Source of the DNA: Anaeromyxobacter sp. Fw109-5
GTDB taxonomy: Bacteria > Myxococcota > Myxococcia > Myxococcales > Anaeromyxobacteraceae
Direction: 5' to 3'
DNA: 64,000 nt
Assembly (NCBI RefSeq): GCF_000017505.1
Contig: NC_009675.1
Span: 3,972,501 to 4,036,500, forward strand
In this document: positions 1 through 64,000 of the stretch, piece after piece
How positions within the stretch are numbered: position 1 is the stretch's first letter
Layout: each line of letters opens with the position of its first letter
Position numbers and translations under genes: made by a program
Notes under the pieces: generated by a model
What the model was told of the DNA's origin: nothing
Databases searched by the model: none
The model's input: the letters and a program-made list of their open reading frames with translations, nothing else

Positions 1-895
1 TCTTCGCCCGCACGAGCTCGCCGAAGGTCTGCCGGCCGGCGCGCTCCTCCACCACGCCGGTCATGCCGCGGGCGAAGGTGAAGCGGTACTCGCCGTCCTC
101 GAAGCGCAGCACCGGGAAGTCGTCGACCGGGAGCCCCTCGAGCCGCACGTCGCACTTCGGGCTCTCGCCGAGCAGCACGGGCGCCTTCGGCTGGACGAAC
201 GTGCCCGCCTCGAGCAGCGTCTCTCCCCACAGCACGCGCAGCTCCACGCCCAGGTCGGACTCGCCGGACAGGTCCTCGACCTCGGCGGCGCCAGCGCGGG
301 CACGCGGCTGCTTCCTCGCGGCGGACGCCGCGTGAGTCGGGGCGCTCGCGGCGGGCGCCGCGGCGACGGGCGCCGGGGCGGGTCGCGCGGGCTCGGCGGC
401 CTCCTGCGGCGCGGGGGCCGCGGCCTCCGGGGCCTCGCGCGACGCGGTCGCCACGGGCGCCTCGACTGCGCGCCCGTTCTTGCCGTTCTTGCCGTTGGCG
501 TGGCCGTTCGTCCTCGCGGGCGCGGGCGCCGCGACGACGGGGGCCGCGACCGCATGGTTCGGCGTCGCGGCGGCCTCGGAGAGCGCGGCGCGGGCGTCGG
601 GCGACTCGAGCACGATGCGCAGCCCGCCGAGCGTGATCTGGTCGCCCATGCGCAGCGTGCCGCGGCTCACCTTCTTGCCGTTGACGAACGTCCCTTCGGC
701 GCTGCCCATGTCGATGATCGAGATCGCGCCGTCGGGCGAGACCTCGATGACCGAGTGGATGCGGGAGATCTTCTCGTCGTCGAGGCAGAGGTGCGCCGAC
801 GCGAGCCGCCCGATCTTGATGATCTCCCGGTTGAACTGCTCGCTCCGGACGAGCTCGCTGCCGCGGAAGACCGTGAGGGTGATGGGGGTGGCCAT
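1..895 (-). CDS. gltG: GltG-like FHA-domain gliding motility protein (partial)
   Basis: The reading frame starts at ATG 895 and runs off the left edge, giving 298 visible codons. Residues about 20-95 form an FHA domain: the phosphothreonine-binding signatures KIGR, SRIHSVIE and GTFVNGKKV are present in order. A long Ala/Pro linker follows (about 105-205), then a second beta-rich segment (about 212-298). In Myxococcus, GltG is the FHA-containing inner-membrane-associated protein of the gliding machine and also has a TonB-like region. The C-terminal half lies outside this window, so that part cannot be confirmed. The gene is 7 bases downstream of gltF and is the last visible member of the glt operon. 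The assignment rests on domain type plus gene order. Confidence 0.7.
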   Translation of the reverse strand, partial: MATPITLTVFRGSELVRSEQFNREIIKIGRLASAHLCLDDEKISRIHSVIEVSPDGAISIIDMGSAEGTFVNGKKVSRGTLRMGDQITLGGLRIVLESPDARAALSEAAATPNHAVAAPVVAAPAPARTNGHANGKNGKNGRAVEAPVATASREAPEAAAPAPQEAAEPARPAPAPVAAAPAASAPTHAASAARKQPRARAGAAEVEDLSGESDLGVELRVLWGETLLEAGTFVQPKAPVLLGESPKCDVRLEGLPVDDFPVLRFEDGEYRFTFARGMTGVVEERAGRQTFGELVRAK

Positions 896-902
896 GGGTT
901 CC

Positions 903-1175
903 CTAGAGGTCGCCGGACGCCTGCATCACCTTGTCGCGCCAGTTCTCGCGGATCTTGATGAGGTTCGAGTGATCGACCCGGCGGCGGGCTTCGACGTACT
1001 CGCCGTCGGGGCGCTTCAGGTCGCCCTCGATCGTGTCGTCCTCGAAGTTGATGACGGTCTTCTTCTCGTACTCCACCCTCGGCTCCTGCGCGGGCGGCTG
1101 CGCCCGCTCGGGCTCGCGCTGCGCGGAGGCGGCGAGCGGGAGCGCGATCGCTGCTACGACGAGAAGGTTACGCAT
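903..1175 (-). CDS. gltF: GltF-like small periplasmic gliding motility protein
   Basis: This 90-residue protein has an N-terminal signal peptide (MRNLLVVAAIALPLAASAQ). A short Gln/Pro/Glu-rich stretch follows, then a compact charged domain containing INFEDDTIEGDL and NLIKIRENW. There are no cysteines and no membrane segment beyond the signal peptide, so it is probably periplasmic. It sits between the TPR lipoprotein gltE and the FHA gene gltG, which is where gltF stands in the myxobacterial G1 cluster. Function is inferred from position; the sequence itself shows no catalytic motif. Confidence 0.65.
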   Translation of the reverse strand: MRNLLVVAAIALPLAASAQREPERAQPPAQEPRVEYEKKTVINFEDDTIEGDLKRPDGEYVEARRRVDHSNLIKIRENWRDKVMQASGDL

Positions 1176-1245
1176 CGTTCGGTTCCTGATCCTCTCGAGA
1201 GCTTACCACTAGGCAGAGCGGGCACTAAGTGCTCGCCCCCTCGCC

Positions 1246-2559
1246 TCATCTCGCTTCCTGCGTCGATGTGGGCGGCACGCCCGCATCGGCGGCACCGGTC
1301 GCCTGCTTCCCCGCCTTCTTGGCGGCCTCCTCGGCGGCCTTCCGCTCGGCGTCGAGCTGCATCTGCTTCGCCGCGTCGGCCGCCCGGCGGTTCTCCTCCA
1401 GGATCTGCACGCACTCCCGCTCGAGCCGAAGGGCCGGCGAGTCGGCCGCCGCCACCGGTCCCGCGGCCCGCGCGTAGGCGCGGAACGCCTCGACGGCCGG
1501 CTTACAGTCGTTCTTCACCCGCATGTACAGCACCCCGCGCGCGAGGTGGACCTCGGGCAGCGCGTCTCCCGCAAGCTTCTCCGCCTCGGCGTAGGACGCG
1601 AGCGCCTCGTCGGGCTTCCCGATGTGGCGCCTCGCGACGCCGAGCGCCAGGTGGACCGGGCCGTTCCTCGGCTCCACCCGGAGGATGGCGGACGCGTGCT
1701 CCGCGACCGCGCCCCACGCCTGGTTGCGGATCGCAGCCTCCAGGAGGGCATGGCGCGCCGGGAGGTAGTCCCCGGCGAGCGCGAGCGCCTTCCGGTACTG
1801 CGCGGCCGCGCCCACCTCGTCGCCCCGGCGGGCGAGCACCAGCCCGGCGACGAAGGGGAGCTCGGGGTCCTTGGGGGCGAGCTTCTGCGTGCGGAGCGCG
1901 ATGAGGTTGGCGAGATCGAGCTCGCCGCGCTGCAGCGCCACCCGCGCGAGGACCTTGTTCGCGCCCACCGAGGTGGGATCCCGCAAGAGCGCCTCGCGCG
2001 CGAGCCGCCACGCCTCGTCGAGCTGTCCCGAGGCGCGGTAGAGCGCCGCGAGCCGCTCGCGCGCGATCGGGTCCTCGGGGAAGTCGCGGACGGCGGCGGC
2101 GTAGACGGTGGAGGCGGCGCGGGCGTCGCCCTGCTTCTCGAGCAGGACCCCGAGGTTCACCGCGGCGTGCCGCAGCGAGGGCTTCGCGGCGAGGGCGCGC
2201 TCGTAGGCGGCGCGCGCGCCGGCGAGGTCGCCCTGCTGCTCGAGCGCGACGCCGAGGTTGTAGCGAGCCTCGGGGATCTCCTCCGCGTCGAGCACGGCGC
2301 GCCACTTGCGCTCGAGGTGCTCCCAGTCCGTGGGGACCCCGAGCTTCTTCTGATCCTCCTGCGCCTTCAGCGCCTCGGCGAAGAGCCGCTGGCCGCGCGG
2401 CCCGACCGCTTCGGCGGTGGCCTGCGGCGTCGAGGCCGCCGGCGAGGCCGCGTGCTCCGAGGCGGGATCGGCCTGCCCGCCGGGGCGGGGACCGGAACCG
2501 GCGCAGCCGATCGCGCCGGCGAGCAGCATCGCGGGGACGATTCGTCGGGTCGTCGTCAC
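1246..2559 (-). CDS. gltE: GltE/AglT-like TPR lipoprotein, gliding motility
   Basis: This 437-residue protein starts at GTG 2559, and its start overlaps the gltD stop codon (GTGA). A signal peptide ends in the lipobox AIGC near residue 20, predicting a lipid-anchored protein. The body is a chain of TPR helices from about residue 80 to 390, recognisable by YNLGVALEQQGDLAGA and VNLGVLLEKQGDARAA, followed by a Lys/Ala-rich tail. In Myxococcus, GltE (AglT) is a TPR protein of the periplasmic/outer-membrane part of the gliding apparatus. The translational coupling to gltD suggests equal dosage of the two TPR proteins. Confidence 0.75.
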   Translation of the reverse strand: MTTTRRIVPAMLLAGAIGCAGSGPRPGGQADPASEHAASPAASTPQATAEAVGPRGQRLFAEALKAQEDQKKLGVPTDWEHLERKWRAVLDAEEIPEARYNLGVALEQQGDLAGARAAYERALAAKPSLRHAAVNLGVLLEKQGDARAASTVYAAAVRDFPEDPIARERLAALYRASGQLDEAWRLAREALLRDPTSVGANKVLARVALQRGELDLANLIALRTQKLAPKDPELPFVAGLVLARRGDEVGAAAQYRKALALAGDYLPARHALLEAAIRNQAWGAVAEHASAILRVEPRNGPVHLALGVARRHIGKPDEALASYAEAEKLAGDALPEVHLARGVLYMRVKNDCKPAVEAFRAYARAAGPVAAADSPALRLERECVQILEENRRAADAAKQMQLDAERKAAEEAAKKAGKQATGAADAGVPPTSTQEAR

Positions 2560-5500
2560 GGCAGCAGGTCCTCGTCTTCCTCGTCGGCCTTCTGGCGGTC
2601 CTTCCGCGACGGTAGCGGCGCCTCCTCCACGACCCGCCGCTGCGGGTCCGCGGGCGCGGCGCGCGGATCGCCGCGCTGGGCGGCGGGGGTGACGCGGAGC
2701 GGCGGCAGCGCCGGCTCGGCGTGGCGCACCTGCCGCGGCGCGGGCGCGGCCGCCGGCTGGAGCTGCGCGAGGATGCCGTGGCCGTGCGGCGCGTCGCGGA
2801 GCTCCGGCTGGGCGATGCGGGGCAGCGCCTCCGGCGACGGCCCGTACTCGTCCGGCTTGTACTTCACCAGGATCGCGGTCGCCTGCTTCGCGCAGTCGTT
2901 CACGACGCCGTAGTCGCGCGAGGCGTTCATCGCGAGCTCGAGCCCCTCGACCGCCTTCTGCTCGAGCGGCTCGGCGAACTGCGCGAGCTGCGCCTTGTAC
3001 TCCTCGACGAGCTCGCGCTGCCCCCGGATCTCGCGGGGGATCGGCGCGGCGAAGAGGGTCTGGGCGAAGTGCTTGTACCCCAGCCCGATCTTGTAGAGGG
3101 CGCAGATGGCCGGCTCGGCCTGCTTGAGCTTCACCACCTGGCCGTATCGCTCCTCGAGCTGCTTCAGCTTGCGGCCCTTCACCTGGAGCTGCGCCTTGAG
3201 CTGCTTCGGCGCGACGTTCAGCGTGATCCGGCCGTACTCCTCGAAGTCTTGCTCGAGGTCGAGGTACATGGCCTGCGCGACCACGGGCAGGCCGCGCTCC
3301 TTCACGCGGCTGCGGTTCCGCTTCCAGTAGCCGAGCGCCTCGGCGTAGGTGTCCCGGGCCAGCCGCGCGCTCCGCGCCTTCTCGTACAGCGCCGCGATCC
3401 GCTGGGTGATCGCGAGCCACTCGTCCGGATCCTTCGCGTAGCGGCCCCGGTACTCCTGGAGCTGCTTCAGCTCCTTGGAGGGCTGGCCGCGCCGGCCGTA
3501 CAGGTCGGCGAGCGAGAGGAAGATGCGCGGAGCGTCGGCGCCCCTGGGCCAGGTCTCGAGGTAGGCCTGGCTCGCGGCCTCCGCCCGGGCCCACTCGCGC
3601 AGGCCGGCGCGGATCACCGCCGCGTTGATGATCGCGTCGTTCGCCTTCTTCTCTTCCCAGCGGGCGGTGGCCTCCGCCGCGGGGGCCTTGCCCTTCTTAC
3701 CGCGCGGGCGCGGCTCGGCGCCGCGCTTCCACTCGCGGAAGTAGCGCTCGTAGAGGTCGGCCGCGCGCGAGAAGTCGGCGATCGCCTCGAACGCCTCGGC
3801 GTTGTCGTAGAGCGACTTCGGGGCCAGCTCGTGCCCGGGGTACCGCGCCAGGAACTGCTCGCGCACCTCCATCGCCCGGTCCAGCCGGTGCGCGCGCCCG
3901 TAGTCGACGGAGGCGTTGTAGAGCGCGGTGGGCGCGAGGCGCGACTGGGGCCAGTCGCGCGAGAAGGCGATGTACTCCTCGGCGGCGGCCTCGTAGTCGC
4001 GCGCCTTCTCCCGCTCCTCGATGATCTTGAACGCGCTCTGCTCGATGACGCGCGCGAGATCGTCCTTCAGCGCCGGGTGGGCCTTCACGAGGGCCGCGTT
4101 CGCGTAGAACCGCTTCGCCCAGCCGTTCACGTTGCGCCAGTCGCCGAGCAGGTTGTACGCGTCGAGGACGAGGTTCGTGGAGTAGCCGGCGAGCTCGTGC
4201 GACGGGTGGTCGAGCGCGATGCGCGTGAAGAGGTCCGTCGCCTCGGCGAACGCGTTGTGGCGGTAGTGGATGTTCGCCGCCTTGTAGGCGATCTCGACCC
4301 ACTTCTCGCCCTTCGGCTGGTACTCGAGGTACCGCTCGCAGGAGGCGAGGAGCTTCTGGCGGGCCGGGGCCAGCGGGAGGCGCTTCCTGGGATCGGTGGG
4401 GACGCGCTTCTCGGTCTCGTCGAGCTTCTTCGCGACGAGGTCCCACGCGAACACCGCGTTCTCCAGCGCGTCCTTGAAGAACTTGCCCGGCTTCCCGGGG
4501 GGCTTCGCGCGGACGGCCTTCACGTCCTGCAGGGCCACCGCCTCGTACTCGGCGCCCGCGCCCTCGAAGTCCGCGAGCGCGTAGCGCAGCTCCGCGTGGA
4601 AGAAGCGCATCTCGTACGCGGTCGGCTCGTTCGGGAAGACGTCGAGGTAGTCGCGGTACACCGCGGCGGCGAAGCCCGCCACCGGCTCGTCGCGCGTCTT
4701 CTTCCACTCGTTGTGGTACTGGACGGCCAGCACGCGCAGCGTCTGCTCGGCGTCGCGGCGCGCGTCGGCGAGCATCTTCTTGCCGTGCTCGTCCTTGGCC
4801 ACGGGCGACGCCTCGATGTCCCGCAGCATCTTCACGAACACGTGGGCCTGCTGGACCGCCGCCTCCTTGCGGCCCATGCGTCCCGCGGACGTCACGATGC
4901 GCGACTGGTAGTACGGCGCCTCGGGCGCGAGCGGCTTCTCGCGGATGAGGCGCGCGTACACGAGGATCGCGTCCCGGTCCTTGCCGTCCCCGTAGTAGAG
5001 GTCGGCGAGGGACCGCAGCATCTCCCACCAGCCCTTCTCGCCGCCGACGCGCCGGAACTCCTCCGCGGCGCCCTCGGCCGAGCCGATGTGGCTGTAGGTC
5101 CGGACGTAGTCCTTCCGCGCCTCCTTCACGAGCGCGAGCTTCTTGTCCGCGGGGACGGTGCTCGTCGGGAGCTCGCCGAAGTAGATGACGGCCCGGAAGA
5201 GCTCGAGCGACTGGTCGTAGGCGCCGAGGTTGTAGTGCACCCACGCCTGCTTGTAGAGCGCGTAGGCGTAGACCGAGCTCTCCTGGTACTCGGCCGCCTT
5301 CTTGTAGGCGTCGAGCGCCTTCGTCAGGTTCCCGGTGCGGTCGCTCTTGTTCGCCTTCTCGAAGTAGTACTCGCCGAACGCCATCCAGGCGTCGGGCACG
5401 TAGCGCGAGCTCGGATAGCGCTCGATGAGCGCCCGGTACGCCTTCAGCGCCTCGGGATCGAAGCGGTCGCGCTGGGAGAGGTTCTCCGCGAGGAAGTAGA

Positions 5501-6044
5501 GCACCTCGTCGAGGCGCGGGTACTTCGGGTACTTCGCGATGATCGCCTTGTAGAGCGCGACCGCCTGCACCTGCAGCTTGCGCGACTGGTCCTCGAGGTC
5601 CGCCTTCTCGCTCTTGAGCCGCGCCGCCTCCGCCGGGTTGCCCTTGCCGAGCGCGATGAGCTGGTCGTCCCGCCGGTTCGCCTGGAAGAAGAAGTACTGC
5701 GACTCCTCCCACAGCAGCTCGGCGAGCCGGTAGTACCACTGCGGCATCTCGGCCTGGGAGCCGCCGCCGAGGTCGATGAGCTTGCGGAGCGACGCGATCT
5801 CCTCGCGGCGCTTGTCGGAGACCTGGATCTCGATGGTCTTGCGGAAGGTCTCGAACGCGAGCGCGGGGCCGCCCGCGTCCTTCGCGCGCGGCCGCGCCGC
5901 CTCGAGCGTGCCGCCGAGGGCGGCGTCCGGCGCGATCGACCGCTTCTGGCCGAGGTCCGCCTCGCGCGGCGGCGCCTGGGTGGCCGCACCCGCCGTGGAA
6001 GCGCCGAGCGCCATCAAGACGGCGGCGACGAGAGCACGCTGCAT
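2556..6044 (-). CDS. gltD: GltD/AgmU-like giant TPR gliding motility protein
   Basis: The product has 1162 residues, close to the roughly 1200 of Myxococcus AgmU/GltD. A signal peptide (MQRALVAAVLMALGASTAGA) directs it to the periplasm. Almost the whole protein is built of helical TPR-like repeats, for example YYRLAELLWEESQYFF, LYKQAWVHYNLGAYDQSLEL and LYNASVDYGRAHRLDRAM. The C-terminal 100 residues are Pro/Ala-rich and end in an acidic EEDEDLLP. AgmU is a decorating component of the gliding complex spanning inner membrane and periplasm. It lies 24 bases downstream of gltC and overlaps gltE by four bases. Confidence 0.8.
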   Translation of the reverse strand: MQRALVAAVLMALGASTAGAATQAPPREADLGQKRSIAPDAALGGTLEAARPRAKDAGGPALAFETFRKTIEIQVSDKRREEIASLRKLIDLGGGSQAEMPQWYYRLAELLWEESQYFFFQANRRDDQLIALGKGNPAEAARLKSEKADLEDQSRKLQVQAVALYKAIIAKYPKYPRLDEVLYFLAENLSQRDRFDPEALKAYRALIERYPSSRYVPDAWMAFGEYYFEKANKSDRTGNLTKALDAYKKAAEYQESSVYAYALYKQAWVHYNLGAYDQSLELFRAVIYFGELPTSTVPADKKLALVKEARKDYVRTYSHIGSAEGAAEEFRRVGGEKGWWEMLRSLADLYYGDGKDRDAILVYARLIREKPLAPEAPYYQSRIVTSAGRMGRKEAAVQQAHVFVKMLRDIEASPVAKDEHGKKMLADARRDAEQTLRVLAVQYHNEWKKTRDEPVAGFAAAVYRDYLDVFPNEPTAYEMRFFHAELRYALADFEGAGAEYEAVALQDVKAVRAKPPGKPGKFFKDALENAVFAWDLVAKKLDETEKRVPTDPRKRLPLAPARQKLLASCERYLEYQPKGEKWVEIAYKAANIHYRHNAFAEATDLFTRIALDHPSHELAGYSTNLVLDAYNLLGDWRNVNGWAKRFYANAALVKAHPALKDDLARVIEQSAFKIIEEREKARDYEAAAEEYIAFSRDWPQSRLAPTALYNASVDYGRAHRLDRAMEVREQFLARYPGHELAPKSLYDNAEAFEAIADFSRAADLYERYFREWKRGAEPRPRGKKGKAPAAEATARWEEKKANDAIINAAVIRAGLREWARAEAASQAYLETWPRGADAPRIFLSLADLYGRRGQPSKELKQLQEYRGRYAKDPDEWLAITQRIAALYEKARSARLARDTYAEALGYWKRNRSRVKERGLPVVAQAMYLDLEQDFEEYGRITLNVAPKQLKAQLQVKGRKLKQLEERYGQVVKLKQAEPAICALYKIGLGYKHFAQTLFAAPIPREIRGQRELVEEYKAQLAQFAEPLEQKAVEGLELAMNASRDYGVVNDCAKQATAILVKYKPDEYGPSPEALPRIAQPELRDAPHGHGILAQLQPAAAPAPRQVRHAEPALPPLRVTPAAQRGDPRAAPADPQRRVVEEAPLPSRKDRQKADEEDEDLLP

Positions 6045-6068
6045 GCTCGAGGCTCCTCTCCGGACCGG

Positions 6069-8018
6069 TTACCGGGCCGCCGCGCGGGACCGCGGCAGGC
6101 GGTCCTTGCAGCCCTTCGTGAGGGTGTACGAGTAGGTGCCGAGCTCGTCGCGCCAGAACTCGCCCTGGTAGGGCCAGTACAGGTGCTCGTCCGAGACGGC
6201 GGTCGAGTACTTCAGATCGCGCACCACCTCGACCTGGCTCCCCCGCGCGAGCGCGCCCTCGAGGGCCTCGCGCTCCTTGCGGGAGACCTCGATGCGGATG
6301 CGCAGCGACTGGGCCAGGAGGGTGCGCAGGGAGTCGCGCTCGTACTCGAGCTTGCCGCGGGCGCGGGCGCCGGCCTCCTGGACGAGCGTGGCCTTGTCCG
6401 CGCCGAGCTTGTCGAGCAGCTCCTTCGCGAGCGCCGACTCGCGGAACTCGGGGCGGCGGCCGCCGATGCCCCGATCCATCTCGTCCTCGATCTCGCGGAT
6501 CGACTCCGCGAGGCGGCGGATGTTCTGGTCGGTGTAGGCGACCTTCAGGATGCGCCGCATGATCGCCCCGCCCTTCTGGCGCGGCGACTGCTCGATCACC
6601 TCGAAGTACGCCTCGGGCGTCTGCGGACGCGTGGTGATCCCCGCGAGCTCCTCGTACACCGGCTCGTACAGCCGGGAGAAGGACTCGAGCACGCGGCGCG
6701 CCTCGGGGTAGCGGCAGTTCTCGTAGTAGACGATCGCCTCGAGGACGTACGACTCGGGGAAGTACTCGTCCTGGAAGTACGGCGACTGGAGCGTCAGCAG
6801 GTTGCCGAGCGTCTTCTCGTAGTCGGCGATCCGGTAGTGGGCGTACGAGGCCTCCCACAGCCCCTCGAGCCAGCGCTCCCCACCCCAGGGCATCTTCCCG
6901 TAGTACCAGATGGCGTAGCGGTTCTGCCGGTTCTGGTAGTGGATGCGCGCGAGCTGCAGGAACGCGAGCTCGCGCAGCTCCGGATCCGGGTGGCGGCCGC
7001 GCTTCGGGTTCGTGAGGCGCACGACCTCCTTGAACGCCTCGACCGAGGCCTGATCGTCGCCCTGGGCGAACAGCACGAGGCCGTCCACGAAGCGCGCCTT
7101 CGCGTAGACGTCGCCGGCGTCGTCCCCGGCGGAGGGGGCGTCGGGCGAGACGGGCGGCTTGGCGCCCGCCTCACGGCGGACCATGGACGCGAGCCGGCGC
7201 GCCTCGGCCCACGCGGACTTCGCGTCGGCGGTGCGCCCGGCGTCGGCGAGCGCCCGGCCGCGCTCGAACTCGTACTTCGCGAGGAGGAAGTGGAAGCGGT
7301 CCTCGTACGCCGGCGGGAAGCCCCACTGCGCGTGGCGCGCGACCCGGTTCAGCACCGGCTGCTCGTTCTTGAGCTTCCGTCCGACGTGGAACACCCACTC
7401 CATCGCGGAGTGGTAGAAGCGCGAGCCGCGCGGCCCCTTCTCGAGGACCTCGTCGAACGCCGCGAGCGCGGAGTGGTGCAGGCCCATCCGCACGAGCGCC
7501 TTCGCGCGCTGGTAGCGCGCCTCGTCGTGCACGCCGGCGAAGGTGGGCTCGCGCAGGATCTGGTCGAACGCGAGGGCGGCGGTCTCGGTGGCCTTCTCGT
7601 CGAGGAGCTTCTTCGCCGCGGCGAGGCGCTCCTTCGCGATCGCCGTCGCCTTGGGATCGACGGGCGCGAGCTTCAGGCCGGGGAGCTCCTGCGGCTGGGC
7701 CGCGGGCTGCTCGGGCGGCTCGCCCGGGAGCGCCTCGACCGGCTTCTCCGGCTCGGGCGCCGGGACCGGCGGCGGCGCCTCGCGAGGCGACTCGGGCTCG
7801 GGAGGCTTCGCCGGCGCGGGCTTCTTCGCCGCGGGCTTCTTCACGGGGGGCTTCTTCGCCGCCGGCTTCTTCTTCGCCGGCTTGCGCTCCTCCTTGGGCG
7901 GCGCGGACAGATCGATGCCGAGCTGCGCGTGGGCGGCGGGAGCGACGGCGAGCGCCGCGAGGAGGACGGCGAGGCAGCCCTTGGACGGCAGGAGGGGACG
8001 ACGGGTCGGGCGCGTCAT
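6069..8018 (-). CDS. gltC: GltC-like TPR gliding motility protein
   Basis: This 649-residue protein starts at ATG 8018, which directly precedes a clear signal peptide (residues 1-31, ending AHAQ). The longer open frame upstream overlaps gltB and is not used. The mature protein opens with LGIDLSAPP and a Lys/Pro/Ala-rich stretch (about 40-110). Helical repeats of TPR type follow, such as VRMGLHHSALAAFDEVLEKG and LAFLQLARIHYQNRQNRYAI. In Myxococcus, gltC follows gltA and gltB in the G2 cluster, the same order as here. A periplasmic bridging role is inferred. The IDLS-x-PP motif at the mature N-terminus is shared with GltA. Confidence 0.7.
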   Translation of the reverse strand: MTRPTRRPLLPSKGCLAVLLAALAVAPAAHAQLGIDLSAPPKEERKPAKKKPAAKKPPVKKPAAKKPAPAKPPEPESPREAPPPVPAPEPEKPVEALPGEPPEQPAAQPQELPGLKLAPVDPKATAIAKERLAAAKKLLDEKATETAALAFDQILREPTFAGVHDEARYQRAKALVRMGLHHSALAAFDEVLEKGPRGSRFYHSAMEWVFHVGRKLKNEQPVLNRVARHAQWGFPPAYEDRFHFLLAKYEFERGRALADAGRTADAKSAWAEARRLASMVRREAGAKPPVSPDAPSAGDDAGDVYAKARFVDGLVLFAQGDDQASVEAFKEVVRLTNPKRGRHPDPELRELAFLQLARIHYQNRQNRYAIWYYGKMPWGGERWLEGLWEASYAHYRIADYEKTLGNLLTLQSPYFQDEYFPESYVLEAIVYYENCRYPEARRVLESFSRLYEPVYEELAGITTRPQTPEAYFEVIEQSPRQKGGAIMRRILKVAYTDQNIRRLAESIREIEDEMDRGIGGRRPEFRESALAKELLDKLGADKATLVQEAGARARGKLEYERDSLRTLLAQSLRIRIEVSRKEREALEGALARGSQVEVVRDLKYSTAVSDEHLYWPYQGEFWRDELGTYSYTLTKGCKDRLPRSRAAAR

Positions 8019-8026
8019 GGGCGGGC

Positions 8027-8791
8027 TCACGGGAGCGGACGGTTGCTGAACGGAAGGAAGAAGGAGAGTCCGACCTCGGTGAAGATCTGGTTCTGCCAGT
8101 CCTTGCCGCTTCCGTTGTTCGGCACCTCCACGCCGTACACGTAGTCCTTCACCTCGAGCCGCACGGCTAACCATTCCGTGAGGAACAGGCGCGCCCCGAG
8201 CCCCACGTGACCGCCGACCGTGCTGACGAGCGCAGGGTCGTCGCCGCTCGCCGCGAGCGCCTCGGCCTCGCTCGGGCCGAGCACCTCGTCGTGGGACACG
8301 AGGTCGGCCCCGACGAGGATCGACAGGTCGAAGTGGGCGACCTTCTCCGCGAAGACGTTCAGCTTTCCGTACACCGGCGACCAGGCGACCTCCGCGCCGA
8401 TGATCCGCTGCAGCTTCCCGGGCACCTGCAGCAACATGGCGTCGGCGGCGTCGACGCAGCCGGTGTCCTTCGGGCACACCACGGCGGAGCCCGTCTCGGA
8501 CGTGGTGCCGGCCGCGGCGTGCAGCGAGACCGACCACGCCTCGCTGAGGTGGTACCCCAGCTTCAGGCCGCCGAAGTACTTCGAGTAGAACGCGTCGTTC
8601 AGCGAGAGGTCGCCGGTGGCGGTGAGCTCGAACCGGCCGGCCTTGCGGAACAGCTGGCCGGAGACGGGCGGGATCTTCCCCGCGAACGCGTCCGCTCGGG
8701 TCTGCGCGTGGGCGGGGCGAGGCGCGGCCGCGGCCAGCGTGACGAGCGCGGCGAGCGCGAGGACGCTTCTGGAGGCGCGGCGCGCGATCAT
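8027..8791 (-). CDS. gltB: GltB-like outer-membrane beta-barrel protein
   Basis: This 254-residue protein starts at ATG 8791, overlapping the gltA stop (ATGA). A signal peptide (residues 1-30, ending AHAQ) precedes alternating beta strands: FELTATGDLSLNDAFYSKYF, GGLKLGYHLSEAWSVSLHAA and LGARLFLTEWLAVRLEVKDY. A terminal strand ends VGLSFFLPF. The architecture matches the small outer-membrane barrels GltA/GltB of the gliding machinery. It resembles its neighbour GltA throughout, with shared phrases such as PVYGKLNVFAEKVAHFDL versus PIYGKASFLGSSILHFDL, so the pair looks like an ancient tandem duplication. Which of the two corresponds to GltA or GltB rests on order only. Confidence 0.65.
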   Translation of the reverse strand: MIARRASRSVLALAALVTLAAAAPRPAHAQTRADAFAGKIPPVSGQLFRKAGRFELTATGDLSLNDAFYSKYFGGLKLGYHLSEAWSVSLHAAAGTTSETGSAVVCPKDTGCVDAADAMLLQVPGKLQRIIGAEVAWSPVYGKLNVFAEKVAHFDLSILVGADLVSHDEVLGPSEAEALAASGDDPALVSTVGGHVGLGARLFLTEWLAVRLEVKDYVYGVEVPNNGSGKDWQNQIFTEVGLSFFLPFSNRPLP

Positions 8792-9645
8792 GGGTAGACG
8801 TACTCGAAGCGCGGGGGGAAGAAGAACGACAGGCCGACGTTCGCGACGAACACCTTCTGCACCGTGCCCGGGACCGACAGGATGGGCTGGTCGGGGTACA
8901 GCGTCGCCATGAGCCCGAGCTCGAAGGCGAGCCACTCCTTCGGATAGAACCGGACGCCTCCGCCGAGATCGGTGGCGAGGTGCGGACCCTCGTTGCGGGG
9001 CTCGCCGCTCGTGGCGCTCCAGACGACCCCGAAGCCGCCCGCGAGGAACAGGTCGAAGTGGAGGATGCTCGATCCGAGGAAGGAAGCCTTCCCGTAGATC
9101 GGCGACCAGACGCCGTCCACCATCACCTGTCCGTCGAGCTGGGACGTGAGCAGCTGGCTCTGGAAGGCGATCTTGCCCTCGCGCACGTTGTCGGTGCGGA
9201 GCGGCTCGTAGTAGGTGCCGCGGACGGCGATCGCGAAGCTGTCCTGGACGTTGTAGGCGAGCCGCAGGCCGCCGCCGAACTTCTGGTAGAAGGCGTCGTT
9301 CACGGTCGCCGAGAACATCGGCGTGAGCTCGAGGCGCCCGCGCTTCAGGAACCCCTTGCGCTGGACCGCCTTGACCCGATCCCCGAGCGCGACGTCCTCG
9401 TCGCCGAACGGCAGGAGCGGCCGGCCCTCCTTCCCCTTCTCCTTCTCGGCCGCCGCAGCCGGCTCGCGCGAGGCGGGCGGCTGTGAGAGGTCCATCGGCG
9501 GTTGCTCTTCCGGCTCGGAGGGCGGCTGCTGCGCCGGCTCCTCCGCGGGCGGCTGGGACAGATCGATGCCGGGCACCTCCTGCGCGAGCGACCGGGCAGG
9601 AGAGAGCACGACCGCAAGCCAGGTAAAGGCGACGAGCGTTCTCAT
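8788..9645 (-). CDS. gltA: GltA-like outer-membrane beta-barrel protein
   Basis: First gene of the glt operon; 285 residues. A signal peptide (residues 1-21, ending SLAQ) is followed by a low-complexity Pro/Glu/Gln linker carrying the motif DLSQPP twice (IDLSQPP and MDLSQPP). A barrel domain follows from about residue 85: LELTPMFSATVNDAFYQKF, GGLRLAYNVQDSFAIAVRG and VGLSFFFPPRFEYVYP. The aromatic C-terminal residues are typical of outer-membrane barrels. In Myxococcus, GltA, GltB and GltC form the outer-membrane/periplasmic module of the gliding complex. A sigma-70-like promoter lies about 30 bases upstream of the start. Confidence 0.65.
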   Translation of the reverse strand: MRTLVAFTWLAVVLSPARSLAQEVPGIDLSQPPAEEPAQQPPSEPEEQPPMDLSQPPASREPAAAAEKEKGKEGRPLLPFGDEDVALGDRVKAVQRKGFLKRGRLELTPMFSATVNDAFYQKFGGGLRLAYNVQDSFAIAVRGTYYEPLRTDNVREGKIAFQSQLLTSQLDGQVMVDGVWSPIYGKASFLGSSILHFDLFLAGGFGVVWSATSGEPRNEGPHLATDLGGGVRFYPKEWLAFELGLMATLYPDQPILSVPGTVQKVFVANVGLSFFFPPRFEYVYP

Positions 9646-9675
9646 ATGAGTTGGCGTGGGCAGCGCCCGGTGGGC

Positions 9676-9704
9676 ATCCTAGCCAAAGGGCGGTGGAGGG
9701 GCAA
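9676..9704 (-). promoter_or_regulatory. Predicted sigma-70-type promoter of the glt operon
   Basis: On the minus strand a -35 box TTGCCC (9704-9699) is separated by exactly 17 bases from a -10 box TAGGAT (9681-9676). Transcription would begin near 9669, leaving a leader of about 24 bases before the gltA ATG at 9645. Seen in sequence; activity is inferred. Confidence 0.5.
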
Positions 9705-9784
9705 CGAACCGGCCCGCCAGAAAACCGCGTCCGTACGCGGCTGTAGGCGCCTGTCGGCAGTCGGGCGCCCTCTCGCCCCCTTCC

Positions 9785-9813
9785 TTGTCGGAGGGCCGAT
9801 CGCGTGCTAACGA
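9785..9813 (+). promoter_or_regulatory. Predicted promoter of the lipoprotein/DUF192 pair
   Basis: TTGTCG (9785-9790), a 17-base spacer, then TAACGA (9808-9813) on the plus strand. The start site would fall only a few bases before the ATG at 9825, so the transcript would be nearly leaderless. It diverges from the glt promoter about 80 bases away. Confidence 0.35.
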
Positions 9814-9824
9814 TCCGCCGACCC

Positions 9825-10322
9825 ATGCGCCCTGCCGCCATCAAGCTCGCCGTCGCGCTCGCCACCGTCGCGCTCGCCGCTTGCCAGGATCCGGACGTGG
9901 GCGAGCGGTGCCCCCTGCAGTGGGGGACCGACAGCTCGCTCCCCCGCCCGACGCCGGCGACGGCTGCCGGTGATTACTTCGAGTCCGGCAACCCCGCCTG
10001 CGACGACCTCGTCTGCATCGTCTCGCCGGCGTCCTCGGGATCGAAGTACGCCGAGTGCGAGGGCGAGAACTGCGGCTACTGCTCGAAGCCGTGCGTCTCG
10101 AACGACGACTGCTACACGGACGACACGGGCCTCGTGTGCGATCTCGTCCTGCTGGATCCGGCGTTCCTCGCCGCGCTCGACGCGAGCAACAAGTCGTGCA
10201 CGACGAGCACCGACTGCGCCGCGGGCCAGCAGTGCGGCGCCGACGGTCAGTGCACCCCCACGGTCCGAGAGCGCTACCTCGGCGACATCGCCTTCTCGTC
10301 CTTCTGCGTCGTGCCGAGGTGA
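9825..10322 (+). CDS. Cys-rich lipoprotein, function unknown
   Basis: I start this 165-residue protein at ATG 9825, because the signal sequence MRPAAIKLAVALATVALAAC then ends in a good lipobox (LAAC). An in-frame GTG at 9804 would add seven residues. The mature protein has about a dozen cysteines in spaced pairs, such as CGYCSKPC, SNDDCYTDD and CTTSTDCAAGQQCGADGQC. This small disulfide-module style is also seen in the Pal-like protein of this window. It is probably anchored to a membrane facing the periplasm or outside. Its stop overlaps the start of the next gene (GTGA). No known family recognised. Confidence 0.7.
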   Translation: MRPAAIKLAVALATVALAACQDPDVGERCPLQWGTDSSLPRPTPATAAGDYFESGNPACDDLVCIVSPASSGSKYAECEGENCGYCSKPCVSNDDCYTDDTGLVCDLVLLDPAFLAALDASNKSCTTSTDCAAGQQCGADGQCTPTVRERYLGDIAFSSFCVVPR

Positions 10323-10786
10323 CGGCTCGCCTCGCGCGCGCGCTCCCGGCGCTGCTCGTCGTCCTCTGCTGCGTGAACGCGAACGGCTCCGATGCGCGCA
10401 CGCCGGCCCCCCGCGTCCTGGTGGAGACCGCCTCCGGCGCTCGCCACGCCGTGCGCGTCGAGCTGGCGCGCACCGACGCGGAGCGCGCGCGCGGGCTCAT
10501 GTGGCGCGAGCGGCTGGAGCCGGACGCGGGCATGCTCTTCCTGTTCGAGGAGAGCGCGGCGCACGGGTTCTGGATGAAGAACACGCTCATCCCTCTCGAC
10601 ATGGTCTTCATCGGGGAGGACGGGCGGATCGTCGGAGTCGTCGAGCGCGCCGAGCCGGGGACGACGACGCAGCGAGCCGTGGGCGCGCCGAGCCGCTACG
10701 TGCTCGAGGTGAACGGCGGCTGGTGCGCCGCGCGCGGCGTCCGCGCCGGCGACCGGGTGCGGTTCGAGAACGTCCCCAGGTTCTAG
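10319..10786 (+). CDS. DUF192 family exported protein
   Basis: This 155-residue protein begins at GTG 10319, overlapping the previous stop by four bases. A hydrophobic export signal occupies residues 3-20, and its two adjacent cysteines could serve as a lipobox. The DUF192 domain then fills about residues 35-150, with the typical GLMWRERLEPDAGMLFLFE, GFWMKNTLIPLDMVFIGEDG and an end in GDRVRFEN. The family is widespread and small; its biochemical function is not established. Coupling to the Cys-rich lipoprotein suggests a joint periplasmic role. Confidence 0.85.
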   Translation: MTARLARALPALLVVLCCVNANGSDARTPAPRVLVETASGARHAVRVELARTDAERARGLMWRERLEPDAGMLFLFEESAAHGFWMKNTLIPLDMVFIGEDGRIVGVVERAEPGTTTQRAVGAPSRYVLEVNGGWCAARGVRAGDRVRFENVPRF

Positions 10787-10829
10787 CAGCTCGCGCTTCG
10801 ACGGGCCGGCGCGAGGGGGACCCGTTCGA

Positions 10830-11195
<366 letters not shown>

Positions 11196-11254
11196 CCCGC
11201 GCCATGTTATCCCGGGGGCGGCGCGCCCGATAGCTCGCGCCCGGGGGCACTCGC

Positions 11255-13564
11255 GTGGAGCCGCGCTTCGTCCAGATCGCCGCCGCGCTCGCGCGCCGCC
11301 GCGCCGTCCGGGCGGGAGGCGCGCTCCTCCTCGCCGCCGGGTTCGCGGCGGGATCGCTGCCGCTGCTGGACGCCCCGGGTTACGAGCTCGGCCAGGCGGG
11401 CGCGCTGCTCGCCGCGGCGCTCGCGCCGCTCCTCGCCGTCCCCGCCGTCCGGATGGAGCGGGCGCGCCCCGACGCGTCCCCCGCGGCGGCCTTCGGGGGC
11501 GCCGCGCTCGTGCTGACGGCGCTGCTCGCGCTGCTCCTCGCCGGAGGGGTCGTGCGCGCGGCGCTGGGGCCGTGCTCGGCCTTCACGCCCGCGGCCGCGT
11601 TCTTCCCGCTCCTCGCCCTCCCCTCGGCGCTCCTCGCGACCGCGGTCGCGACCCTCTCCGCGCTGGCCGCCCGCGGGCGCGCGCCGCCGGCCGCGCTCCT
11701 CTACGCCGCCGCGCTCGCCGCCTCGCTCGCGTGGACCCTCGTCGCCGCCTACCGGGGCCCGGCCGCCTTCCTCTTCGACCCCGTGCTCGGCGCCTGGCCC
11801 GGGCCGCTCTACGACGAGGCGCTCCCGGTGGACGCGCGCCTGCTGCTCTTCCGCGGCGAGGCGGCGGCCTGGGCCGCCGCGGCGATCGCGCTCGCCGAGG
11901 GCGCGGCGCGGGCGCGGCGCGCCGGGCTCCGCGCCGCCACGACGCCGGCCGTCGTGCTCGCCCTCGCCGCCGGCGCGGCGGTGGCGGCCCGCGCCACGCG
12001 AGACGCGCTCGCGCTCTCCGGCGAACGCGAGGGCATAGCCCGCGCGCTCGGCGGGCGACGCGAGGGGCCGCGCTGCACGATCCTGCTCCCGGCCGAGAAG
12101 CCGGCCGCCGCCGCGGGCGCGCTGCTCGCCGAGTGCGAGTTCCACGTGGCGGACCTGGCGCGGGCGCTCGGCCTCGCCGCGCCGCCGCGCGTGACCGTGC
12201 ACGTGTACCGGAGCCCCGCCGAGAAGCGCCGCCTCGTGGGCGCCGCCGCGACCGAGTTCGCGAAGCCGTGGCTCGCGGAGGTGCACGTCGTCGACGCGCC
12301 GGCGCCCCACCCATCGCTCCGCCACGAGCTGGTCCACGCGGTGGCCGGCGCGATCGCCGCGGGGCCGCTGCGGATCCCAGCCCGCGCGGGCGTCGTCCCG
12401 TCCGCGGGGCTCCTGGAGGGGCTCGCGGTGGCGCTCGAGATCCCGCGCGGCGACTGGACCGTGCACGAGTGGTCGCGCGCGGCCCGGGAGCTCGGGCTCC
12501 TGCCCGACGTCGCGGCCATCGTCGGTCCCGCGGGGTTCTGGACGCAGGCGCCCGCGCGCGCCTACACGGCGTCGGGGAGCTTCCTCGCGTTCCTGCTCGA
12601 GCGCCACGGCCCGGCGAAGGTCGCCCGCGCCTACCGCGACGGCGACGTCGCCGCCGCGCTCGGCGCTCCGCTCGAGGCGCTCGTCGCCGAGTGGCAGGCG
12701 TTCCTCGACGGCGTGGCGGTGCCGCCCGGCCTCGAGGCGGCCGCGCGCGCCCGGCTCGGCCGCAAGAGCCTCTTCGCCCGGCGGTGCGCGCGCGAGGCGG
12801 CGGCCCTCGCCGCGGACGCCGCCGCGGCGGCCGGGACCGGGCGCGCGGACGAGGCGTGCCGGCTCTGGCGCCGGTGGGGCGCGCTCGCCGACGCGGCCGC
12901 CGCAGAGAAGGCCGCGGGGGACGCGCTCGCGCGCGGCGGCGAGCTCGACGGCGCGTCCGCCGCCTACGCGCGGGCACGGGCGTGGGCGGCGCCGGAGGAC
13001 GAGGCGCTGCGCGCCTCCCTCGCCTCGGCGGAGGGCGATGTCGCGTGGCGGCGCGGCGATCTCGTGGCGGCCGAGCGCGGCTGGTCCGAGGCGGTCGCCG
13101 CGCATCCCGACCGCCCCGAGGCCCGCCTCCTCGCGGCCAAGCGCGCCGCGGTCACCGACCCGGCGCTGGGGGCGGCCGCCCGCGCCTACCTGCTCGCCGA
13201 GGGCGACCCTGCGCTCGCGCTCGCGCGGCTCGCCCGCGCGGAGCACCCCCTCGCGGCGTACCTCGTCGGCCGGGCCCTGCTCTCGCGCGGCGAGGTCGGG
13301 GCGGCCCTCCCCGAGCTCGCGCGCGCGGACGCGCAGCCGCTCCCTCCGCTCCTCGCCGCGGAGGCGCGCGCGCTGCGGGCAGAGGCGCGCTGCCGCGCTG
13401 GGGAGACGGACGCAGGCGCGGGCCAGCTCGCGGCGCTGGCCGCGGCCGCGGACGGGGAGGCCGAGCGGCTGCGAGCCGAGGCGGCGCTACGCCGCTGCCG
13501 CTTCGAGGCGTCCGAGCGCGCGGGGCTGGGCGCCGCGCCCGCCGGCGCGCGGCTCCTCCCCTGA
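11255..13564 (+). CDS. Membrane-anchored gluzincin-type metalloprotease with TPR-like tail
   Basis: This 769-residue product starts at GTG 11255. The N-terminal 270 residues hold several hydrophobic, probably membrane-spanning, segments. A zinc-peptidase domain follows: HELVH at residues 357-361 supplies two histidines and the catalytic Glu. A Glu in LLEGLAVALE (about residue 388) fits the third metal ligand of the peptidase-MA/gluzincin type. The segment FLAFLLERHGPAKVARAY is also typical of that group. The last 270 residues are Ala/Arg-rich helical repeats resembling TPRs. It ends 14 bases before the convergent next gene. Substrate unknown; the active-site assignment is by motif only. Confidence 0.65.
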   Translation: MEPRFVQIAAALARRRAVRAGGALLLAAGFAAGSLPLLDAPGYELGQAGALLAAALAPLLAVPAVRMERARPDASPAAAFGGAALVLTALLALLLAGGVVRAALGPCSAFTPAAAFFPLLALPSALLATAVATLSALAARGRAPPAALLYAAALAASLAWTLVAAYRGPAAFLFDPVLGAWPGPLYDEALPVDARLLLFRGEAAAWAAAAIALAEGAARARRAGLRAATTPAVVLALAAGAAVAARATRDALALSGEREGIARALGGRREGPRCTILLPAEKPAAAAGALLAECEFHVADLARALGLAAPPRVTVHVYRSPAEKRRLVGAAATEFAKPWLAEVHVVDAPAPHPSLRHELVHAVAGAIAAGPLRIPARAGVVPSAGLLEGLAVALEIPRGDWTVHEWSRAARELGLLPDVAAIVGPAGFWTQAPARAYTASGSFLAFLLERHGPAKVARAYRDGDVAAALGAPLEALVAEWQAFLDGVAVPPGLEAAARARLGRKSLFARRCAREAAALAADAAAAAGTGRADEACRLWRRWGALADAAAAEKAAGDALARGGELDGASAAYARARAWAAPEDEALRASLASAEGDVAWRRGDLVAAERGWSEAVAAHPDRPEARLLAAKRAAVTDPALGAAARAYLLAEGDPALALARLARAEHPLAAYLVGRALLSRGEVGAALPELARADAQPLPPLLAAEARALRAEARCRAGETDAGAGQLAALAAAADGEAERLRAEAALRRCRFEASERAGLGAAPAGARLLP

Positions 13565-13578
13565 CCGCCCGGGGGATG

Positions 13579-14037
13579 TCACGGTCCGTGACGCAGCCGG
13601 TCGATCGCCGCCTTCGGGTTCTTCACCCCGTTCTTGAGCAGCCACCAGGTCACCTTCATGCCTCCGACCGCGAGCACGCCGAGGTATCCGTGCCCGAGGA
13701 GCTGCGTGGTGGGGGCGTCGATCTTCACGCGCACCTTCAGGGCGGGGTCCCGCTCGAGGACGAGCTTGAAGAACTCCACGCCGAACTCGCCCACGTCCTG
13801 GGAGCCGAGCGAGGTGATCCGCTGCACCGCCCCCGCCGGCAGGGTGAGGGTGAAGTCGGGGTCCGCCGCCGCCTCCACCCGCACCTCGGGCGCGCCGCTC
13901 TCCATGGTGAAGTGCGCCGGGCCGGAGTCGAGCGCGAGGTTCACGCGCGCACCGCGCGTGAGGGGCCGCGTCGCCTTGCGCGCCGCGGGAGAGGTCTCGA
14001 AGAAGGCCTTCAGGGAGTCGAAGCTCGCGCCGGTCAT
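13579..14037 (-). CDS. Conserved hypothetical protein, SCP2-like fold possible
   Basis: This 152-residue soluble-looking protein has no signal peptide. It has a beta-rich N-terminal half (VNLALDSGPAHFTMESG, DFTLTLPAGAVQRITS) and a helical C-terminal half (VGEFGVEFFKLVLERDPAL). The layout of a lipid-like binding beta sheet followed by helices is reminiscent of sterol-carrier-protein-2-like domains, but no diagnostic motif settles it. I do not recognise the family with confidence. Confidence 0.6.
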   Translation of the reverse strand: MTGASFDSLKAFFETSPAARKATRPLTRGARVNLALDSGPAHFTMESGAPEVRVEAAADPDFTLTLPAGAVQRITSLGSQDVGEFGVEFFKLVLERDPALKVRVKIDAPTTQLLGHGYLGVLAVGGMKVTWWLLKNGVKNPKAAIDRLRHGP

Positions 14038-14109
14038 CGTGCGCCCAATCTAAACCGGCCCCGGGGACACGGGGGGTCCCGGCGCGGGGCCTGCGAAGCG
14101 CGGTGGCGC

Positions 14110-14138
14110 TTGACCGGTGCGCTCGCCCGGGCCACAGT
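14110..14138 (+). promoter_or_regulatory. Predicted promoter, leaderless type
   Basis: TTGACC (14110-14115), 17-base spacer, CACAGT (14133-14138), then 7 bases to the ATG at 14146. The -35 match is good and the -10 is weak. The geometry is the same as at 17213-17241. Confidence 0.3.
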
Positions 14139-14145
14139 CCCGCGC

Positions 14146-14625
14146 ATGACGACCCGCCCCGTGACGCAGCTCGCGCTCTGCGCCGTCATCGCCCTCGCCG
14201 CCGCGTGCGGCACGAAGCGGATCCCCGGCACGGACATCCGCGACACGGCGGACAACCGCGCCGTCTACGAGGTGGTCCGCGGGTACCACAGGGCGCTCGA
14301 GGCCCGCGACGCCGCCGGCCTCCTCACCCTCGTCTCCCCGGACTACTTCGACTCCGCCGGTACGCCGGACCCCGCAGACGACCTGGATCGCACCCGCCTC
14401 GAGCAGACGCTGGCAGCGGATCTCGCACGCCTCGAAGGGGTGCGCGTGGACATGACCCTCCGCAGCATCGAGGTGCAGGGGGACACCGCCACCGCCGAGG
14501 TCTTCTACGAAGGCTACTACCGGGTGCAGACGCCGAGCGGCGCGGTGCCGCGCCGGGACGCGGACGTCCACCGGCTCCTGCTGAAGAAGCTCGACGGTCA
14601 GTGGAAGATCGCGGCGGGGCTCTAG
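14146..14625 (+). CDS. NTF2/SnoaL-like lipoprotein
   Basis: This 159-residue protein has a lipoprotein signal (MTTRPVTQLALCAVIALAAA followed by Cys). The body looks like a cone-shaped NTF2/SnoaL-type fold: a helix with VVRGYHRALEARDAAGLLTL, the segment SPDYFDSAGTPD, then strands ending HRLLLKKLDGQWKIAAGL. Such domains often bind small hydrophobic ligands or act as periplasmic accessory domains; no catalytic residues are obvious. ATG 14146 is chosen because the signal peptide begins there and a promoter-like element precedes it. It converges on the kinase-like gene with a 16-base gap. Confidence 0.7.
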   Translation: MTTRPVTQLALCAVIALAAACGTKRIPGTDIRDTADNRAVYEVVRGYHRALEARDAAGLLTLVSPDYFDSAGTPDPADDLDRTRLEQTLAADLARLEGVRVDMTLRSIEVQGDTATAEVFYEGYYRVQTPSGAVPRRDADVHRLLLKKLDGQWKIAAGL

Positions 14626-14641
14626 GCCCGCCGCGGCGACC

Positions 14642-15613
14642 TCACGCGGGGCCGAGCAGCGCGAGGAACCCGCGCTCGCCCAGCTCGCGCAGCGCGACGA
14701 GCCGGTCGCGGTACCGCGTCCAGTCCTTCCGCGCGAGCCGGTCCGCGCCGACCTCCGCGAGGTGGAAGGCGTGGATGCGCGAGGCGGTGAAGCGCAGCGC
14801 GGCGTAGCTCGCCCACGCGTGGAGGGCGTCGACGGTCTCGGGCTCGACGCGGCGCTTCGCGCGGTAGCCCTGGACGAGCGCCGCTGCTCGGGCGGGCTCG
14901 TAACGATCCGTGTAGCACCACGCGTTCAAAGCGACGGCCAGGTCGTAGGCGAACGGCGCGACGCAGCTCATCTCCCAGTCGAGGATCGCGCTCACCCGGT
15001 CGCCGATCCACAGGACGTTGTCGGCGAAGAGGTCGCCGTGGACGAGCCCCTGCGGCGCCCCGGGGAGGTGCGCCGCGCGGGCGAGCTCGTCCTCCAGCAG
15101 CGGCAGCGCCGCCGCGAGCGCCGCGTCGGCCTCGGCCTCCTGCCGGAGCGGAGCGATCCAGCCTTCCACGCGGGCGAGGCCGTACGGGTTCTCCCGCGAC
15201 GCGGTGAACCCGGCGGCGAGATCGTGCAGCCGGCCGAGCTGCTCGCCCACCCGCCGGCAGCGCTCCGGTCCCGCGTCCTGGCGGGAGATCTCCTCGCCCG
15301 GCGCGTAGGCGAAGAGCATCGCCTGCTTGCCGGCGACCGGCACGAACGGGCGCCCGTCGGCGGCGAAGTGCAGGCGCGGCACGGGGAAGCGCGCTTCGTG
15401 CAGGTAGCGCTGCACCTCCGCCTCGAACCGCACGTCGCCCTCGGTCTTCCCCTCGCTGATGCGCAGGAAGAACCGCTGCCCTCCGGCCCAGAGGTGGAAG
15501 TTCGTGTTGACGGCCCCCTTCAGCTCGGGCCGGACCCGCTCGGGCGCGGGGAGGCCGAACGGCCGGACCGCGGCGGCGAGCTCGTCGGGGGAGAGGTCGG
15601 TGTAGAGCGCCAT
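14642..15613 (-). CDS. thrB: Homoserine kinase-like phosphotransferase (ThrB/APH family)
   Basis: This 323-residue protein starts at ATG 15613. It has the aminoglycoside-phosphotransferase fold of the alternative (type II) homoserine kinases: GAVNTNFHLWAGGQRFFLRI for the nucleotide loop, VHGDLFADNVLW as catalytic loop (Asp and Asn), and SAILDWEMSC as the metal-binding Asp. ThrB of this type phosphorylates L-homoserine in threonine synthesis, in the cytoplasm. Length and motifs fit ThrB well. No other threonine gene is nearby, so another small-molecule kinase is possible. Confidence 0.75.
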   Translation of the reverse strand: MALYTDLSPDELAAAVRPFGLPAPERVRPELKGAVNTNFHLWAGGQRFFLRISEGKTEGDVRFEAEVQRYLHEARFPVPRLHFAADGRPFVPVAGKQAMLFAYAPGEEISRQDAGPERCRRVGEQLGRLHDLAAGFTASRENPYGLARVEGWIAPLRQEAEADAALAAALPLLEDELARAAHLPGAPQGLVHGDLFADNVLWIGDRVSAILDWEMSCVAPFAYDLAVALNAWCYTDRYEPARAAALVQGYRAKRRVEPETVDALHAWASYAALRFTASRIHAFHLAEVGADRLARKDWTRYRDRLVALRELGERGFLALLGPA

Positions 15614-15654
15614 GCGGAGTGGGTCGCGAGGATGCCCGCTCGCCGGCGCGCCCG

Positions 15655-16164
15655 TCAACGACTGGGCGGCGGAGGGCCCGCGATGGCGTCCGCGAGGGAG
15701 ATGGGACGCCAGCGCGCCCCGGTGACGCGCCAGCCCTCGGGCTCGCGCTCGAAGGCGAGGTCGAAGCGCTGGGCGCTCGCCTCGCCCGGGAGGAGATCGG
15801 CGAGCGCCTTGCCGGCGCCGAGCGAGCGCGAGAGGACCGCGTCCGCGACCGCCCTCGCCCGCGCCCCGTCGACCGCGACGGAGACTCCGGAGATCGAGAC
15901 CCCCACCCACTCTCCCCGCAGGACGTGCGCGGCGACGAGCTGCTTCACTCCTCGCCGATCGAGCCCCTCGCCCCGGAAGCGCTCCGACACGGCGGCGACC
16001 ACGTCGCCGATGCGCCGCTCCACCGCGGCGCGGGCCGCCTCGTCGAGGAGCGCGCGGATCAGCTCCTCGTCGGTCGGAGGAGGCGGCGCGGCGAGGCGCG
16101 CGACGGCCACCGCCCCGAGGGCGGCGGCCAGCGCGAGGACGGCGACGAGCGTGCCACGGCGCAT
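15655..16164 (-). CDS. Hypothetical exported protein, NTF2-like
   Basis: This 169-residue protein starts at ATG 16164. A hydrophobic N-terminus (residues 4-27) forms a signal peptide or anchor. A helical segment follows (PPTDEELIRALLDEAARAAV, RRIGDVVAAVSERFRGEG), then strands (WVGVSISGVSVAVDG, RFDLAFEREPEGWRVTGARW). The pattern resembles an NTF2-like regulator of lipid or envelope processes, but no family is certain. It diverges from the TPR gene at 16300. Confidence 0.6.
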   Translation of the reverse strand: MRRGTLVAVLALAAALGAVAVARLAAPPPPTDEELIRALLDEAARAAVERRIGDVVAAVSERFRGEGLDRRGVKQLVAAHVLRGEWVGVSISGVSVAVDGARARAVADAVLSRSLGAGKALADLLPGEASAQRFDLAFEREPEGWRVTGARWRPISLADAIAGPPPPSR

Positions 16165-16299
16165 GCTTCCACCTTCCGCTCCCGGGCGTACGTCCGGGCG
16201 AGCGCTCGCTCCGCGCGAGCGGGCGCGGACGAGCGAGTTAGATCCGGAGGTGGCATCCGCCGCCCCCGCCGGGTCGAAACACAAGTACACTCCACCGCC

Positions 16300-17124
16300 G
16301 TGAGCCGGGACAAGAAGGACCACATCGCGCTGTCCGACGCGCACAACTCGCGCGGCATCGAGCTGGCCGACCGCGGCTGGCTGGACGAGGCCATCCGGGA
16401 GTTCAAGAAGGCGATCGAGCTCGACCCGAGCTCCGCGCACGCGCACGACAACCTCGCGACGGTCTACTCCGAGAAGAAGCTCTTCAGGGAGGCGCTCTCG
16501 GAGTACCTCACCGCCATCCAGCTCGAGCCGGAGAGCGCGACCGCCCACTACAACCTCGCCTGCTTCCTCGCCACCCATGGGCACGACATGGCGATCGCCG
16601 AGTACCGCGACGCCATCGAGCTCGATCCCGAGTACCCGGACGCCCACCTGAACCTCGGCCTCACGCTCGCCGACCAGGGCAAGGCCGACGAGGCGGTGAA
16701 GGAGCTCGAGACCGCGATCCGGCTCGACCCGAAGGACCCGTTCCCGCGGCACGAGCTCGCGGCGCTGCTCATGGACGAGGGCGACTACCGCAGCGCCATC
16801 ACGCAGCTCAAGGAGGTGGTGCGCCTCGAGCCGGACAACTTCGAGGCGCACCTCGATCTCGGGATCTCCTACGCGCAGAAGGGCTTCTACGCCGAGGCGG
16901 AGCGCGCGTACGCGCGGGCGCGCGAGCTGAAGCCCGAGGACCTCCTCCTCAACTACAACGTCTCGGCCCTGTACGCGCTGTGGGGCAAGCCGCGGGACGC
17001 GCTCGAGGCGCTCCGCAAGGCGGTCGCCGCGGATCCGCCCAAGGTCCGGGGCTGGCTGCAGTCCGATCCGATGTTCGACGCGCTGAAGGGGACGCCGGAC
17101 TTCGACGACCTCGCCCACGGCTGA
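16300..17124 (+). CDS. TPR-repeat protein
   Basis: This 274-residue cytoplasmic-looking protein starts at GTG 16300. It is built of about seven consecutive TPR units with strong consensus, for example AHDNLATVYSEKKLFREALS, AHLNLGLTLADQGKADEAVK and AHLDLGISYAQKGFYAEAER. The last unit ends with a conserved tail (SDPMFDALKGTPDFDDL) found in several myxobacterial TPR proteins. A TACACT box at 16286-16291 lies 8 bases before the start codon. Its partner proteins are unknown. Confidence 0.8.
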   Translation: MSRDKKDHIALSDAHNSRGIELADRGWLDEAIREFKKAIELDPSSAHAHDNLATVYSEKKLFREALSEYLTAIQLEPESATAHYNLACFLATHGHDMAIAEYRDAIELDPEYPDAHLNLGLTLADQGKADEAVKELETAIRLDPKDPFPRHELAALLMDEGDYRSAITQLKEVVRLEPDNFEAHLDLGISYAQKGFYAEAERAYARARELKPEDLLLNYNVSALYALWGKPRDALEALRKAVAADPPKVRGWLQSDPMFDALKGTPDFDDLAHG

Positions 17125-17212
17125 GGGGTTGGTTTCACGGCCTCCGAGCCGGGGTGCGCCCGGGTGGGCGAGTGACCCACGGTGACGTTCGCCCCGCCGT
17201 GACGGTTCGGCC

Positions 17213-17241
17213 TTCACGGATCGTCGCCGTTTGGCTAGGCT
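17213..17241 (+). promoter_or_regulatory. Predicted promoter of the FHA/sigma-54 activator gene
   Basis: TTCACG (17213-17218), a 17-base spacer, then TAGGCT (17236-17241). The ATG at 17249 lies only 7 bases after the -10 box, so the mRNA would start at or next to the start codon (leaderless). This favours ATG 17249 over TTG 17231, which would sit inside the promoter. Confidence 0.5.
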
Positions 17242-17248
17242 CCGCCGC

Positions 17249-18904
17249 ATGCCCGAGCTCGCCTTCTTCCGCCACGGCGAGGAGCTCCTGCGCGTGGCGC
17301 TCACCGGCCGGACCGAGATCGGCCGCGCCCCGGAGTGCGACGTGTCGCTCCCGGACCCCGCCCTGTCGCGCGTCCACGCGGTGGTCGAGCCGCGCGGCGG
17401 CGGGTGGCTCCTCGTCGATCGATCCGGCCGAGGCGCGCGGATCGGCGGCGCGGAGGTCCCCGAGGCCGTCCTGTCGGACGGCGACGAGATCGCGCTCGGC
17501 GCGTGGCGCGCCCTCTTCCGTGCCGCCGCGGCCCTGCCGCCGGAGGAGACGCGCGCCCCCGGCCTCACCCGGGTCCGGGACGGCGGCGCGGCGGGAGCGG
17601 CCCCGGCGCGGCTGCGCGTCCGCGCGGGTGGCCGCGAGCGCACCGTGCCGGTGACCGCGGCGGGGGTGGTGGTGGGCAAGGACCCGACCTGCGACGCGCC
17701 GATCGACGACCCGTACGTCTCGGCGCGCCACCTGCGCATCGAGCCGCGCGGCGGCCTGTGGCACGTCGTCGATCTCGGCTCCACCAACGGCACGTTCATC
17801 TCGGGCGCCCGCGTCTCGCAGGCGCAGCTGCCCCTGGGCGTCCCGGTCTCGCTGGGCGACGCCGAGATCGTCCTCGAGCGGCGAGACGCGCCGGAGCTCG
17901 AGCGCCCCGAGGCGTTCGAGGGGATGATCACGTGCGACTCGGGCATGCGGCACGTGTTCGAGCTCGTCGAGCGGGTCGCGGCCTCCGACGCCGCGGTGAC
18001 CATCCTCGGGGAGACCGGCACCGGCAAGGAGCTCGTCGCGCGCGCCTTGCACGCCCGCTCGGCCCGGCGCGACGGGCCGTTCATCCCGGTGAACTGCTCC
18101 GCCATCGCCGAGACGCTCATCGAGTCGGAGCTGTTCGGCCACGAGAAGGGCGCCTTCTCCGGCGCGGAGCGGATGCGCAAGGGAGCCTTCGAGGAGGCCG
18201 ACCGCGGCACGATCTTCCTCGACGAGATCGGCGAGCTCCCCCTCGATCTGCAGCCGAAGCTGCTGCGCGTCCTCGAGCTCGGCGAGGTGAAGCGCGTCGG
18301 CGCGTCGCGTCCGCTCCAGGTGAACGTGCGGATCGTCGCCGCGACGCACCGGGACCTGCGCGCCCAGGTCCGGGCGGGCCGCTTTCGCGAGGACCTCTTC
18401 TACCGGCTCTGCGTCGTCCCCGTCACCGTCCCGCCGCTCCGCCAGCGGAGGGGCGACGTCCGCGCGCTCGCCGAGACGTTCCTCGCCCGCGCAGCGCCGC
18501 GCGGGCTCCCCCTGCGCTGGGCCCCCGAGGCGCTCGCCAAGCTCGAGGGCTACGACTGGCCCGGGAACGTCCGCCAGCTGAGGAACGTGGTGCAGCGCGC
18601 CCTCCTGTTCCGCGGAGAGGGGCAGTGCGTCTCCGCCGACGCCGTGACGTTCGAGGACACGCGCGCCGCGCCGGGCCCGGGCGGCGACGATGACACCCTG
18701 TACCTGCCCGGTCTCACGCTGGAGGACATCGAGCGGGAGGCGATCCGGCTCTCGCTGCGCCGGAACAAGGGCAAGCGGGCGGCGGTGGTGAAGGAGCTCC
18801 ACATCGCGAAGAGCACGGTGCTGAAGCGGATCGGCCAGTGGGGGCTGCACCACGAGGGACGCGCGGCGGGAGAAGCAGGAGAAGGGGAGGATGACGGGGA
18901 GTAA
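17249..18904 (+). CDS. Sigma-54 activator with two N-terminal FHA domains
   Basis: This 551-residue regulator has two FHA domains in series: about 17-85 (TEIGRAPECDVS, SRVHAVVEPRGG) and about 130-205 (VVGKDPTCDAPIDDP, SARHLRIEPRGG, GSTNGTFISGA). The AAA+ domain begins near residue 230 and has Walker A GETGTGKE, Walker B TIFLDEIGEL and an R-finger region. The sigma-54 contact loop reads GAFSGA instead of GAFTGA, a conservative change. A C-terminal Fis-type helix-turn-helix (NKGKRAAVVKELHIAKSTVL) binds DNA. FHA domains read phosphothreonine, so a Ser/Thr kinase is the likely input. This FHA-enhancer-binding-protein type is a myxobacterial hallmark. Confidence 0.9.
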   Translation: MPELAFFRHGEELLRVALTGRTEIGRAPECDVSLPDPALSRVHAVVEPRGGGWLLVDRSGRGARIGGAEVPEAVLSDGDEIALGAWRALFRAAAALPPEETRAPGLTRVRDGGAAGAAPARLRVRAGGRERTVPVTAAGVVVGKDPTCDAPIDDPYVSARHLRIEPRGGLWHVVDLGSTNGTFISGARVSQAQLPLGVPVSLGDAEIVLERRDAPELERPEAFEGMITCDSGMRHVFELVERVAASDAAVTILGETGTGKELVARALHARSARRDGPFIPVNCSAIAETLIESELFGHEKGAFSGAERMRKGAFEEADRGTIFLDEIGELPLDLQPKLLRVLELGEVKRVGASRPLQVNVRIVAATHRDLRAQVRAGRFREDLFYRLCVVPVTVPPLRQRRGDVRALAETFLARAAPRGLPLRWAPEALAKLEGYDWPGNVRQLRNVVQRALLFRGEGQCVSADAVTFEDTRAAPGPGGDDDTLYLPGLTLEDIEREAIRLSLRRNKGKRAAVVKELHIAKSTVLKRIGQWGLHHEGRAAGEAGEGEDDGE

Positions 18905-19121
18905 CGACCGCGACCGCGACCCCCGTCGGATCTCCTGAGGCCGGCCACCCTGAGCCCTTCGACTCCGCCCGACCGCGCGACCGCGGTGGGCACGCGCGAG
19001 GGAGCAGTACGAGCGAGGGAATGCGGGCTACGAGGAGGCCGGAGGGGGCGACGTCGCCGCGCGTCCGCCGCGTCGCCGGAACGCGCTGCGGTCGGTCTTG
19101 CTCCCGTTCCGCCGACCGCGG

Positions 19122-20294
19122 TCACGTTGCCCACAAGCCCTCCTGAATGGCAGCTGGCGCGGTGCCGGCATGCCCCGTCCGCTCGGCGAGGTTTCCGCGC
19201 CGGAAGCGGTCCATGTGCTCGCGCCCGTAGGTCTGTTCGGCGTGCAACAGGTTGTGCGACTTGCAGGCGACTCGGAGGTTCTCGACCGTCGAGGGTCCGC
19301 CCAGGGCCTGCGGCTGGATGTGGTCGAGCTCCAGCTGCCAGCGGCTGTCGCAGCGCCGCCCGTCCGGAGCGACCCAGGCGCAGCGTCCGCCGTCGCGCTT
19401 CCAGACCTCGCGCCGCACTATCGCCGGGATCGTGCTCGTGGGCGCGGCGGGCTCGGCAGAGGGCCGTGGGTCCCGGTCCGCCTTCCGCTGACGCTGCAGC
19501 TGCGGCGCGACCGCGCCCTTGCGCTTGCCGTGCGTCTCGATGGCGCAGCAAATGGCCTCGCGGAGCACCGCCGCGAGATCGCCGTCCGGGATCTTGTGCG
19601 AGAGCAGCGCGGTGAGCGTCTCGAGGTCCTCCTTGCAGCCCCGGTCGATGGTGACCCGCAGCGACCAGCCGCTCTCGCTCACGGCGCGGGTCTCCGCCCG
19701 CGCCTTCGGGCGAGGAACGTCGGGCAGCGCGGAGACCGTGGGCGGCAGCGACCCACCAGCCGCCGCCGGCGCGGGGATCGCCTCCTGCGGCTCGGCAGGT
19801 CCGGCATGGACTGTCGCCAGCGGCAGCGCCGGGGCGCTCGCGGCTGAGGCGCGGTCGGGCAGCTTGCGCAGGCCCGTCCGCGGAGCCGTGCGCGCCTGGA
19901 GCGAGGCGACGAGGTGATCCACCTCGGCCTTGGTGCGGTAGGCGGCCCGGGCGACGAGGTCGGGCAGGTTCTCCTCGGTCAGCACCTGGCCGAGCAGCTG
20001 GACGGTGGAGATGCAAAGGCGGCCATCCCGAAGCGCGCCCTCGAGGCTGGGGAACCGGCGCAGCACCCGCATCGCCTGGATGCGTCGCCCCGCAGCGCCC
20101 TCGCGCAGGTGGAGCACCTCCAGGCAATACGCCCAGAGCGAGGGGTACCCGGCGTCCACGTACGCGCGGCGGCGATCGAACACCTCGAGGTGGAGGAGGA
20201 ACTCGACCTGGACGTCGCGCTCCTGGCCTGCGAGCTCGCGCAGCCGCTGGGCGAGCAGGGTCGGGTCCAGGGCGGAAGGGGCGATCGCGGGCAT
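19122..20294 (-). CDS. DUF222-like / HNH endonuclease protein
   Basis: This 390-residue protein starts at ATG 20294. Residues about 10-130 form a helical domain like DUF222 (QVEFLLHLEVFDRRRAYVDA, LCISTVQLLGQVLTEENLP). A low-complexity Ala/Pro linker follows (about 140-205), then a helical stretch. A C-terminal HNH nuclease lies at about 310-380: REVWKRDGGRCAWV, a second Cys in RRCDSRW, LELDHIQPQALGG with the His, and ENLRVACKSHNLLHA. HNH proteins of this size recur in mobile and repetitive contexts and may act as homing or restriction-like nucleases. The target is unknown. It stands next to a long 12-bp tandem repeat. Confidence 0.8.
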   Translation of the reverse strand: MPAIAPSALDPTLLAQRLRELAGQERDVQVEFLLHLEVFDRRRAYVDAGYPSLWAYCLEVLHLREGAAGRRIQAMRVLRRFPSLEGALRDGRLCISTVQLLGQVLTEENLPDLVARAAYRTKAEVDHLVASLQARTAPRTGLRKLPDRASAASAPALPLATVHAGPAEPQEAIPAPAAAGGSLPPTVSALPDVPRPKARAETRAVSESGWSLRVTIDRGCKEDLETLTALLSHKIPDGDLAAVLREAICCAIETHGKRKGAVAPQLQRQRKADRDPRPSAEPAAPTSTIPAIVRREVWKRDGGRCAWVAPDGRRCDSRWQLELDHIQPQALGGPSTVENLRVACKSHNLLHAEQTYGREHMDRFRRGNLAERTGHAGTAPAAIQEGLWAT

Positions 20295-20295
20295 G

Positions 20296-20312
20296 GTGCA
20301 CCTCCTGTGCAC
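20296..20312 (-). promoter_or_regulatory. Shine-Dalgarno held in a hairpin loop
   Basis: On the minus strand the sequence GTGCAC-AGGAG-GTGCAC ends one base before the HNH gene ATG. The two GTGCAC arms can pair as a 6-bp stem, placing the Shine-Dalgarno AGGAG exactly in the 5-base loop, 7 bases from the start. A TTACGA box (20316-20321) just upstream would start the transcript near this hairpin. A second copy of CAGGAGGTGC lies at 20334-20343. This may modulate translation of the nuclease. Confidence 0.5.
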
Positions 20313-20530
20313 CCTTCGTAACACGCGATTTCCGCACCTCCTGAGACGCGCCAGGATCGCGCCTGCGCCGCTTTCCGGGCCGCCCCTTCGCCGTCCACGC
20401 GGCGCGCCGGACGCGCACGGCGCGGCCTGCCTGCGCTCGCGAGGTACGTGCTCTCGACGTACCGCGGACGTCGTGCGGCATACGACCCACGCGCGCGCGC
20501 GTGCTGTCGCCGTGGGATGGGGCGCGACGA

Positions 20531-20902
20531 GACCTCGACCCCGACCTCGACCCCGACCTCGACCCCGACCTCGACCCCGACCTCGACCCCGACCTCGACC
20601 CCGACCTCGACCCCGACCTCGACCCCGACCTCGACCCCGACCTCGACCCCGACCTCGACCCCGACCTCGACCCCGACCTCGACCCCGACCTCGACCCCGA
20701 CCTCGACCCCGACCTCGACCCCGACCTCGACCCCGACCTCGACCCCGACCTCGACCCCGACCTCGACCCCGACCTCGACCCCGACCTCGACCCCGACCTC
20801 GACCCCGACCTCGACCCCGACCTCGACCCCGACCTCGACCCCGACCTCGACCCCGACCCCGACCTCGACCCCGACGCCGACCCCGACCTCGACCCCGACC
20901 TC
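20531..20902. repeat. Tandem repeat, 12-bp unit GACCTCGACCCC
   Basis: Twenty-seven perfect contiguous copies of the 12-bp unit run from 20531 to 20854. Degenerate hexamers (GACCTC, GACCCC, one GACGCC) continue to 20902, about 62 hexamers in all. The unit is itself a doubled hexamer GAC[C/T][T/C]C. Being a multiple of three and free of stops, it produces spurious open frames on both strands (Thr-Ser-Thr-Pro, Asp-Leu-Asp-Pro, Arg-Gly). The minus strand is G-rich (GGGG every 12 bases). It lies 19 bases past the stop of the metallophosphatase gene and about 235 bases upstream of the HNH gene. The 20313-20530 stretch holds no gene I can support. Confidence 0.95.
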
Positions 20903-20920
20903 CTTCCCGCGCCCGGGCGG

Positions 20921-22051
20921 CTACTTCACGTCCGTGTCCGGATCCGGCGGAACGGGAGGCGGTCCGTAGCGGTCGAGCACCGCTCGCTGCTCCTCGAGGA
21001 GCGGCGCGTCGTCGCCCACCTCGGCCGTGAGCGGGAGCAGCCGGCTGTCGTAGAGGCGGCCGCTGGGGCGCACCTGGGTGCGGGCCTCGGCCTCCTTCGC
21101 CCGCCGCTCCTGGTTCGCGATGAGCTCGCGGAGCGCGCGCCGGTCCTCCTCGGTCGTCACGCGCTCGTGGCGGCGGCGGGCGAGATCGAGGGAGCGACGG
21201 ATCGAGGCGAGCTCCGCTTCCGCCTTGCGCGGGGCGCCCGCGTCCGCCCAGGCGCCGCGCGTGGCGGGCCAGAGCGTGAGGATGCCGAGCGCGCGCCCGC
21301 GCTCCCCGGCGGCGGCGACGAGCGTCGCGCCCACCGGCGCCGCGTCCAGCGGCCGCGCGTCGTGCGCGAGCACCGCCGCGTCGATTCCGGGCGCTCCTCG
21401 GAGGAGCGCGCGCGCCTCGGCCTCGGGCAGGTGCGCCAGCGCGAGGACGACCGTCGCGCCGCTCGCGCGCAGCGCCTCGGCGGCGTCGCGGGCAGCGGCG
21501 AGGGGGTCCGAGGCGACGAGGCCGCCGGGGTACTCGCCCGCCGCGGCGACGGCCAGCAGCCCCACCCGCTCGTCGCCCACCTCGACGATGCGGGTGCCAC
21601 GGAACGGCCGCGTCCCGTCCGGCGCGGCGAGGTTGAGCGAGAGCACCGGTACGCCGGCGGCGGCGGCCTCGCGCGCGAGCCACCCGGGACCGAGCGCCAG
21701 ATCGCGCTCCCCGACCGCCAGGGCGGCGTAGCCCATGCGTCCCATCGCGGAGAGGACGAGCCGCGCGCGCGCCGCCGCCGCCCCGGTGTCCGCGTCTCCG
21801 AGCGCCGCGGCGTGGAAGAGCGCGTCGCCAGCGTCCACGAGCAGCGCCGGAGCGTCGCGACGCGCGGCCTCCACCGCGCTCGCTCGACGGGCAAGACCGC
21901 CCGCCCGCGTCACGCGTCAGCCGCAGGGGCCGATCTCCCCGTGCGCGTCGCCCGAGAAGAGCACCTGCAGCCGCCGCTCCTCGGGAGCGGCGGGTCGCCC
22001 GGAGTGGGCGCAGGCGGCGGCGAGGAGGAGGGCGGCGAGGACGATTCGCAC
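20921..22051 (-). CDS. Selenocysteine-containing metallophosphatase lipoprotein (in-frame TGA at 21919-21917)
   Basis: The frame opens at GTG 22051 and gives 376 residues if the TGA at codon 45 is read as selenocysteine. A lipoprotein signal (VRIVLAALLLAAAC) is followed by the first metallophosphatase motif, FSGDAHGEIGPCG-Sec-RV, then TRAGGLARRASAV and LLVDAGDAL. Related UshA/5'-nucleotidase-like proteins carry a Cys at the TGA position (PCGC), so Sec replaces Cys. The usual GNHE block reads GERD here, so metal binding may differ from classical 5'-nucleotidases. The C-terminus (about 280-376) is helical and charged. A TAAGTT box lies 6 bases before the GTG. Without Sec the product would be a 44-residue stub. 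The periplasmic or outer-membrane substrate is unknown. Confidence 0.75.
21886..21919 (-). promoter_or_regulatory. Candidate SECIS element after the in-frame UGA
   Basis: UGA is at 21919-21917. Eighteen bases later the mRNA forms a stem CGGGC/GCCCG (21903-21899 with 21892-21888), extended by a G-U and a G-C pair. The 6-base apical loop is GGUCUU (21898-21893). Bacterial SECIS hairpins lie roughly 16-37 bases after UGA and present a GGU motif to SelB; the E. coli fdhF loop reads GGUCU. Seen directly; SelB binding is inferred. Confidence 0.7.
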
Positions 22052-22111
22052 GGCCGGAACTTAACACCGGGGCGAGCCCCGGGCCGGCGCCAGGCCGGGG
22101 CGCCCGCGCGC

Positions 22112-22158
22112 CGCGAAAAGGCGAGGGCGGCGCCGCGGGCTCCCCGCGCGCGCCGCCC
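22112..22158 (-). terminator. Predicted intrinsic terminator after cpoB
   Basis: On the minus strand, arms GGGCGGC and GCCGCCC (22158-22152 and 22131-22125) enclose a second inner stem CGCGGG/CCCGCG. The hairpin is followed after five bases by TTTT (22119-22116). It lies between cpoB and the metallophosphatase gene, separating their transcripts. Confidence 0.5.
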
Positions 22159-22176
22159 CCGTACGACCGTGGCTCC

Positions 22177-23052
22177 CTACCGGCTGCGACGTGGCGCGGG
22201 GGGCTTCTTCTTCGCGCTCGGCGGCGTCAGCGCGGCGAGCCGCTCCTTCGCGGTCTTCGCGGCGTCGGAGCGCGGGTACCGCTCGAGCAGCTGCTCGAGG
22301 ACCGCCTTCGCCTCCGTCTTCATCTCGAGCTTCACCATCGCGTCGGCCGCGCCCAGCATGGCGTCCGGCGCGCGGGCGGACTTCGGGAACTCCTCGGCGA
22401 CCTTGCCGTACGCGAGGAGCGCCTCCCGGAAGCGCTTCTGATCGAAGAGCAGCTCGCCGGCGCGGTAGCCCGCGTCCGACGCGCGCGGGTCCGCCGGCCA
22501 CCGGCGGACGTACTCCTCGTACAGCTCGCGCGCGACCCCCTTGTTGCCGGCCTCGTCCTCGCTCTTCGCGAGCGAGAAGAAGGCCGCCTTGTCGTCCGGG
22601 CGCTGGAGCGTGGCCAGCCGCTGCTTCGCCTCGAACGCCTCGAGGGCCCCCGCGCCGCGCAACGCGGCGAAGCGCCCCTCGGTCTCGGTGCGCAGCGTGT
22701 CGACGTTCTTCTCGATCTGCCCGAGCCGGTGCTGCTCGACCTCGACGTCGCCCTTGAACTTGGCGAAGTCGTCCTGCAGGCGCTGGAGAGAGACGCCGAG
22801 GTCCGCGCCGCTGCGGCGAGCGGCGCGGTTCAGCTCGTCGATCTTCGCCTGCACCTCGACGATCTTCTGGTCGACCTTCGCCACCCGCTCGCGGACGAGC
22901 TCACGCTGCTCGTCTAGGCGCCGCCGCTGCTCGGCGTTCTGCACCTCGAGCTGCTGGAGGCGAGCCTCCATCTGGCGCCCCTTCTCCAGGGGCACCCAGC
23001 AGCCGGCGAGGAGCGCGAGCCCGAGCGGCGCCGCGCGGCGGAGAATCGTCAC
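22177..23052 (-). CDS. cpoB: CpoB/YbgF-like Tol-Pal-associated TPR lipoprotein
   Basis: This 291-residue protein starts at GTG 23052, 2 bases after the pal stop. A lipoprotein signal ends LALLAGC. A coiled coil occupies about 25-130 (MEARLQQLEVQNAEQRRRLD, RVAKVDQKIVEVQAKIDELN), and three TPRs follow (about 160-275: LYEEYVRRWPADPRASDAGY, ALLAYGKVAEEFPKSARAPD). A basic Lys/Pro tail ends it. This coiled coil plus TPR layout is that of YbgF/CpoB, which coordinates Tol-Pal with peptidoglycan synthesis at division. A lipid anchor is unusual for E. coli CpoB but common in this clade. Confidence 0.85.
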   Translation of the reverse strand: MTILRRAAPLGLALLAGCWVPLEKGRQMEARLQQLEVQNAEQRRRLDEQRELVRERVAKVDQKIVEVQAKIDELNRAARRSGADLGVSLQRLQDDFAKFKGDVEVEQHRLGQIEKNVDTLRTETEGRFAALRGAGALEAFEAKQRLATLQRPDDKAAFFSLAKSEDEAGNKGVARELYEEYVRRWPADPRASDAGYRAGELLFDQKRFREALLAYGKVAEEFPKSARAPDAMLGAADAMVKLEMKTEAKAVLEQLLERYPRSDAAKTAKERLAALTPPSAKKKPPAPRRSR

Positions 23053-23054
23053 TG

Positions 23055-23777
23055 CTACCGCTCCACCTGGAACTCGACGCGCCGGTTCTGCTCCCAGCAG
23101 GACTCGGTCGCCTCGCTGCACAGCGCGTTCTCCTCGCCGAAGCTCACCGTCTCGGTCTTGCCACCGACGCCGAGGTCCTCGAGGTACTTGCGGGCGGACT
23201 CGGCGCGGCGGTTGCCGAGCGCGACGTTGTACTGCGCCGTGCCGCGCTCGTCCGCGTAGCCCTGCGCCACGACGCGCTTCGCCGGGGTCGCCTTCAGGCA
23301 GTCGGCGAGCTTCTGCAGCGTGCCCTGCGAGTCGGCCGTGAGGTTCGCCTGGTCGAAGCCGAAGCGGACGGTGAAGGCGCCGGCGTCGGCGCACTCGCTC
23401 GAGGCCTGCGGCGCGCGCGCGGCGCAGCGGCCGTCCTGGCACTGCTCATCGGGGCCGCAGTCGCGATCCGAGGCGCAGGTGCCGGCCTCGCGCGCCACGC
23501 ACTGCTCGTTCTGGCAGGACTGGCCCGGGGGGCACTGCTCGTCGGAGGTGCACTGCGGCTTCGGCTCGCACCGGCTGTCACGGCACACGAAGCCGTCCTT
23601 GCAGTCCGTGTCCGCGGCGCACTCCTGGCAGCGGCCCTCCACGCAGACCTTGCCGTAGCCCTCCTGCTTCTCGCAGTCCGCGCTGGACTTGCACTCCCCG
23701 GGCTTCACCTTCGGCTTGCAGGCTCCGAACGCGAGGACGCCAGTGACACAGAGTGAAAGAAAGAGAACGCGTCGCAT
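23055..23777 (-). CDS. pal: Pal-like OmpA-domain lipoprotein with Cys-rich insert
   Basis: This 240-residue lipoprotein has a lipobox at VLAFGAC. Between the anchor and the OmpA domain lies a cysteine-rich region (about 20-120) of four or five repeats, such as ADTDCKDGFVCRDSRC, SDEQCPPGQSCQNEQC and SDRDCGPDEQCQDGRC. The C-terminal peptidoglycan-binding domain (about 130-240) has the Pal signature VRFGFDQANLTADSQ and AQGYADERGTAQYNVALGNR with the Asp and Arg that bind diaminopimelate. Pal tethers the outer membrane to the wall. Classical Pal lacks the Cys-rich block, so this one may also bind another surface partner. RBS GGAGGT lies 4 bases before ATG. Confidence 0.85.
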   Translation of the reverse strand: MRRVLFLSLCVTGVLAFGACKPKVKPGECKSSADCEKQEGYGKVCVEGRCQECAADTDCKDGFVCRDSRCEPKPQCTSDEQCPPGQSCQNEQCVAREAGTCASDRDCGPDEQCQDGRCAARAPQASSECADAGAFTVRFGFDQANLTADSQGTLQKLADCLKATPAKRVVAQGYADERGTAQYNVALGNRRAESARKYLEDLGVGGKTETVSFGEENALCSEATESCWEQNRRVEFQVER

Positions 23778-23830
23778 GTGACCTCCGAGAGCTTCCGTTC
23801 GATATCGATGAGGTGGGGGGGACCCGGGCC

Positions 23831-23858
23831 ATGAAACTCGATCCGGGACCGATGTCAA
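23831..23858 (-). promoter_or_regulatory. Predicted promoter of pal-cpoB
   Basis: A perfect -35 TTGACA (23858-23853), 16-base spacer, and TTTCAT (23836-23831) on the minus strand, followed by a leader of about 50 bases with a strong RBS before the pal ATG at 23777. It diverges from the TAACAT box (23880-23885) that lies 7 bases before the NtrX-like gene. Confidence 0.5.
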
Positions 23859-23892
23859 AGCTTTTCCGCCGCGGCGCATTAACATCGCCCCA

Positions 23893-25260
23893 ATGGCAGC
23901 CACGATCCTCGTCGTGGACGACGAGAAGAACATACAGCTGACGCTCTCGCGCGCCCTTTCGATGGAGGGGTATGTGGTCGAAGCTGCGAGCGGCGGACGC
24001 GAGGCGCTCGACAAGATTGCCGCCCTCCCGGTGGACGCCGTCGTGATGGACGTGCGCATGCCGGATCTCGACGGGCTCGAGGTGCTGAGGCGCGCGCGCG
24101 AGACGCGCCCCGATCTCCCGGTCGTGATCATGTCGGGCCACGGCTCGCTCGAGACGGTGCGCAGCGCCTTCAAGCTGGGCGCCTTCGATTACCTCGAGAA
24201 GCCGATCACCGAGAAGGACAAGCTGCTCGTCGCGGTGAAGAACGCGCTCGCGCTGCGCACCCTGCGGGAGGAGAACGCGGAGCTCCGCCGGGCGGCGGGC
24301 CCGGCCGAGATGGTGGGCAGCGGACCCGCGATGCAGCGCCTGTTCGAGCTCATCCGCCGGGCGGCCCCGTCGGAGGGCCGCGTGCTCGTCACGGGAGAGA
24401 ACGGGACCGGCAAGGAGCTCGTCGCCCGCGCCATCCACGAGAGCTCGCGGCGCAAGGCCGGCCCCTTCGTGAAGCTGAACTGCGCCGCCGTGCCGGCCGA
24501 GCTCATCGAGAGCGAGCTCTTCGGCCACGAGCGGGGGGCGTTCACGGGGGCCGTCGCCGCGCGGCGCGGCAAGTTCGAGCTCGCCGACGGCGGCACGCTC
24601 TTCCTCGACGAGGTGGGGGACATGCCCGCCGCGATGCAGGCCAAGGTCCTGCGCGTGCTCCAGGAGGGAGAGTTCGAGCGGGTGGGCGGGGCGCACACGC
24701 TGAAGGTGGACGTGCGCGTCGTGGCCGCGACGAACAAGGACCTCGCGGCGGAGGTCCAGGCGGGCCGCTTCCGCGAGGATCTGTTCTACCGGCTGAGCGT
24801 CGTCCCCGTGCACGCGCCGCCGCTGCGCGAGCGGAAGGAGGACATCCCCGAGCTCGCGACGCGCTTCCTCGCGGAGGCGTGCGACCGGAACGGCCGGCGG
24901 CCGATGCGCCTCCCGCGCGAGGCGCTCGCGGCGCTGCAGGGGCACGAGTGGCCCGGCAACGTCCGCGAGCTGCGGAACCTCGTCGAGCGGCTCGCGATCC
25001 TCTGCGACGGCCCGGAGATCTCCGCCCAGGACGTGGCCGCGGTGCTGCCCGGCGCGCGCCGCCCCCGCCCCGATCGCTTCCGCGCCGGCGCCTCGTTCCA
25101 CGATCTCGTGGAGGAGGCGGAGCGCGAGATCATCCTCGGCGCCCTGGACGCGCACGACGACAACGTCTCGGAGACCGCGCGCGATCTGGGCCTCGAGCGG
25201 AGCCACCTGTACAAGAAGATGCGTGCGCTCGGAGTGAGGCGGGGCGGCGACTCCCAGTGA
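23893..25260 (+). CDS. NtrC/NtrX-family sigma-54 response regulator
   Basis: The receiver domain spans 1-120 (VVDDEKN acidic pair, phospho-acceptor in [12 protein letters not shown], Lys in YLEKPI). An AAA+ sigma-54 domain spans about 140-375 (Walker [15 protein letters not shown] intact, Walker [11 protein letters not shown]). A C-terminal Fis helix-turn-helix reads [20 protein letters not shown]. The 455-residue length and the [10 protein letters not shown] linker fit the NtrX branch. A likely partner is the NtrY-like kinase at 31043-32764, about 6 kb downstream. The start is supported by a TAACAT box 7 bases before ATG. Confidence 0.9.
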
Positions 25261-25263
25261 CGC

Positions 25264-25286
25264 AGGGCCGGCGCTCCGCTGGCCCT
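25264..25286 (+). terminator. Hairpin after the NtrX-like gene
   Basis: A 10-bp stem (AGGGCCGGCG with CGCTGGCCCT, one G-U) around loop CTC, 3 bases after the stop codon. No T-run follows, so it may stabilise the 3' end or act with Rho. Confidence 0.35.
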
Positions 25287-25405
25287 TCGGCAGGCTCGGT
25301 AGCGGCGTCGTCTCCGTCGCGGAGCGTGTCCCCTCCCCCACACCCGTCCGTGTCCCCCTTGCCACGCCGGGCCGGAATGCCCCGCCCGCCCGCCTGTTCC
25401 CGGCA

Positions 25406-25421
25406 TGGCACGCGGGCTGCT
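25406..25421 (+). promoter_or_regulatory. Possible sigma-54 promoter before PBP1A
   Basis: TGGCAC-N5-CTGCT matches the -24/-12 consensus TGGCAC-N5-TTGCW at all but one position. A start near 25433 would leave no leader for ATG 25436 but a 70-base leader for GTG 25502, so it bears on start choice. It lies just downstream of a sigma-54 activator gene. Confidence 0.3.
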
Positions 25422-25435
25422 GTGTCGGCGGCCCG

Positions 25436-28153
25436 ATGCCCCACCGCCCGCGGCCGGCTTTGCCCCTCGACGGACCCGGCGCTATCGTTCGGCCCTCCGC
25501 CGTGCAGACTTCCACCCCAGACGGCGCCCCCCCGCCCGCCTCCCAGGCAGGCGACCGGGCGCCACCGGAGCCCGATCGCGTGCGTCGCCTCTCCCCCCGC
25601 GCCCGCCGCCTGCTGCGCTACGGCGGCGTCACCGCCCTCGTCCTCGCGCTGCTCGGCGGGGGCCTCCTGTTCGCGTGGACCTGGGAGCTGCCGGCGTTCG
25701 ACACGCTCAAGGACTACCAGCCGCTCGTCTCCACGCGCGTGTTCGGCGCCGACGGCGAGGAGGTGTTCCAGTTCGCGCGCGAGCGGCGCACGGTGGTGCC
25801 GCTCGAGGAGATCCCGCCCATCGTCCGCAAGGCGGTCCTCGCCGCCGAGGACGCCGGCTTCTACGAGCACGAGGGCGTGAACTACCTCGCCATCGCCCGC
25901 TGCGCGGTGAAGGGGGTGCTGCGCGGCGGGGTCGCCTGCGGCGGCTCGACGATCACGCAGCAGGTCGTGAAGACGTTCCTGCTCGCGTCCGACTGGAAGG
26001 TGAAGCGCAAGGTGAAGGAGCTCGTCCTCGCGCCGCGGCTCGAGGAGAACCTGACGAAGGACGAGATCCTCTACCTCTACCTGAACCAGATCTACCTCGG
26101 TCACCTCCGCTACGGCGTCGAGGAGGCGAGCCGCTTCTACTTCGGGAAGAGCGTGCGGCAGCTCTCGCTGGGCGAGGCGGCGACCCTCGCCGGGATCGTG
26201 CAGTCGCCGATGCGGCTCTCGCCGATGAACCACCCCGACCGCGCGAAGGAGCGGCAGCGCTACGTGCTGCGCCGGATGGAGGAGGAGGGGTTCATCACTC
26301 CGCAGCAGGCCGCCGCGGAGGTGGCGCGGCCCATCGTCGTGCGGCGGCAGGAGGCAGATCCGCCGGGCGCGTGGTACGCCGACGCCGTCCGCAGGGTGCT
26401 CGACGAGAGGTACGGCGCGGAGGCGGTCGAGACGGAGGGCCTCCAGGTCGACGTGGCGATGGACGCGGGGATGCAGCGCGCCGCCGAGAAGGCCCTCGAG
26501 GCGGCGCTCCGCGCGGTGGACAAGCGCCAGGGGTACCGCGGGCCGATCGTCCACCTGGAGCAGCCGCAGGTGGACGCGGCCATGCCGCTCTGGCGCGAGC
26601 GGCTGGCCGGCGTGCGCGCCCGGCCCGACCAGGTCCACGTGTGGGATCTCGCGTCCGTGAACGCGGAGGAGCTCGAGCCCGGCGGCGAGCAGGAGAGGGA
26701 CGTGGCGCGGAGGGTGCGCGCGCGGCCGCTCGAGACCGGCGAGGTGTACGCGGGGCTCGTGACGGCCGTGGACGACCGGAGCGCCACCGTGGATCTCGGC
26801 GGCGCGCGCGGGACCATCGCCCTCTCGGAGGCGCAGTGGGCGCGCAAGTGGAACCCGACCTCGGCCACCGCCACGCCGCGCAAGCTGAGCGCGGTGGTGC
26901 GCGTGGGCGACGTGGTCCCGGTGCGCGTCCTGCCCGCGAAGCTCCCCCCGCAGCGCGCGGCGCGCGAGGGCAAGCCCCTCGCGCTCGCCCTCGAGCAGAC
27001 GCCGAAGGTGCAGGGCGCGCTCGTCGCCATCGATCCGGTCACCCGCGGCGTGCGCGCGCTCGTCGGGGGCTACGACTTCCGCACGTCGCAGTTCAACCGC
27101 GCCACGCAGGCGCGCCGCCAGCCCGGCAGCGCGATGAAGCCGTTCGTGTGGGGCGCGGCGATCGAGTCGCGGCGCTTCACCCCCGGCACCATCGTCTACG
27201 ACACGCCCGACCTCTACCGCGATCCCTGGACGGGCAAGGAGTGGAAGCCGCGCAACTTCGAGAAGGACTCGTTCGACGGGCCGATGCTCCTCTCCACCGC
27301 CCTCGCCCAGTCGAAGAACACGGTGTCCGTGAAGCTGGTGGATTCGCTCGGCGTCGACGCGGTGATCGACTTCGGGCGCCGGATGGGGCTCCGCTCGGAG
27401 CTGCCGCGGAACCTCACGCTCGCGCTGGGCACCGGCGAGGTGTTCCCGATCGAGGTCGTGAACGCCTACGCCTCGATCGCCGCGCGCGGCTTCTTCGCCG
27501 AGCCGACGATCGTCCTGCGCGTGCGCGACCGGCACGGCAACGTCCTCGAGGAGCACGCGCCGATCCCGCCGCCGGCGGCGCCCGCGGCGGAGCTCGAGCC
27601 GGCGGCGTTCGCCGACGGGACCGAGGCCGCCGACGAGCAGCCCGCCCCCGGGTCGCCGCCCCCCGACTTCACGGTCCCGGCGGAGGGGACGCGGCCCGAC
27701 GTCGCGTTCGTGCTCCAGGGGATGATGCGGTCGGTGGTGGAGGGTGGGACGGGCGCGGGCGCGCGCGCGCTCGGGCGCCCCGTCGCGGCGAAGACGGGGA
27801 CGGCGCAGGAGCACCGCGACGCCTGGTTCGTCGGGTTCACGCCGGAGCTCGTCGCGGGCGTATGGATCGGGTTCGACGATCACACGCCGCTCGGGCCGCG
27901 CGAGACCGGAGGAGGCGCGGCGCTGCCCGCGTGGCTCGCGTTCATGCAGGCGGCCGTCGGAGGACGGCCCGTGTCCGAGTTCGGAGCCGTGCCGGGGATC
28001 GAGCTCGCGCGCATCGATCCGGCGACGGGGCTGCTCGCGAGCGAGGGCGCCGAGGCCCCGCTCCTCGCGTTCCTCCAGGGCACGGCCCCGGCCGAATCGG
28101 CGCAGGGGGACGGGGGCGCGGCGCCCGCCAACTTCTTCATGGACGATCGCTGA
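25436..28153 (+). CDS. mrcA: Class A penicillin-binding protein PBP1A
   Basis: A bifunctional peptidoglycan synthase of 905 residues. A transmembrane anchor (about 65-85) precedes the glycosyltransferase-51 domain (about 95-280: AAEDAGFYEHEGVN with the catalytic Glu, GGSTITQQVVK, KDEILYLYLNQIYLG). An OB-like segment follows, then the transpeptidase domain (about 530-850) with SxxK in PGSAMKPFVW, SKN in AQSKNTVSV and KTGTAQ. It acts on the periplasmic face of the inner membrane. GTG 25502 is an alternative start, 22 residues in, and may be the real one since the N-terminus is cytoplasmic and poorly conserved. It leads a run of genes ending in a sensor kinase. Confidence 0.9.
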   Translation: MPHRPRPALPLDGPGAIVRPSAVQTSTPDGAPPPASQAGDRAPPEPDRVRRLSPRARRLLRYGGVTALVLALLGGGLLFAWTWELPAFDTLKDYQPLVSTRVFGADGEEVFQFARERRTVVPLEEIPPIVRKAVLAAEDAGFYEHEGVNYLAIARCAVKGVLRGGVACGGSTITQQVVKTFLLASDWKVKRKVKELVLAPRLEENLTKDEILYLYLNQIYLGHLRYGVEEASRFYFGKSVRQLSLGEAATLAGIVQSPMRLSPMNHPDRAKERQRYVLRRMEEEGFITPQQAAAEVARPIVVRRQEADPPGAWYADAVRRVLDERYGAEAVETEGLQVDVAMDAGMQRAAEKALEAALRAVDKRQGYRGPIVHLEQPQVDAAMPLWRERLAGVRARPDQVHVWDLASVNAEELEPGGEQERDVARRVRARPLETGEVYAGLVTAVDDRSATVDLGGARGTIALSEAQWARKWNPTSATATPRKLSAVVRVGDVVPVRVLPAKLPPQRAAREGKPLALALEQTPKVQGALVAIDPVTRGVRALVGGYDFRTSQFNRATQARRQPGSAMKPFVWGAAIESRRFTPGTIVYDTPDLYRDPWTGKEWKPRNFEKDSFDGPMLLSTALAQSKNTVSVKLVDSLGVDAVIDFGRRMGLRSELPRNLTLALGTGEVFPIEVVNAYASIAARGFFAEPTIVLRVRDRHGNVLEEHAPIPPPAAPAAELEPAAFADGTEAADEQPAPGSPPPDFTVPAEGTRPDVAFVLQGMMRSVVEGGTGAGARALGRPVAAKTGTAQEHRDAWFVGFTPELVAGVWIGFDDHTPLGPRETGGGAALPAWLAFMQAAVGGRPVSEFGAVPGIELARIDPATGLLASEGAEAPLLAFLQGTAPAESAQGDGGAAPANFFMDDR

Positions 28154-28176
28154 TTTTCGTGGTCGTGCTGACGGCG

Positions 28177-29592
28177 ATGCGCCTCGCCGCCGCCGCGCTC
28201 GTCCTGCTCGCCGCCCTCCCCGCGGCCGCGGCGACCGCGCTCTCCGCCGCGGCGGAGGCCCTGGCGGCCGAGATCGGCCCGCCCACCGAGGCGCGGCGCG
28301 CGCTCGCCCTGGCCGTCGAGACCCGCGCTCCCGCCCTCGCGCGCCCGCTCGAGGCCGCGCTCGAGCGCGCGCTGGCCGGCGCGGGCTACGCGGTGACGCC
28401 CATCCGCGGGACGGCCGACGCCGAGGGCGCGGCGCGCGCCGGCGGGCAGGACTGGCTCGTGCGCGTCCAGGGCGGCCTCGTCCCGGGGCGACACGAGCTC
28501 GCGCTCGTCGCCGAGGTGATCCCGACCTGGTCTTCGTTCTTCCTCCAGCGCCGTCCCGGCGCGCGCGCCGTCCCGCCCCGGCTCGCGTCCGCTCGCGCCC
28601 CGGCGGACGCGGAGGCCCTGGTCCTCGCCCGCGAGGGGAGGCCTCCCGGCGCTCCGTTCGCGACGGTGCGCCCGCTCGCGCGCATTCCCGGCCGCGTCCT
28701 GGCCCTGGCCGTGGGCGAGCCGGTCGCCGGGGGCGGGCCGGCGATCGCGGCCGCGCTGCCCGACGCGGTGGTGCTCCTCTCTCCGAGCGGCGCTCCCGTC
28801 GCGCGGCTGCCGGTCGACCCCGCCGCGCGCGCTCCGATGCGCGATCCCGCCGCGACGATCGCGATCGGCGCCTTCGGACCCGGACGCATCGGCGTCGCCT
28901 ACGCGGGCGGCTCGCCCGAGGTGCTCGCGCTCCACGACGGCGCGCTCGAGCGGACCGCGGCGCTCGGCGCGGCGCCGCTCTGCGCGGGGGAGGCCGGCCC
29001 GGTCTTCGGCGCGTTCGCCCCCGCCACCGGCGTCCTCCTCGACGCGCTCGCCCTGTCGGCCGGGTCCCTCCCCCGCGCGCGCTCCGCGCGGCTCCTCTAT
29101 TCCCTCGCCGCCGCGCCGCGCGGCGGCCCCGTCGCGTTCGCGGCGCTCGGCACGGACCTGCGCCTCGAGCTGCTCGGGGCGGATCTGCAACCAGCAGACG
29201 TCTCGGCGGCGCCCCCGGGCCGGACGGACGCCCACGACCGGGGCGGCGCGGCCTCGGCCGCGGAGCGGGGCCGCGGCTCGACCCCCACCGCCCTCGCCTC
29301 CATCGGCACCGGGTTCGCGCTCGCCGATCTCGACGGAGACGGCCTCGCCGAGGTCGTCGCGTCGGCGCCGGTGGTGGTCCCGCCCGACCGCGTCCGCGTG
29401 CTCCCCGCACGCCCCGGCGCGGCGCCGCTCCTCGAGTCGAGTCCGATCGACGGGCTGATCCTGGCCGGCGCGGGAGGTGACCTGACCGGGGATGGCGTGG
29501 ACGACGCCGTGCTGGCGACGCTCGTGAAGGGCGCGGAAGGGCTCGCCACGGAGCTGCTCCTCGTCACCGCCGATCCGCGGGAGGGACGATGA
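28177..29592 (+). CDS. Exported FG-GAP/VCBS-like repeat protein
   Basis: This 471-residue protein starts at ATG 28177 with a signal peptide (MRLAAAALVLLAALPAAAA). The rest is Ala-rich with beta-propeller-like phrases. Two calcium-loop motifs typical of FG-GAP/VCBS repeats lie near the C-terminus (LADLDGDGLAEVVASA and DLTGDGVDDAVLATL). It is probably periplasmic or surface-exposed, with a binding rather than catalytic role. Its stop overlaps the start of the next gene (ATGA). In-frame GTGs at 28159 and 28165 are alternative starts. Confidence 0.65.
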   Translation: MRLAAAALVLLAALPAAAATALSAAAEALAAEIGPPTEARRALALAVETRAPALARPLEAALERALAGAGYAVTPIRGTADAEGAARAGGQDWLVRVQGGLVPGRHELALVAEVIPTWSSFFLQRRPGARAVPPRLASARAPADAEALVLAREGRPPGAPFATVRPLARIPGRVLALAVGEPVAGGGPAIAAALPDAVVLLSPSGAPVARLPVDPAARAPMRDPAATIAIGAFGPGRIGVAYAGGSPEVLALHDGALERTAALGAAPLCAGEAGPVFGAFAPATGVLLDALALSAGSLPRARSARLLYSLAAAPRGGPVAFAALGTDLRLELLGADLQPADVSAAPPGRTDAHDRGGAASAAERGRGSTPTALASIGTGFALADLDGDGLAEVVASAPVVVPPDRVRVLPARPGAAPLLESSPIDGLILAGAGGDLTGDGVDDAVLATLVKGAEGLATELLLVTADPREGR

Positions 29593-31046
29593 GGCGCGCC
29601 ATCCGGCTCCACGCCGCGGTCGCGCTCGCGCTCGCGCCGGCGCTCGCGCTCGCGCCGGCGCTCGCGCTCGCCGGCCTCCGCCCGGCGCCCGGTGGCACCG
29701 CGACGATCGCGCTCCCGGGCGAGGCGCGGACCGGCGATCCCGCGCGCGCGGAGGACCCGGCCGACCTGGTCCTCGCGCGCGCCACGAGCGCGCCGCTGCT
29801 GGAGCGCGATCCCCAGGGCCGGCTCGCTCCGGCGGTCCTCGCGGAGATCCCCAGCTCCGAGGACGGCGGACGTACCTGGCGGCTGCGGCTGCGCGAAGGG
29901 ATCGCGACGGCCGCGGGATCGCCGGTGGGCGCCGCGGAGCTGGCCGCGGTGGTCTCGCGACTCCTCTCTCCCTTCTCGCCGCACGCATGGGCCGCCCTCC
30001 CCATCGCCGGCGCCGACGAGGTGCTCGCGGGCCGCGCCGCGGCGCCCGCGGGCCTGCGCGTCCTCTCCGGCAGCGAGGTGGAGCTCGCGCTGGCGTTCCC
30101 CCTGCCGGAGCTGCCGGAGCTCCTCGCCGCGCTCCCCCTGGCCGTCCCGCGCGCCGGTCCCTTCGAGGGCGCCGCGCCCCGCAGCGGCGCGCCGCTGCTG
30201 CTGCGCGCGAACGCCAACGCCCCCACCGGCCGGCCGTTCCTCGACGCGCTCGCGCTCCGCGCCGCGGACGGCCGCGCCGCCGCGCGGCTCCTCGCCCAGG
30301 GGCAGGTGGACCTCGTGCTCCGCCCCGAGTCCGCCGGGGGGACGGCGGGCCCCGCCCTGCCCGCCGTTCGAGTCGTGGTAGCCGCCCTCGGCGCGGGCCT
30401 CGCCTCCGGCGCCGGAGCCCGCGTCCGCCAGGCGCTCGCGTCGCTCGACCGGGCCGCCCTCGCCCGCCGGTTCGTGCGCGGGGCGGCGGTGCCGCTCGAC
30501 ACGCTGGTGCCGCCCGCCCTCCTCGCAGGAGCCTCCCATCCAGCCGCGGCGTCGCCGCTCGCGCCGCGCGACGGCGGCGCGGCCCCGGTCCGCGTGCGGA
30601 TCCTCGTCCGCCGCGACGGCGCCGATCCGCGCGCGATCGCCGACCGCCTCCAGGTGACGCTCTTCGACCGGGGCGTCTCCGCCGCCGTCGAGGCGGTGGA
30701 GCGGGAGCGCTTCGCCGCGCGCCTCGCCGCGGGCGACTACGAGCTCGCGCTCGTCGAGGTGCACGTGCTCGGGACGCGCCCCGCGCTCGCGGCGGGACAG
30801 CTCGCCTACGCGACGCGTGGCGCCGCCGCGGCGCGGCGCGCGATGAAGGCGCTCGCCGGGCTCGGGGGGGACGCCGCGGCTGCAGCGGCCGAGCGGCTCG
30901 GGCGCGAGCTCGATCTCGTCCCGCTCGTCGCCACCGCGCCGCGCGCGTCCGTCTCGCCGCGGCTCCAGGGGATCGCGCCGGGTCCAGAGGGGCTCGTCGA
31001 TCCCGCCGCGCTGTGGCGCCCCGGCGGGGCGGCGAGCGCGCCATGA
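29589..31046 (+). CDS. Family-5-like extracellular solute-binding protein (orphan)
   Basis: This 485-residue protein has an unusual signal peptide made of repeated ALALAP units. The mature protein follows the peptide/nickel solute-binding (SBP_bac_5) plan: LVLARATSAPLLERDPQGRL, EDGGRTWRLRLREGI near residue 95, and a C-terminal half with RVRQALASLDRAALARRF. No ABC permease or ATPase gene lies nearby. It is translationally coupled to the FG-GAP protein before it and to the sensor kinase after it (ATGA at 31043), which suggests a ligand-sensing rather than transport role. Confidence 0.7.
   Translation: MRRAIRLHAAVALALAPALALAPALALAGLRPAPGGTATIALPGEARTGDPARAEDPADLVLARATSAPLLERDPQGRLAPAVLAEIPSSEDGGRTWRLRLREGIATAAGSPVGAAELAAVVSRLLSPFSPHAWAALPIAGADEVLAGRAAAPAGLRVLSGSEVELALAFPLPELPELLAALPLAVPRAGPFEGAAPRSGAPLLLRANANAPTGRPFLDALALRAADGRAAARLLAQGQVDLVLRPESAGGTAGPALPAVRVVVAALGAGLASGAGARVRQALASLDRAALARRFVRGAAVPLDTLVPPALLAGASHPAAASPLAPRDGGAAPVRVRILVRRDGADPRAIADRLQVTLFDRGVSAAVEAVERERFAARLAAGDYELALVEVHVLGTRPALAAGQLAYATRGAAAARRAMKALAGLGGDAAAAAAERLGRELDLVPLVATAPRASVSPRLQGIAPGPEGLVDPAALWRPGGAASAP
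29622..29672 (+). repeat. 18-bp tandem repeat inside a signal-peptide coding region
   Basis: Two complete copies of an 18-bp unit (GCGCTCGCGCTCGCGCCG, starting 29622 and 29640) and a partial third encode Ala-Leu-Ala-Leu-Ala-Pro repeats. In-frame slippage would change signal-peptide length without a frameshift. Confidence 0.8.
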
Positions 31047-32764
31047 TGCTCCGCACCCGCCTCGCCCTCGCCTTCGCGCTGTTCGCGGCCGTGCCGCTCG
31101 CCGCCGCGCTGTGGCCGGTGTCGCACGCCCTCTCCGGCGCCCTCTCCACCGAGCACGCGGCGCGCCTCGACGGCGCCGCCCGCGCCCTGGACGGCGAGCT
31201 CGCCCGCCTCGCCCGCGAGGCCGGGACGGCCGTCGACGAGCTGGCGCGCTCGGCGGACGCGGAGGCGCTCGCGCGGGAGCTCGGGACGGGCGCGCTCGCG
31301 CCCGCCGACGCCGCGCCGCGCGCGCGCGAGTGGATGGAAGCGCGGGGCCTCGACGTGCTCGCGGTGGCCGAGCCGGACGGACGCGTCGTCTCCTCGGGGC
31401 ACCTGCCCGGCCGCGCCGGCGACGTGGACGCCGAGGTCGCCGCCCTGCTCGCGACGCCCCCCTCGCGCGCGGCGCCGCACCGGGTGATGCGGGCCGGGCC
31501 CGACGGCGTGGAGCCCGTGCTCGCGCTGGTGGCCTGGGCGCCCGTCCCGGGAGACCCGCTCCGCGTCGCGGGGGGGCTCGCGCTCGGGCCCGAGCGGGCC
31601 GCGCGCCTCGCCGCGCTCACGGGCGGCGCCATCGCCATCCGCGCGCCCGACGGCGCGCTCCTCGCGGACGCCGCCGCGCCGGGGAGCCCCGCCTCCGGCG
31701 GCGCACCCGACCTCGCCGACCGGCTCTCGGCGCGCCTCGGGGCGCTCGGGACGCCGGTCCGATCCCTCGCGCTCGGCCCGCCGGACGCGCCCGTCGCGAC
31801 GGTCGAGGTCCGGCTCGCCTCCGCCGGGCTGGCGCGCGCGCGGCTCGTCGTCGTCGCGACGTTCCTCGCCGCGCTCGTCGCGGGCGTGCTCGCCGCGGCC
31901 GCGGTGGGGGCCTTCCTCGCCTCGCGCGTCACGCGGCCCGTCGAGGCGCTGCGCGCCGCCGCGCTGCGGGTCGCCGCGGGCGACCTCGGCGCCCGGGTCG
32001 AGGCGCGCGCCACGGGCGAGGTGGCGGAGCTCGTGCGCGCGTTCAACGCGATGACCGCCGACCTCGCGGCGAGCCGCGCCCGTCTCGCGCAGGCGGAGCG
32101 CGTCGCCGCCTGGCGCGAGGTGGCGCGACGGCTCGCCCACGAGATCAAGAACCCGCTCACCCCCATCGCCATGAGCGTCGAGACGCTGCGCGACGCGCAC
32201 GCCCGCGCGCGGCCGGACTTCGGGGAGATCTTCGACGAGGGGACGCGCGCCATCGGCGAGGAGGTCCGCCGGCTGAAGCGCATCGTCGACGAGTTCAGCC
32301 GCTTCGCCCGGCTGCCCGCGCCCGAGCGCACCCCGGTCGCGCCCGACGAGCTCGTCCAGTCGGTGCTCGCGCTCTTCCCATCGGCGCCGGCCGGCGTGGT
32401 CGTCGCGCGCGAGGTCGAGGCGGGGCTCCCCGCGGTGCTGGCCGATCGCGACCAGGTGGTGCAGGTGCTGCTCAACCTCGTGCGGAACGCGCTCGACGCG
32501 ATGCCCGGCGGCGGCACCCTGCGCGTCGCGGCGCGCGGCGAGGGAAGCGCGGTGGCGTTCTCGGTGTCCGACACCGGCCCGGGAGTGCGCCCGGAGGACC
32601 GGCCGCGCGTCTTCGAGCCCTACTTCACCACGAAGGAGGGCGGCACCGGGCTCGGCCTCGCCATCGCGCAGCGGATCGCCGAGGAGCACGGCGGCACGCT
32701 GGAGCTCCGGTCGGCGCCAGGCGAGGGCGCGACGTTCACGCTGACCTTGCCGGCGGTGTCCTGA
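31043..32764 (+). CDS. NtrY-like membrane sensor histidine kinase
   Basis: This 573-residue kinase has a transmembrane helix at 7-28, an extracytoplasmic sensory region (about 30-270), a second membrane helix (about 272-295) and a HAMP domain (SRVTRPVEALRAAALRVAAG). The dimerisation/phosphoacceptor helix has His in RRLAHEIKNPLTPIAMS, the NtrY-type H box. The ATPase domain shows NLVRNALDAMPGG, SDTGPGV and GGTGLGLAIA. It is probably the partner of the NtrX-like regulator at 23893. The periplasmic domain may read the solute-binding protein encoded just upstream. Confidence 0.9.
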   Translation: MMLRTRLALAFALFAAVPLAAALWPVSHALSGALSTEHAARLDGAARALDGELARLAREAGTAVDELARSADAEALARELGTGALAPADAAPRAREWMEARGLDVLAVAEPDGRVVSSGHLPGRAGDVDAEVAALLATPPSRAAPHRVMRAGPDGVEPVLALVAWAPVPGDPLRVAGGLALGPERAARLAALTGGAIAIRAPDGALLADAAAPGSPASGGAPDLADRLSARLGALGTPVRSLALGPPDAPVATVEVRLASAGLARARLVVVATFLAALVAGVLAAAAVGAFLASRVTRPVEALRAAALRVAAGDLGARVEARATGEVAELVRAFNAMTADLAASRARLAQAERVAAWREVARRLAHEIKNPLTPIAMSVETLRDAHARARPDFGEIFDEGTRAIGEEVRRLKRIVDEFSRFARLPAPERTPVAPDELVQSVLALFPSAPAGVVVAREVEAGLPAVLADRDQVVQVLLNLVRNALDAMPGGGTLRVAARGEGSAVAFSVSDTGPGVRPEDRPRVFEPYFTTKEGGTGLGLAIAQRIAEEHGGTLELRSAPGEGATFTLTLPAVS

Positions 32765-32840
32765 ACGACAGGCCGTGTCCTGCGATTTTGGGGGCTTCAG
32801 GCGAGAGGCTTCGGACTTCAGGGGAAATAAGCGCCGGGGT

Positions 32841-32868
32841 CCCGGAGCCTGCAGCCCGGAGCCTGTAG
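32841..32868. repeat. Short direct repeat
   Basis: Two adjacent 14-bp units CCCGGAGCCTG[C/T]AG lie in the intergenic space between the sensor kinase and the convergent gene at 32898. No function is evident. Confidence 0.6.
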
Positions 32869-32897
32869 CCCCTTCGTCGCCGATCGCGATCGGCCGT

Positions 32898-34535
32898 TCA
32901 GCGGACGGGGGTAGCCTTGAGGGCCGCCTTGCCTTCCTTCACGTACACCTGGAAGCGAACCGTCCGGCACCCGTACTTCGCGACGAGGGCCGACTTGTTC
33001 GAGGCCAGCTTCTGCGCGAAGCGCTCGAAGGTGAGTCCGCCGGAGGCCTCGCCGCATTCGCCGCGGGTCCGCAGGAAGTCGGAGAAGACCTGGCGCCAGT
33101 GGGCCTGCTCGTCGTCGTCCGCCGCGTCGGGCGGGACGGCCTGGGCCGCCGCCTGCAGCAGCTCGGCGGGCGCCGCGACCGGCTCCTGGGCGGCGGGCGG
33201 CGGCGGGACGATCACCGCCGGCCGCTCCGGCTCCGGCGCGGGCGGCGCCGGCAGCACGGCGTCCCCGGCGGCGCCCTCCGCGGTCGCGGCCGCGCCAGCC
33301 GCCGGCCGCGGCGGGAACTCGAACGCGGAGGGGTCCGCCTCCGCGGGACGCGCGGCGCGCGCGAACATGTCCTCCGCGGGCGGCGCCGGCGCGGCGGGCG
33401 CGGCGGAGGCCGCCTCCGCGGCGCGGTTGAGCGCGGCGGCCACCGTCCCGAGCTGTCCGGCGAGCTCCGGGACGCGCGCGGCGAACTCGCCCTTGGCGAT
33501 GCGCGTGGCGGCGGAGACGAGCGGCTCGGGCAGCATCGGCGCGGGCTCGGCGGCCCGCACCAGCAGGCCGAAGAGCGCGGCGAGCACGAGCGCCACGGCG
33601 AGCCCCGCGATGGCCTGCCACTGCAGCACGGCGATCGGCGCGAGGCCCGGAGCGGTCGGAGCGGCGGCGATCACCACCGCGCCCTTCACGCCCTCGAGCG
33701 CGACCGCGTGGACGCGGAACGCGGGGGCGGCGCCGCCGAGGAGCGGCGCCCTGGGGAGCTTCACGGACGCGGTCCCGAGGTCCACCGGGCCCAGCCGACC
33801 CGCGCTCGCGGTCACGCCGGAGACTTTGGCCGCCTCGACGAGGGCGGGCCGATCCGCGACCGGGACGCTCCCCGTGAAGACCGGCTTCGCGTCCGGCGCG
33901 GACACCAGCACCGCCACGTCCACCGCCGCGGCGATGCCGCGCGCGAAGGCGGCGTCGACGGGCGCGAGCACGACCAGCCCGCGGCCCTCGCCGACCGGTG
34001 CCGCGGCCGCGTACCGGACGTCGCCGCCCACGCGGACGTAGCCGCGCGGCGACGCGCCCTCCACCGCGGCGCGGAGGAGCGGAGCGGCGCCGCCGGCCGC
34101 CGTCTCGCGACGCTCGAGCGTCTCGCGCGTGGCGGTCAGGACCAGGGTGCCATCCGGCAGGCGGAAGCCGAGCGCGCGCTCCGCCGCGGCGAGCGCCGCA
34201 CGGCCCGCGCGCTCCGCCGCCGTGTCCTCGGCGGCGGGGTCCACCGACGTCTCCGGGGCGACGCGCGCGCGGCGCCCGCGGCCGGCGGCCGCGAGGGGCT
34301 CGGCCCCCGCGAACGCGGGCGCCAGCGACGGATCGCGCGCCACGAGCGCTGCGGCGGCCGCGGCGTCGTGCGCGAGGCCGTTCTTCGCGGCCACGATCTG
34401 CTCCGCAGCGGCCGCGAGCCGGGCGTCCACGGCCTCGAGCGCATCCTCCCGGAGCGTGCGGGTGTGGAGGTACACCGCCACGCCCGCGGCCGCGACGACG
34501 ACGAGCGCGAAGAGCCAGAGCTTGAGCCGGTTCAT
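32898..34535 (-). CDS. Membrane sensor-like protein with conserved C-terminal domain
   Basis: This 545-residue protein has an N-terminal membrane helix (5-22), a long extracytoplasmic domain of cache-like type (about 25-270: LRAAVEGASPRGYVRVGGD, VFTGSVPVADRPALVEAA), and a second helix (about 275-300) followed by a HAMP-like stretch. An Ala/Pro linker leads to a conserved C-terminal block (about 455-545: HWRQVFSDFLRTRGECGE, FERFAQKLASNKSALV, CRTVRFQVYVKEGKAALKAT). That last block resembles a domain repeated in myxobacterial hypothetical proteins. No kinase or cyclase domain is present. The partner is unknown. Confidence 0.65.
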   Translation of the reverse strand: MNRLKLWLFALVVVAAAGVAVYLHTRTLREDALEAVDARLAAAAEQIVAAKNGLAHDAAAAAALVARDPSLAPAFAGAEPLAAAGRGRRARVAPETSVDPAAEDTAAERAGRAALAAAERALGFRLPDGTLVLTATRETLERRETAAGGAAPLLRAAVEGASPRGYVRVGGDVRYAAAAPVGEGRGLVVLAPVDAAFARGIAAAVDVAVLVSAPDAKPVFTGSVPVADRPALVEAAKVSGVTASAGRLGPVDLGTASVKLPRAPLLGGAAPAFRVHAVALEGVKGAVVIAAAPTAPGLAPIAVLQWQAIAGLAVALVLAALFGLLVRAAEPAPMLPEPLVSAATRIAKGEFAARVPELAGQLGTVAAALNRAAEAASAAPAAPAPPAEDMFARAARPAEADPSAFEFPPRPAAGAAATAEGAAGDAVLPAPPAPEPERPAVIVPPPPAAQEPVAAPAELLQAAAQAVPPDAADDDEQAHWRQVFSDFLRTRGECGEASGGLTFERFAQKLASNKSALVAKYGCRTVRFQVYVKEGKAALKATPVR

Positions 34536-34542
34536 TGCCCTT

Positions 34543-34572
34543 CGTATAGGCCGCCGGTCGAATGGGTGTCAA
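34543..34572 (-). promoter_or_regulatory. Predicted leaderless promoter
   Basis: A perfect -35 TTGACA (34572-34567), 18-base spacer and TATACG (34548-34543) on the minus strand. The ATG at 34535 comes 7 bases after the -10 box. Among the best promoter matches in the window. Confidence 0.55.
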
Positions 34573-34602
34573 ACCTCCGGCCGGCGGTGCGATCGGTCGC
34601 TA

Positions 34603-35781
34603 TCACCCGGAAGGACTGGCGAAATCCCCGCTCGCGCAGCGGGCGATCACGCGTCCGATCCCCTGGGCGAGCTCGTGGGGCTGGGGCAGCAGCGAGATGA
34701 CGAGGTGACCCGGCCGCTCGAAGTCGTAGAAGAACCCGGGCTGCACCACGACGCCGTCGTCGAGGAGCGCGAGGCAGAGCGCCTCCTCGTCCACGGTCTG
34801 TCCGATGCGGAGCACCGCCGTCCACCCGCCCGCGGACGGCAGCGCGCCCACCGGCGCGTCGCGGAGGTCCGCCAAGGTGGCCCGGTTCGCGGCGAGGCGG
34901 GCGCGCAGCGGCGCGAGGAAGCGCTCGCGGCGCGCGAGGAGCGGCGCGAGCGCGAGCTGCGCCGGGCCGGAGACCGAGAGGTAGGCGTCGGCGACGACCT
35001 CGAGCCGCGCGAGCGCCGGACCGACCCGCGCCTCCGGGCCGGCGGCGGCGATCCAGGCCGCCTTGAGCTGCGGGAGGCCGCAGATCTTGGACAGGCCCGC
35101 CAGGTGGAAGGCGAGCGCCTCGCGGCGGCCCGCGACGACGCTCGGGCAGGGGCCGAGGGCCGTGTCCGCGAACACCTCGTCGCCGAGGAGCGCGAGGTCG
35201 TTCGCGGCGCAGAGCCGGTCCAGCGCGGCGAGCTCCGCCGCGTCGTGCACGGCGCCGGTCGGGTTCGAGGGCGAGACCACCAGCACCGCGCGCGTGCGCG
35301 GGCCGATCGCCGCCTCCAGGGCGGCGAGGTCGAGGTGCCATCCGCCCTCGTCGCGCAGCGGGTAGCGCACCAGCCGGACCGCCTCGAGATCGGCCAGGAG
35401 GTCGAGGAGCGGATACGCCGGGGCGGGTACGAGCACCTCGTCGCCGGGATCGCAGAGGAGCTTGAAGAGGAGCGCGTAGGCCTCGCTCGTCGAGGCGGTC
35501 AGGAGGATGCGGCCGGCGTCCACCGGCGCGCCCCGCGCGGCGAGGTACTCCGCGACCGCCTCGCGCGCCTCGGGGAGGCCCACCGGCGTCGGCTCGTACG
35601 TCGCGACGCGCCGGTCGGCCAGCACGGCGGCGAGCTCGGCCGGATCCCAGGCGAGCCCGACGCGGGTGGGGTTCGACTCGGCGAGATCCAGGTGAGGCCG
35701 GCCGCTCGCGCGGAGCGCGTCGACCCGCGCCGCGAGCGCGTTGGCCGAGAGGTCCCAGGCGGTGCGGGAGGAGAGCCCCAC
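34603..35781 (-). CDS. PLP-dependent class I/II aminotransferase
   Basis: This 392-residue cytoplasmic enzyme has a fold-type I layout. TASTSEAYALLFKLLCDPGD forms the phosphate-binding turn, VVSPSNPTGAVHD holds the Asn that contacts pyridoxal phosphate, DEVFAD supplies the Asp, and GLSKICGLPQLK carries the Schiff-base Lys. The N-terminal DLAESNPTRVGL is like aspartate/alanine-type aminotransferases. The amino-acid substrate cannot be told from motifs. It stands alone, divergent from the S46 peptidase gene. Confidence 0.85.
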   Translation of the reverse strand: MGLSSRTAWDLSANALAARVDALRASGRPHLDLAESNPTRVGLAWDPAELAAVLADRRVATYEPTPVGLPEAREAVAEYLAARGAPVDAGRILLTASTSEAYALLFKLLCDPGDEVLVPAPAYPLLDLLADLEAVRLVRYPLRDEGGWHLDLAALEAAIGPRTRAVLVVSPSNPTGAVHDAAELAALDRLCAANDLALLGDEVFADTALGPCPSVVAGRREALAFHLAGLSKICGLPQLKAAWIAAAGPEARVGPALARLEVVADAYLSVSGPAQLALAPLLARRERFLAPLRARLAANRATLADLRDAPVGALPSAGGWTAVLRIGQTVDEEALCLALLDDGVVVQPGFFYDFERPGHLVISLLPQPHELAQGIGRVIARCASGDFASPSG

Positions 35782-35843
35782 GAGGCGGATCCTACCGCGC
35801 CCAGGACGGGCTGGAGCGCGCCTCGCGTCACGTTCAGGCTGCC

Positions 35844-35872
35844 TTGACTCCCCGACACGCCGGCCCTATGAC
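35844..35872 (+). promoter_or_regulatory. Predicted promoter of the S46 peptidase gene
   Basis: TTGACT (35844-35849), 17-base spacer, TATGAC (35867-35872). A leader of about 45 bases carries a strong RBS GGAGG (35911-35915) before the ATG at 35925. Confidence 0.55.
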
Positions 35873-35924
35873 GCGGCCACCGGGGCGGGCCGCCTCGGCG
35901 CTCTCTCCCCGGAGGCACACCGAC

Positions 35925-38009
35925 ATGAAGAGACTGGCCGTCGCGCTCGCCCTGATCGCGCCGCTCGCCGCGGCGGCGGACGAGGGCATGTGGACGTATG
36001 ACGCCTTCCCCGCCGACAAGGTCGAGAAGAAGTACGGGTTCCGGCCCAGCGACGCCTGGCTCGAGAACGCGCGGCTCTCCTCGGCGCGGCTCGCTGGCGG
36101 CTGCTCGGCGAGCTTCGTCTCCGAGGACGGCCTCGTGATGACGAACCACCACTGCGCGCACGAATGCATCGAGCAGCTCTCGACCGCGCAGAAGGACTTC
36201 GTGAAGAGCGGCTTCTACGCGAAGACGCTCCCCGACGAGGTGAAGTGCCCGACGGTGGAGGTGAACCAGCTCGTCCAGATCACCGACGTCACGCAGCGCA
36301 TCCGCGCCGCGACGAAGGGGCTCGAGGGCGAGGCCTACCACAAGGCGCTGCAGGGCGAGATGGCAAAGGCGGAGAAGGAGTGCCAGACCTCCGACGAGCT
36401 CCGCTGCGACGTCGTGACCCTGTACCAGGGCGGCGTGTACGACCTGTACAAGTACCGGCGCTTCCAGGACGTCCGCCTCGTGTTCGCCCCGGAGTTCGCC
36501 ATCGCCTTCTTCGGCGGCGACCCCGACAACTTCATGTTCCCGCGCTACGACCTCGACGTCGCGTTCCTGCGCGTGTACCAGGGCGGCAAGCCGGCCAAGA
36601 TGAAGAACTTCTTCCGCTGGTCCGCGAAGGGCGCCGAGGCGGGAGAGCTGACGCTCGTCTCTGGCCACCCGGGCGGCACGGATCGCGGGCTCACCACGGC
36701 GCAGCTCGCCATGCAGCGCGACGTGGTGCTGCCCGACCGGCTGCAGAGCCTCGCCGAGCTGCGCGGCCTGCTCACCGGGTATCAGCTGCTCGGCCCCGAG
36801 CAGAAGCGCACCTCGAACGCGCTCCTGTTCTACGTGGAGAACGGCTACAAGGCGCTGCGCGGGCGGCACCTGGCGCTCCAGGATCGCGCCTTCTTCCGCT
36901 CCCTCGTGGAGAGCGAGGAGACGCTGAAGGCGCAGCTCGCGAAGGCCCCGGCGGGCAAGGACGCGCTCGCCGCGTTCGACGCCATCGCCCAGGCGCAGCA
37001 GCGGCTGCTCCAGATCCGCGACGAGTACAACGCGCTCGAGGGCGGCTTCCGCAACAGCACGCTGTTCGGGATGGCGCGCGACCTCGTCCGCGGCGCGGTC
37101 GAGCGGCCGAAGCCCAACCCGGATCGCCTGCGCGAGTTCCGCGAGTCCAACCTGCCGGCGCTCACGCAGGAGCTCTTCAGCCAGGCGCCCATCTACCCCG
37201 AGTTCGAGGCGCTGCTGCTCGGCCACTCGCTCACGAAGATCCGCGAGCGGCTCGGCACGGACCACCCCACCGTGAAGAAGCTCCTCGGCAAGGAGTCGCC
37301 GCAGGAGGTCGCGAAGCGCGTGGTCGAAGGGACGAAGCTCCGGGACGTCGCCGTCCGCAAGCGGCTCTGGGAGGGCGGCGAGGCGGCCGTGAAGGGCGCG
37401 AACGACCCGCTCCTCGCCCTCGCCGCGGCGGTGGACGCGGACGCGCGCGCCATCCGCCGCACGTTCGAGGACGAGGTGGACTCGGTCGTGAAGAAGAACC
37501 ACGAGCGCATCGCCGAGGCGCGCTTCGCGGTGCAGGGCCGGACGAACTACCCGGACGCGACGTTCACGCTGCGGCTGTCCTACGGCGCGGTCGAGGGCTG
37601 GCTCGAGAAGGGCACGCCGGTCGAGCCCTTCACCGTGTTCGCGGGCGCGTACGAGCGGCACACCGGGCGCGATCCCTACGCCCTGCCGGAGAGCTGGCTC
37701 ACCGCCAAGGAACGGCTCGACCTCCGGACGCGGTTCAACTTCGTGACCACCAACGACATCATCGGCGGGAACTCCGGGTCCCCCATGATCAACGAGAAGG
37801 CCGAGATCGTGGGCCTCGTCTTCGACGGCAACATCCACTCGCTGGGCGGCGACTACGGCTTCGACCCGGCGGTGAACCGCACCGTGGCGGTCCACTCCGA
37901 CGCCATCGTCGAGGCGCTCACCAAGATCTACGGCGCCGAGCGCGTCGTGCAGGAGCTGCGGCCCGCCGCGAGCAAGGGCGGCAAGCCGTCGGGCCGCGCG
38001 CGCCGCTAG
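35925..38009 (+). CDS. S46-family exopeptidase (dipeptidyl-peptidase 7/11 type)
   Basis: This 694-residue exported protein starts at ATG 35925 behind GGAGG, with a signal peptide (1-18). It has the chymotrypsin-like S46 triad: His in VMTNHHCAHE (about 67), Asp in FGGDPDNFMFPRYDLD, and nucleophile Ser in GGNSGSPMINEKAEI near residue 620. The alpha-helical insert (about 270-540) typical of DPP7/DPP11 is present. The family removes dipeptides from peptide N-termini in the periplasm and supports growth on peptides. The residue fixing DPP7 versus DPP11 specificity was not resolved by eye. Confidence 0.9.
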   Translation: MKRLAVALALIAPLAAAADEGMWTYDAFPADKVEKKYGFRPSDAWLENARLSSARLAGGCSASFVSEDGLVMTNHHCAHECIEQLSTAQKDFVKSGFYAKTLPDEVKCPTVEVNQLVQITDVTQRIRAATKGLEGEAYHKALQGEMAKAEKECQTSDELRCDVVTLYQGGVYDLYKYRRFQDVRLVFAPEFAIAFFGGDPDNFMFPRYDLDVAFLRVYQGGKPAKMKNFFRWSAKGAEAGELTLVSGHPGGTDRGLTTAQLAMQRDVVLPDRLQSLAELRGLLTGYQLLGPEQKRTSNALLFYVENGYKALRGRHLALQDRAFFRSLVESEETLKAQLAKAPAGKDALAAFDAIAQAQQRLLQIRDEYNALEGGFRNSTLFGMARDLVRGAVERPKPNPDRLREFRESNLPALTQELFSQAPIYPEFEALLLGHSLTKIRERLGTDHPTVKKLLGKESPQEVAKRVVEGTKLRDVAVRKRLWEGGEAAVKGANDPLLALAAAVDADARAIRRTFEDEVDSVVKKNHERIAEARFAVQGRTNYPDATFTLRLSYGAVEGWLEKGTPVEPFTVFAGAYERHTGRDPYALPESWLTAKERLDLRTRFNFVTTNDIIGGNSGSPMINEKAEIVGLVFDGNIHSLGGDYGFDPAVNRTVAVHSDAIVEALTKIYGAERVVQELRPAASKGGKPSGRARR

Positions 38010-38028
38010 CGGAGTCGCGCGGCGGGAC

Positions 38029-38060
38029 CGGCCCGGGCGCTCGACAGGGCGTCCGGGCCG
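38029..38060 (+). terminator. Hairpin terminator after the S46 peptidase gene
   Basis: A 14-bp stem (CGGCCCGGGCGCTC with GGGCGTCCGGGCCG, two G-U pairs) around the loop GACA, 20 bases after the stop codon. Only a mixed pyrimidine stretch (CCCTCTTC) follows. Confidence 0.45.
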
Positions 38061-38138
38061 CGCCCTCTTCGCCGGTGACCGGCGGGGGCCCCTGCTATCC
38101 TCCGCCGCCTCGCATCACCCTACCGCCACGAGAATCGC

Positions 38139-39521
38139 ATGAGCCCCAACCCTCAGCCGGCGGCCACGGCCGGCGCCCTGGATCGCTTCTTCGGCCTCAC
38201 CGCGCGCGGCACCACCGTCCGCCGCGAGATCCTGGCCGGCGCCACGACGTTCGTGACGATGGCGTACATCCTGTTCGTCAACCCCGAGATCCTGCACGGC
38301 GCCGCCGGGGGGCCCCGGATGTTCGGGCCGCTGCTGACCTCCACCGCGCTCGTCGGGGCGGTGGCGACCATCGCCATGGGGCTCGCCTCGAACCTGCCGC
38401 TCGCGCTCGCCTCCGGCATGGGGCTCAACGCGGTGGTCGCCTTCCAGCTCGCGGGCGCGATGAAGCTCTCCTACGCGCAGGCCATGGGCGTCATCGTGGC
38501 CGAGGGCCTCGTCATCACCGCGCTCGTGGCGACGGGGCTGCGCCAGGCGGTGGTGCGGGCGGTGCCCATGGCGCTGAAGCGCGCCATCGGCATCGGCATC
38601 GGCCTCTTCCTCGCGATCATCGGCTTCAAGAACGCCGGGTTCGTGTCCGCGGGCGGCGGGCTGCTGACCCTGGGCGAGCACGGCCGGCTCACCGGGTTCC
38701 CCGTCCTGCTCTTCGTGCTCACGCTCCTCTTCACCGCGTGGCTCGTGGCGAAGAACGTCCGCGGCGCGCTCCTCATCGGCATCGGGGTGTCCACCGCCGT
38801 CGCGGTGAGCGCGAAGGCGGCGTTCGGCGGCGCCGGGTTCGGGCCGCAGGTCGCGAACGTCCCGGCCTCGTTCATCGCGATGCCCGACTTCTCGCTGGTG
38901 GGCACCGTGGACTTCTCCTTCGTCGCCGTGCTCGGCGTGGTGCCCGCCGCCCTGGCGGTGTTCTCGATCATGCTGTCCGACTTCTTCGACACGGTCGGCA
39001 CGGTGGTCGCGGTCGGGCAGGAGGCGAAGTACCTCGACGAGGACGGCAACTTCCCCCGCCCGAGCGCGGTCCTGCTCGTGGACTCGCTCGCCGCGATCGC
39101 GGGCGGCGCCGCGGGGGCCTCGTCGGCCACGACCTACGTCGAGAGCGCCTCCGGCGCCGCCGCGGGGGGCCGCACCGGCCTCACCTCGGTGGTGACCGGG
39201 GCCCTCTTCGCGCTCTGCCTCTTCATCTCGCCGCTCGCGGGCGTGGTCCCGCCGCACGCGACGGGCGCGATCCTCGTCCTGGTCGGCTTCATGATGATGC
39301 GCGAGGTCGGCGCCATCGCGTGGGACGACCCCACCGAGGCGATCCCGGCGTTCCTCACGCTGAGCGTGATGCCGTTCACCTACTCGATCACGAACGGCAT
39401 CGGGGCGGGCTTCGTCTCCTTCGTCGTGCTGAAGGCGCTCCGCGGCCGCGGCCGCGAGATCCACCCGCTCATGGCGGGGTCGGCGATCGCCTTCGTGCTC
39501 TACTTCGCGATCGGCGGGTAG
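38139..39521 (+). CDS. NCS2-family purine permease (AzgA/PbuG-like)
   Basis: This 460-residue inner-membrane transporter has about 12-14 hydrophobic segments. Signature stretches of the hypoxanthine/guanine/adenine branch are GATTFVTMAYILFVNPEIL, GLASNLPLALASGMGLNAVV, and ASSATTYVESASGAAAGGRTG after the DFFDTVGTVV substrate loop. It probably imports purine bases with protons. It converges with nadA with a 21-base gap. No purine riboswitch is visible in the 129-base upstream gap. Confidence 0.9.
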   Translation: MSPNPQPAATAGALDRFFGLTARGTTVRREILAGATTFVTMAYILFVNPEILHGAAGGPRMFGPLLTSTALVGAVATIAMGLASNLPLALASGMGLNAVVAFQLAGAMKLSYAQAMGVIVAEGLVITALVATGLRQAVVRAVPMALKRAIGIGIGLFLAIIGFKNAGFVSAGGGLLTLGEHGRLTGFPVLLFVLTLLFTAWLVAKNVRGALLIGIGVSTAVAVSAKAAFGGAGFGPQVANVPASFIAMPDFSLVGTVDFSFVAVLGVVPAALAVFSIMLSDFFDTVGTVVAVGQEAKYLDEDGNFPRPSAVLLVDSLAAIAGGAAGASSATTYVESASGAAAGGRTGLTSVVTGALFALCLFISPLAGVVPPHATGAILVLVGFMMMREVGAIAWDDPTEAIPAFLTLSVMPFTYSITNGIGAGFVSFVVLKALRGRGREIHPLMAGSAIAFVLYFAIGG

Positions 39522-39542
39522 CCGCGGCGCACGTACCGGTGG

Positions 39543-40547
39543 TCAGGCGTCCCTCGGTACCGCGATCATCCGCTCCAGCGCGCGCCGCGCCCCCTCGGCC
39601 ACGTCCTGGGGGACGTGGATCTCGTGCTTGCCGCGGCGGAGCGCGTCGCGGACCATGACGAGGTCGATCATCTTCATGTACGGACAGTGCATGCGACAGC
39701 CGATGCAGCCGTCCGCGACGATGAACTCCCTGTCGGGCCAGCGCTTCTTCAGCTGGTAGACGATGCCGTGCTCGGTCGCGACGATGAAGGTGCGGGCCTG
39801 CGGGTGCCGCTCGACCGCGGTGAGCATGGCGGTGGTCGAGCAGACCTCGTCGGCGATCTCGATCACGTCGGCGCGGCACTCGGGGTGCGCGATCACCACC
39901 GCGTCGGGCTTCGCGTCCTTGACGCGGTTCACGTTCGCGGAGCGCAGCACGTCGTGCACGGGGCAGCAGCCGTCGTAGACGACGATCTCCTTCTCGGGCA
40001 CCTTCCCCTTCACCCAGTCGCCGAGGTTCCGGTCCGGCGTGAACAGGATCTTCTGCTGCGGCAGGGAGCGGACCACCGAGGCCGCATTGGCGCTGGTGCA
40101 GCAGATGTCGGAGAGCGCCTTCACCTCGGCGGTGGAGTTCACGTAGGTGACCACCGCGTGGTCCGGGTAGCGCTCCTTCCAGTCCTCGAGCGACTCGGGC
40201 GTGATCGAGTCCGCGAGCGAGCAGCCGGCGGAGAGGTTGGGGAGGAGCACCCGCTTCTCCGGCGCGAGCACCTTCGCCGACTCCGCCATGAAGTGCACGC
40301 CGCAGAAGACGATGGTGGACTGGGGGACCTTCTTCCCGGTGATCGCGAGCTGCAGGGAGTCGCCGACGTGGTCGGCGATCTTCTGGATCTCTGGGAGCTG
40401 GTAGTTGTGGGCGAGGATGACCGCGTCCTTCTCCTTCGCCAGCGCGCGGATCTCGTCCTCGAGCTCGCGCACGTCGCCGGCGGGAAGGTCGCTGCCGGCC
40501 TCCGGGCTCGCGACGGGGTCGTGGATGGGGAAGACAGGGAGGGTCAT
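39543..40547 (-). CDS. nadA: Quinolinate synthase NadA
   Basis: This 334-residue enzyme condenses iminoaspartate with dihydroxyacetone phosphate to quinolinate in NAD synthesis. Family motifs include ILAHNYQLPEIQKIADHVGD, IVFCGVHFMAESAKVL, DGCCPVHDVL and VDTATEHG-like VATEHGIVYQLKK. Conserved cysteines that ligate the 4Fe-4S cluster lie in FCGVHF and, with the C-terminal set, DGCIGCRMHCPYMK. Its start overlaps the stop of the small upstream gene (ATGA). nadB and nadC are not nearby. Confidence 0.95.
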   Translation of the reverse strand: MTLPVFPIHDPVASPEAGSDLPAGDVRELEDEIRALAKEKDAVILAHNYQLPEIQKIADHVGDSLQLAITGKKVPQSTIVFCGVHFMAESAKVLAPEKRVLLPNLSAGCSLADSITPESLEDWKERYPDHAVVTYVNSTAEVKALSDICCTSANAASVVRSLPQQKILFTPDRNLGDWVKGKVPEKEIVVYDGCCPVHDVLRSANVNRVKDAKPDAVVIAHPECRADVIEIADEVCSTTAMLTAVERHPQARTFIVATEHGIVYQLKKRWPDREFIVADGCIGCRMHCPYMKMIDLVMVRDALRRGKHEIHVPQDVAEGARRALERMIAVPRDA

Positions 40548-40756
40548 GCTTTCACCCGGGCGCCGCGCGCGGGCTTGATGTCGCCCGTGCCGGCGGGAAA
40601 GAGGCGCCAGAACTCGCGGCGGACGAGCCCGACGAGCGTCGCGGACTTGGAGAACCCGTGGTAGCGGGCGACGGCCTCCAGCATGGCCGCGTCCTCGTCC
40701 GTGGCCGAGAAGCTGCGGACCTTCGCGGCGCGCCCGTTCGCCTTCCTCGTGACCAT
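40544..40756 (-). CDS. Small basic protein upstream of nadA, possible ribbon-helix-helix
   Basis: This 70-residue protein is very basic at both ends, with a central strand-helix-helix pattern (AKVRSFSATDEDAAMLEAVA, RYHGFSKSATLVGLVRREFW) resembling CopG/Arc-type ribbon-helix-helix DNA-binding proteins. It is translationally coupled to nadA and has its own strong promoter, so it may be an autoregulator of NAD synthesis. The family is not certain. Confidence 0.65.
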   Translation of the reverse strand: MVTRKANGRAAKVRSFSATDEDAAMLEAVARYHGFSKSATLVGLVRREFWRLFPAGTGDIKPARGARVKA

Positions 40757-40765
40757 TCGCGATTT

Positions 40766-40794
40766 CTTATATAAGCCTTGAGTAGCGGGGGCAA
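40766..40794 (-). promoter_or_regulatory. Predicted promoter of the small gene-nadA operon
   Basis: TTGCCC (40794-40789), 17-base spacer, TATAAG (40771-40766) on the minus strand, 9 bases before the ATG at 40756. The -10 lies within a palindrome CTTATATAAG (40766-40775) that could be a binding site for a dimeric repressor such as the small gene product itself. Confidence 0.55.
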
Positions 40795-40815
40795 GGGCCC
40801 GCCGCCCCCAGTCCG

Positions 40816-41583
40816 ATGAAGCTCGCCGTCACCACCCCGCTCCGCCCCTCCCCCGCCGAGGAGGCCGCCGCCCGCGCGGCCGCGGCGCGCCACGCGCTGC
40901 CGTTCACGCCGCGCGGCCACCGCTCGCTCGAGGCGGCGCGCGCGGAGGCGGGGGCCGACGCGCTGCTCGTGCTGTCGGCGCGCCACGCCGCGCTCGTGGT
41001 GGACGGGGAGGAGCGGCGCTGGTCGCCGGGCATGGGGGCGCTCAGGGCGAAGCGCGGCGCGGGCTCCGGCCCGCCCGACCCTTTCCTCGCCGCCACCGGG
41101 ATCGGCCCCGGCGACGCGGTCCTGGACTGCACCCTCGGGCTCGGCGCGGACGCGCTGGTCGCCGCGGTCGCGGCGGGCCCGCGCGGCCGCGTCGTCGGGC
41201 TGGAGGCCTCCCCCGCGCTCGCCGCGTGGGTGGCGGAGGGGCTCGCCCGGCACCCCGACCCCGCCGCGCGTCGGGTGGAGGTGCGCGCGGCGGAGCACCG
41301 GGCCGCGCTCGCGGCGCTCCCGCCCCGCAGCTTCGACGTGGTGGTGTTCGACCCGATGTTCCGCCACGCCCGCGCCGAGCCCGGCGGCTTCGATCTCGTC
41401 CGCCGGCTGGCCCAGGCGAGCCCGCTCGCGGCCGAGGCGCTGCGGGACGCCCGCCGCGTGGCGCGACGCTGGGTGGTCGTGAAGGACGGCGCGCCGGGCT
41501 GGGATCTCGCGCGCCTCGGCCTCGTGCCGCTGCCGAGCGCGCGCGGCGCCCACCGGTACTACGCGCGCGTCCCGCCGGCGTGA
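40816..41583 (+). CDS. RsmJ-like SAM-dependent methyltransferase
   Basis: This 255-residue cytoplasmic protein has a class I methyltransferase core: AVLDCTLGLGADALVAA as motif I, RVVGLEASPALAAWV, and FDVVVFDPMFRHARAE, whose DPMF block resembles the DPMFP motif of RsmJ. RsmJ methylates 16S rRNA. The N-terminal 80 residues are more divergent, so substrate specificity is inferred only. It diverges from the nadA operon and converges with the LytTR regulator. Confidence 0.7.
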   Translation: MKLAVTTPLRPSPAEEAAARAAAARHALPFTPRGHRSLEAARAEAGADALLVLSARHAALVVDGEERRWSPGMGALRAKRGAGSGPPDPFLAATGIGPGDAVLDCTLGLGADALVAAVAAGPRGRVVGLEASPALAAWVAEGLARHPDPAARRVEVRAAEHRAALAALPPRSFDVVVFDPMFRHARAEPGGFDLVRRLAQASPLAAEALRDARRVARRWVVVKDGAPGWDLARLGLVPLPSARGAHRYYARVPPA

Positions 41584-41634
41584 GCCTGCACGACGGCGCC
41601 CTCGGCGAACGCGACCGGAGGCGCCCGCTCACCG

Positions 41635-42348
41635 TCAGAACCCCAGCAGCTCGCGGACGCGGGAGAGGTGGCGGCGGCTGATCGGGACCGTGTGTCCCGA
41701 GCGGGTGCGGATGGTCGCGTTCGAGCCGTCGCCGAGGGAGACCTCGTCGATGGCCGCGGCGTTCACCAGGTACTGCTTGTGGCACCGCAGGAGCCCGGCG
41801 CGCTCCTCCAGCACCTGCAGCGTCAGCTCGGTGCCAAACTCGCCCTGACCGCTCACCACGTACACGCCGGAGATCGTCGACTTGACGATCTCGACGTCCG
41901 TCACGTTGACCAGCTTGATGGTGCGCTTGCCCGCGCACGGGACGCGCGTGATGGGGGCGCTCGCGAACGGCGGGCGGCCGGACGGCGCGGAGCGCTGCTT
42001 CAGCCGCTCGACCGTCCGGGCGAGGCGCTCGGGGGACACCGGCTTCAGCAGGTAGTCGACCGCGTCCTCGTCGAAGGCGCGGATCGCGAACTCGTCGTGC
42101 GCGGTCACGAACACCACCTGCGGCATCACCTCGTCCTCGATCATCGAGAGGAGGTCGAACCCGCTCACGCCTGGCATCCTGACGTCGAGGAACACGACGT
42201 CGGGACGCTCGCGCCGGATCGCCGCGAGGGCCTCCACCCCGTCCTCGGCCTCCCCCACCACCACGAACTCCCCCGTCGCCTTCAGCAGCAGCGCCAGCTC
42301 CTCGCGCGGGAGCAGCTCGTCGTCCACGATCAGCGCGCGCATCATCAT
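41635..42348 (-). CDS. btsR: LytTR-family response regulator (BtsR/YpdB-like)
   Basis: This 237-residue protein has a receiver domain (1-120: ALIVDDELLPREEL, phospho-Asp in VVFLDVRMPGVSGFDLL, Lys in YLLKPVSPERL) and a LytTR DNA-binding domain (about 140-237: RCHKQYLVNAAAIDEVS, TVPISRRHLSRVRELLGF). Three consecutive ATG codons (42348, 42345, 42342) are possible starts. The first overlaps the kinase stop codon. It forms a pair with the kinase upstream. BtsR in E. coli responds to pyruvate; that ligand is only an analogy here. Confidence 0.9.
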   Translation of the reverse strand: MMMRALIVDDELLPREELALLLKATGEFVVVGEAEDGVEALAAIRRERPDVVFLDVRMPGVSGFDLLSMIEDEVMPQVVFVTAHDEFAIRAFDEDAVDYLLKPVSPERLARTVERLKQRSAPSGRPPFASAPITRVPCAGKRTIKLVNVTDVEIVKSTISGVYVVSGQGEFGTELTLQVLEERAGLLRCHKQYLVNAAAIDEVSLGDGSNATIRTRSGHTVPISRRHLSRVRELLGF

Positions 42349-44024
42349 CGGCGCACCCCCTCGACCGGCAGGAGGACCGTCACGCGGGTCAGCTCGTCGG
42401 GGACGCACGCGACGCTCACGCCGTATTCGGGCCCGAGCAGCTGCTTGATCCGCCGGTCGACGATCTTCATCCCGAGCCCGTCGCCGCCGGGGCGCTCGGC
42501 GTAGGCCCCGGCGTCGTCCTCGATCTCGATCACCGCCGCGCCGTCCCGCCGGTACGCCCGGATCCGCGCCGTGCCCGCCCCGACCGCCGCGGAGACCCCG
42601 TGCTTGATGGCATTCTCGATGAGCGGCTGGAGCGTGAAGGTCGGCAGCCTCATGTCGAGCAGGGACGCGTCCACGTCGGTCTCCACCACGAGCCGGTGCT
42701 GGAAGCGGGCCTTCTCGATCTCGAGGTACGAGCCGACGTGCTCCAGCTCCTCCCTGAGCGTCGACAGCTCACCGCTCCGCTTCAGGTTCTTCCGGAAGAA
42801 GTTCGAGAGGTGGCTCAGCAGCTCGCGGGCGCGCGGCGCGTCCCGCCGCGTCACCGCCATGATGGTGGTGAGCGCGTTGAACAGGAAGTGCGGGTTCACC
42901 TGAGCGTGCACGAGCTTCAGCTCCGCCTGGAGCAGCAGGTTCTTCTGCTCCTGGTAGCGCGTGACGAGGAGCTGGCTCGACAGGAGCGCGCCGATGCCCT
43001 CGCCGAGGGTCCGGTTCATGTTGAGGAAGCGACGGTCGCGCGGCTCGAACAGCTGCACCGTCCCGACGACGGCGCCGTCGATCTGCAGCGGCACCACGAT
43101 CACCGAGTTGAGCGGGCACTCCGGCGAGATGCGGCAGTCGTACGACTGGTGGACGCCGTCCGCGAACGTCACCGCGTTGGCCGAGATCGACTGACGCGTG
43201 AAGGGCGACATGATCGGGCCGCCGGGGGCGTGGTGGTCGCCGCCGAGGCCCGCCCACGCCAGGACCCGCTCCGTGTCGGTCACGCCGACCGCCCCGACGC
43301 CCGTCTCCTCCTTCACGATGTCGGCCAGCTCCTTCGCGAGCTCCGGGCCGAAGCCGCGCGCCATGAGCCCGAGCGTCCGCTCCGCCACCTTCAGGGCGCG
43401 CGCCGAGGACGCGGCCGCGACGCGATCGTGCTCTCGCTGGCGCTCGTTGAGCACCGCCATGAAGAGGGCGGCGCCCACGGGGTTCGCGAGGATCATCGGC
43501 AGCCCGATCACTCGCACGACCTCCACCGCCTGACCGAAGGGACGCGTGAGGAGGAGCACGATGCCCATGTGCAGGATCTCGCCCGCGAAGGTCGTCGCGA
43601 ACGCGACCGCGCGCGTCATGAGGCGCTCCGGCCTGCGCCGCAGCGCGACGTGCACGAGGCCGCCCAGGAGCCCCTCCAGCGTGGTCGCCACCGCCCCCGC
43701 GAGCGCGGCGGCGCCGCCCAGCGCCGTCACGCGGTGGACGCCCGCGGTCGCGCCGACGAGGAGCCCGAGGAGCGGCCCGCCCAGGAGCCCGGCCAGCGTC
43801 GCGCCCACGGCTCGCGTGTTGACGATCGCCTCGCCGTCGAGCACCGGGATCCCGAGGTAGTTCCCCAGCACCGCGATGCCGGTGAACACGAGGTAGAGGC
43901 GCACCTTCCCGCGCGGCCGCGGCCACTCGGCCCTGAGCGGCCGGAACGCGGGCGACCGGCAGTACAGGTAGAAGATGACGAGGAAGACGGAGAGCGCCTC
44001 GACGAGCTGGACCAGCAGACGCAT
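42345..44024 (-). CDS. btsS: LytS/BtsS-type sensor histidine kinase
   Basis: The 559 residues match BtsS (561 in E. coli). An N-terminal 5TM-LYT membrane domain lies at about 1-195, with the family phrase NTRAVGATLAGLLGGPLLGL. A GAF-like domain with TGVGAVGVTDTERVLAWAG follows, then the His-kinase domain with HAQVNPHFLFNALTTI (phospho-His) and an ATPase region TLQPLIENAIKHGVS. It acts at the inner membrane. The transporter normally controlled by BtsSR (BtsT) is not in the window. Confidence 0.9.
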   Translation of the reverse strand: MRLLVQLVEALSVFLVIFYLYCRSPAFRPLRAEWPRPRGKVRLYLVFTGIAVLGNYLGIPVLDGEAIVNTRAVGATLAGLLGGPLLGLLVGATAGVHRVTALGGAAALAGAVATTLEGLLGGLVHVALRRRPERLMTRAVAFATTFAGEILHMGIVLLLTRPFGQAVEVVRVIGLPMILANPVGAALFMAVLNERQREHDRVAAASSARALKVAERTLGLMARGFGPELAKELADIVKEETGVGAVGVTDTERVLAWAGLGGDHHAPGGPIMSPFTRQSISANAVTFADGVHQSYDCRISPECPLNSVIVVPLQIDGAVVGTVQLFEPRDRRFLNMNRTLGEGIGALLSSQLLVTRYQEQKNLLLQAELKLVHAQVNPHFLFNALTTIMAVTRRDAPRARELLSHLSNFFRKNLKRSGELSTLREELEHVGSYLEIEKARFQHRLVVETDVDASLLDMRLPTFTLQPLIENAIKHGVSAAVGAGTARIRAYRRDGAAVIEIEDDAGAYAERPGGDGLGMKIVDRRIKQLLGPEYGVSVACVPDELTRVTVLLPVEGVRR

Positions 44025-44162
44025 CCCGGGCTCCGGGCGAGGCGGCGCCCCGGGCCGCCGTCGCGGCCGCCATTATGCCCGCCCGGCGCGGGGTGCGCAC
44101 GACGGCCGGGCGAGAGGCGCGCGAGCCGCAGCGTCCCTCCCCCGCCGCGCCGCGCAGACGCG

Positions 44163-44198
44163 ACGAGGCCGGGCGCCCGCGCGGGCGTCCGGCCTCGT
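44163..44198. terminator. Near-perfect GC-rich hairpin downstream of lon
   Basis: A 17-bp stem (arms from ACGAGGCCGGGCGCCCG and its complement, one G-U pair) with a 2-base loop, spanning 36 bases. It lies 237 bases past the lon stop and 139 bases before btsS. It is probably the transcription end of the lon unit. No T-run follows. Confidence 0.5.
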
Positions 44199-44218
44199 TA
44201 CCTCCGAGGGAGCGGCTC

Positions 44219-44399
44219 AGAGGTCGTGAAACATTCCCGAGCCGTCGCGAGACGCGCGATGCCGACGACGAGCGGGGCACACGACGACCGAGCAGCGCAG
44301 GCGTGCCTGTGAGGCACGTCGAGCAGCGCAGGGAGGAGTCTGCCCCGCGCAGGCAGGCAGCGTGCGTCGCAGCAGGCGTCGGGATTGTTTCACGGCCTC

Positions 44400-44400
<1 letters not shown>
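44219..44400. repeat. 182-bp imperfect palindrome at the lon 3' end
   Basis: Outer arms AGAGGTCGTGAAACATTCCCGA (split here as 44219-44229 and 44230-44240) and 44379-44400 match at 20 of 22 positions in inverted orientation. The centre is a hairpin CGTGCCT-GTG-AGGCACG (44302-44318), and the axis at 44310 is also the axis of the outer arms. Intermediate stretches, including GCGGGGCA on both sides, also correspond. The right arm begins with the last base of the lon TAA. It could be a cruciform, a structured 3' RNA or a decayed mobile repeat. The rest of the 44025-44400 gap holds no gene I can support. Confidence 0.7.
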
Positions 44401-46832
<2,432 letters not shown>

Positions 46833-46862
46833 GTCTGTCGGCTCCTTGGCGGCCAGGCGGGG

Positions 46863-46880
46863 GAACCCGCCGGCGGGTTC
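46863..46880. promoter_or_regulatory. Perfect 18-bp dyad in the lon leader
   Basis: GAACCCGCCGGCGGGTTC is a perfect palindrome without spacer, 31 bases before the lon GTG. It lies between the coding start and a TAGAAA box (46890-46885). It could be an operator for a dimeric regulator or, in RNA, a short hairpin. Confidence 0.4.
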
Positions 46881-47122
46881 GAGATTTCTACCACCATGTA
46901 ACAGCGGACCGGCCGGGCTTCTTCGAGCCGAACCGTGCACACCACACAGGGACTTCGCGCGCCCGCCCGGACGCGCCACGTGCGCCCGCCGGGGCGTCGA
47001 GGAGGAGCCCCGTCCCGCCCGGGAGCGAGGCGCCGCGCGGCGATCGGGCGGCGGCCCGGCGCTGACGCGAGGCCGTCCGGTCGCCTGGCGGTCCGCCCTC
47101 CGGGCGGCTACAACCGAGCGCC

Positions 47123-48838
47123 ATGACGTTCGCCGAGGCCACCGCCCTCCTTCGCGCGTCCGAGATCGGCCGCCGCACGTTCGTCCAGTCGCCGCTCGGC
47201 CCCCGCCTCGTCACCTACGCCGACCTCACCGCCTCCGGGCGCGCGCTCTCGTTCGTCGAGGCGCGCGTGGCCTCGGCGCGGCCCCTCTACGCCAACACGC
47301 ACACGGCCCTCTCGACGACCGGCCGGGCCATGACGCGCCTGCGCGAGGACGCCCGCGCCGCCATCGCCCGCTGCGTCCACGCCTCGGAGGAGGACGTGGT
47401 GCTGTTCGTCGGGAGCGGAGCGACCGCCGCGGTGAACAAGCTCGTCGGGCTGCTCGGGCTGCGGATCTCCGAGCCGCTCGAGCGCCGCTACCGCCTCTCG
47501 GGTGCGATCCCCGACGGCGAGCGACCCGTCGTGCTCGTCTCGCCGTACGAGCACCACTCGAACGAGCTGCCCTGGCTCGAGTCGGTGGCCGACGTGGTCG
47601 AGGTGGAGCTCGACGCCGCCGGGCGGCTCGACCTCGACGACCTCGCCCGCAAGGCCCGGGCGCACGCCGGCCGGCCGCTGCGAATCGGGGCGTTCTCCGC
47701 CGCCTCCAACGTCTCCGGCGCCCTGTCCGACGTGCGGGGCATCGCGCGGGTGCTCCACGCCCACGCCTTCCTCGCCTGCGCGGACTACGCCGCCGCGGGG
47801 CCGTACGTGCCGATCGACATGCACCCGCCCGATCCGGCGGAGCGGCTGGACGCCATCTTCGTCTCCACCCACAAGTTCCTCGGCGGACCGGAGGGCTCCG
47901 GGATCCTCGTGGCGCACCGCGCGCTGTTCCGCAGCCGCGCGCCGGAGCGCCCCGGCGGCGGCACCGTCGACTACGTGGGCCCCGGCGAGGCCCCCGGCCC
48001 CGCCGCGCCCGCGCGCCTCTCCGTCGACTACACGGGTCGGCTCGCGGAGCGCGAGGAGGGCGGCACGCCCGACATCCTCGGGGACGTGCGCGCCGGGCTC
48101 GCCTTCCTGGTGAAGGAGCTCGTCGGGCCCGAGCGCATCCTCGCCCACGACGTCGCGCTCGCAGAGGCCGCGGTCGCGCGGCTACGACGGCAACCGCGCG
48201 TGCGGCTCTACGGCCCGTCCACCGGGCCGCGCCTGCCCATCCTGTCGTTCAACGTCGAGGGCCTGCACCATGCCCTCGTGGCGACGCTCCTCGACGATCT
48301 CTTCGGGATCCAGAGCCGGGCGGGCTGCTCGTGCGCCGGGCCTTACGGCCACCGGCTCCTCGGCATCGGCCCGGAGCGCTCCGCGGAGTTCCGCCGCGCG
48401 ATCGCCGCCGGCGTGCAGGCGCTGAAGCCGGGCTGGGTGCGCATCTCGCTCCCCTACCACGCCACCCCGGCCGAGGTGGACTTCCTCCTGTCGGCCATCG
48501 AGCTCCTCGCCGAGGAGGGCGAGGCGTTCGTGCCGCTCTACCGGCTGGGCTGGATGGACGGCACCTGGCGCCGCGCGGCGGGAGCGCCCCCGGAGCCGTG
48601 TCCGGTGGACCTGCGAGTGGGATCGCTCGCCGACCTCGCCGCTCCGGGCGCCGCCCCCGAGCCGCCGCTCTCCGACGAGGAGGCCGACGCGCTGCGGACC
48701 GGCTACCTCGCCGAGGCCCGCCGGCTCGCGGGCGAGCTGCGCGCGCGCTGGGCGGCGGCGCCGCCGCGCTGGAACGCCCCGACGGGCGAGCCGCTCGCCG
48801 ACCGGCTCACCTGGTTCCGCTACGTGCACGCGTCCTGA
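47123..48838 (+). CDS. Class V aminotransferase / cysteine desulfurase-like enzyme
   Basis: This 571-residue protein is longer than SufS/CsdA (about 400). The PLP domain has [28 protein letters not shown] as the conserved His region, [28 protein letters not shown], and Schiff-base Lys in [14 protein letters not shown] loop Cys is present in [18 protein letters not shown], similar to the catalytic Cys loop of cysteine desulfurases. The last 120 residues are an extra helical segment. It was probably inserted into the clp-lon cluster in the opposite direction. A TACAAC box lies 8 bases before ATG. Confidence 0.8.
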
Positions 48839-48863
48839 GCGGGGGGACGCCCCGCCAACGCGA

Positions 48864-48887
48864 ACGGGGCCGCCGAGGCGGCCCCGT
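48864..48887. terminator. Bidirectional hairpin between convergent genes
   Basis: A perfect 11-bp stem (ACGGGGCCGCC with GGCGGCCCCGT) and a 2-base loop GA, lying between the ends of the class V aminotransferase gene and clpX. Probably terminates both. Confidence 0.55.
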
Positions 48888-48914
48888 CCCGGAGGCGAGG
48901 GCGGCGACGAGCGG

Positions 48915-50153
<1,239 letters not shown>

Positions 50154-50233
50154 AGCCTACCTCCTCGTCACGAGCACGCTCACCCGGCTGCTGCCCCCCA
50201 GGGTACCCCGGCGCGACCGCCCTCTCGAAAATC

Positions 50234-50848
50234 TTACTGCGCCTTCTTCTCCGTCGCCTTCGGCTTGTGCACGATCACTTCGTCGATGAGGCCGTACTCC
50301 TTGGCCTCGCCGGCCCCCATGAAGTAGTCGCGATCGGTGTCCTTCTCGATCCGCTCCAGCGGCTGCTTCGTGTGCTTCGCGAGGATGTCGTTCAGCTTCG
50401 CCTTGAGCCGAAGGATCTCGCGGGCCTGGATGTCGATGTCGGTGGCCTGTCCCTGGAACCCGCCCATCGGCTGGTGGATCATGATGCGCGCGTTCGGGAC
50501 GGCGAACCGCTTGCCCGCCGCGCCCCCGGCCAGGAGGAACGCGCCCATGCTGGCCGCCTGGCCGAGGCAGATGGTGGACACCTGCGGCTTCACGTACTGC
50601 ATGGTGTCGTAGATCGCGAGGCCGGAGGTCACCGAACCGCCCGGGCTGTTGATGTAGAGGCTGATGTCCTTGTCCGGGTCCTCGGACTCGAGGAACAGCA
50701 GCTGCGCGATCACCACGTTCGCGACGTCGTCGTCGATCGGGGTCCCGAGGAAGACGATCCGATCCTTGAGCAGGCGCGAGTAGATGTCGTAGCTCCGCTC
50801 ACCGCGGTGCGTCTGCTCGACGACGTAGGGCATCGGGATGTAGGGCAT
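50234..50848 (-). CDS. clpP: ClpP, proteolytic subunit
   Basis: The 204-residue serine protease has catalytic Ser in [14 protein letters not shown], His in [10 protein letters not shown] and the Asp in the following helix ([10 protein letters not shown]). It forms the tetradecameric chamber fed by ClpX. It sits 12 bases after tig on the same strand, so tig-clpP-clpX is probably one operon. Confidence 0.97.
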
Positions 50849-50860
50849 GGGACCGGGTTC

Positions 50861-52153
<1,293 letters not shown>

Positions 52154-52193
52154 GTCGTTTCGGGCCCTTCTGGCGGATCGCGGAAAGCCGGTA

Positions 52194-52223
52194 GTGCTAT
52201 GTGCGTGGGGCGGGGGTGGTCAA
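52194..52223 (-). promoter_or_regulatory. Predicted promoter of the tig-clpP-clpX operon
   Basis: TTGACC (52223-52218), 18-base spacer, TAGCAC (52199-52194) on the minus strand, starting 9 bases past the tRNA-Leu gene. A leader of about 34 bases precedes the tig ATG. Confidence 0.4.
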
Positions 52224-52231
52224 GCGCGAAA

Positions 52232-52313
52232 TGGGCGGGGAGGGACTCGAACCCTCACGCCTCTCGGCGCCAGATCCTAAGTCTGGTGCGTCTGCCAGTT
52301 CCGCCACCCGCCC
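52232..52313 (-). tRNA. tRNA-Leu (anticodon UAG)
   Basis: Acceptor arms GGGCGGG/CCCGCCC, D arm with GGCAGAC, anticodon loop CTTAGGA (UAG), a long variable arm expected of class II tRNA-Leu, and T loop TTCGAGT. The CCA end is not encoded. It lies directly upstream of tig. Confidence 0.95.
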
Positions 52314-52379
52314 GATGGCGACGACCTTTACCACGCCCGCCGCAGACGACGGCCCGGGTTTGTAGTACGAGATGGCCCC

Positions 52380-52787
52380 GTGACGGTCGCTCACCAGCAT
52401 GCCCCGGAAGAGAAGTGCCTGCCCGGCTGCCCGGCGTGGGCGGAGGGGGTGCTCGAGCTCTACGCGGTCCAGCACCGCTACGCCGAGATGCTGGAGGCCT
52501 GCCGCGCGGCCCAGGCGATCGAGTGCGTGATCGTCGCGCCGAACGCGTTGGGCGTGAAGCTCCCCGAGTACCTGAAGGACGAGGAGCTCGTCCGGCTGAA
52601 CCTGGTGGTGGAGCGAGACACCCCCGAGGTGCTGCTCGACGAGTGGGGCGCGCGCGCCGAGCTGACGTTCCGCGGGCGCCGCTTCGAGTGCGCCCTGCCC
52701 TGGCCCTCGATCAAGGCCGGCATCCTGCGTCCCCCCGAGCGCAAGCGCCCCCGTTTCGGCGTCATCGAGGGCGGCAAGAAGGACTGA
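52380..52787 (+). CDS. sspB: SspB-like ClpXP adaptor (candidate)
   Basis: This 135-residue protein starts at GTG 52380. It resembles the SspB core: CVIVAPNALGVKLPEYL for the segment around the buried strand, ELVRLNLVVERD, then RAELTFRGRRFECALPWPSI like the F-x-G-x-x-x-x-V-x-V-P stretch of SspB. The C-terminus ends RPRFGVIEGGKKD, which recalls the ClpX-binding tail of E. coli SspB (RPALRVVK). SspB delivers ssrA-tagged proteins to ClpXP, and this gene lies beside tig-clpP-clpX. The similarity is low, so this is a proposal. The N-terminal 40 residues, with two Cys (KCLPGCPAW), are unlike E. coli SspB. Confidence 0.55.
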   Translation: MTVAHQHAPEEKCLPGCPAWAEGVLELYAVQHRYAEMLEACRAAQAIECVIVAPNALGVKLPEYLKDEELVRLNLVVERDTPEVLLDEWGARAELTFRGRRFECALPWPSIKAGILRPPERKRPRFGVIEGGKKD

Positions 52788-52942
52788 GGAAGAAGGCTTC
52801 CGGCCACGGGCTTAGGGCTACGGAGAGGCTCGCGACGGCCGCTTCCCGACGTCTCGGGCCCGTAGCCTCACGCTCCGGCTGCGGGCCGCTCACGCGCCAC
52901 GAAAGTCGACGGGGACCCGGCTTTCGCCAGATCCCCGTCGTG

Positions 52943-53015
52943 TGAGCGCGGAAGGAATCGAACCTTCAACCTATGGATTAAGAGTCCATTGCTCTGCCAG
53001 TTGAGCTACGCGCCC
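52943..53015 (-). tRNA. tRNA-Lys (anticodon CUU)
   Basis: Acceptor arms GGGCGCG/CGCGCTC (one G-U pair), D arm AGCTCAACTGGCAGAGC, anticodon loop CTCTTAA and T loop TTCGATT. CCA is not encoded. Confidence 0.95.
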
Positions 53016-53130
53016 GAGTGCTGCTCGGGATGGCCGAGGGGCCGCGTATCTAGCAGCCTCCCCGCAGCATGTCAACGCCGGTTCGCGCTCCGGCGCAGCC
53101 TCATCCGGCTGCGCCTCCGCGCCGGACGGT

Positions 53131-53207
53131 TGGCACGCCCGGAGGGAGTCGAACCCCCGACCCGCGGCTTAGAAGGCCGCTGCTCTATCCAGCTGAGCTA
53201 CGGGCGC
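53131..53207 (-). tRNA. tRNA-Arg (anticodon UCU)
   Basis: Acceptor GCGCCCG paired with CGGGCGT, D arm AGCTCAGCTGGATAGAGC, anticodon loop CTTCTAA and T loop TTCGACT. The 3' CCA is encoded. Confidence 0.95.
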
Positions 53208-53227
53208 AGGTGCCCTTCGAAAACGAA

Positions 53228-53304
53228 TGGGGTGAGTAAAGGGGCTCGAACCCTTAACCCCCGGATCCACAGTCCAGTGCTCTACCGATTGAGCTATACT
53301 CACC
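53228..53304 (-). tRNA. tRNA-His (anticodon GUG)
   Basis: The extra 5' G (position -1) pairing with C73 is encoded, as expected for tRNA-His. Anticodon loop CTGTGGA, T loop TTCGAGC, 3' CCA encoded. Confidence 0.95.
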
Positions 53305-53345
53305 GTAAACCAAAAAGTCGGCGCGCCCGGAGGTCGCGCCGTGCG

Positions 53346-53422
53346 TGGCGCGCCCGGAGGGAATCGAACCCCCGACCTGCGGCTTCGAAGGCCGACGCTC
53401 TATCCAACTGAGCTACGGGCGC
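53346..53422 (-). tRNA. tRNA-Arg (anticodon UCG)
   Basis: Acceptor GCGCCCG/CGGGCGC, D arm AGCTCAGTTGGATAGAGC, anticodon loop CTTCGAA, T loop TTCGATT, CCA encoded. Nearly identical in acceptor and D arms to the tRNA-Arg(UCU) two genes further on. Confidence 0.95.
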
Positions 53423-53483
53423 CATGCTGCTTGGGATCGCCGCGAGCTTCCTCGGCGTCCCGGCCATCCCATGCTGTCAAAGA

Positions 53484-53557
53484 TCGGGGCGGCGGGATTC
53501 GGACCCGCGACCTCCTGCGCCCAAGGCAGGCGCGCTACCAGGCTGCGCTACGCCCCG
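53484..53557 (-). tRNA. tRNA-Pro (anticodon UGG)
   Basis: Acceptor CGGGGCG/CGCCCCG, D arm AGCGCAGCCTGGTAGCGC, anticodon loop CTTGGGC, T loop GTCCGAAT. CCA not encoded. First gene of the tRNA cluster Pro-Arg-His-Arg-Lys. Confidence 0.95.
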
Positions 53558-53599
53558 GAACACCAGAAGGCCCGAGGCCGCCGTTTCCGAGAACGCCCG

Positions 53600-53628
53600 T
53601 CTCTAGCCTCTCGCCGTGCTGGCGTCAA
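53600..53628 (-). promoter_or_regulatory. Promoter of the tRNA cluster, overlapping the rdgB stop
   Basis: TTGACG (53628-53623), 17-base spacer, TAGAGA (53605-53600) on the minus strand, about 36 bases before tRNA-Pro. The TGA stop codon of rdgB is the TGA inside the -35 box. Confidence 0.6.
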
Positions 53629-54317
53629 GCGCCCTCGCGCGCGAGCCGCTCGAGCAGCGAGCGAATCCTCCGGAAGGCGTCGCCGCGGTGCGAGATCGCG
53701 TCCTTCTCCTCCGCCGAGAGCTCCGCCATCGTCCGCCCGCCCTGCCCGTCCGGAACGAAGAGCGGGTCGTAGCCGAACCCGCCCGTCCCGCGGCGGGCGT
53801 GGCCGATCCGTCCGCGGCAGACCCCCGCCACGCTCGCCACCAAAGAGCCGTCCGCGCGGGCCACCGCGAGCACCGCCTCGTACTGCGCGCCGCGCCGCTC
53901 GTCCGGCAGCCCGGCGAGGGAGCGGAGCAGCTTGTCGTTGTTCCGCTCGTCGCGCGCCCCGCGCCCGGCGACCGGGCCCAGCTCCGCTGCGGCCGCCTCG
54001 GCGAGGTCGCACACGGGGCTCGCCGGCGCCGGCCCTGGCTCCTCGTCCGACCAGCGCGCGGAGCGGACCCCAGGGGCTCCTCCGAGCGCGTCCACGGCGA
54101 GGCCCGAGTCGTCGGCGAGGGCGGCCATCCCCGCGAGCCGCGCGTAGGTGGAGGCCTTCTTCTCGGCGTTCGCCTGGAACGTGGCGCCGTCCTCCTCGAC
54201 CTCCGGGAGGGCGCGCGGCAGCTCGTCGGGCGACACGACGCGGATGGGCAGCCCCGCGACGAGCCGCCGGAGCTCCTTCAGCTTGCCGGGGTTCGTCGAG
54301 GCGAAGAGGAGATCCAC
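53625..54317 (-). CDS. rdgB: RdgB/HAM1 non-canonical purine NTP pyrophosphatase
   Basis: This 230-residue enzyme starts at GTG 54317. Family motifs are ASTNPGKLKELRRL at the N-terminus, TFQANAEKKASTYARL, ALADDSGLAVDALGGAPGVR, and GTGGFGYDPLFVPDGQG. It hydrolyses XTP, ITP and dITP to the monophosphates, keeping these bases out of nucleic acids. It follows rph by 5 bases, the classic rph-rdgB pairing. An extra Ala/Arg-rich stretch lies at about 85-110. Confidence 0.93.
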   Translation of the reverse strand: MDLLFASTNPGKLKELRRLVAGLPIRVVSPDELPRALPEVEEDGATFQANAEKKASTYARLAGMAALADDSGLAVDALGGAPGVRSARWSDEEPGPAPASPVCDLAEAAAAELGPVAGRGARDERNNDKLLRSLAGLPDERRGAQYEAVLAVARADGSLVASVAGVCRGRIGHARRGTGGFGYDPLFVPDGQGGRTMAELSAEEKDAISHRGDAFRRIRSLLERLAREGA

Positions 54318-54322
54318 GGCGT

Positions 54323-55039
54323 TCAGCCCCGCAGCGCCTGCTCCTGGCGCTCCTTGAGACGCCCGATGGCCTCGAGCGCCGCGTCCACCATCCGGTCGAG
54401 ATCGGACCGCGGGAACGGCTTGCCCTCCGCCGTGCCCTGCACCTCGACGAGCGCGCCGTCGCCGGTCGCGACGACGTTCATGTCCACCTCCGCCGTCGAG
54501 TCCTCCCCGTAGTCGAGATCCACGCAGACCTCGCCCTCGACGAGGCCGACGGACACGGCCGCGACGCTGCGCGCGAGCGGGTTGCGCGAGAGGGTCTTCC
54601 GCTGCTGGAGCCCCCGCAGCGCGAGCGCGAGCGCCACGTAACCGCCGGTGATGGCGGCCGTCCGCGTGCCCCCGTCCGCCTGGATGACGTCGCAGTCGAG
54701 CGTGACGGTGCGCGTGCCCAGGGCGCGCAGGTCCACGGCGGCGCGGAGCGCGCGGCCGATGAGGCGCTGGATCTCGAGCGTGCGGCCGCCCTGCTTGCCG
54801 CGCGCCGCCTCCCGTGCCATCCGCTCGTGCGTCGAGCGCGGCAGCATCCCGTACTCGGCGGTGACCCAGCCCGCGCCCGTACCGTAGACGTGCGGCGGGA
54901 CCTTCTCGTCCACCGAGGCGGTGCAGAGCACGTGCGTGTCGCCGAAGCGCGCGAGGCAGGAGCCCTCGGCGTGCTTCGACACGCCGGGCTCGAGGACGAC
55001 GTTCCGGAGATCCCGCGGGCCGCGACCGTTCGTGCGCAT
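54323..55039 (-). CDS. rph: RNase PH
   Basis: This 238-residue phosphorolytic exoribonuclease trims tRNA 3' ends. Motifs include [60 protein letters not shown] and [20 protein letters not shown], which hold the phosphate-binding Arg and catalytic Asp. I start it at ATG 55039, giving the standard N-terminus. Its neighbourhood to a tRNA cluster with some CCA-less genes fits its role, though that may be coincidence. Confidence 0.95.
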
Positions 55040-55093
55040 GGGGCGGCGAGATAGCACGAGCGTGAGCCCGCCGCCACGGCTTCGGGCCCGACC

Positions 55094-55840
55094 TCACCTA
55101 CTCGCCCGGCGCGCCGCGTTCCGCCAGGCCGCGATCCCCTCCGCGATCGCGGCGGCGATCCGCTCCTGGTACTCGGGCGCCCGCAGCCGGGCGGCCTCGC
55201 CCTCGTGAGAGATGAAGCCGACCTCGAGGAGCACCGCCGGCATCCGCGCCCCCGCGAGCACGTAGAACGGCGCCTGCTTCACGCCGCGATCCTCCGCGCC
55301 GAGCCCTCCGACGAGCTGATCGTGGATCGCGTACGCGAGCCGCGACGACCCCGCGAGCGCGTCCTGGTCCTCGAGATCCTGCAGGATCGCCGCGACCGGA
55401 TCGGCGGGATCGAGCTCCGGCTCCCCGGCGAGGCGATCGGCGTTCTCGCGGGCGGCCACCGCCGTGGCGGAGGCGTCGGTCGCGTCGGGTGAGAGGAAGT
55501 AGGTCTCCACGCCGGCGGAGTGCCTGCGGGCCTCCGCCGTCGGCATCGAGTTGAGGTGCACCGAGACGAACAGGTCTGCGCGGAGCGCGTTCGCCACGGC
55601 GGCGCGGTTCGCGAGCGGGACGGCGATGTCGCCCGTGCGGGTGAGCACCACCTTGCCGCCGACGGCGCGCAGCCGCGCGGCGACGCGGCGCGCGATCTCG
55701 AGCGCGAGATCCTTCTCCTTCTCGCCGGAGGGCGAGAGCGCGCCCTCCTGGTCGCCCCCGTGGCCTGGATCCACCACCGCGACGAACGCGGGGCGAGGCG
55801 CGGCGGCGAGGAGGAGGGCGGCGGCGATCCCGGCGAGCAT
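55094..55840 (-). CDS. N-acetylmuramoyl-L-alanine amidase (Amidase_3)
   Basis: This 248-residue exported amidase has a signal peptide (1-16), then zinc-ligand His in VVDPGHGGDQEGAL, Glu in EKEKDLALEIARRV, His in ADLFVSVHLNSMP and catalytic Glu in AVLLEVGFISHEGEA. It cleaves the peptide stem from muramic acid during cell separation, in the periplasm. No LysM or AMIN targeting domain is present, so it is the minimal catalytic domain. Confidence 0.92.
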   Translation of the reverse strand: MLAGIAAALLLAAAPRPAFVAVVDPGHGGDQEGALSPSGEKEKDLALEIARRVAARLRAVGGKVVLTRTGDIAVPLANRAAVANALRADLFVSVHLNSMPTAEARRHSAGVETYFLSPDATDASATAVAARENADRLAGEPELDPADPVAAILQDLEDQDALAGSSRLAYAIHDQLVGGLGAEDRGVKQAPFYVLAGARMPAVLLEVGFISHEGEAARLRAPEYQERIAAAIAEGIAAWRNAARRASR

Positions 55841-55979
55841 CGGCGCCGATTCTAGCAGACGATCTCACGAGCGCTGCGCCGCCGCCCCGCCGACCTGGCC
55901 CTGGCAAAGGGCGTCGGCGCCGCCGTACCCGCTCGCAGGGTCCGTGCGCCACCGCGGGCGGCTCCGCTCGCCTCCCGGA

Positions 55980-57026
55980 CTAGAAGACCTCGATCCGCGG
56001 CGGGTCACCCTCGGCCACCTCGCCGATGGCCACCGCCTGCACGCCGGCGGCCCGCAGCGCCTCGAGCAGCGTGCCGGCGCGGGCGCCCTCCACCGCGGCG
56101 AGCAGCCCGCCGTTCGTCTGCGCGTCGGCGAGGACGATGGGCGTCGTGGGGTGGAGCCCCTCGGCGAAGAGCACGTTCGGCCGGATCCAGCTCAGGTTCG
56201 CGCGCGAGCCGCCGGGCACCACGTCCTGCGCCGCGAGGTCGCGGACGCCGGGCAGGACGGGGATCGCCTCCGCGCGCAGCCTCAGGCTCACCCCCGAGCC
56301 CTCCGCCATCTCCCAGCCGTGGCCGAGGAGGCCGAAGCCGGTGACGTCCGTGAGCGCGTGCACGGCGCCGCTCGCCGCGAGGAGCTCGCCCGCCGTGCGG
56401 TTGAGCGCGCTCATCACCTCGATGGCGCGCTCGATGAGCGCCGCGTCGGCCTTCTCGCGCTTGATGGCGGTCGTCGCGATGCCGCTCCCGAGCGGCTTCG
56501 TGAGGAGGAGGACGTCGCCCGGGCGCGCGCCGACGTTGCGGAGCACGCGGTCGGGGTGGACGATCCCGGTGACGGCCATGCCGTACTTCGGCTCGGGGTC
56601 GTCGATCGAGTGGCCCCCGAGGATGGGCGCCCCCGCGAGCCGCGCCGACTCCGCGCCGCCGCGCAGCACCTCCCCGAGCATCTCCATGGGCAGCTTCGCG
56701 ACCGGCCAGCCGACGAGGTTCAGCGCGAAGAGCGGCCGCGCCCCCATCGCCCACACGTCCGAGAGCGCGTTCGCCGCGGCGATGCGGCCGAACCAGTAGG
56801 GGTCGTCCACGACGGGCGTGAAGAAGTCGACCGTCTCGACGATGGCCTCGGTGTCCGACAGCTTGTAGACGGCCGCGTCGTCGCGCGTCTCGGTCCCCAC
56901 GAGGGCGCGCGGCTCCTCGACCCTGGGCACGTGGCGCAGCACCTGCGCCAGATCCGCCGGGCGGATCTTGCAGGCTCAACCCGCGCCGTGGCTCATGCTC
57001 GTGAGACGGATCTTCTCGAGCTCCAT
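55980..57026 (-). CDS. selD: Selenide, water dikinase SelD, itself a selenoprotein (TGA at 56978-56976)
   Basis: The frame starts at ATG 57026. The TGA at codon 17 is read through: MSHGAG-Sec-ACKIRP corresponds exactly to E. coli SHGAGCGCKISP, whose Cys17 is the active-site residue. The rest is a textbook SelD: ETRDDAAVYKLSDTEAIVE, GGHSIDDPEPKYGMAVTG, LTDVTGFGLLGHGWEM and DAQTNGGLLAAV. The 348 residues match the normal length. SelD makes selenophosphate from selenide and ATP for Sec-tRNA. Since it contains Sec itself, its synthesis depends on its own product. A caller that stops at TGA reports only 55980-56942. Confidence 0.93.
56932..56978 (-). promoter_or_regulatory. Candidate SECIS element of selD
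   Basis: After UGA (56978-56976) two hairpins can form. The first is AGATCCGC/GCGGATCT with a 3-base loop (56968-56950). The second is a perfect 7-bp stem TGGCGCA/TGCGCCA (56950-56944 with 56938-56932) with apical loop GGUGC, 32 bases after UGA. The GGU at the loop start is the SelB recognition signature. The two hairpins share one base, so they compete slightly. Confidence 0.65.
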
Positions 57027-57076
57027 GCGATCCCCATACTGGCGCCGCCGCGCGCGGGCAACGGCCGGCGCCGACG

Positions 57077-57829
57077 TCAGGCGCCGGCGACCTGGAGGTA
57101 GAGCTCCGCGTTCCGGTTGCCGGGAGAGACCTCGAGGACCGCGCGCCACTGCGCGACGGCGTCCTCCCTGCGCCCGCCCCCGTACAGCGCGAGGCCCAGG
57201 TTCAGGCGGGCGAGGACGTAGGAGGGGTTCTGCCGCACGACCTCCTCGTACTCGCGGATGGCCTGCTCGCGATCGCCCGCGTCGCGCAGCGCGCCCGCGA
57301 GCTTCGCGCGGATGTCGCAGAACGCGGGGCCGAGCGCGAGGGCGCGGCGGTACTCGGCGATGGCCTCCTCGTGCAGGCCGGCGGAGAGGTACACGTCGGC
57401 GATGTCCGCGTACATGTTCGCGAGCTTGCCCTGGACGTAGCGGTCGAGCTTCCCGTGCGCGGCGCCGGAGCGGGAGAGCGCGTGCCGATACGTCTCCTGC
57501 GCCTCGCGGTACTTGCCGGTGTCGTTGTAGGTGACGGCCAGGTTGAGCGCCGCGTCCGTGTACCCGGGGTTTATCCGCAGCGCCGCCTCGAACGCCCGCA
57601 GCGCCTTCTGGTACTGGCCCTGGTCGTGGTAGACGACGCCCAGCATGTTGTAGACGTCGGCGAACGAGGGGTTCGACTCGACCACCTGCGTCAGGTACGT
57701 CTCCGCGAGGCCGTAGTCCTTCTTCAGATAGTACGCGCGCCCGAGCGCGAGCGACTGCTTCAGGGTGTCGTCCACGGAGCCCTCCGGCCGCGCAGCGTAG
57801 CACGCGGACGGCGTGGCCACGCCGATCAT
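57077..57829 (-). CDS. TPR-repeat protein upstream of selD
   Basis: This 250-residue protein has six or so TPR motifs: LGRAYYLKKDYGLAETYLTQ, YNMLGVVYHDQGQYQKALRA, LNLAVTYNDTGKYREAQETY, IADVYLSAGLHEEAIAEYRR. No signal peptide is clear; a GTG at 57775 (VDDTLKQSL) is an alternative start that removes an odd 18-residue N-terminus. It probably serves as a scaffold. It lies 50 bases before selD on the same strand. Confidence 0.8.
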   Translation of the reverse strand: MIGVATPSACYAARPEGSVDDTLKQSLALGRAYYLKKDYGLAETYLTQVVESNPSFADVYNMLGVVYHDQGQYQKALRAFEAALRINPGYTDAALNLAVTYNDTGKYREAQETYRHALSRSGAAHGKLDRYVQGKLANMYADIADVYLSAGLHEEAIAEYRRALALGPAFCDIRAKLAGALRDAGDREQAIREYEEVVRQNPSYVLARLNLGLALYGGGRREDAVAQWRAVLEVSPGNRNAELYLQVAGA

Positions 57830-57854
57830 GACGGCGCCCCCCGGCGCGCGACGA

Positions 57855-58661
57855 TCACAGCCCCGACGCGATGGCCCAGCGCTCCCCTTCGCGGACGAGC
57901 TCGTAGCGGGCGCGCAGCGCGCGCGGCGGCTCCTCGCCCACCGCGAGCTCGTAGTCCTCGCCCACGATGGCGCGGTCGCGCTCGACCCGGATCTGCCACG
58001 CCGAGATCCGCACCCGCGCCGCGGGCGCCGCGCGGAGATCCTCGCGGAGGCGCGCGAGCAACGCGTCCTTGCCGCCCGCCCCGGCGTACCGCTCCGAGAC
58101 GAGGCGCGCGTAGGAGTCGGGATCCCGACCGTTGAACGCGTCCTCGCGCCGGAAGAGCGTGGCGAGCACGCCCTTGAGGCCCGCGAACTGCCGCCCGTCG
58201 CCGCACCAGCCGGCGGCGTTGCACCGGCTCATCTCGAACGCCTCGCGCCCCACGTACGAGAGCTGCGCGCGCTCGTCTCCCCACGCCACGTCGCCGTCGG
58301 CCTCGACGACGGCCACCACGCGCGCCTTGCCCCCATCCACCGCGACCACCACGTCCTCGTAGCGCACCGCGCGCAACGAGGCGGTGCCGCCCGAGCGGAA
58401 GCCGTAGACGTCGGGGACGCGGGCGCGATCCTGGCGCGCGAGCGCCGCCTTCACCTGCGTCTCGGGGCTCGAGACCGCGAGGCCGGCGCCCCCGCAGGAG
58501 ATCCTTCCCCACAGCGCCCACGCCGCCGCGGCGGCGAGGAGCGCGAGCAGCGACGGGACGAGGTGGGGAGCGCCGACCCGCGCCGCCCGCTCCCGGCGGA
58601 CGCGCGCCCGCGCGCCGAGCTCCGGACGCGGCGCCCCCGGCGGCTCACCGGAGGGACGCAA
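57855..58661 (-). CDS. Membrane-anchored hypothetical protein
   Basis: This 268-residue protein has an Arg-rich cytoplasmic start, one membrane helix (about 34-50: LVPSLLALLAAAAAWALW) and a periplasmic domain with strands and helices (VRYEDVVVAVDGGKARVVAV, DPDSYARLVSERYAG). Cys in MSRCNAAGWCGDG may pair. Its start overlaps the end of bamD by 17 bases, so the two are co-translated. No family recognised; a link to outer-membrane biogenesis is inferred only from position. Confidence 0.65.
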   Translation of the reverse strand: MRPSGEPPGAPRPELGARARVRRERAARVGAPHLVPSLLALLAAAAAWALWGRISCGGAGLAVSSPETQVKAALARQDRARVPDVYGFRSGGTASLRAVRYEDVVVAVDGGKARVVAVVEADGDVAWGDERAQLSYVGREAFEMSRCNAAGWCGDGRQFAGLKGVLATLFRREDAFNGRDPDSYARLVSERYAGAGGKDALLARLREDLRAAPAARVRISAWQIRVERDRAIVGEDYELAVGEEPPRALRARYELVREGERWAIASGL

Positions 58662-59421
58662 GGAGCTTCTCCGCCTCCGGGCGCCGCGGGTCCTGCGGGT
58701 GCTTCACGATGAGCTTCTGGAGCGCCGTCCGGGCGCGGTGCTTCTCGTCGATCTCGAGGTACGAGCGGGCGAGCTTCATGAGCGCCTCCGCCTCGTGCCG
58801 CGACCCGGGGTACTTCGCGACGAGGGCCTCGTAACGTCCGGCCGCGCCCGCCCAGCGCTTGCGCTTGAAGTAGTACTCGCCGACGTACCACTCGTGCGAC
58901 GCGAGGCGCCCCTCCGCCTCGGCGAGGAGCTTCCTCGCCTGGGGCGCGTGCTTCGAGTCGGGCTTGGCCTGCACGAAGTCGCGCAGCGCGCGGGCGGCCT
59001 TCTCCACCTGCCGCTGGTCCTTCTCGTGGGCCGGCGGGAACAGGACGAAGTCGCCGGGGGCGTCGCGCAGGTACGAGAGGCCGACGCGGAGCTCCGCGTA
59101 CTCGACCTCCTCGTGCGTGGGGTGCATGGTCACGAACTGCTGGTAGGCCTCGGCGGCCTCGACGTAGCGCTCCTGGTCGAACTTGAGGTCGGCGAGCCGC
59201 AGCTCGGAGAGCGGCGCGTACTTCGAGAACGGGAACTTGGTCCGGACGTACTCGAAGAACTTCACCGCCTCCGAGAAGTTGTCGTGCTTGAGCTCGTCCA
59301 CGCCCGCTTCGTAGTTGGCCTCGGCCGTCGGCTCGTACTTGATCTGGCCGCTGAAGCTGACGCGCTTCGAGCCGCACGCGGACAGGAGGACACAGAGCGC
59401 GAGGGCGGCGGGGAGGCGCAT
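58645..59421 (-). CDS. bamD: BamD, outer-membrane assembly lipoprotein
   Basis: This 258-residue lipoprotein (MRLPAALALCVLLSAC) has TPR helices in the BamD pattern: NYEAGVDELKHDNFSEAVKF, YVRTKFPFSKYAPLSELRLA, YQQFVTMHPTHEEVEYAELR and VGLSYLRDAPGDFVLFPP. BamD docks BamA in the beta-barrel assembly machine at the inner face of the outer membrane. The GltA/GltB barrels would be clients. Length agrees with E. coli BamD (245). Confidence 0.92.
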   Translation of the reverse strand: MRLPAALALCVLLSACGSKRVSFSGQIKYEPTAEANYEAGVDELKHDNFSEAVKFFEYVRTKFPFSKYAPLSELRLADLKFDQERYVEAAEAYQQFVTMHPTHEEVEYAELRVGLSYLRDAPGDFVLFPPAHEKDQRQVEKAARALRDFVQAKPDSKHAPQARKLLAEAEGRLASHEWYVGEYYFKRKRWAGAAGRYEALVAKYPGSRHEAEALMKLARSYLEIDEKHRARTALQKLIVKHPQDPRRPEAEKLLASLR

Positions 59422-59480
59422 GAGGCCGGGGAGGATAACAGAGGCCCGCCCGGCGCGCAGCCGCGCTCGGAGGCCGTGAT

Positions 59481-59975
59481 TCAGGCGTCCTCCCAGATCC
59501 CCAGCACCCGCGCGACGACCGGGCCGGCGAACCCGCGCCCGAGCAGGAAGCGCGCGAGCCGCCGGCGCGCCCGATCGTCGAGCGTCTCGAGCGCCGCCCC
59601 GCGCGCGCGGCGAGCCGCGAGGGCGCGGCAGAGCGCGACCTCGCCGCCCTCCCCCTCCCCCTCGGCCTCCGCGAGCGCGGCGGCGACGGCCGCGCGCGCC
59701 TCTGCGCCCGCGATCCCGGCCGTGCGCAGCCGCCGCTCCGCGAGCCGCGGGCCGAGCCGCCCGGGCGCGACGAGCGCGCGGGCACGCGCGCGGGCGTAGG
59801 CCGCGTCGTCGAGGTAGCCGAGCCCGCGCAGCCAGCCCACCACCGCGTCCCCCTCCGCCCCCAGCTCGGCCTTCGCGAGCCGGGCGCGGAGCTGCGCCTC
59901 GGTGCGCGCGCGGCTGGCGAGGAGCCGGAGCGCGAGCGCCTTGGCGCGCGCCAGGGGGGGAGCGTCGTCCGCCAT
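59481..59975 (-). CDS. recX: RecX, RecA regulator
   Basis: This 164-residue helical protein starts at ATG 59975; an in-frame upstream ATG at 60008 is less likely. RecX pattern: ALRLLASRARTEAQLRARL, WLRGLGYLDDAAYARARARA, RLGPRLAERRLRTAGIAGAE. RecX binds RecA filaments and limits recombination. recA is not in the window. The sequence is extremely Ala/Arg-rich but keeps the three tandem helical repeats. Confidence 0.8.
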   Translation of the reverse strand: MADDAPPLARAKALALRLLASRARTEAQLRARLAKAELGAEGDAVVGWLRGLGYLDDAAYARARARALVAPGRLGPRLAERRLRTAGIAGAEARAAVAAALAEAEGEGEGGEVALCRALAARRARGAALETLDDRARRRLARFLLGRGFAGPVVARVLGIWEDA

Positions 59976-60048
59976 CGCGGGGGTCCTTCGCCTGCCCGGG
60001 GGCGCCATCGAGGTGACGCTACGCCGCGCGGCCGGCCCCGGGAAGCGC

Positions 60049-60522
60049 TCAGCCGGCGATGGTGAGGGACAGCTCGGCGCCGTTGCAGACGATGCGCGCG
60101 ACCTGGCCGTCGTGCCGGGCGGTGGTGGCGCCGAGGCGAGTCTCGCCGACGTTCCACGCCGGCCCGAGCGCCTTCACGAGCTCCTCGCGGACGTGCTCGC
60201 AGCCGTCGCGGGGGGGAGCGGCGGCGAGCGAGACGGAGCGGACCCGGGGCAGATCCGCCTTGGCGGTGATCATCACCTCCTCGAAGCGGACCCCGGCGAT
60301 GACCACCTCGGTCTTCGCCGTCGACGCGCGCGCGCCGACGGCGCTCGCGTCGCGCAGGTGAGGATCGAGCCGGGCGAGCGCCTCGTGGGCGCCGTCCCAC
60401 GGCGAGCCGGGGAGCACCGGCAGGGCGCTCTCGATGCCCGGGCCGGAGGCGCGGGCGCAGGCCGAGGCGAGCGCGACGAGGAGGACCGCGGCAGCGCCGC
60501 GGGGGAGCGAGATGCGGGACAC
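60049..60522 (-). CDS. Hypothetical lipoprotein
   Basis: This 157-residue protein has a lipoprotein signal (GAAAVLLVALASAC). The mature domain is beta-rich (KTEVVIAGVRFEEVMITAKA, QVARIVCNGAELSLTIAG) with a central helix (CEHVREELVKALG). Two cysteines may form a disulfide. Downstream of pilT by 106 bases on the same strand. Unknown family. Confidence 0.65.
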   Translation of the reverse strand: MSRISLPRGAAAVLLVALASACARASGPGIESALPVLPGSPWDGAHEALARLDPHLRDASAVGARASTAKTEVVIAGVRFEEVMITAKADLPRVRSVSLAAAPPRDGCEHVREELVKALGPAWNVGETRLGATTARHDGQVARIVCNGAELSLTIAG

Positions 60523-60628
60523 GGGTGACCTCCTGGAAGAGCAGCCGATATAGCGCCACTCGCCCCGCGGAGGAAGCCCCGGCCGAGCCGACGGGACGGG
60601 GCTCCACCCGCTTCCCGCCGGACGCGGC

Positions 60629-61903
60629 TCAGAAACGCTCGATCTGGAAGTCGTCCTCTCGCGCCTTCGCGGGGGCGGCCGCGGGCCGCGGTGCGACGGG
60701 CGGGACGGGCGGCCGTCCGGGCTGCGCGCGCGCGGCGGCGGCCGCGCCCGCGGGCGGCCGCGCGGCGGCGCCGGGCGCGGGCGGCCCCGCGGGATCGGCC
60801 TTCTCGAACGAGTCCCACTTCGAGTCGCTCGTGCCCGACACGCCGGAGACGCGGAGCGCGAAGTCGTCGGGGTTCGTCGCCTGCCGCAGCGCCTCCTCGT
60901 AGGTGATGAGCCCGGACTTGAGGAGCGACATCAGCGACTGGTCGAAGGTCTGCATCCCGTACGAGACGTGGCCCTGGGCGATGGCCTCCGGGATCTCCTT
61001 CGTGCGGTCCTTGTCCTCGATGAGCTCGCGCACGCGCGCCGTCGCGAGGAGCACCTCGATGGCCGGGACGCGGCCCTTGCCGTCGGCGCGGGGCACGAGC
61101 CGCTGGCTGATGACGCCGCGCAGCACCGACCCGAGCTGGAGCCGGACCTGCTTCTGCTGGTAGGGCGGAAACGCCGAGATGATGCGGTTGATGGTCTCGG
61201 TCGCGTCGAGCGTGTGGAGCGTCGACATGACGAGGTGGCCCGTCTCCGCCGCGGTGAGCGCGGTCTCGATGGTCTCGAGGTCGCGCATCTCGCCCACCAG
61301 GATGACGTCCGGATCCTGGCGCAGCGCGCTCTTCAGCGCGTGCCCGAAGCTCATCGTGTCGACGCCGACCTCGCGCTGGTTCACGATCGAGCGCTTGTCG
61401 CGGATGAGGAACTCGATGGGATCCTCGATCGTCATGATGTGGCAGGTCTCGGTCGCGTTGATGTGATCGATCATCGCCGCGAGGGTGGTGGACTTGCCGG
61501 AGCCGGTGGTGCCGGTGACGAGGACGAGCCCGCGTTGCTCGGCCGCGAGCTTCTCGAGCACCTTCGGCAGCATGAGCTGCTCGATCGACTGGATCTTGAA
61601 CGGGATGACGCGCAGGACCACACCGAGGGTGCCGCGCTGCTGGAAGACGTTCACGCGGAAGCGGCCGAGGCCCGGCACGCCGTAGGCGAGGTCCACCTCG
61701 TTCGTCTGCTTGAACTTCTCCTTCTGGTACTCGTTCATGATCCCGAAGGCCATCCGCGCGATCTCCTCGGGCGGGAGGCGGCGCGCGTCCTTCAGCGGGA
61801 GCAGCGCTCCGTCCACCCGGAACATCGGCGGGAGGCCCGCCTTGAGGTGGATGTCCGAGGCGCCGCCGCGGAGCGCGACCTGCAGGATCTCGTTGAGTTC
61901 CAT
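60629..61903 (-). CDS. pilT: PilT, type IV pilus retraction ATPase
   Basis: This 424-residue hexameric ATPase starts at ATG 61903. N-terminal PAS-like domain GGASDIHLKAGLPPMFRVDG; Walker A VTGTTGSGKSTT; Asp box TIEDPIEFLIRDKRSIVNQR; Walker B DPDVILVGEMRDLETI; His box ETGHLVMSTLHTLDATETI; AIRNLIRE-like helix RVRELIEDKDRTKEIPEAI. It pulls pili back in social motility. Beyond the usual end (about 345) it carries a 75-residue Ala/Pro-rich extension ending REDDFQIERF, not typical of PilT. It complements the Glt system for gliding. Confidence 0.95.
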   Translation of the reverse strand: MELNEILQVALRGGASDIHLKAGLPPMFRVDGALLPLKDARRLPPEEIARMAFGIMNEYQKEKFKQTNEVDLAYGVPGLGRFRVNVFQQRGTLGVVLRVIPFKIQSIEQLMLPKVLEKLAAEQRGLVLVTGTTGSGKSTTLAAMIDHINATETCHIMTIEDPIEFLIRDKRSIVNQREVGVDTMSFGHALKSALRQDPDVILVGEMRDLETIETALTAAETGHLVMSTLHTLDATETINRIISAFPPYQQKQVRLQLGSVLRGVISQRLVPRADGKGRVPAIEVLLATARVRELIEDKDRTKEIPEAIAQGHVSYGMQTFDQSLMSLLKSGLITYEEALRQATNPDDFALRVSGVSGTSDSKWDSFEKADPAGPPAPGAAARPPAGAAAAARAQPGRPPVPPVAPRPAAAPAKAREDDFQIERF

Positions 61904-61974
61904 CGCGCGCGGAGCGTAGCACCGCGATCCGGGTGGATCCATTGCCGGAACCGCGGGACGGCGCGCCGCTGCGC

Positions 61975-63057
61975 CTATGTAGGCGAGCGTGAGTGACCGT
62001 CGGTGGAAGCCGCCGCGGTGCGCTCCTCCGCGCGGGTCGTGAGCTCGGCGACCTCGCGCCGGCGGCGGCGCAGCTCGCGCAGGGCGCCGCGGCGCGCGAC
62101 CGCGGAGACCGCCCCCACCGCGACGCTCGCCGCGACCATCGCCGCGTGCGTGAGCACCGCCAGCGCCGCCGCGTCGTCCGGCGCCGCCCCCAGCCGGCGC
62201 GCGCCCCACGCCGCGAGGCTCCAGTACACCCCGGTGCCGACCGGCAGGCCGGGCGTGAGCTGGCCGAAGGTGATCACGGCGACGAGCACCGCCCCGCCGG
62301 CGATCCCCTCGTCGACGCCGAACGCGGCGAGCGGGATCGTGTACGCCGCGGCGGCGGTGAGCGCGGGCGCCACGGCGGCGAGGAGCGCGAGCCCGAGCCG
62401 CCCCGGGCTCCCGACGCCCGCGAGCCCCGCGCCGAGCGCGCCCAGGGCCTCGCCGGCGCGCGGGAGCCGGCGCCCGAGCCGGGCGCCCGCGCGCGGGGCG
62501 AGCAGCGCCGTCGCCGCCGCCGCGACGGCGAGGGCCGCGAAGACCGCGGCGCCGGCCATCACGGCGCGGCCGAGCCCCTCGATCCGCGGCAGCGCCCAGG
62601 CGGCGCCCGCGCCCAGCACCACCACCGCGCCCATCTCGAGCAGCTTCGCGACGAGCTGCGACGAGAGCGCCGCCGCGAACGGCTCGCGCGAGCTGCGCGA
62701 GAGCACGAAGGCGGCCGCGAGCGGCCCGAGCTTGCCGGGCACGGTGTTGTGGACGAGGGCCCCGAGCGCCGTGGCGTGGTACGCGTCCCGGTACCGCGGG
62801 CGCGGCGGCGGGGCGACGAGCTTCCAGACGAGCGCGCGCCAGGCGAAGAGCGAGGCGGCGAGCGCGAGGAAGCCGGGCAGCCAGGCGGCGTGCTGTGGGA
62901 GCTGGCGGACGAACGCGCCGAGGTCGAAGCGGGGGACGAACGTGGGCCCGCCGTGCCACTCGACGCGGAAGAACACGAGCGAGACGAGCAGCGCGCCGAG
63001 CAGCGCGCCGGCGACGCCCGCGACGGCGTGGCGCGGGCGGACGGATCGGCGCGCCAT
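61975..63057 (-). CDS. Lysylphosphatidylglycerol-synthase-like flippase domain protein (UPF0104)
   Basis: I start this 360-residue protein at ATG 63057. It has about eight membrane helices, and the family motif ALGALVHNTVPGKLGPLAAAF, like the conserved loop of AglD/MprF-type membrane domains, followed by VLSRSSREPFAAALSSQLVA. A second conserved stretch is GQLTPGLPVGTGVYWSLAAW. The domain is thought to flip lipids or lipid-linked substrates. The C-terminal 40 residues are charged and cytoplasmic. It is divergent from the phospholipase-D gene. Confidence 0.75.
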   Translation of the reverse strand: MARRSVRPRHAVAGVAGALLGALLVSLVFFRVEWHGGPTFVPRFDLGAFVRQLPQHAAWLPGFLALAASLFAWRALVWKLVAPPPRPRYRDAYHATALGALVHNTVPGKLGPLAAAFVLSRSSREPFAAALSSQLVAKLLEMGAVVVLGAGAAWALPRIEGLGRAVMAGAAVFAALAVAAAATALLAPRAGARLGRRLPRAGEALGALGAGLAGVGSPGRLGLALLAAVAPALTAAAAYTIPLAAFGVDEGIAGGAVLVAVITFGQLTPGLPVGTGVYWSLAAWGARRLGAAPDDAAALAVLTHAAMVAASVAVGAVSAVARRGALRELRRRRREVAELTTRAEERTAAASTDGHSRSPT

Positions 63058-63170
63058 GAGGTGAAGCTCGTCATCGCGCCGCGCCGGCACACCCACGCGC
63101 CGCGGACCCGGGGGGCTCGGTCCGCGCCCGGGACCGTGCCGCCGTCGCAGGGGGTGCAGAACGTACGATC

Positions 63171-64000
63171 GTGCGAACGCATCCCATCCTGGCCGGGCTC
63201 GCGCTCGGGACGGTGGGGGTGGCGGTCGGCGGTCACCTCACCCGCCGCCTCCGCCGTGCCCAGCTCTCGCGGCGCATGCTGCGGTACGCCGAGCAGGTCC
63301 CGCTGGACGTGCTGCTCGAGCGCGAGGTCGGCGTGCCGGTGCGGGGCGGCAACGCGATCGAGCTCATCGAGGACGGCGCCGTCTTCGACGCCCTCGAGGA
63401 GGAGATCCGCAACGCCCGCGAGCACATCCACGTCTGCGAGTTCATGTGGATGGGCAAGGGGAATCCGTCCGCCCGGATCGGGAAGGCGATCCTGGAGCGG
63501 CGCCGGGGGGTCACCTGCCGGATCGTGCTCGACTGGTTCGGCTCGAAGCGCTTCAGCGAGCCGCGCTTCGATCCCGAGCTCGAGCGGCGGCTCGTGGCGA
63601 GCGGCGTCGAGCTGCGGACCCACCTCCCCTGGCCCGATCCGTTCCGCCTCTCCCACCGGCGCATCTTCGTGTTCGACGGCCGGACCGCGCTCGTGGGCGG
63701 GTTCGGGATCTGGAAGAGCTGGCTGGGCGACGGGAACGGCCCCGACGAGTGGCGCGACACCTCGTGCCGCGTCCGCGGCCCGATCGTGTCCGACCTGCAG
63801 CGCGCGTTCGATCACAGCCTCCAGGCGGCGGGCGGCGAGCCGCTGCCGGGCTCGGCCTACCCGCGCCAGGGGCGCGCCGGCGACTGTCACGCCGCCGTGG
63901 TGGCGAGCACGCCCAAGTGGGCCCGCACCACCACCGCCGCGCGCATGTACTACGCCCTCATCGCCTCCGCGCGGAGGCGGCTGTACGTCGCGAACTCGTA
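63171..64000 (+). CDS. Phospholipase D / cardiolipin synthase-like protein (partial, runs off right edge)
   Basis: The frame begins at GTG 63171 and continues past the window end. A membrane-anchor segment (about 3-20) precedes the PLD domain. The first HKD motif reads SHRRIFVFDGRTALVGG: the His and Asp are present, but the Lys is replaced by Arg. The second HKD lies outside the window. Other PLD features are ELIEDGAVFDALEEEI and ICLEFMW-like HIHVCEFMWMGKG. Cardiolipin synthases join two phosphatidylglycerols. With Lys replaced by Arg, activity is uncertain. A TACGAT box directly before the GTG makes a later start possible. Confidence 0.75.
   Translation, partial: MRTHPILAGLALGTVGVAVGGHLTRRLRRAQLSRRMLRYAEQVPLDVLLEREVGVPVRGGNAIELIEDGAVFDALEEEIRNAREHIHVCEFMWMGKGNPSARIGKAILERRRGVTCRIVLDWFGSKRFSEPRFDPELERRLVASGVELRTHLPWPDPFRLSHRRIFVFDGRTALVGGFGIWKSWLGDGNGPDEWRDTSCRVRGPIVSDLQRAFDHSLQAAGGEPLPGSAYPRQGRAGDCHAAVVASTPKWARTTTAARMYYALIASARRRLYVANS

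Follow-up and report, generated by a model that had tools for sequence, protein, structure and literature searches.

The gene opposite tig, clpP and clpX in the genome of Anaeromyxobacter sp. Fw109-5 raises two questions: whether its product is an SspB adaptor of ClpXP, as a preliminary description proposed, and, if so, how it would reach ClpX and which substrates it would read. According to an excerpt of PMC7804408, most Proteobacteria have sspB and it is absent elsewhere, and the literature we searched contains no paper pairing Anaeromyxobacter with SspB. Here we analyze a 64-kb stretch of DNA (the window, in whose positions the coordinates below are given), part of a complete 5,277,990-base genome belonging to the family Anaeromyxobacteraceae, called f1 in our comparisons.

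A conserved gene beside tig, clpP and clpX

The open reading frame at 52380-52787 represents a genuine gene, and it evolves under purifying selection. A genome search recovered relatives of its product in 91 of 99 genomes of the same order, comprising 22 of the 24 Anaeromyxobacteraceae genomes, with 61-87% identity to the window protein, and 69 of the 75 genomes outside the family, where similarity is much weaker. The two f1 genomes without the gene have completeness values of 74% and 81%, and the gene is present in all 16 f1 genomes with at least 90% completeness and at most 5% contamination. Forty positions of the protein are invariant across the 22 f1 members, and dN/dS values of 0.07-0.46 across 13 pairs of these members indicate purifying selection, so that conservation and selection together rule out a chance reading frame. 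The gene is single-copy, with one strong match to the canonical SspB profile in 22 of 24 f1 genomes. The possibility that these genomes carry another, canonical SspB was considered and rejected, as the remaining matches to that profile in the 24 genomes have E values above 0.01, and a search for plasmid copies found none. The gene and its surroundings are arranged as follows.

48915..50153, minus strand: clpX, with a zinc-binding domain that hardly differs between f1 and relatives with canonical SspB
50234..50848, minus strand: clpP
50861..52153, minus strand: tig (trigger factor), which adjoins the sspB-like gene in 22 of 22 f1 members
52232..52313, minus strand: tRNA-Leu(tag), between sspB and tig, in the same place in 17 of 17 f1 genomes scanned
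52380..52787, plus strand: sspB-like gene, 135 amino acids, GTG start; identified from the open reading frame, its conservation and dN/dS
52942..53015, minus strand: tRNA-Lys, the first in a downstream block of five tRNA genes

The placement next to the clp operon on the opposite strand, pointed out in the preliminary description, is borne out: tRNA-Leu, tig, clpP and clpX all lie on the minus strand, and the proximity of tig is kept in every f1 member. The arrangement sets f1 apart from its relatives, since the same queries found tig, clpP, clpX or lon near sspB in 0 of 39 non-f1 loci. According to an excerpt of PMC7804408, trigger factor and SspB share a binding domain on ClpX in E. coli and overlap in function.

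Two further observations concern these surroundings. A search with the ClpX N-terminus gave at least two matches in each of 30 genomes (L237-L266), mostly in long open reading frames; on this basis there are probably two clpX genes per searched genome, one of them by tig in Anaeromyxobacter. Further along the window, selD (55980-57023, minus strand) is itself a selenoprotein gene, with an in-frame TGA at 56976-56978, after SHGAG and before ACK, that splits its open reading frame under ordinary gene finding.

Membership in the SspB family and predicted fold

Taken alone, the window protein matches no Pfam or NCBIfam model at E values up to 10, and a PF04386 search of its own genome misses it. 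The picture changes once its relatives are brought in. At the same threshold PF04386 matches 12 of the 22 f1 members, weakly (best E 4.9e-4), and all 39 relatives from other families (best E 7.7e-14); these 39, out of the 69 non-f1 relatives, were taken as full-length open reading frames and form our canonical set. All 39 also match NCBIfam models of the ClpXP specificity-enhancing factor, with values well below the model cut-offs in the one non-f1 member displayed. A profile of the canonical myxobacterial proteins matches the full length of the E. coli SspB entry in the PDB, tail included (E 6.5e-11), and hhalign joins the f1 profile to canonical myxobacterial SspB with 99.4% probability (E 4e-21) over 68 core columns, residues 46-113. 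By sequence, the f1 profile finds no SspB in the PDB, and its two matches there (E 1.6, RNA export factor) were taken as chance. The similarity to SspB first claimed for this protein, weak in the single sequence, is thus clear through its relatives, and the window protein is an SspB-family protein by descent. Its parts can be laid out as follows.

52392..52439, plus strand: motif HxHx5CxxxCPxW, residues 5-20, candidate metal-binding
52437..52508, plus strand: predicted helices, residues 20-43, in the place of the SspB N-terminal helix
52515..52718, plus strand: SspB core, residues 46-113, profile-aligned to canonical myxobacterial SspB
52746..52784, plus strand: C-terminal motif RPRFGVIEGGKKD, residues 123-135, aligned with the motif that canonical relatives carry within their tails

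AlphaFold2 monomer models give the predicted protein an SspB beta-barrel. With a mixed alignment of 10 f1 and 36 canonical sequences the model reached a pLDDT of 88, and with the 22 f1 sequences alone it reached 81. In Foldseek searches of the PDB with either model, the first 19 rows are all SspB chains, with a clear fall-off after them; the TM-scores against SspB are moderate (0.41-0.47 on the query). In VIA, 12 SspB entries score Z 7.5-8.7 and the next row 4.3. Because the f1-only model also leads to SspB, the canonical sequences in the alignment are rejected as the sole cause of the fold. Structure prediction, proposed in the preliminary description as the check on its claim, therefore points to SspB and not to an unrelated fold.

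The comparison with characterized proteins shows what has been kept and what has changed. With the SspBs of E. coli and H. influenzae (PF04386; PDB 8ET3, 1OU8, 1OX9, 1YFN) the window protein shares the predicted barrel and the order of sequence around GVxxP and LN, but it has a different N-terminus and lacks both the long acidic linker and the terminal ClpX-binding sequence of the LRVVK type, as well as the segment that follows the last aligned strand (GTMFEPE in E. coli). Caulobacter SspB-alpha is a match at the level of the predicted fold (VIA, 2QAZ with Z 8.1 and 2QAS with Z 7.9) but is weaker by sequence: the canonical myxobacterial profile matches it at E 0.26-0.36. Its tail, too, is unlike that of E. 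coli SspB, and no HxHx5CxxxCPxW motif is known in it. The 39 canonical Myxococcota SspBs belong to the same family by profile, over the 68 core columns, and carry a motif similar to that of the f1 tail within their linkers, but they also differ. They begin with a short Lys-rich helix where f1 has the HxHx5CxxxCPxW segment, they carry a DAR-PGV signature (DARRPGV) of which DAR is replaced in f1, and they have a PEDxPxE segment, a tail with a median of 89 residues and an end of the HLRLVK type. In one complete genome, the canonical sspB (G078:C1:6163550-6164070) is matched in two frames and is therefore probably frameshifted.

A new N-terminal segment and a short tail

That the N-terminal part with KCLPGCPAW (residues 12-20) is unlike known SspBs holds across the family, as H5, H7, C13, C17, P18 and W20 are invariant in 22 of 22 f1 members. 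The segment is found in this gene only, in 22 of 24 f1 genomes, and a search for it elsewhere in f1 genomes gave only two matches, at E 0.04 and E 0.08, both stray. It is followed by the predicted helices that take the place of the N-terminal helix of SspB, which in E. coli is a dimer helix. The confidence of the models differs here, with a segment pLDDT of about 90 in the mixed-alignment model and about 63 in the f1-only model. All four Cys and His residues of the candidate metal site (H5, H7, C13, C17) are invariant; metal binding by this segment is possible, and the preliminary description suggested that it could bind zinc or substrate.

At the other end of the protein, the C-terminal ClpX-binding motif on a flexible linker is absent from f1 and a different conserved tail, RPRFxVIxGG, is present. 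A terminal ClpX-binding motif of the HLRLVK type occurs in 38 of 39 non-f1 myxobacterial SspBs and in 0 of 22 f1 members. The tail after the core has a median of 24 residues in f1 against 89 in the canonical proteins, about four times shorter, and the PEDxPxE segment of canonical tails is missing. What remains, RPRFGVIEGG, aligns not with HLRLVK but with an internal motif of the relatives, exemplified by RPRFSVVSG, RPALRAIDG and PRTFLREV ([RK]Px[LF]xx[VI]). The pattern [RK]xx[LF]xx[VI] is found in 33 of 39 canonical tails (shuffles: mean 1.7, maximum 6), a count that is descriptive because the pattern was written after viewing the sequences. Within f1, RPRFxVIxGG is highly conserved, and one member (L019) carries two copies of it on a long Pro-Ala linker. 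As an observation in its own right, canonical myxobacterial SspBs (L031-L069) often have two ClpX-binding-like motifs, one internal to the linker and one terminal.

Whether such a tail could dock ClpX can be approached from the partner. An excerpt of PMC7226468 gives LKxh as the feature shared by peptides bound by the ClpX zinc-binding domain, and internal LKxh is present in 22 of 39 canonical tails (shuffles: mean 4.6, maximum 13). This published consensus occurs in 0 of 22 f1 tails, which may be counted as a point against docking. Part of PMC12373786 indicates that the zinc-binding domain engages the SspB peptide at any position in the chain, and for that reason the internal motif could dock ClpX. 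A docking role for the f1 tail is possible because the internal motif itself resembles E. coli RPALRVVK. The proposal that the tail mimics RPALRVVK accordingly survives in part: the resemblance exists in the aligned internal motif, but neither the terminal motif nor LKxh is there (0 of 22 in each case). The partner has not moved with the tail; a 37-residue segment of the ClpX zinc-binding domain is the same in 11 f1 genomes and in canonical genomes bar one or two scattered changes, and no change of ClpX accompanying that of the tail was seen.

The ssrA tag across Myxococcota and beyond

All 25 genomes first searched gave tmRNA-like matches. In this set ARAGORN assigns ANEPMALAA to all 12 f1 genomes, and 11-residue AND-type tags, mostly ANDNVELALAA, to all 12 non-f1 genomes with a full tmRNA. 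Overall, ANEPMALAA was read in 16 of 17 f1 genomes; the seventeenth (G056) has no ARAGORN call, and a simple pattern gives ANEPMINMATAAA. The f1 tag keeps AAN and ALAA but places three residues between them, against five in most relatives. The partner tag would be AANEPMALAA for the f1 protein, as opposed to AANDENYALAA for E. coli SspB, and an excerpt of PMC8512704 states that AANDENY is needed for E. coli SspB binding. Among the papers we searched, none contains the string ANEPMALAA, queries on SspB, the ssrA tag and Myxococcus gave matches that were unrelated as judged by title and abstract, queries on the evolution of tag and SspB gave nothing to the point, and none lists tag-contact residues of SspB.

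To place the f1 tag in the phylum, we used a sample of 156 genomes, with tags read for part of them. Of these genomes, 136 match the canonical SspB profile (counting f1) and 136 show a strong tmRNA match, the two sets not being identical. Long tags of the ANDNVELALAA type occur in most SspB-bearing families of the phylum. Among the genomes read, nine-residue tags are confined to f1 and two other families, f11 and f18 (tmRNA loci L071-L094 and L131-L197). All five readable tags from the eight f11 genomes are short (ANEPMALAA, ANSEMQLAA, ADSQMPLAA, ANNQLALAA and ANNELALAA), and both f18 genomes have ANENLALAA. Neither the canonical profile nor PF04386 finds SspB in f11 or f18, and the f1 profile finds none in the genomes listed for it, which are all eight of f11 and one of f18. 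A further family, f16, combines another SspB type (PF04386, E 1e-22 to 1e-37) with tags that are 10 and 11 residues long.

Counted by family, a short tag goes with the lack of a canonical SspB in three families and with its presence in none, and a long tag with its lack in two and its presence in 19 (Fisher p 0.005, or 0.024 without f1, in a test that takes families as independent although they are not fully so). Exceptions run both ways, and the link between tag and SspB is therefore not strict: four draft genomes have a long AND tag although no SspB was found (G107 of f12, G151 of f17, G149 and G171), and three f20 genomes and G167 (f26) have SspB but no AND tag, as does G169, whose tag reads oddly. 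The change in Anaeromyxobacteraceae is a single evolutionary event. As a separate observation, G007 has, besides its normal ssrA, a second tmRNA-like gene, which is weak and gives a long, odd tag reading (L096, G007:C41:108227-108545), perhaps on a mobile element.

The f1 tag is also found beyond this family. A scan of 84,980 species found 20 stretches of DNA encoding ANEPMALAA and a stop. Eleven genomes with such a stretch carry the f1 gene; no SspB match was found in seven Nitrospirae genomes with this tag, no SspB in the Myxococcales genome G099, which also has it, and no convincing match in a 3-Mb draft Myxococcales genome with the stretch. The tmRNAs of f1 are 84-99% identical to one another and 49-59% identical to those of G099 and the Nitrospirae, so that a recent transfer of the tmRNA gene among f1, f11 and Nitrospirae was rejected. 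In at least four Myxococcota families, sspB lies 88, 132, 188 or 273 bp from ssrA (G008:C142, G109:C122, G164:C201 and G154:C2, respectively), a sign that the SspB of these families serves the tag. In the genome of Anaeromyxobacter sp. Fw109-5, about 787 kb separate the two genes.

Discussion

Our results lead us to lean towards the view that the window protein is an SspB adaptor that has been remodelled together with the ssrA tag, or released from it, and that probably still works with ClpX. It is a divergent and shortened SspB, in which a new N-terminal segment precedes a single substrate-binding barrel and the tail is very short, and it would still offer a bound protein or peptide to ClpX as a ClpXP adaptor. 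Docking would occur on a short leash, through RPRFGVI or another surface, to the unchanged zinc-binding domain of ClpX. We are less sure that the ssrA tag is no longer read in the usual way, an idea that follows from the lack of an AANDENY-type segment in the f1 tag and from the presence of the same or similar tags in bacteria where no SspB was found. The adaptor would then either have been re-adapted to AANEPM or have moved to other substrates, the second being slightly more likely, and the N-terminal segment would be part of the new reader. Because AAN and ALAA are kept, the f1 SspB might still bind its own tag.

At present, we entertain tentatively the possibility that SspB has been uncoupled from trans-translation: the tag would have lost the half read by SspB, while the adaptor would have been kept, with a new Cys/His reader (possibly for metal or redox sensing) and a short, non-canonical ClpX tether, for other ClpXP substrates beside trigger factor. 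According to parts of the respective reports, SspB delivers an RseA fragment in E. coli (PMC8138137) and MucA with AlgU in Pseudomonas (PMC13251409). It is more doubtful that the protein is a co-adapted ssrA adaptor, with a groove re-adapted to AANEPMALAA and a short tail that forms a weaker or differently shaped tether to ClpX. Adaptor and tag did change in the same family, the gene was never lost in 16 high-quality f1 genomes, the tag retains AAN at positions 1-3 and ALAA at its ClpX end, and in four other families 88-273 bp separate sspB from ssrA. However, the same tag in seven Nitrospirae genomes and G099, where no SspB was found, indicates that it was not made for an adaptor; the spacer between AAN and ALAA has three residues in place of the five of most relatives, and sspB and ssrA are some 787 kb apart in the window's own genome.

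We consider it improbable that the protein has left ClpXP altogether, its barrel serving elsewhere as a peptide- or metal-binding module and its place by tig-clpP-clpX being inherited or accidental. Such a departure would agree with the new invariant Cys/His segment, with the lack of both the terminal ClpX-binding motif and LKxh (0 of 22 each) and with the solitary position of the gene amid tRNA genes, on the other strand from clpPX. Yet RPRFxVIxGG is highly conserved and present twice in L019, as expected for a docking motif, and the ClpX domain that trigger factor shares with SspB in E. coli, in an excerpt of PMC7804408, fits a common pathway. A functionless, degenerate relic heading for loss would account for a shortened, divergent protein whose usual ClpX-binding end is gone, but this explanation is very hard to reconcile with dN/dS values of 0.07-0.46 in 13 pairs, retention in 22 of 24 genomes and 40 invariant positions.

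If the remodelled or released adaptor that we favor is confirmed, Anaeromyxobacteraceae would offer a natural case of a degradation tag and its adaptor changing together, with an adaptor apparently retained after alteration of the tag that it usually reads. The comparison itself yields a testable rule for Myxococcota, with long AND-type tags where SspB is canonical and nine-residue tags where SspB is altered or not found. In addition, a short-leash adaptor could serve tag engineering, and the comparison draws attention to a double motif in the tails of canonical myxobacterial SspBs. What makes this locus interesting above all is that adaptor and tag have changed together.
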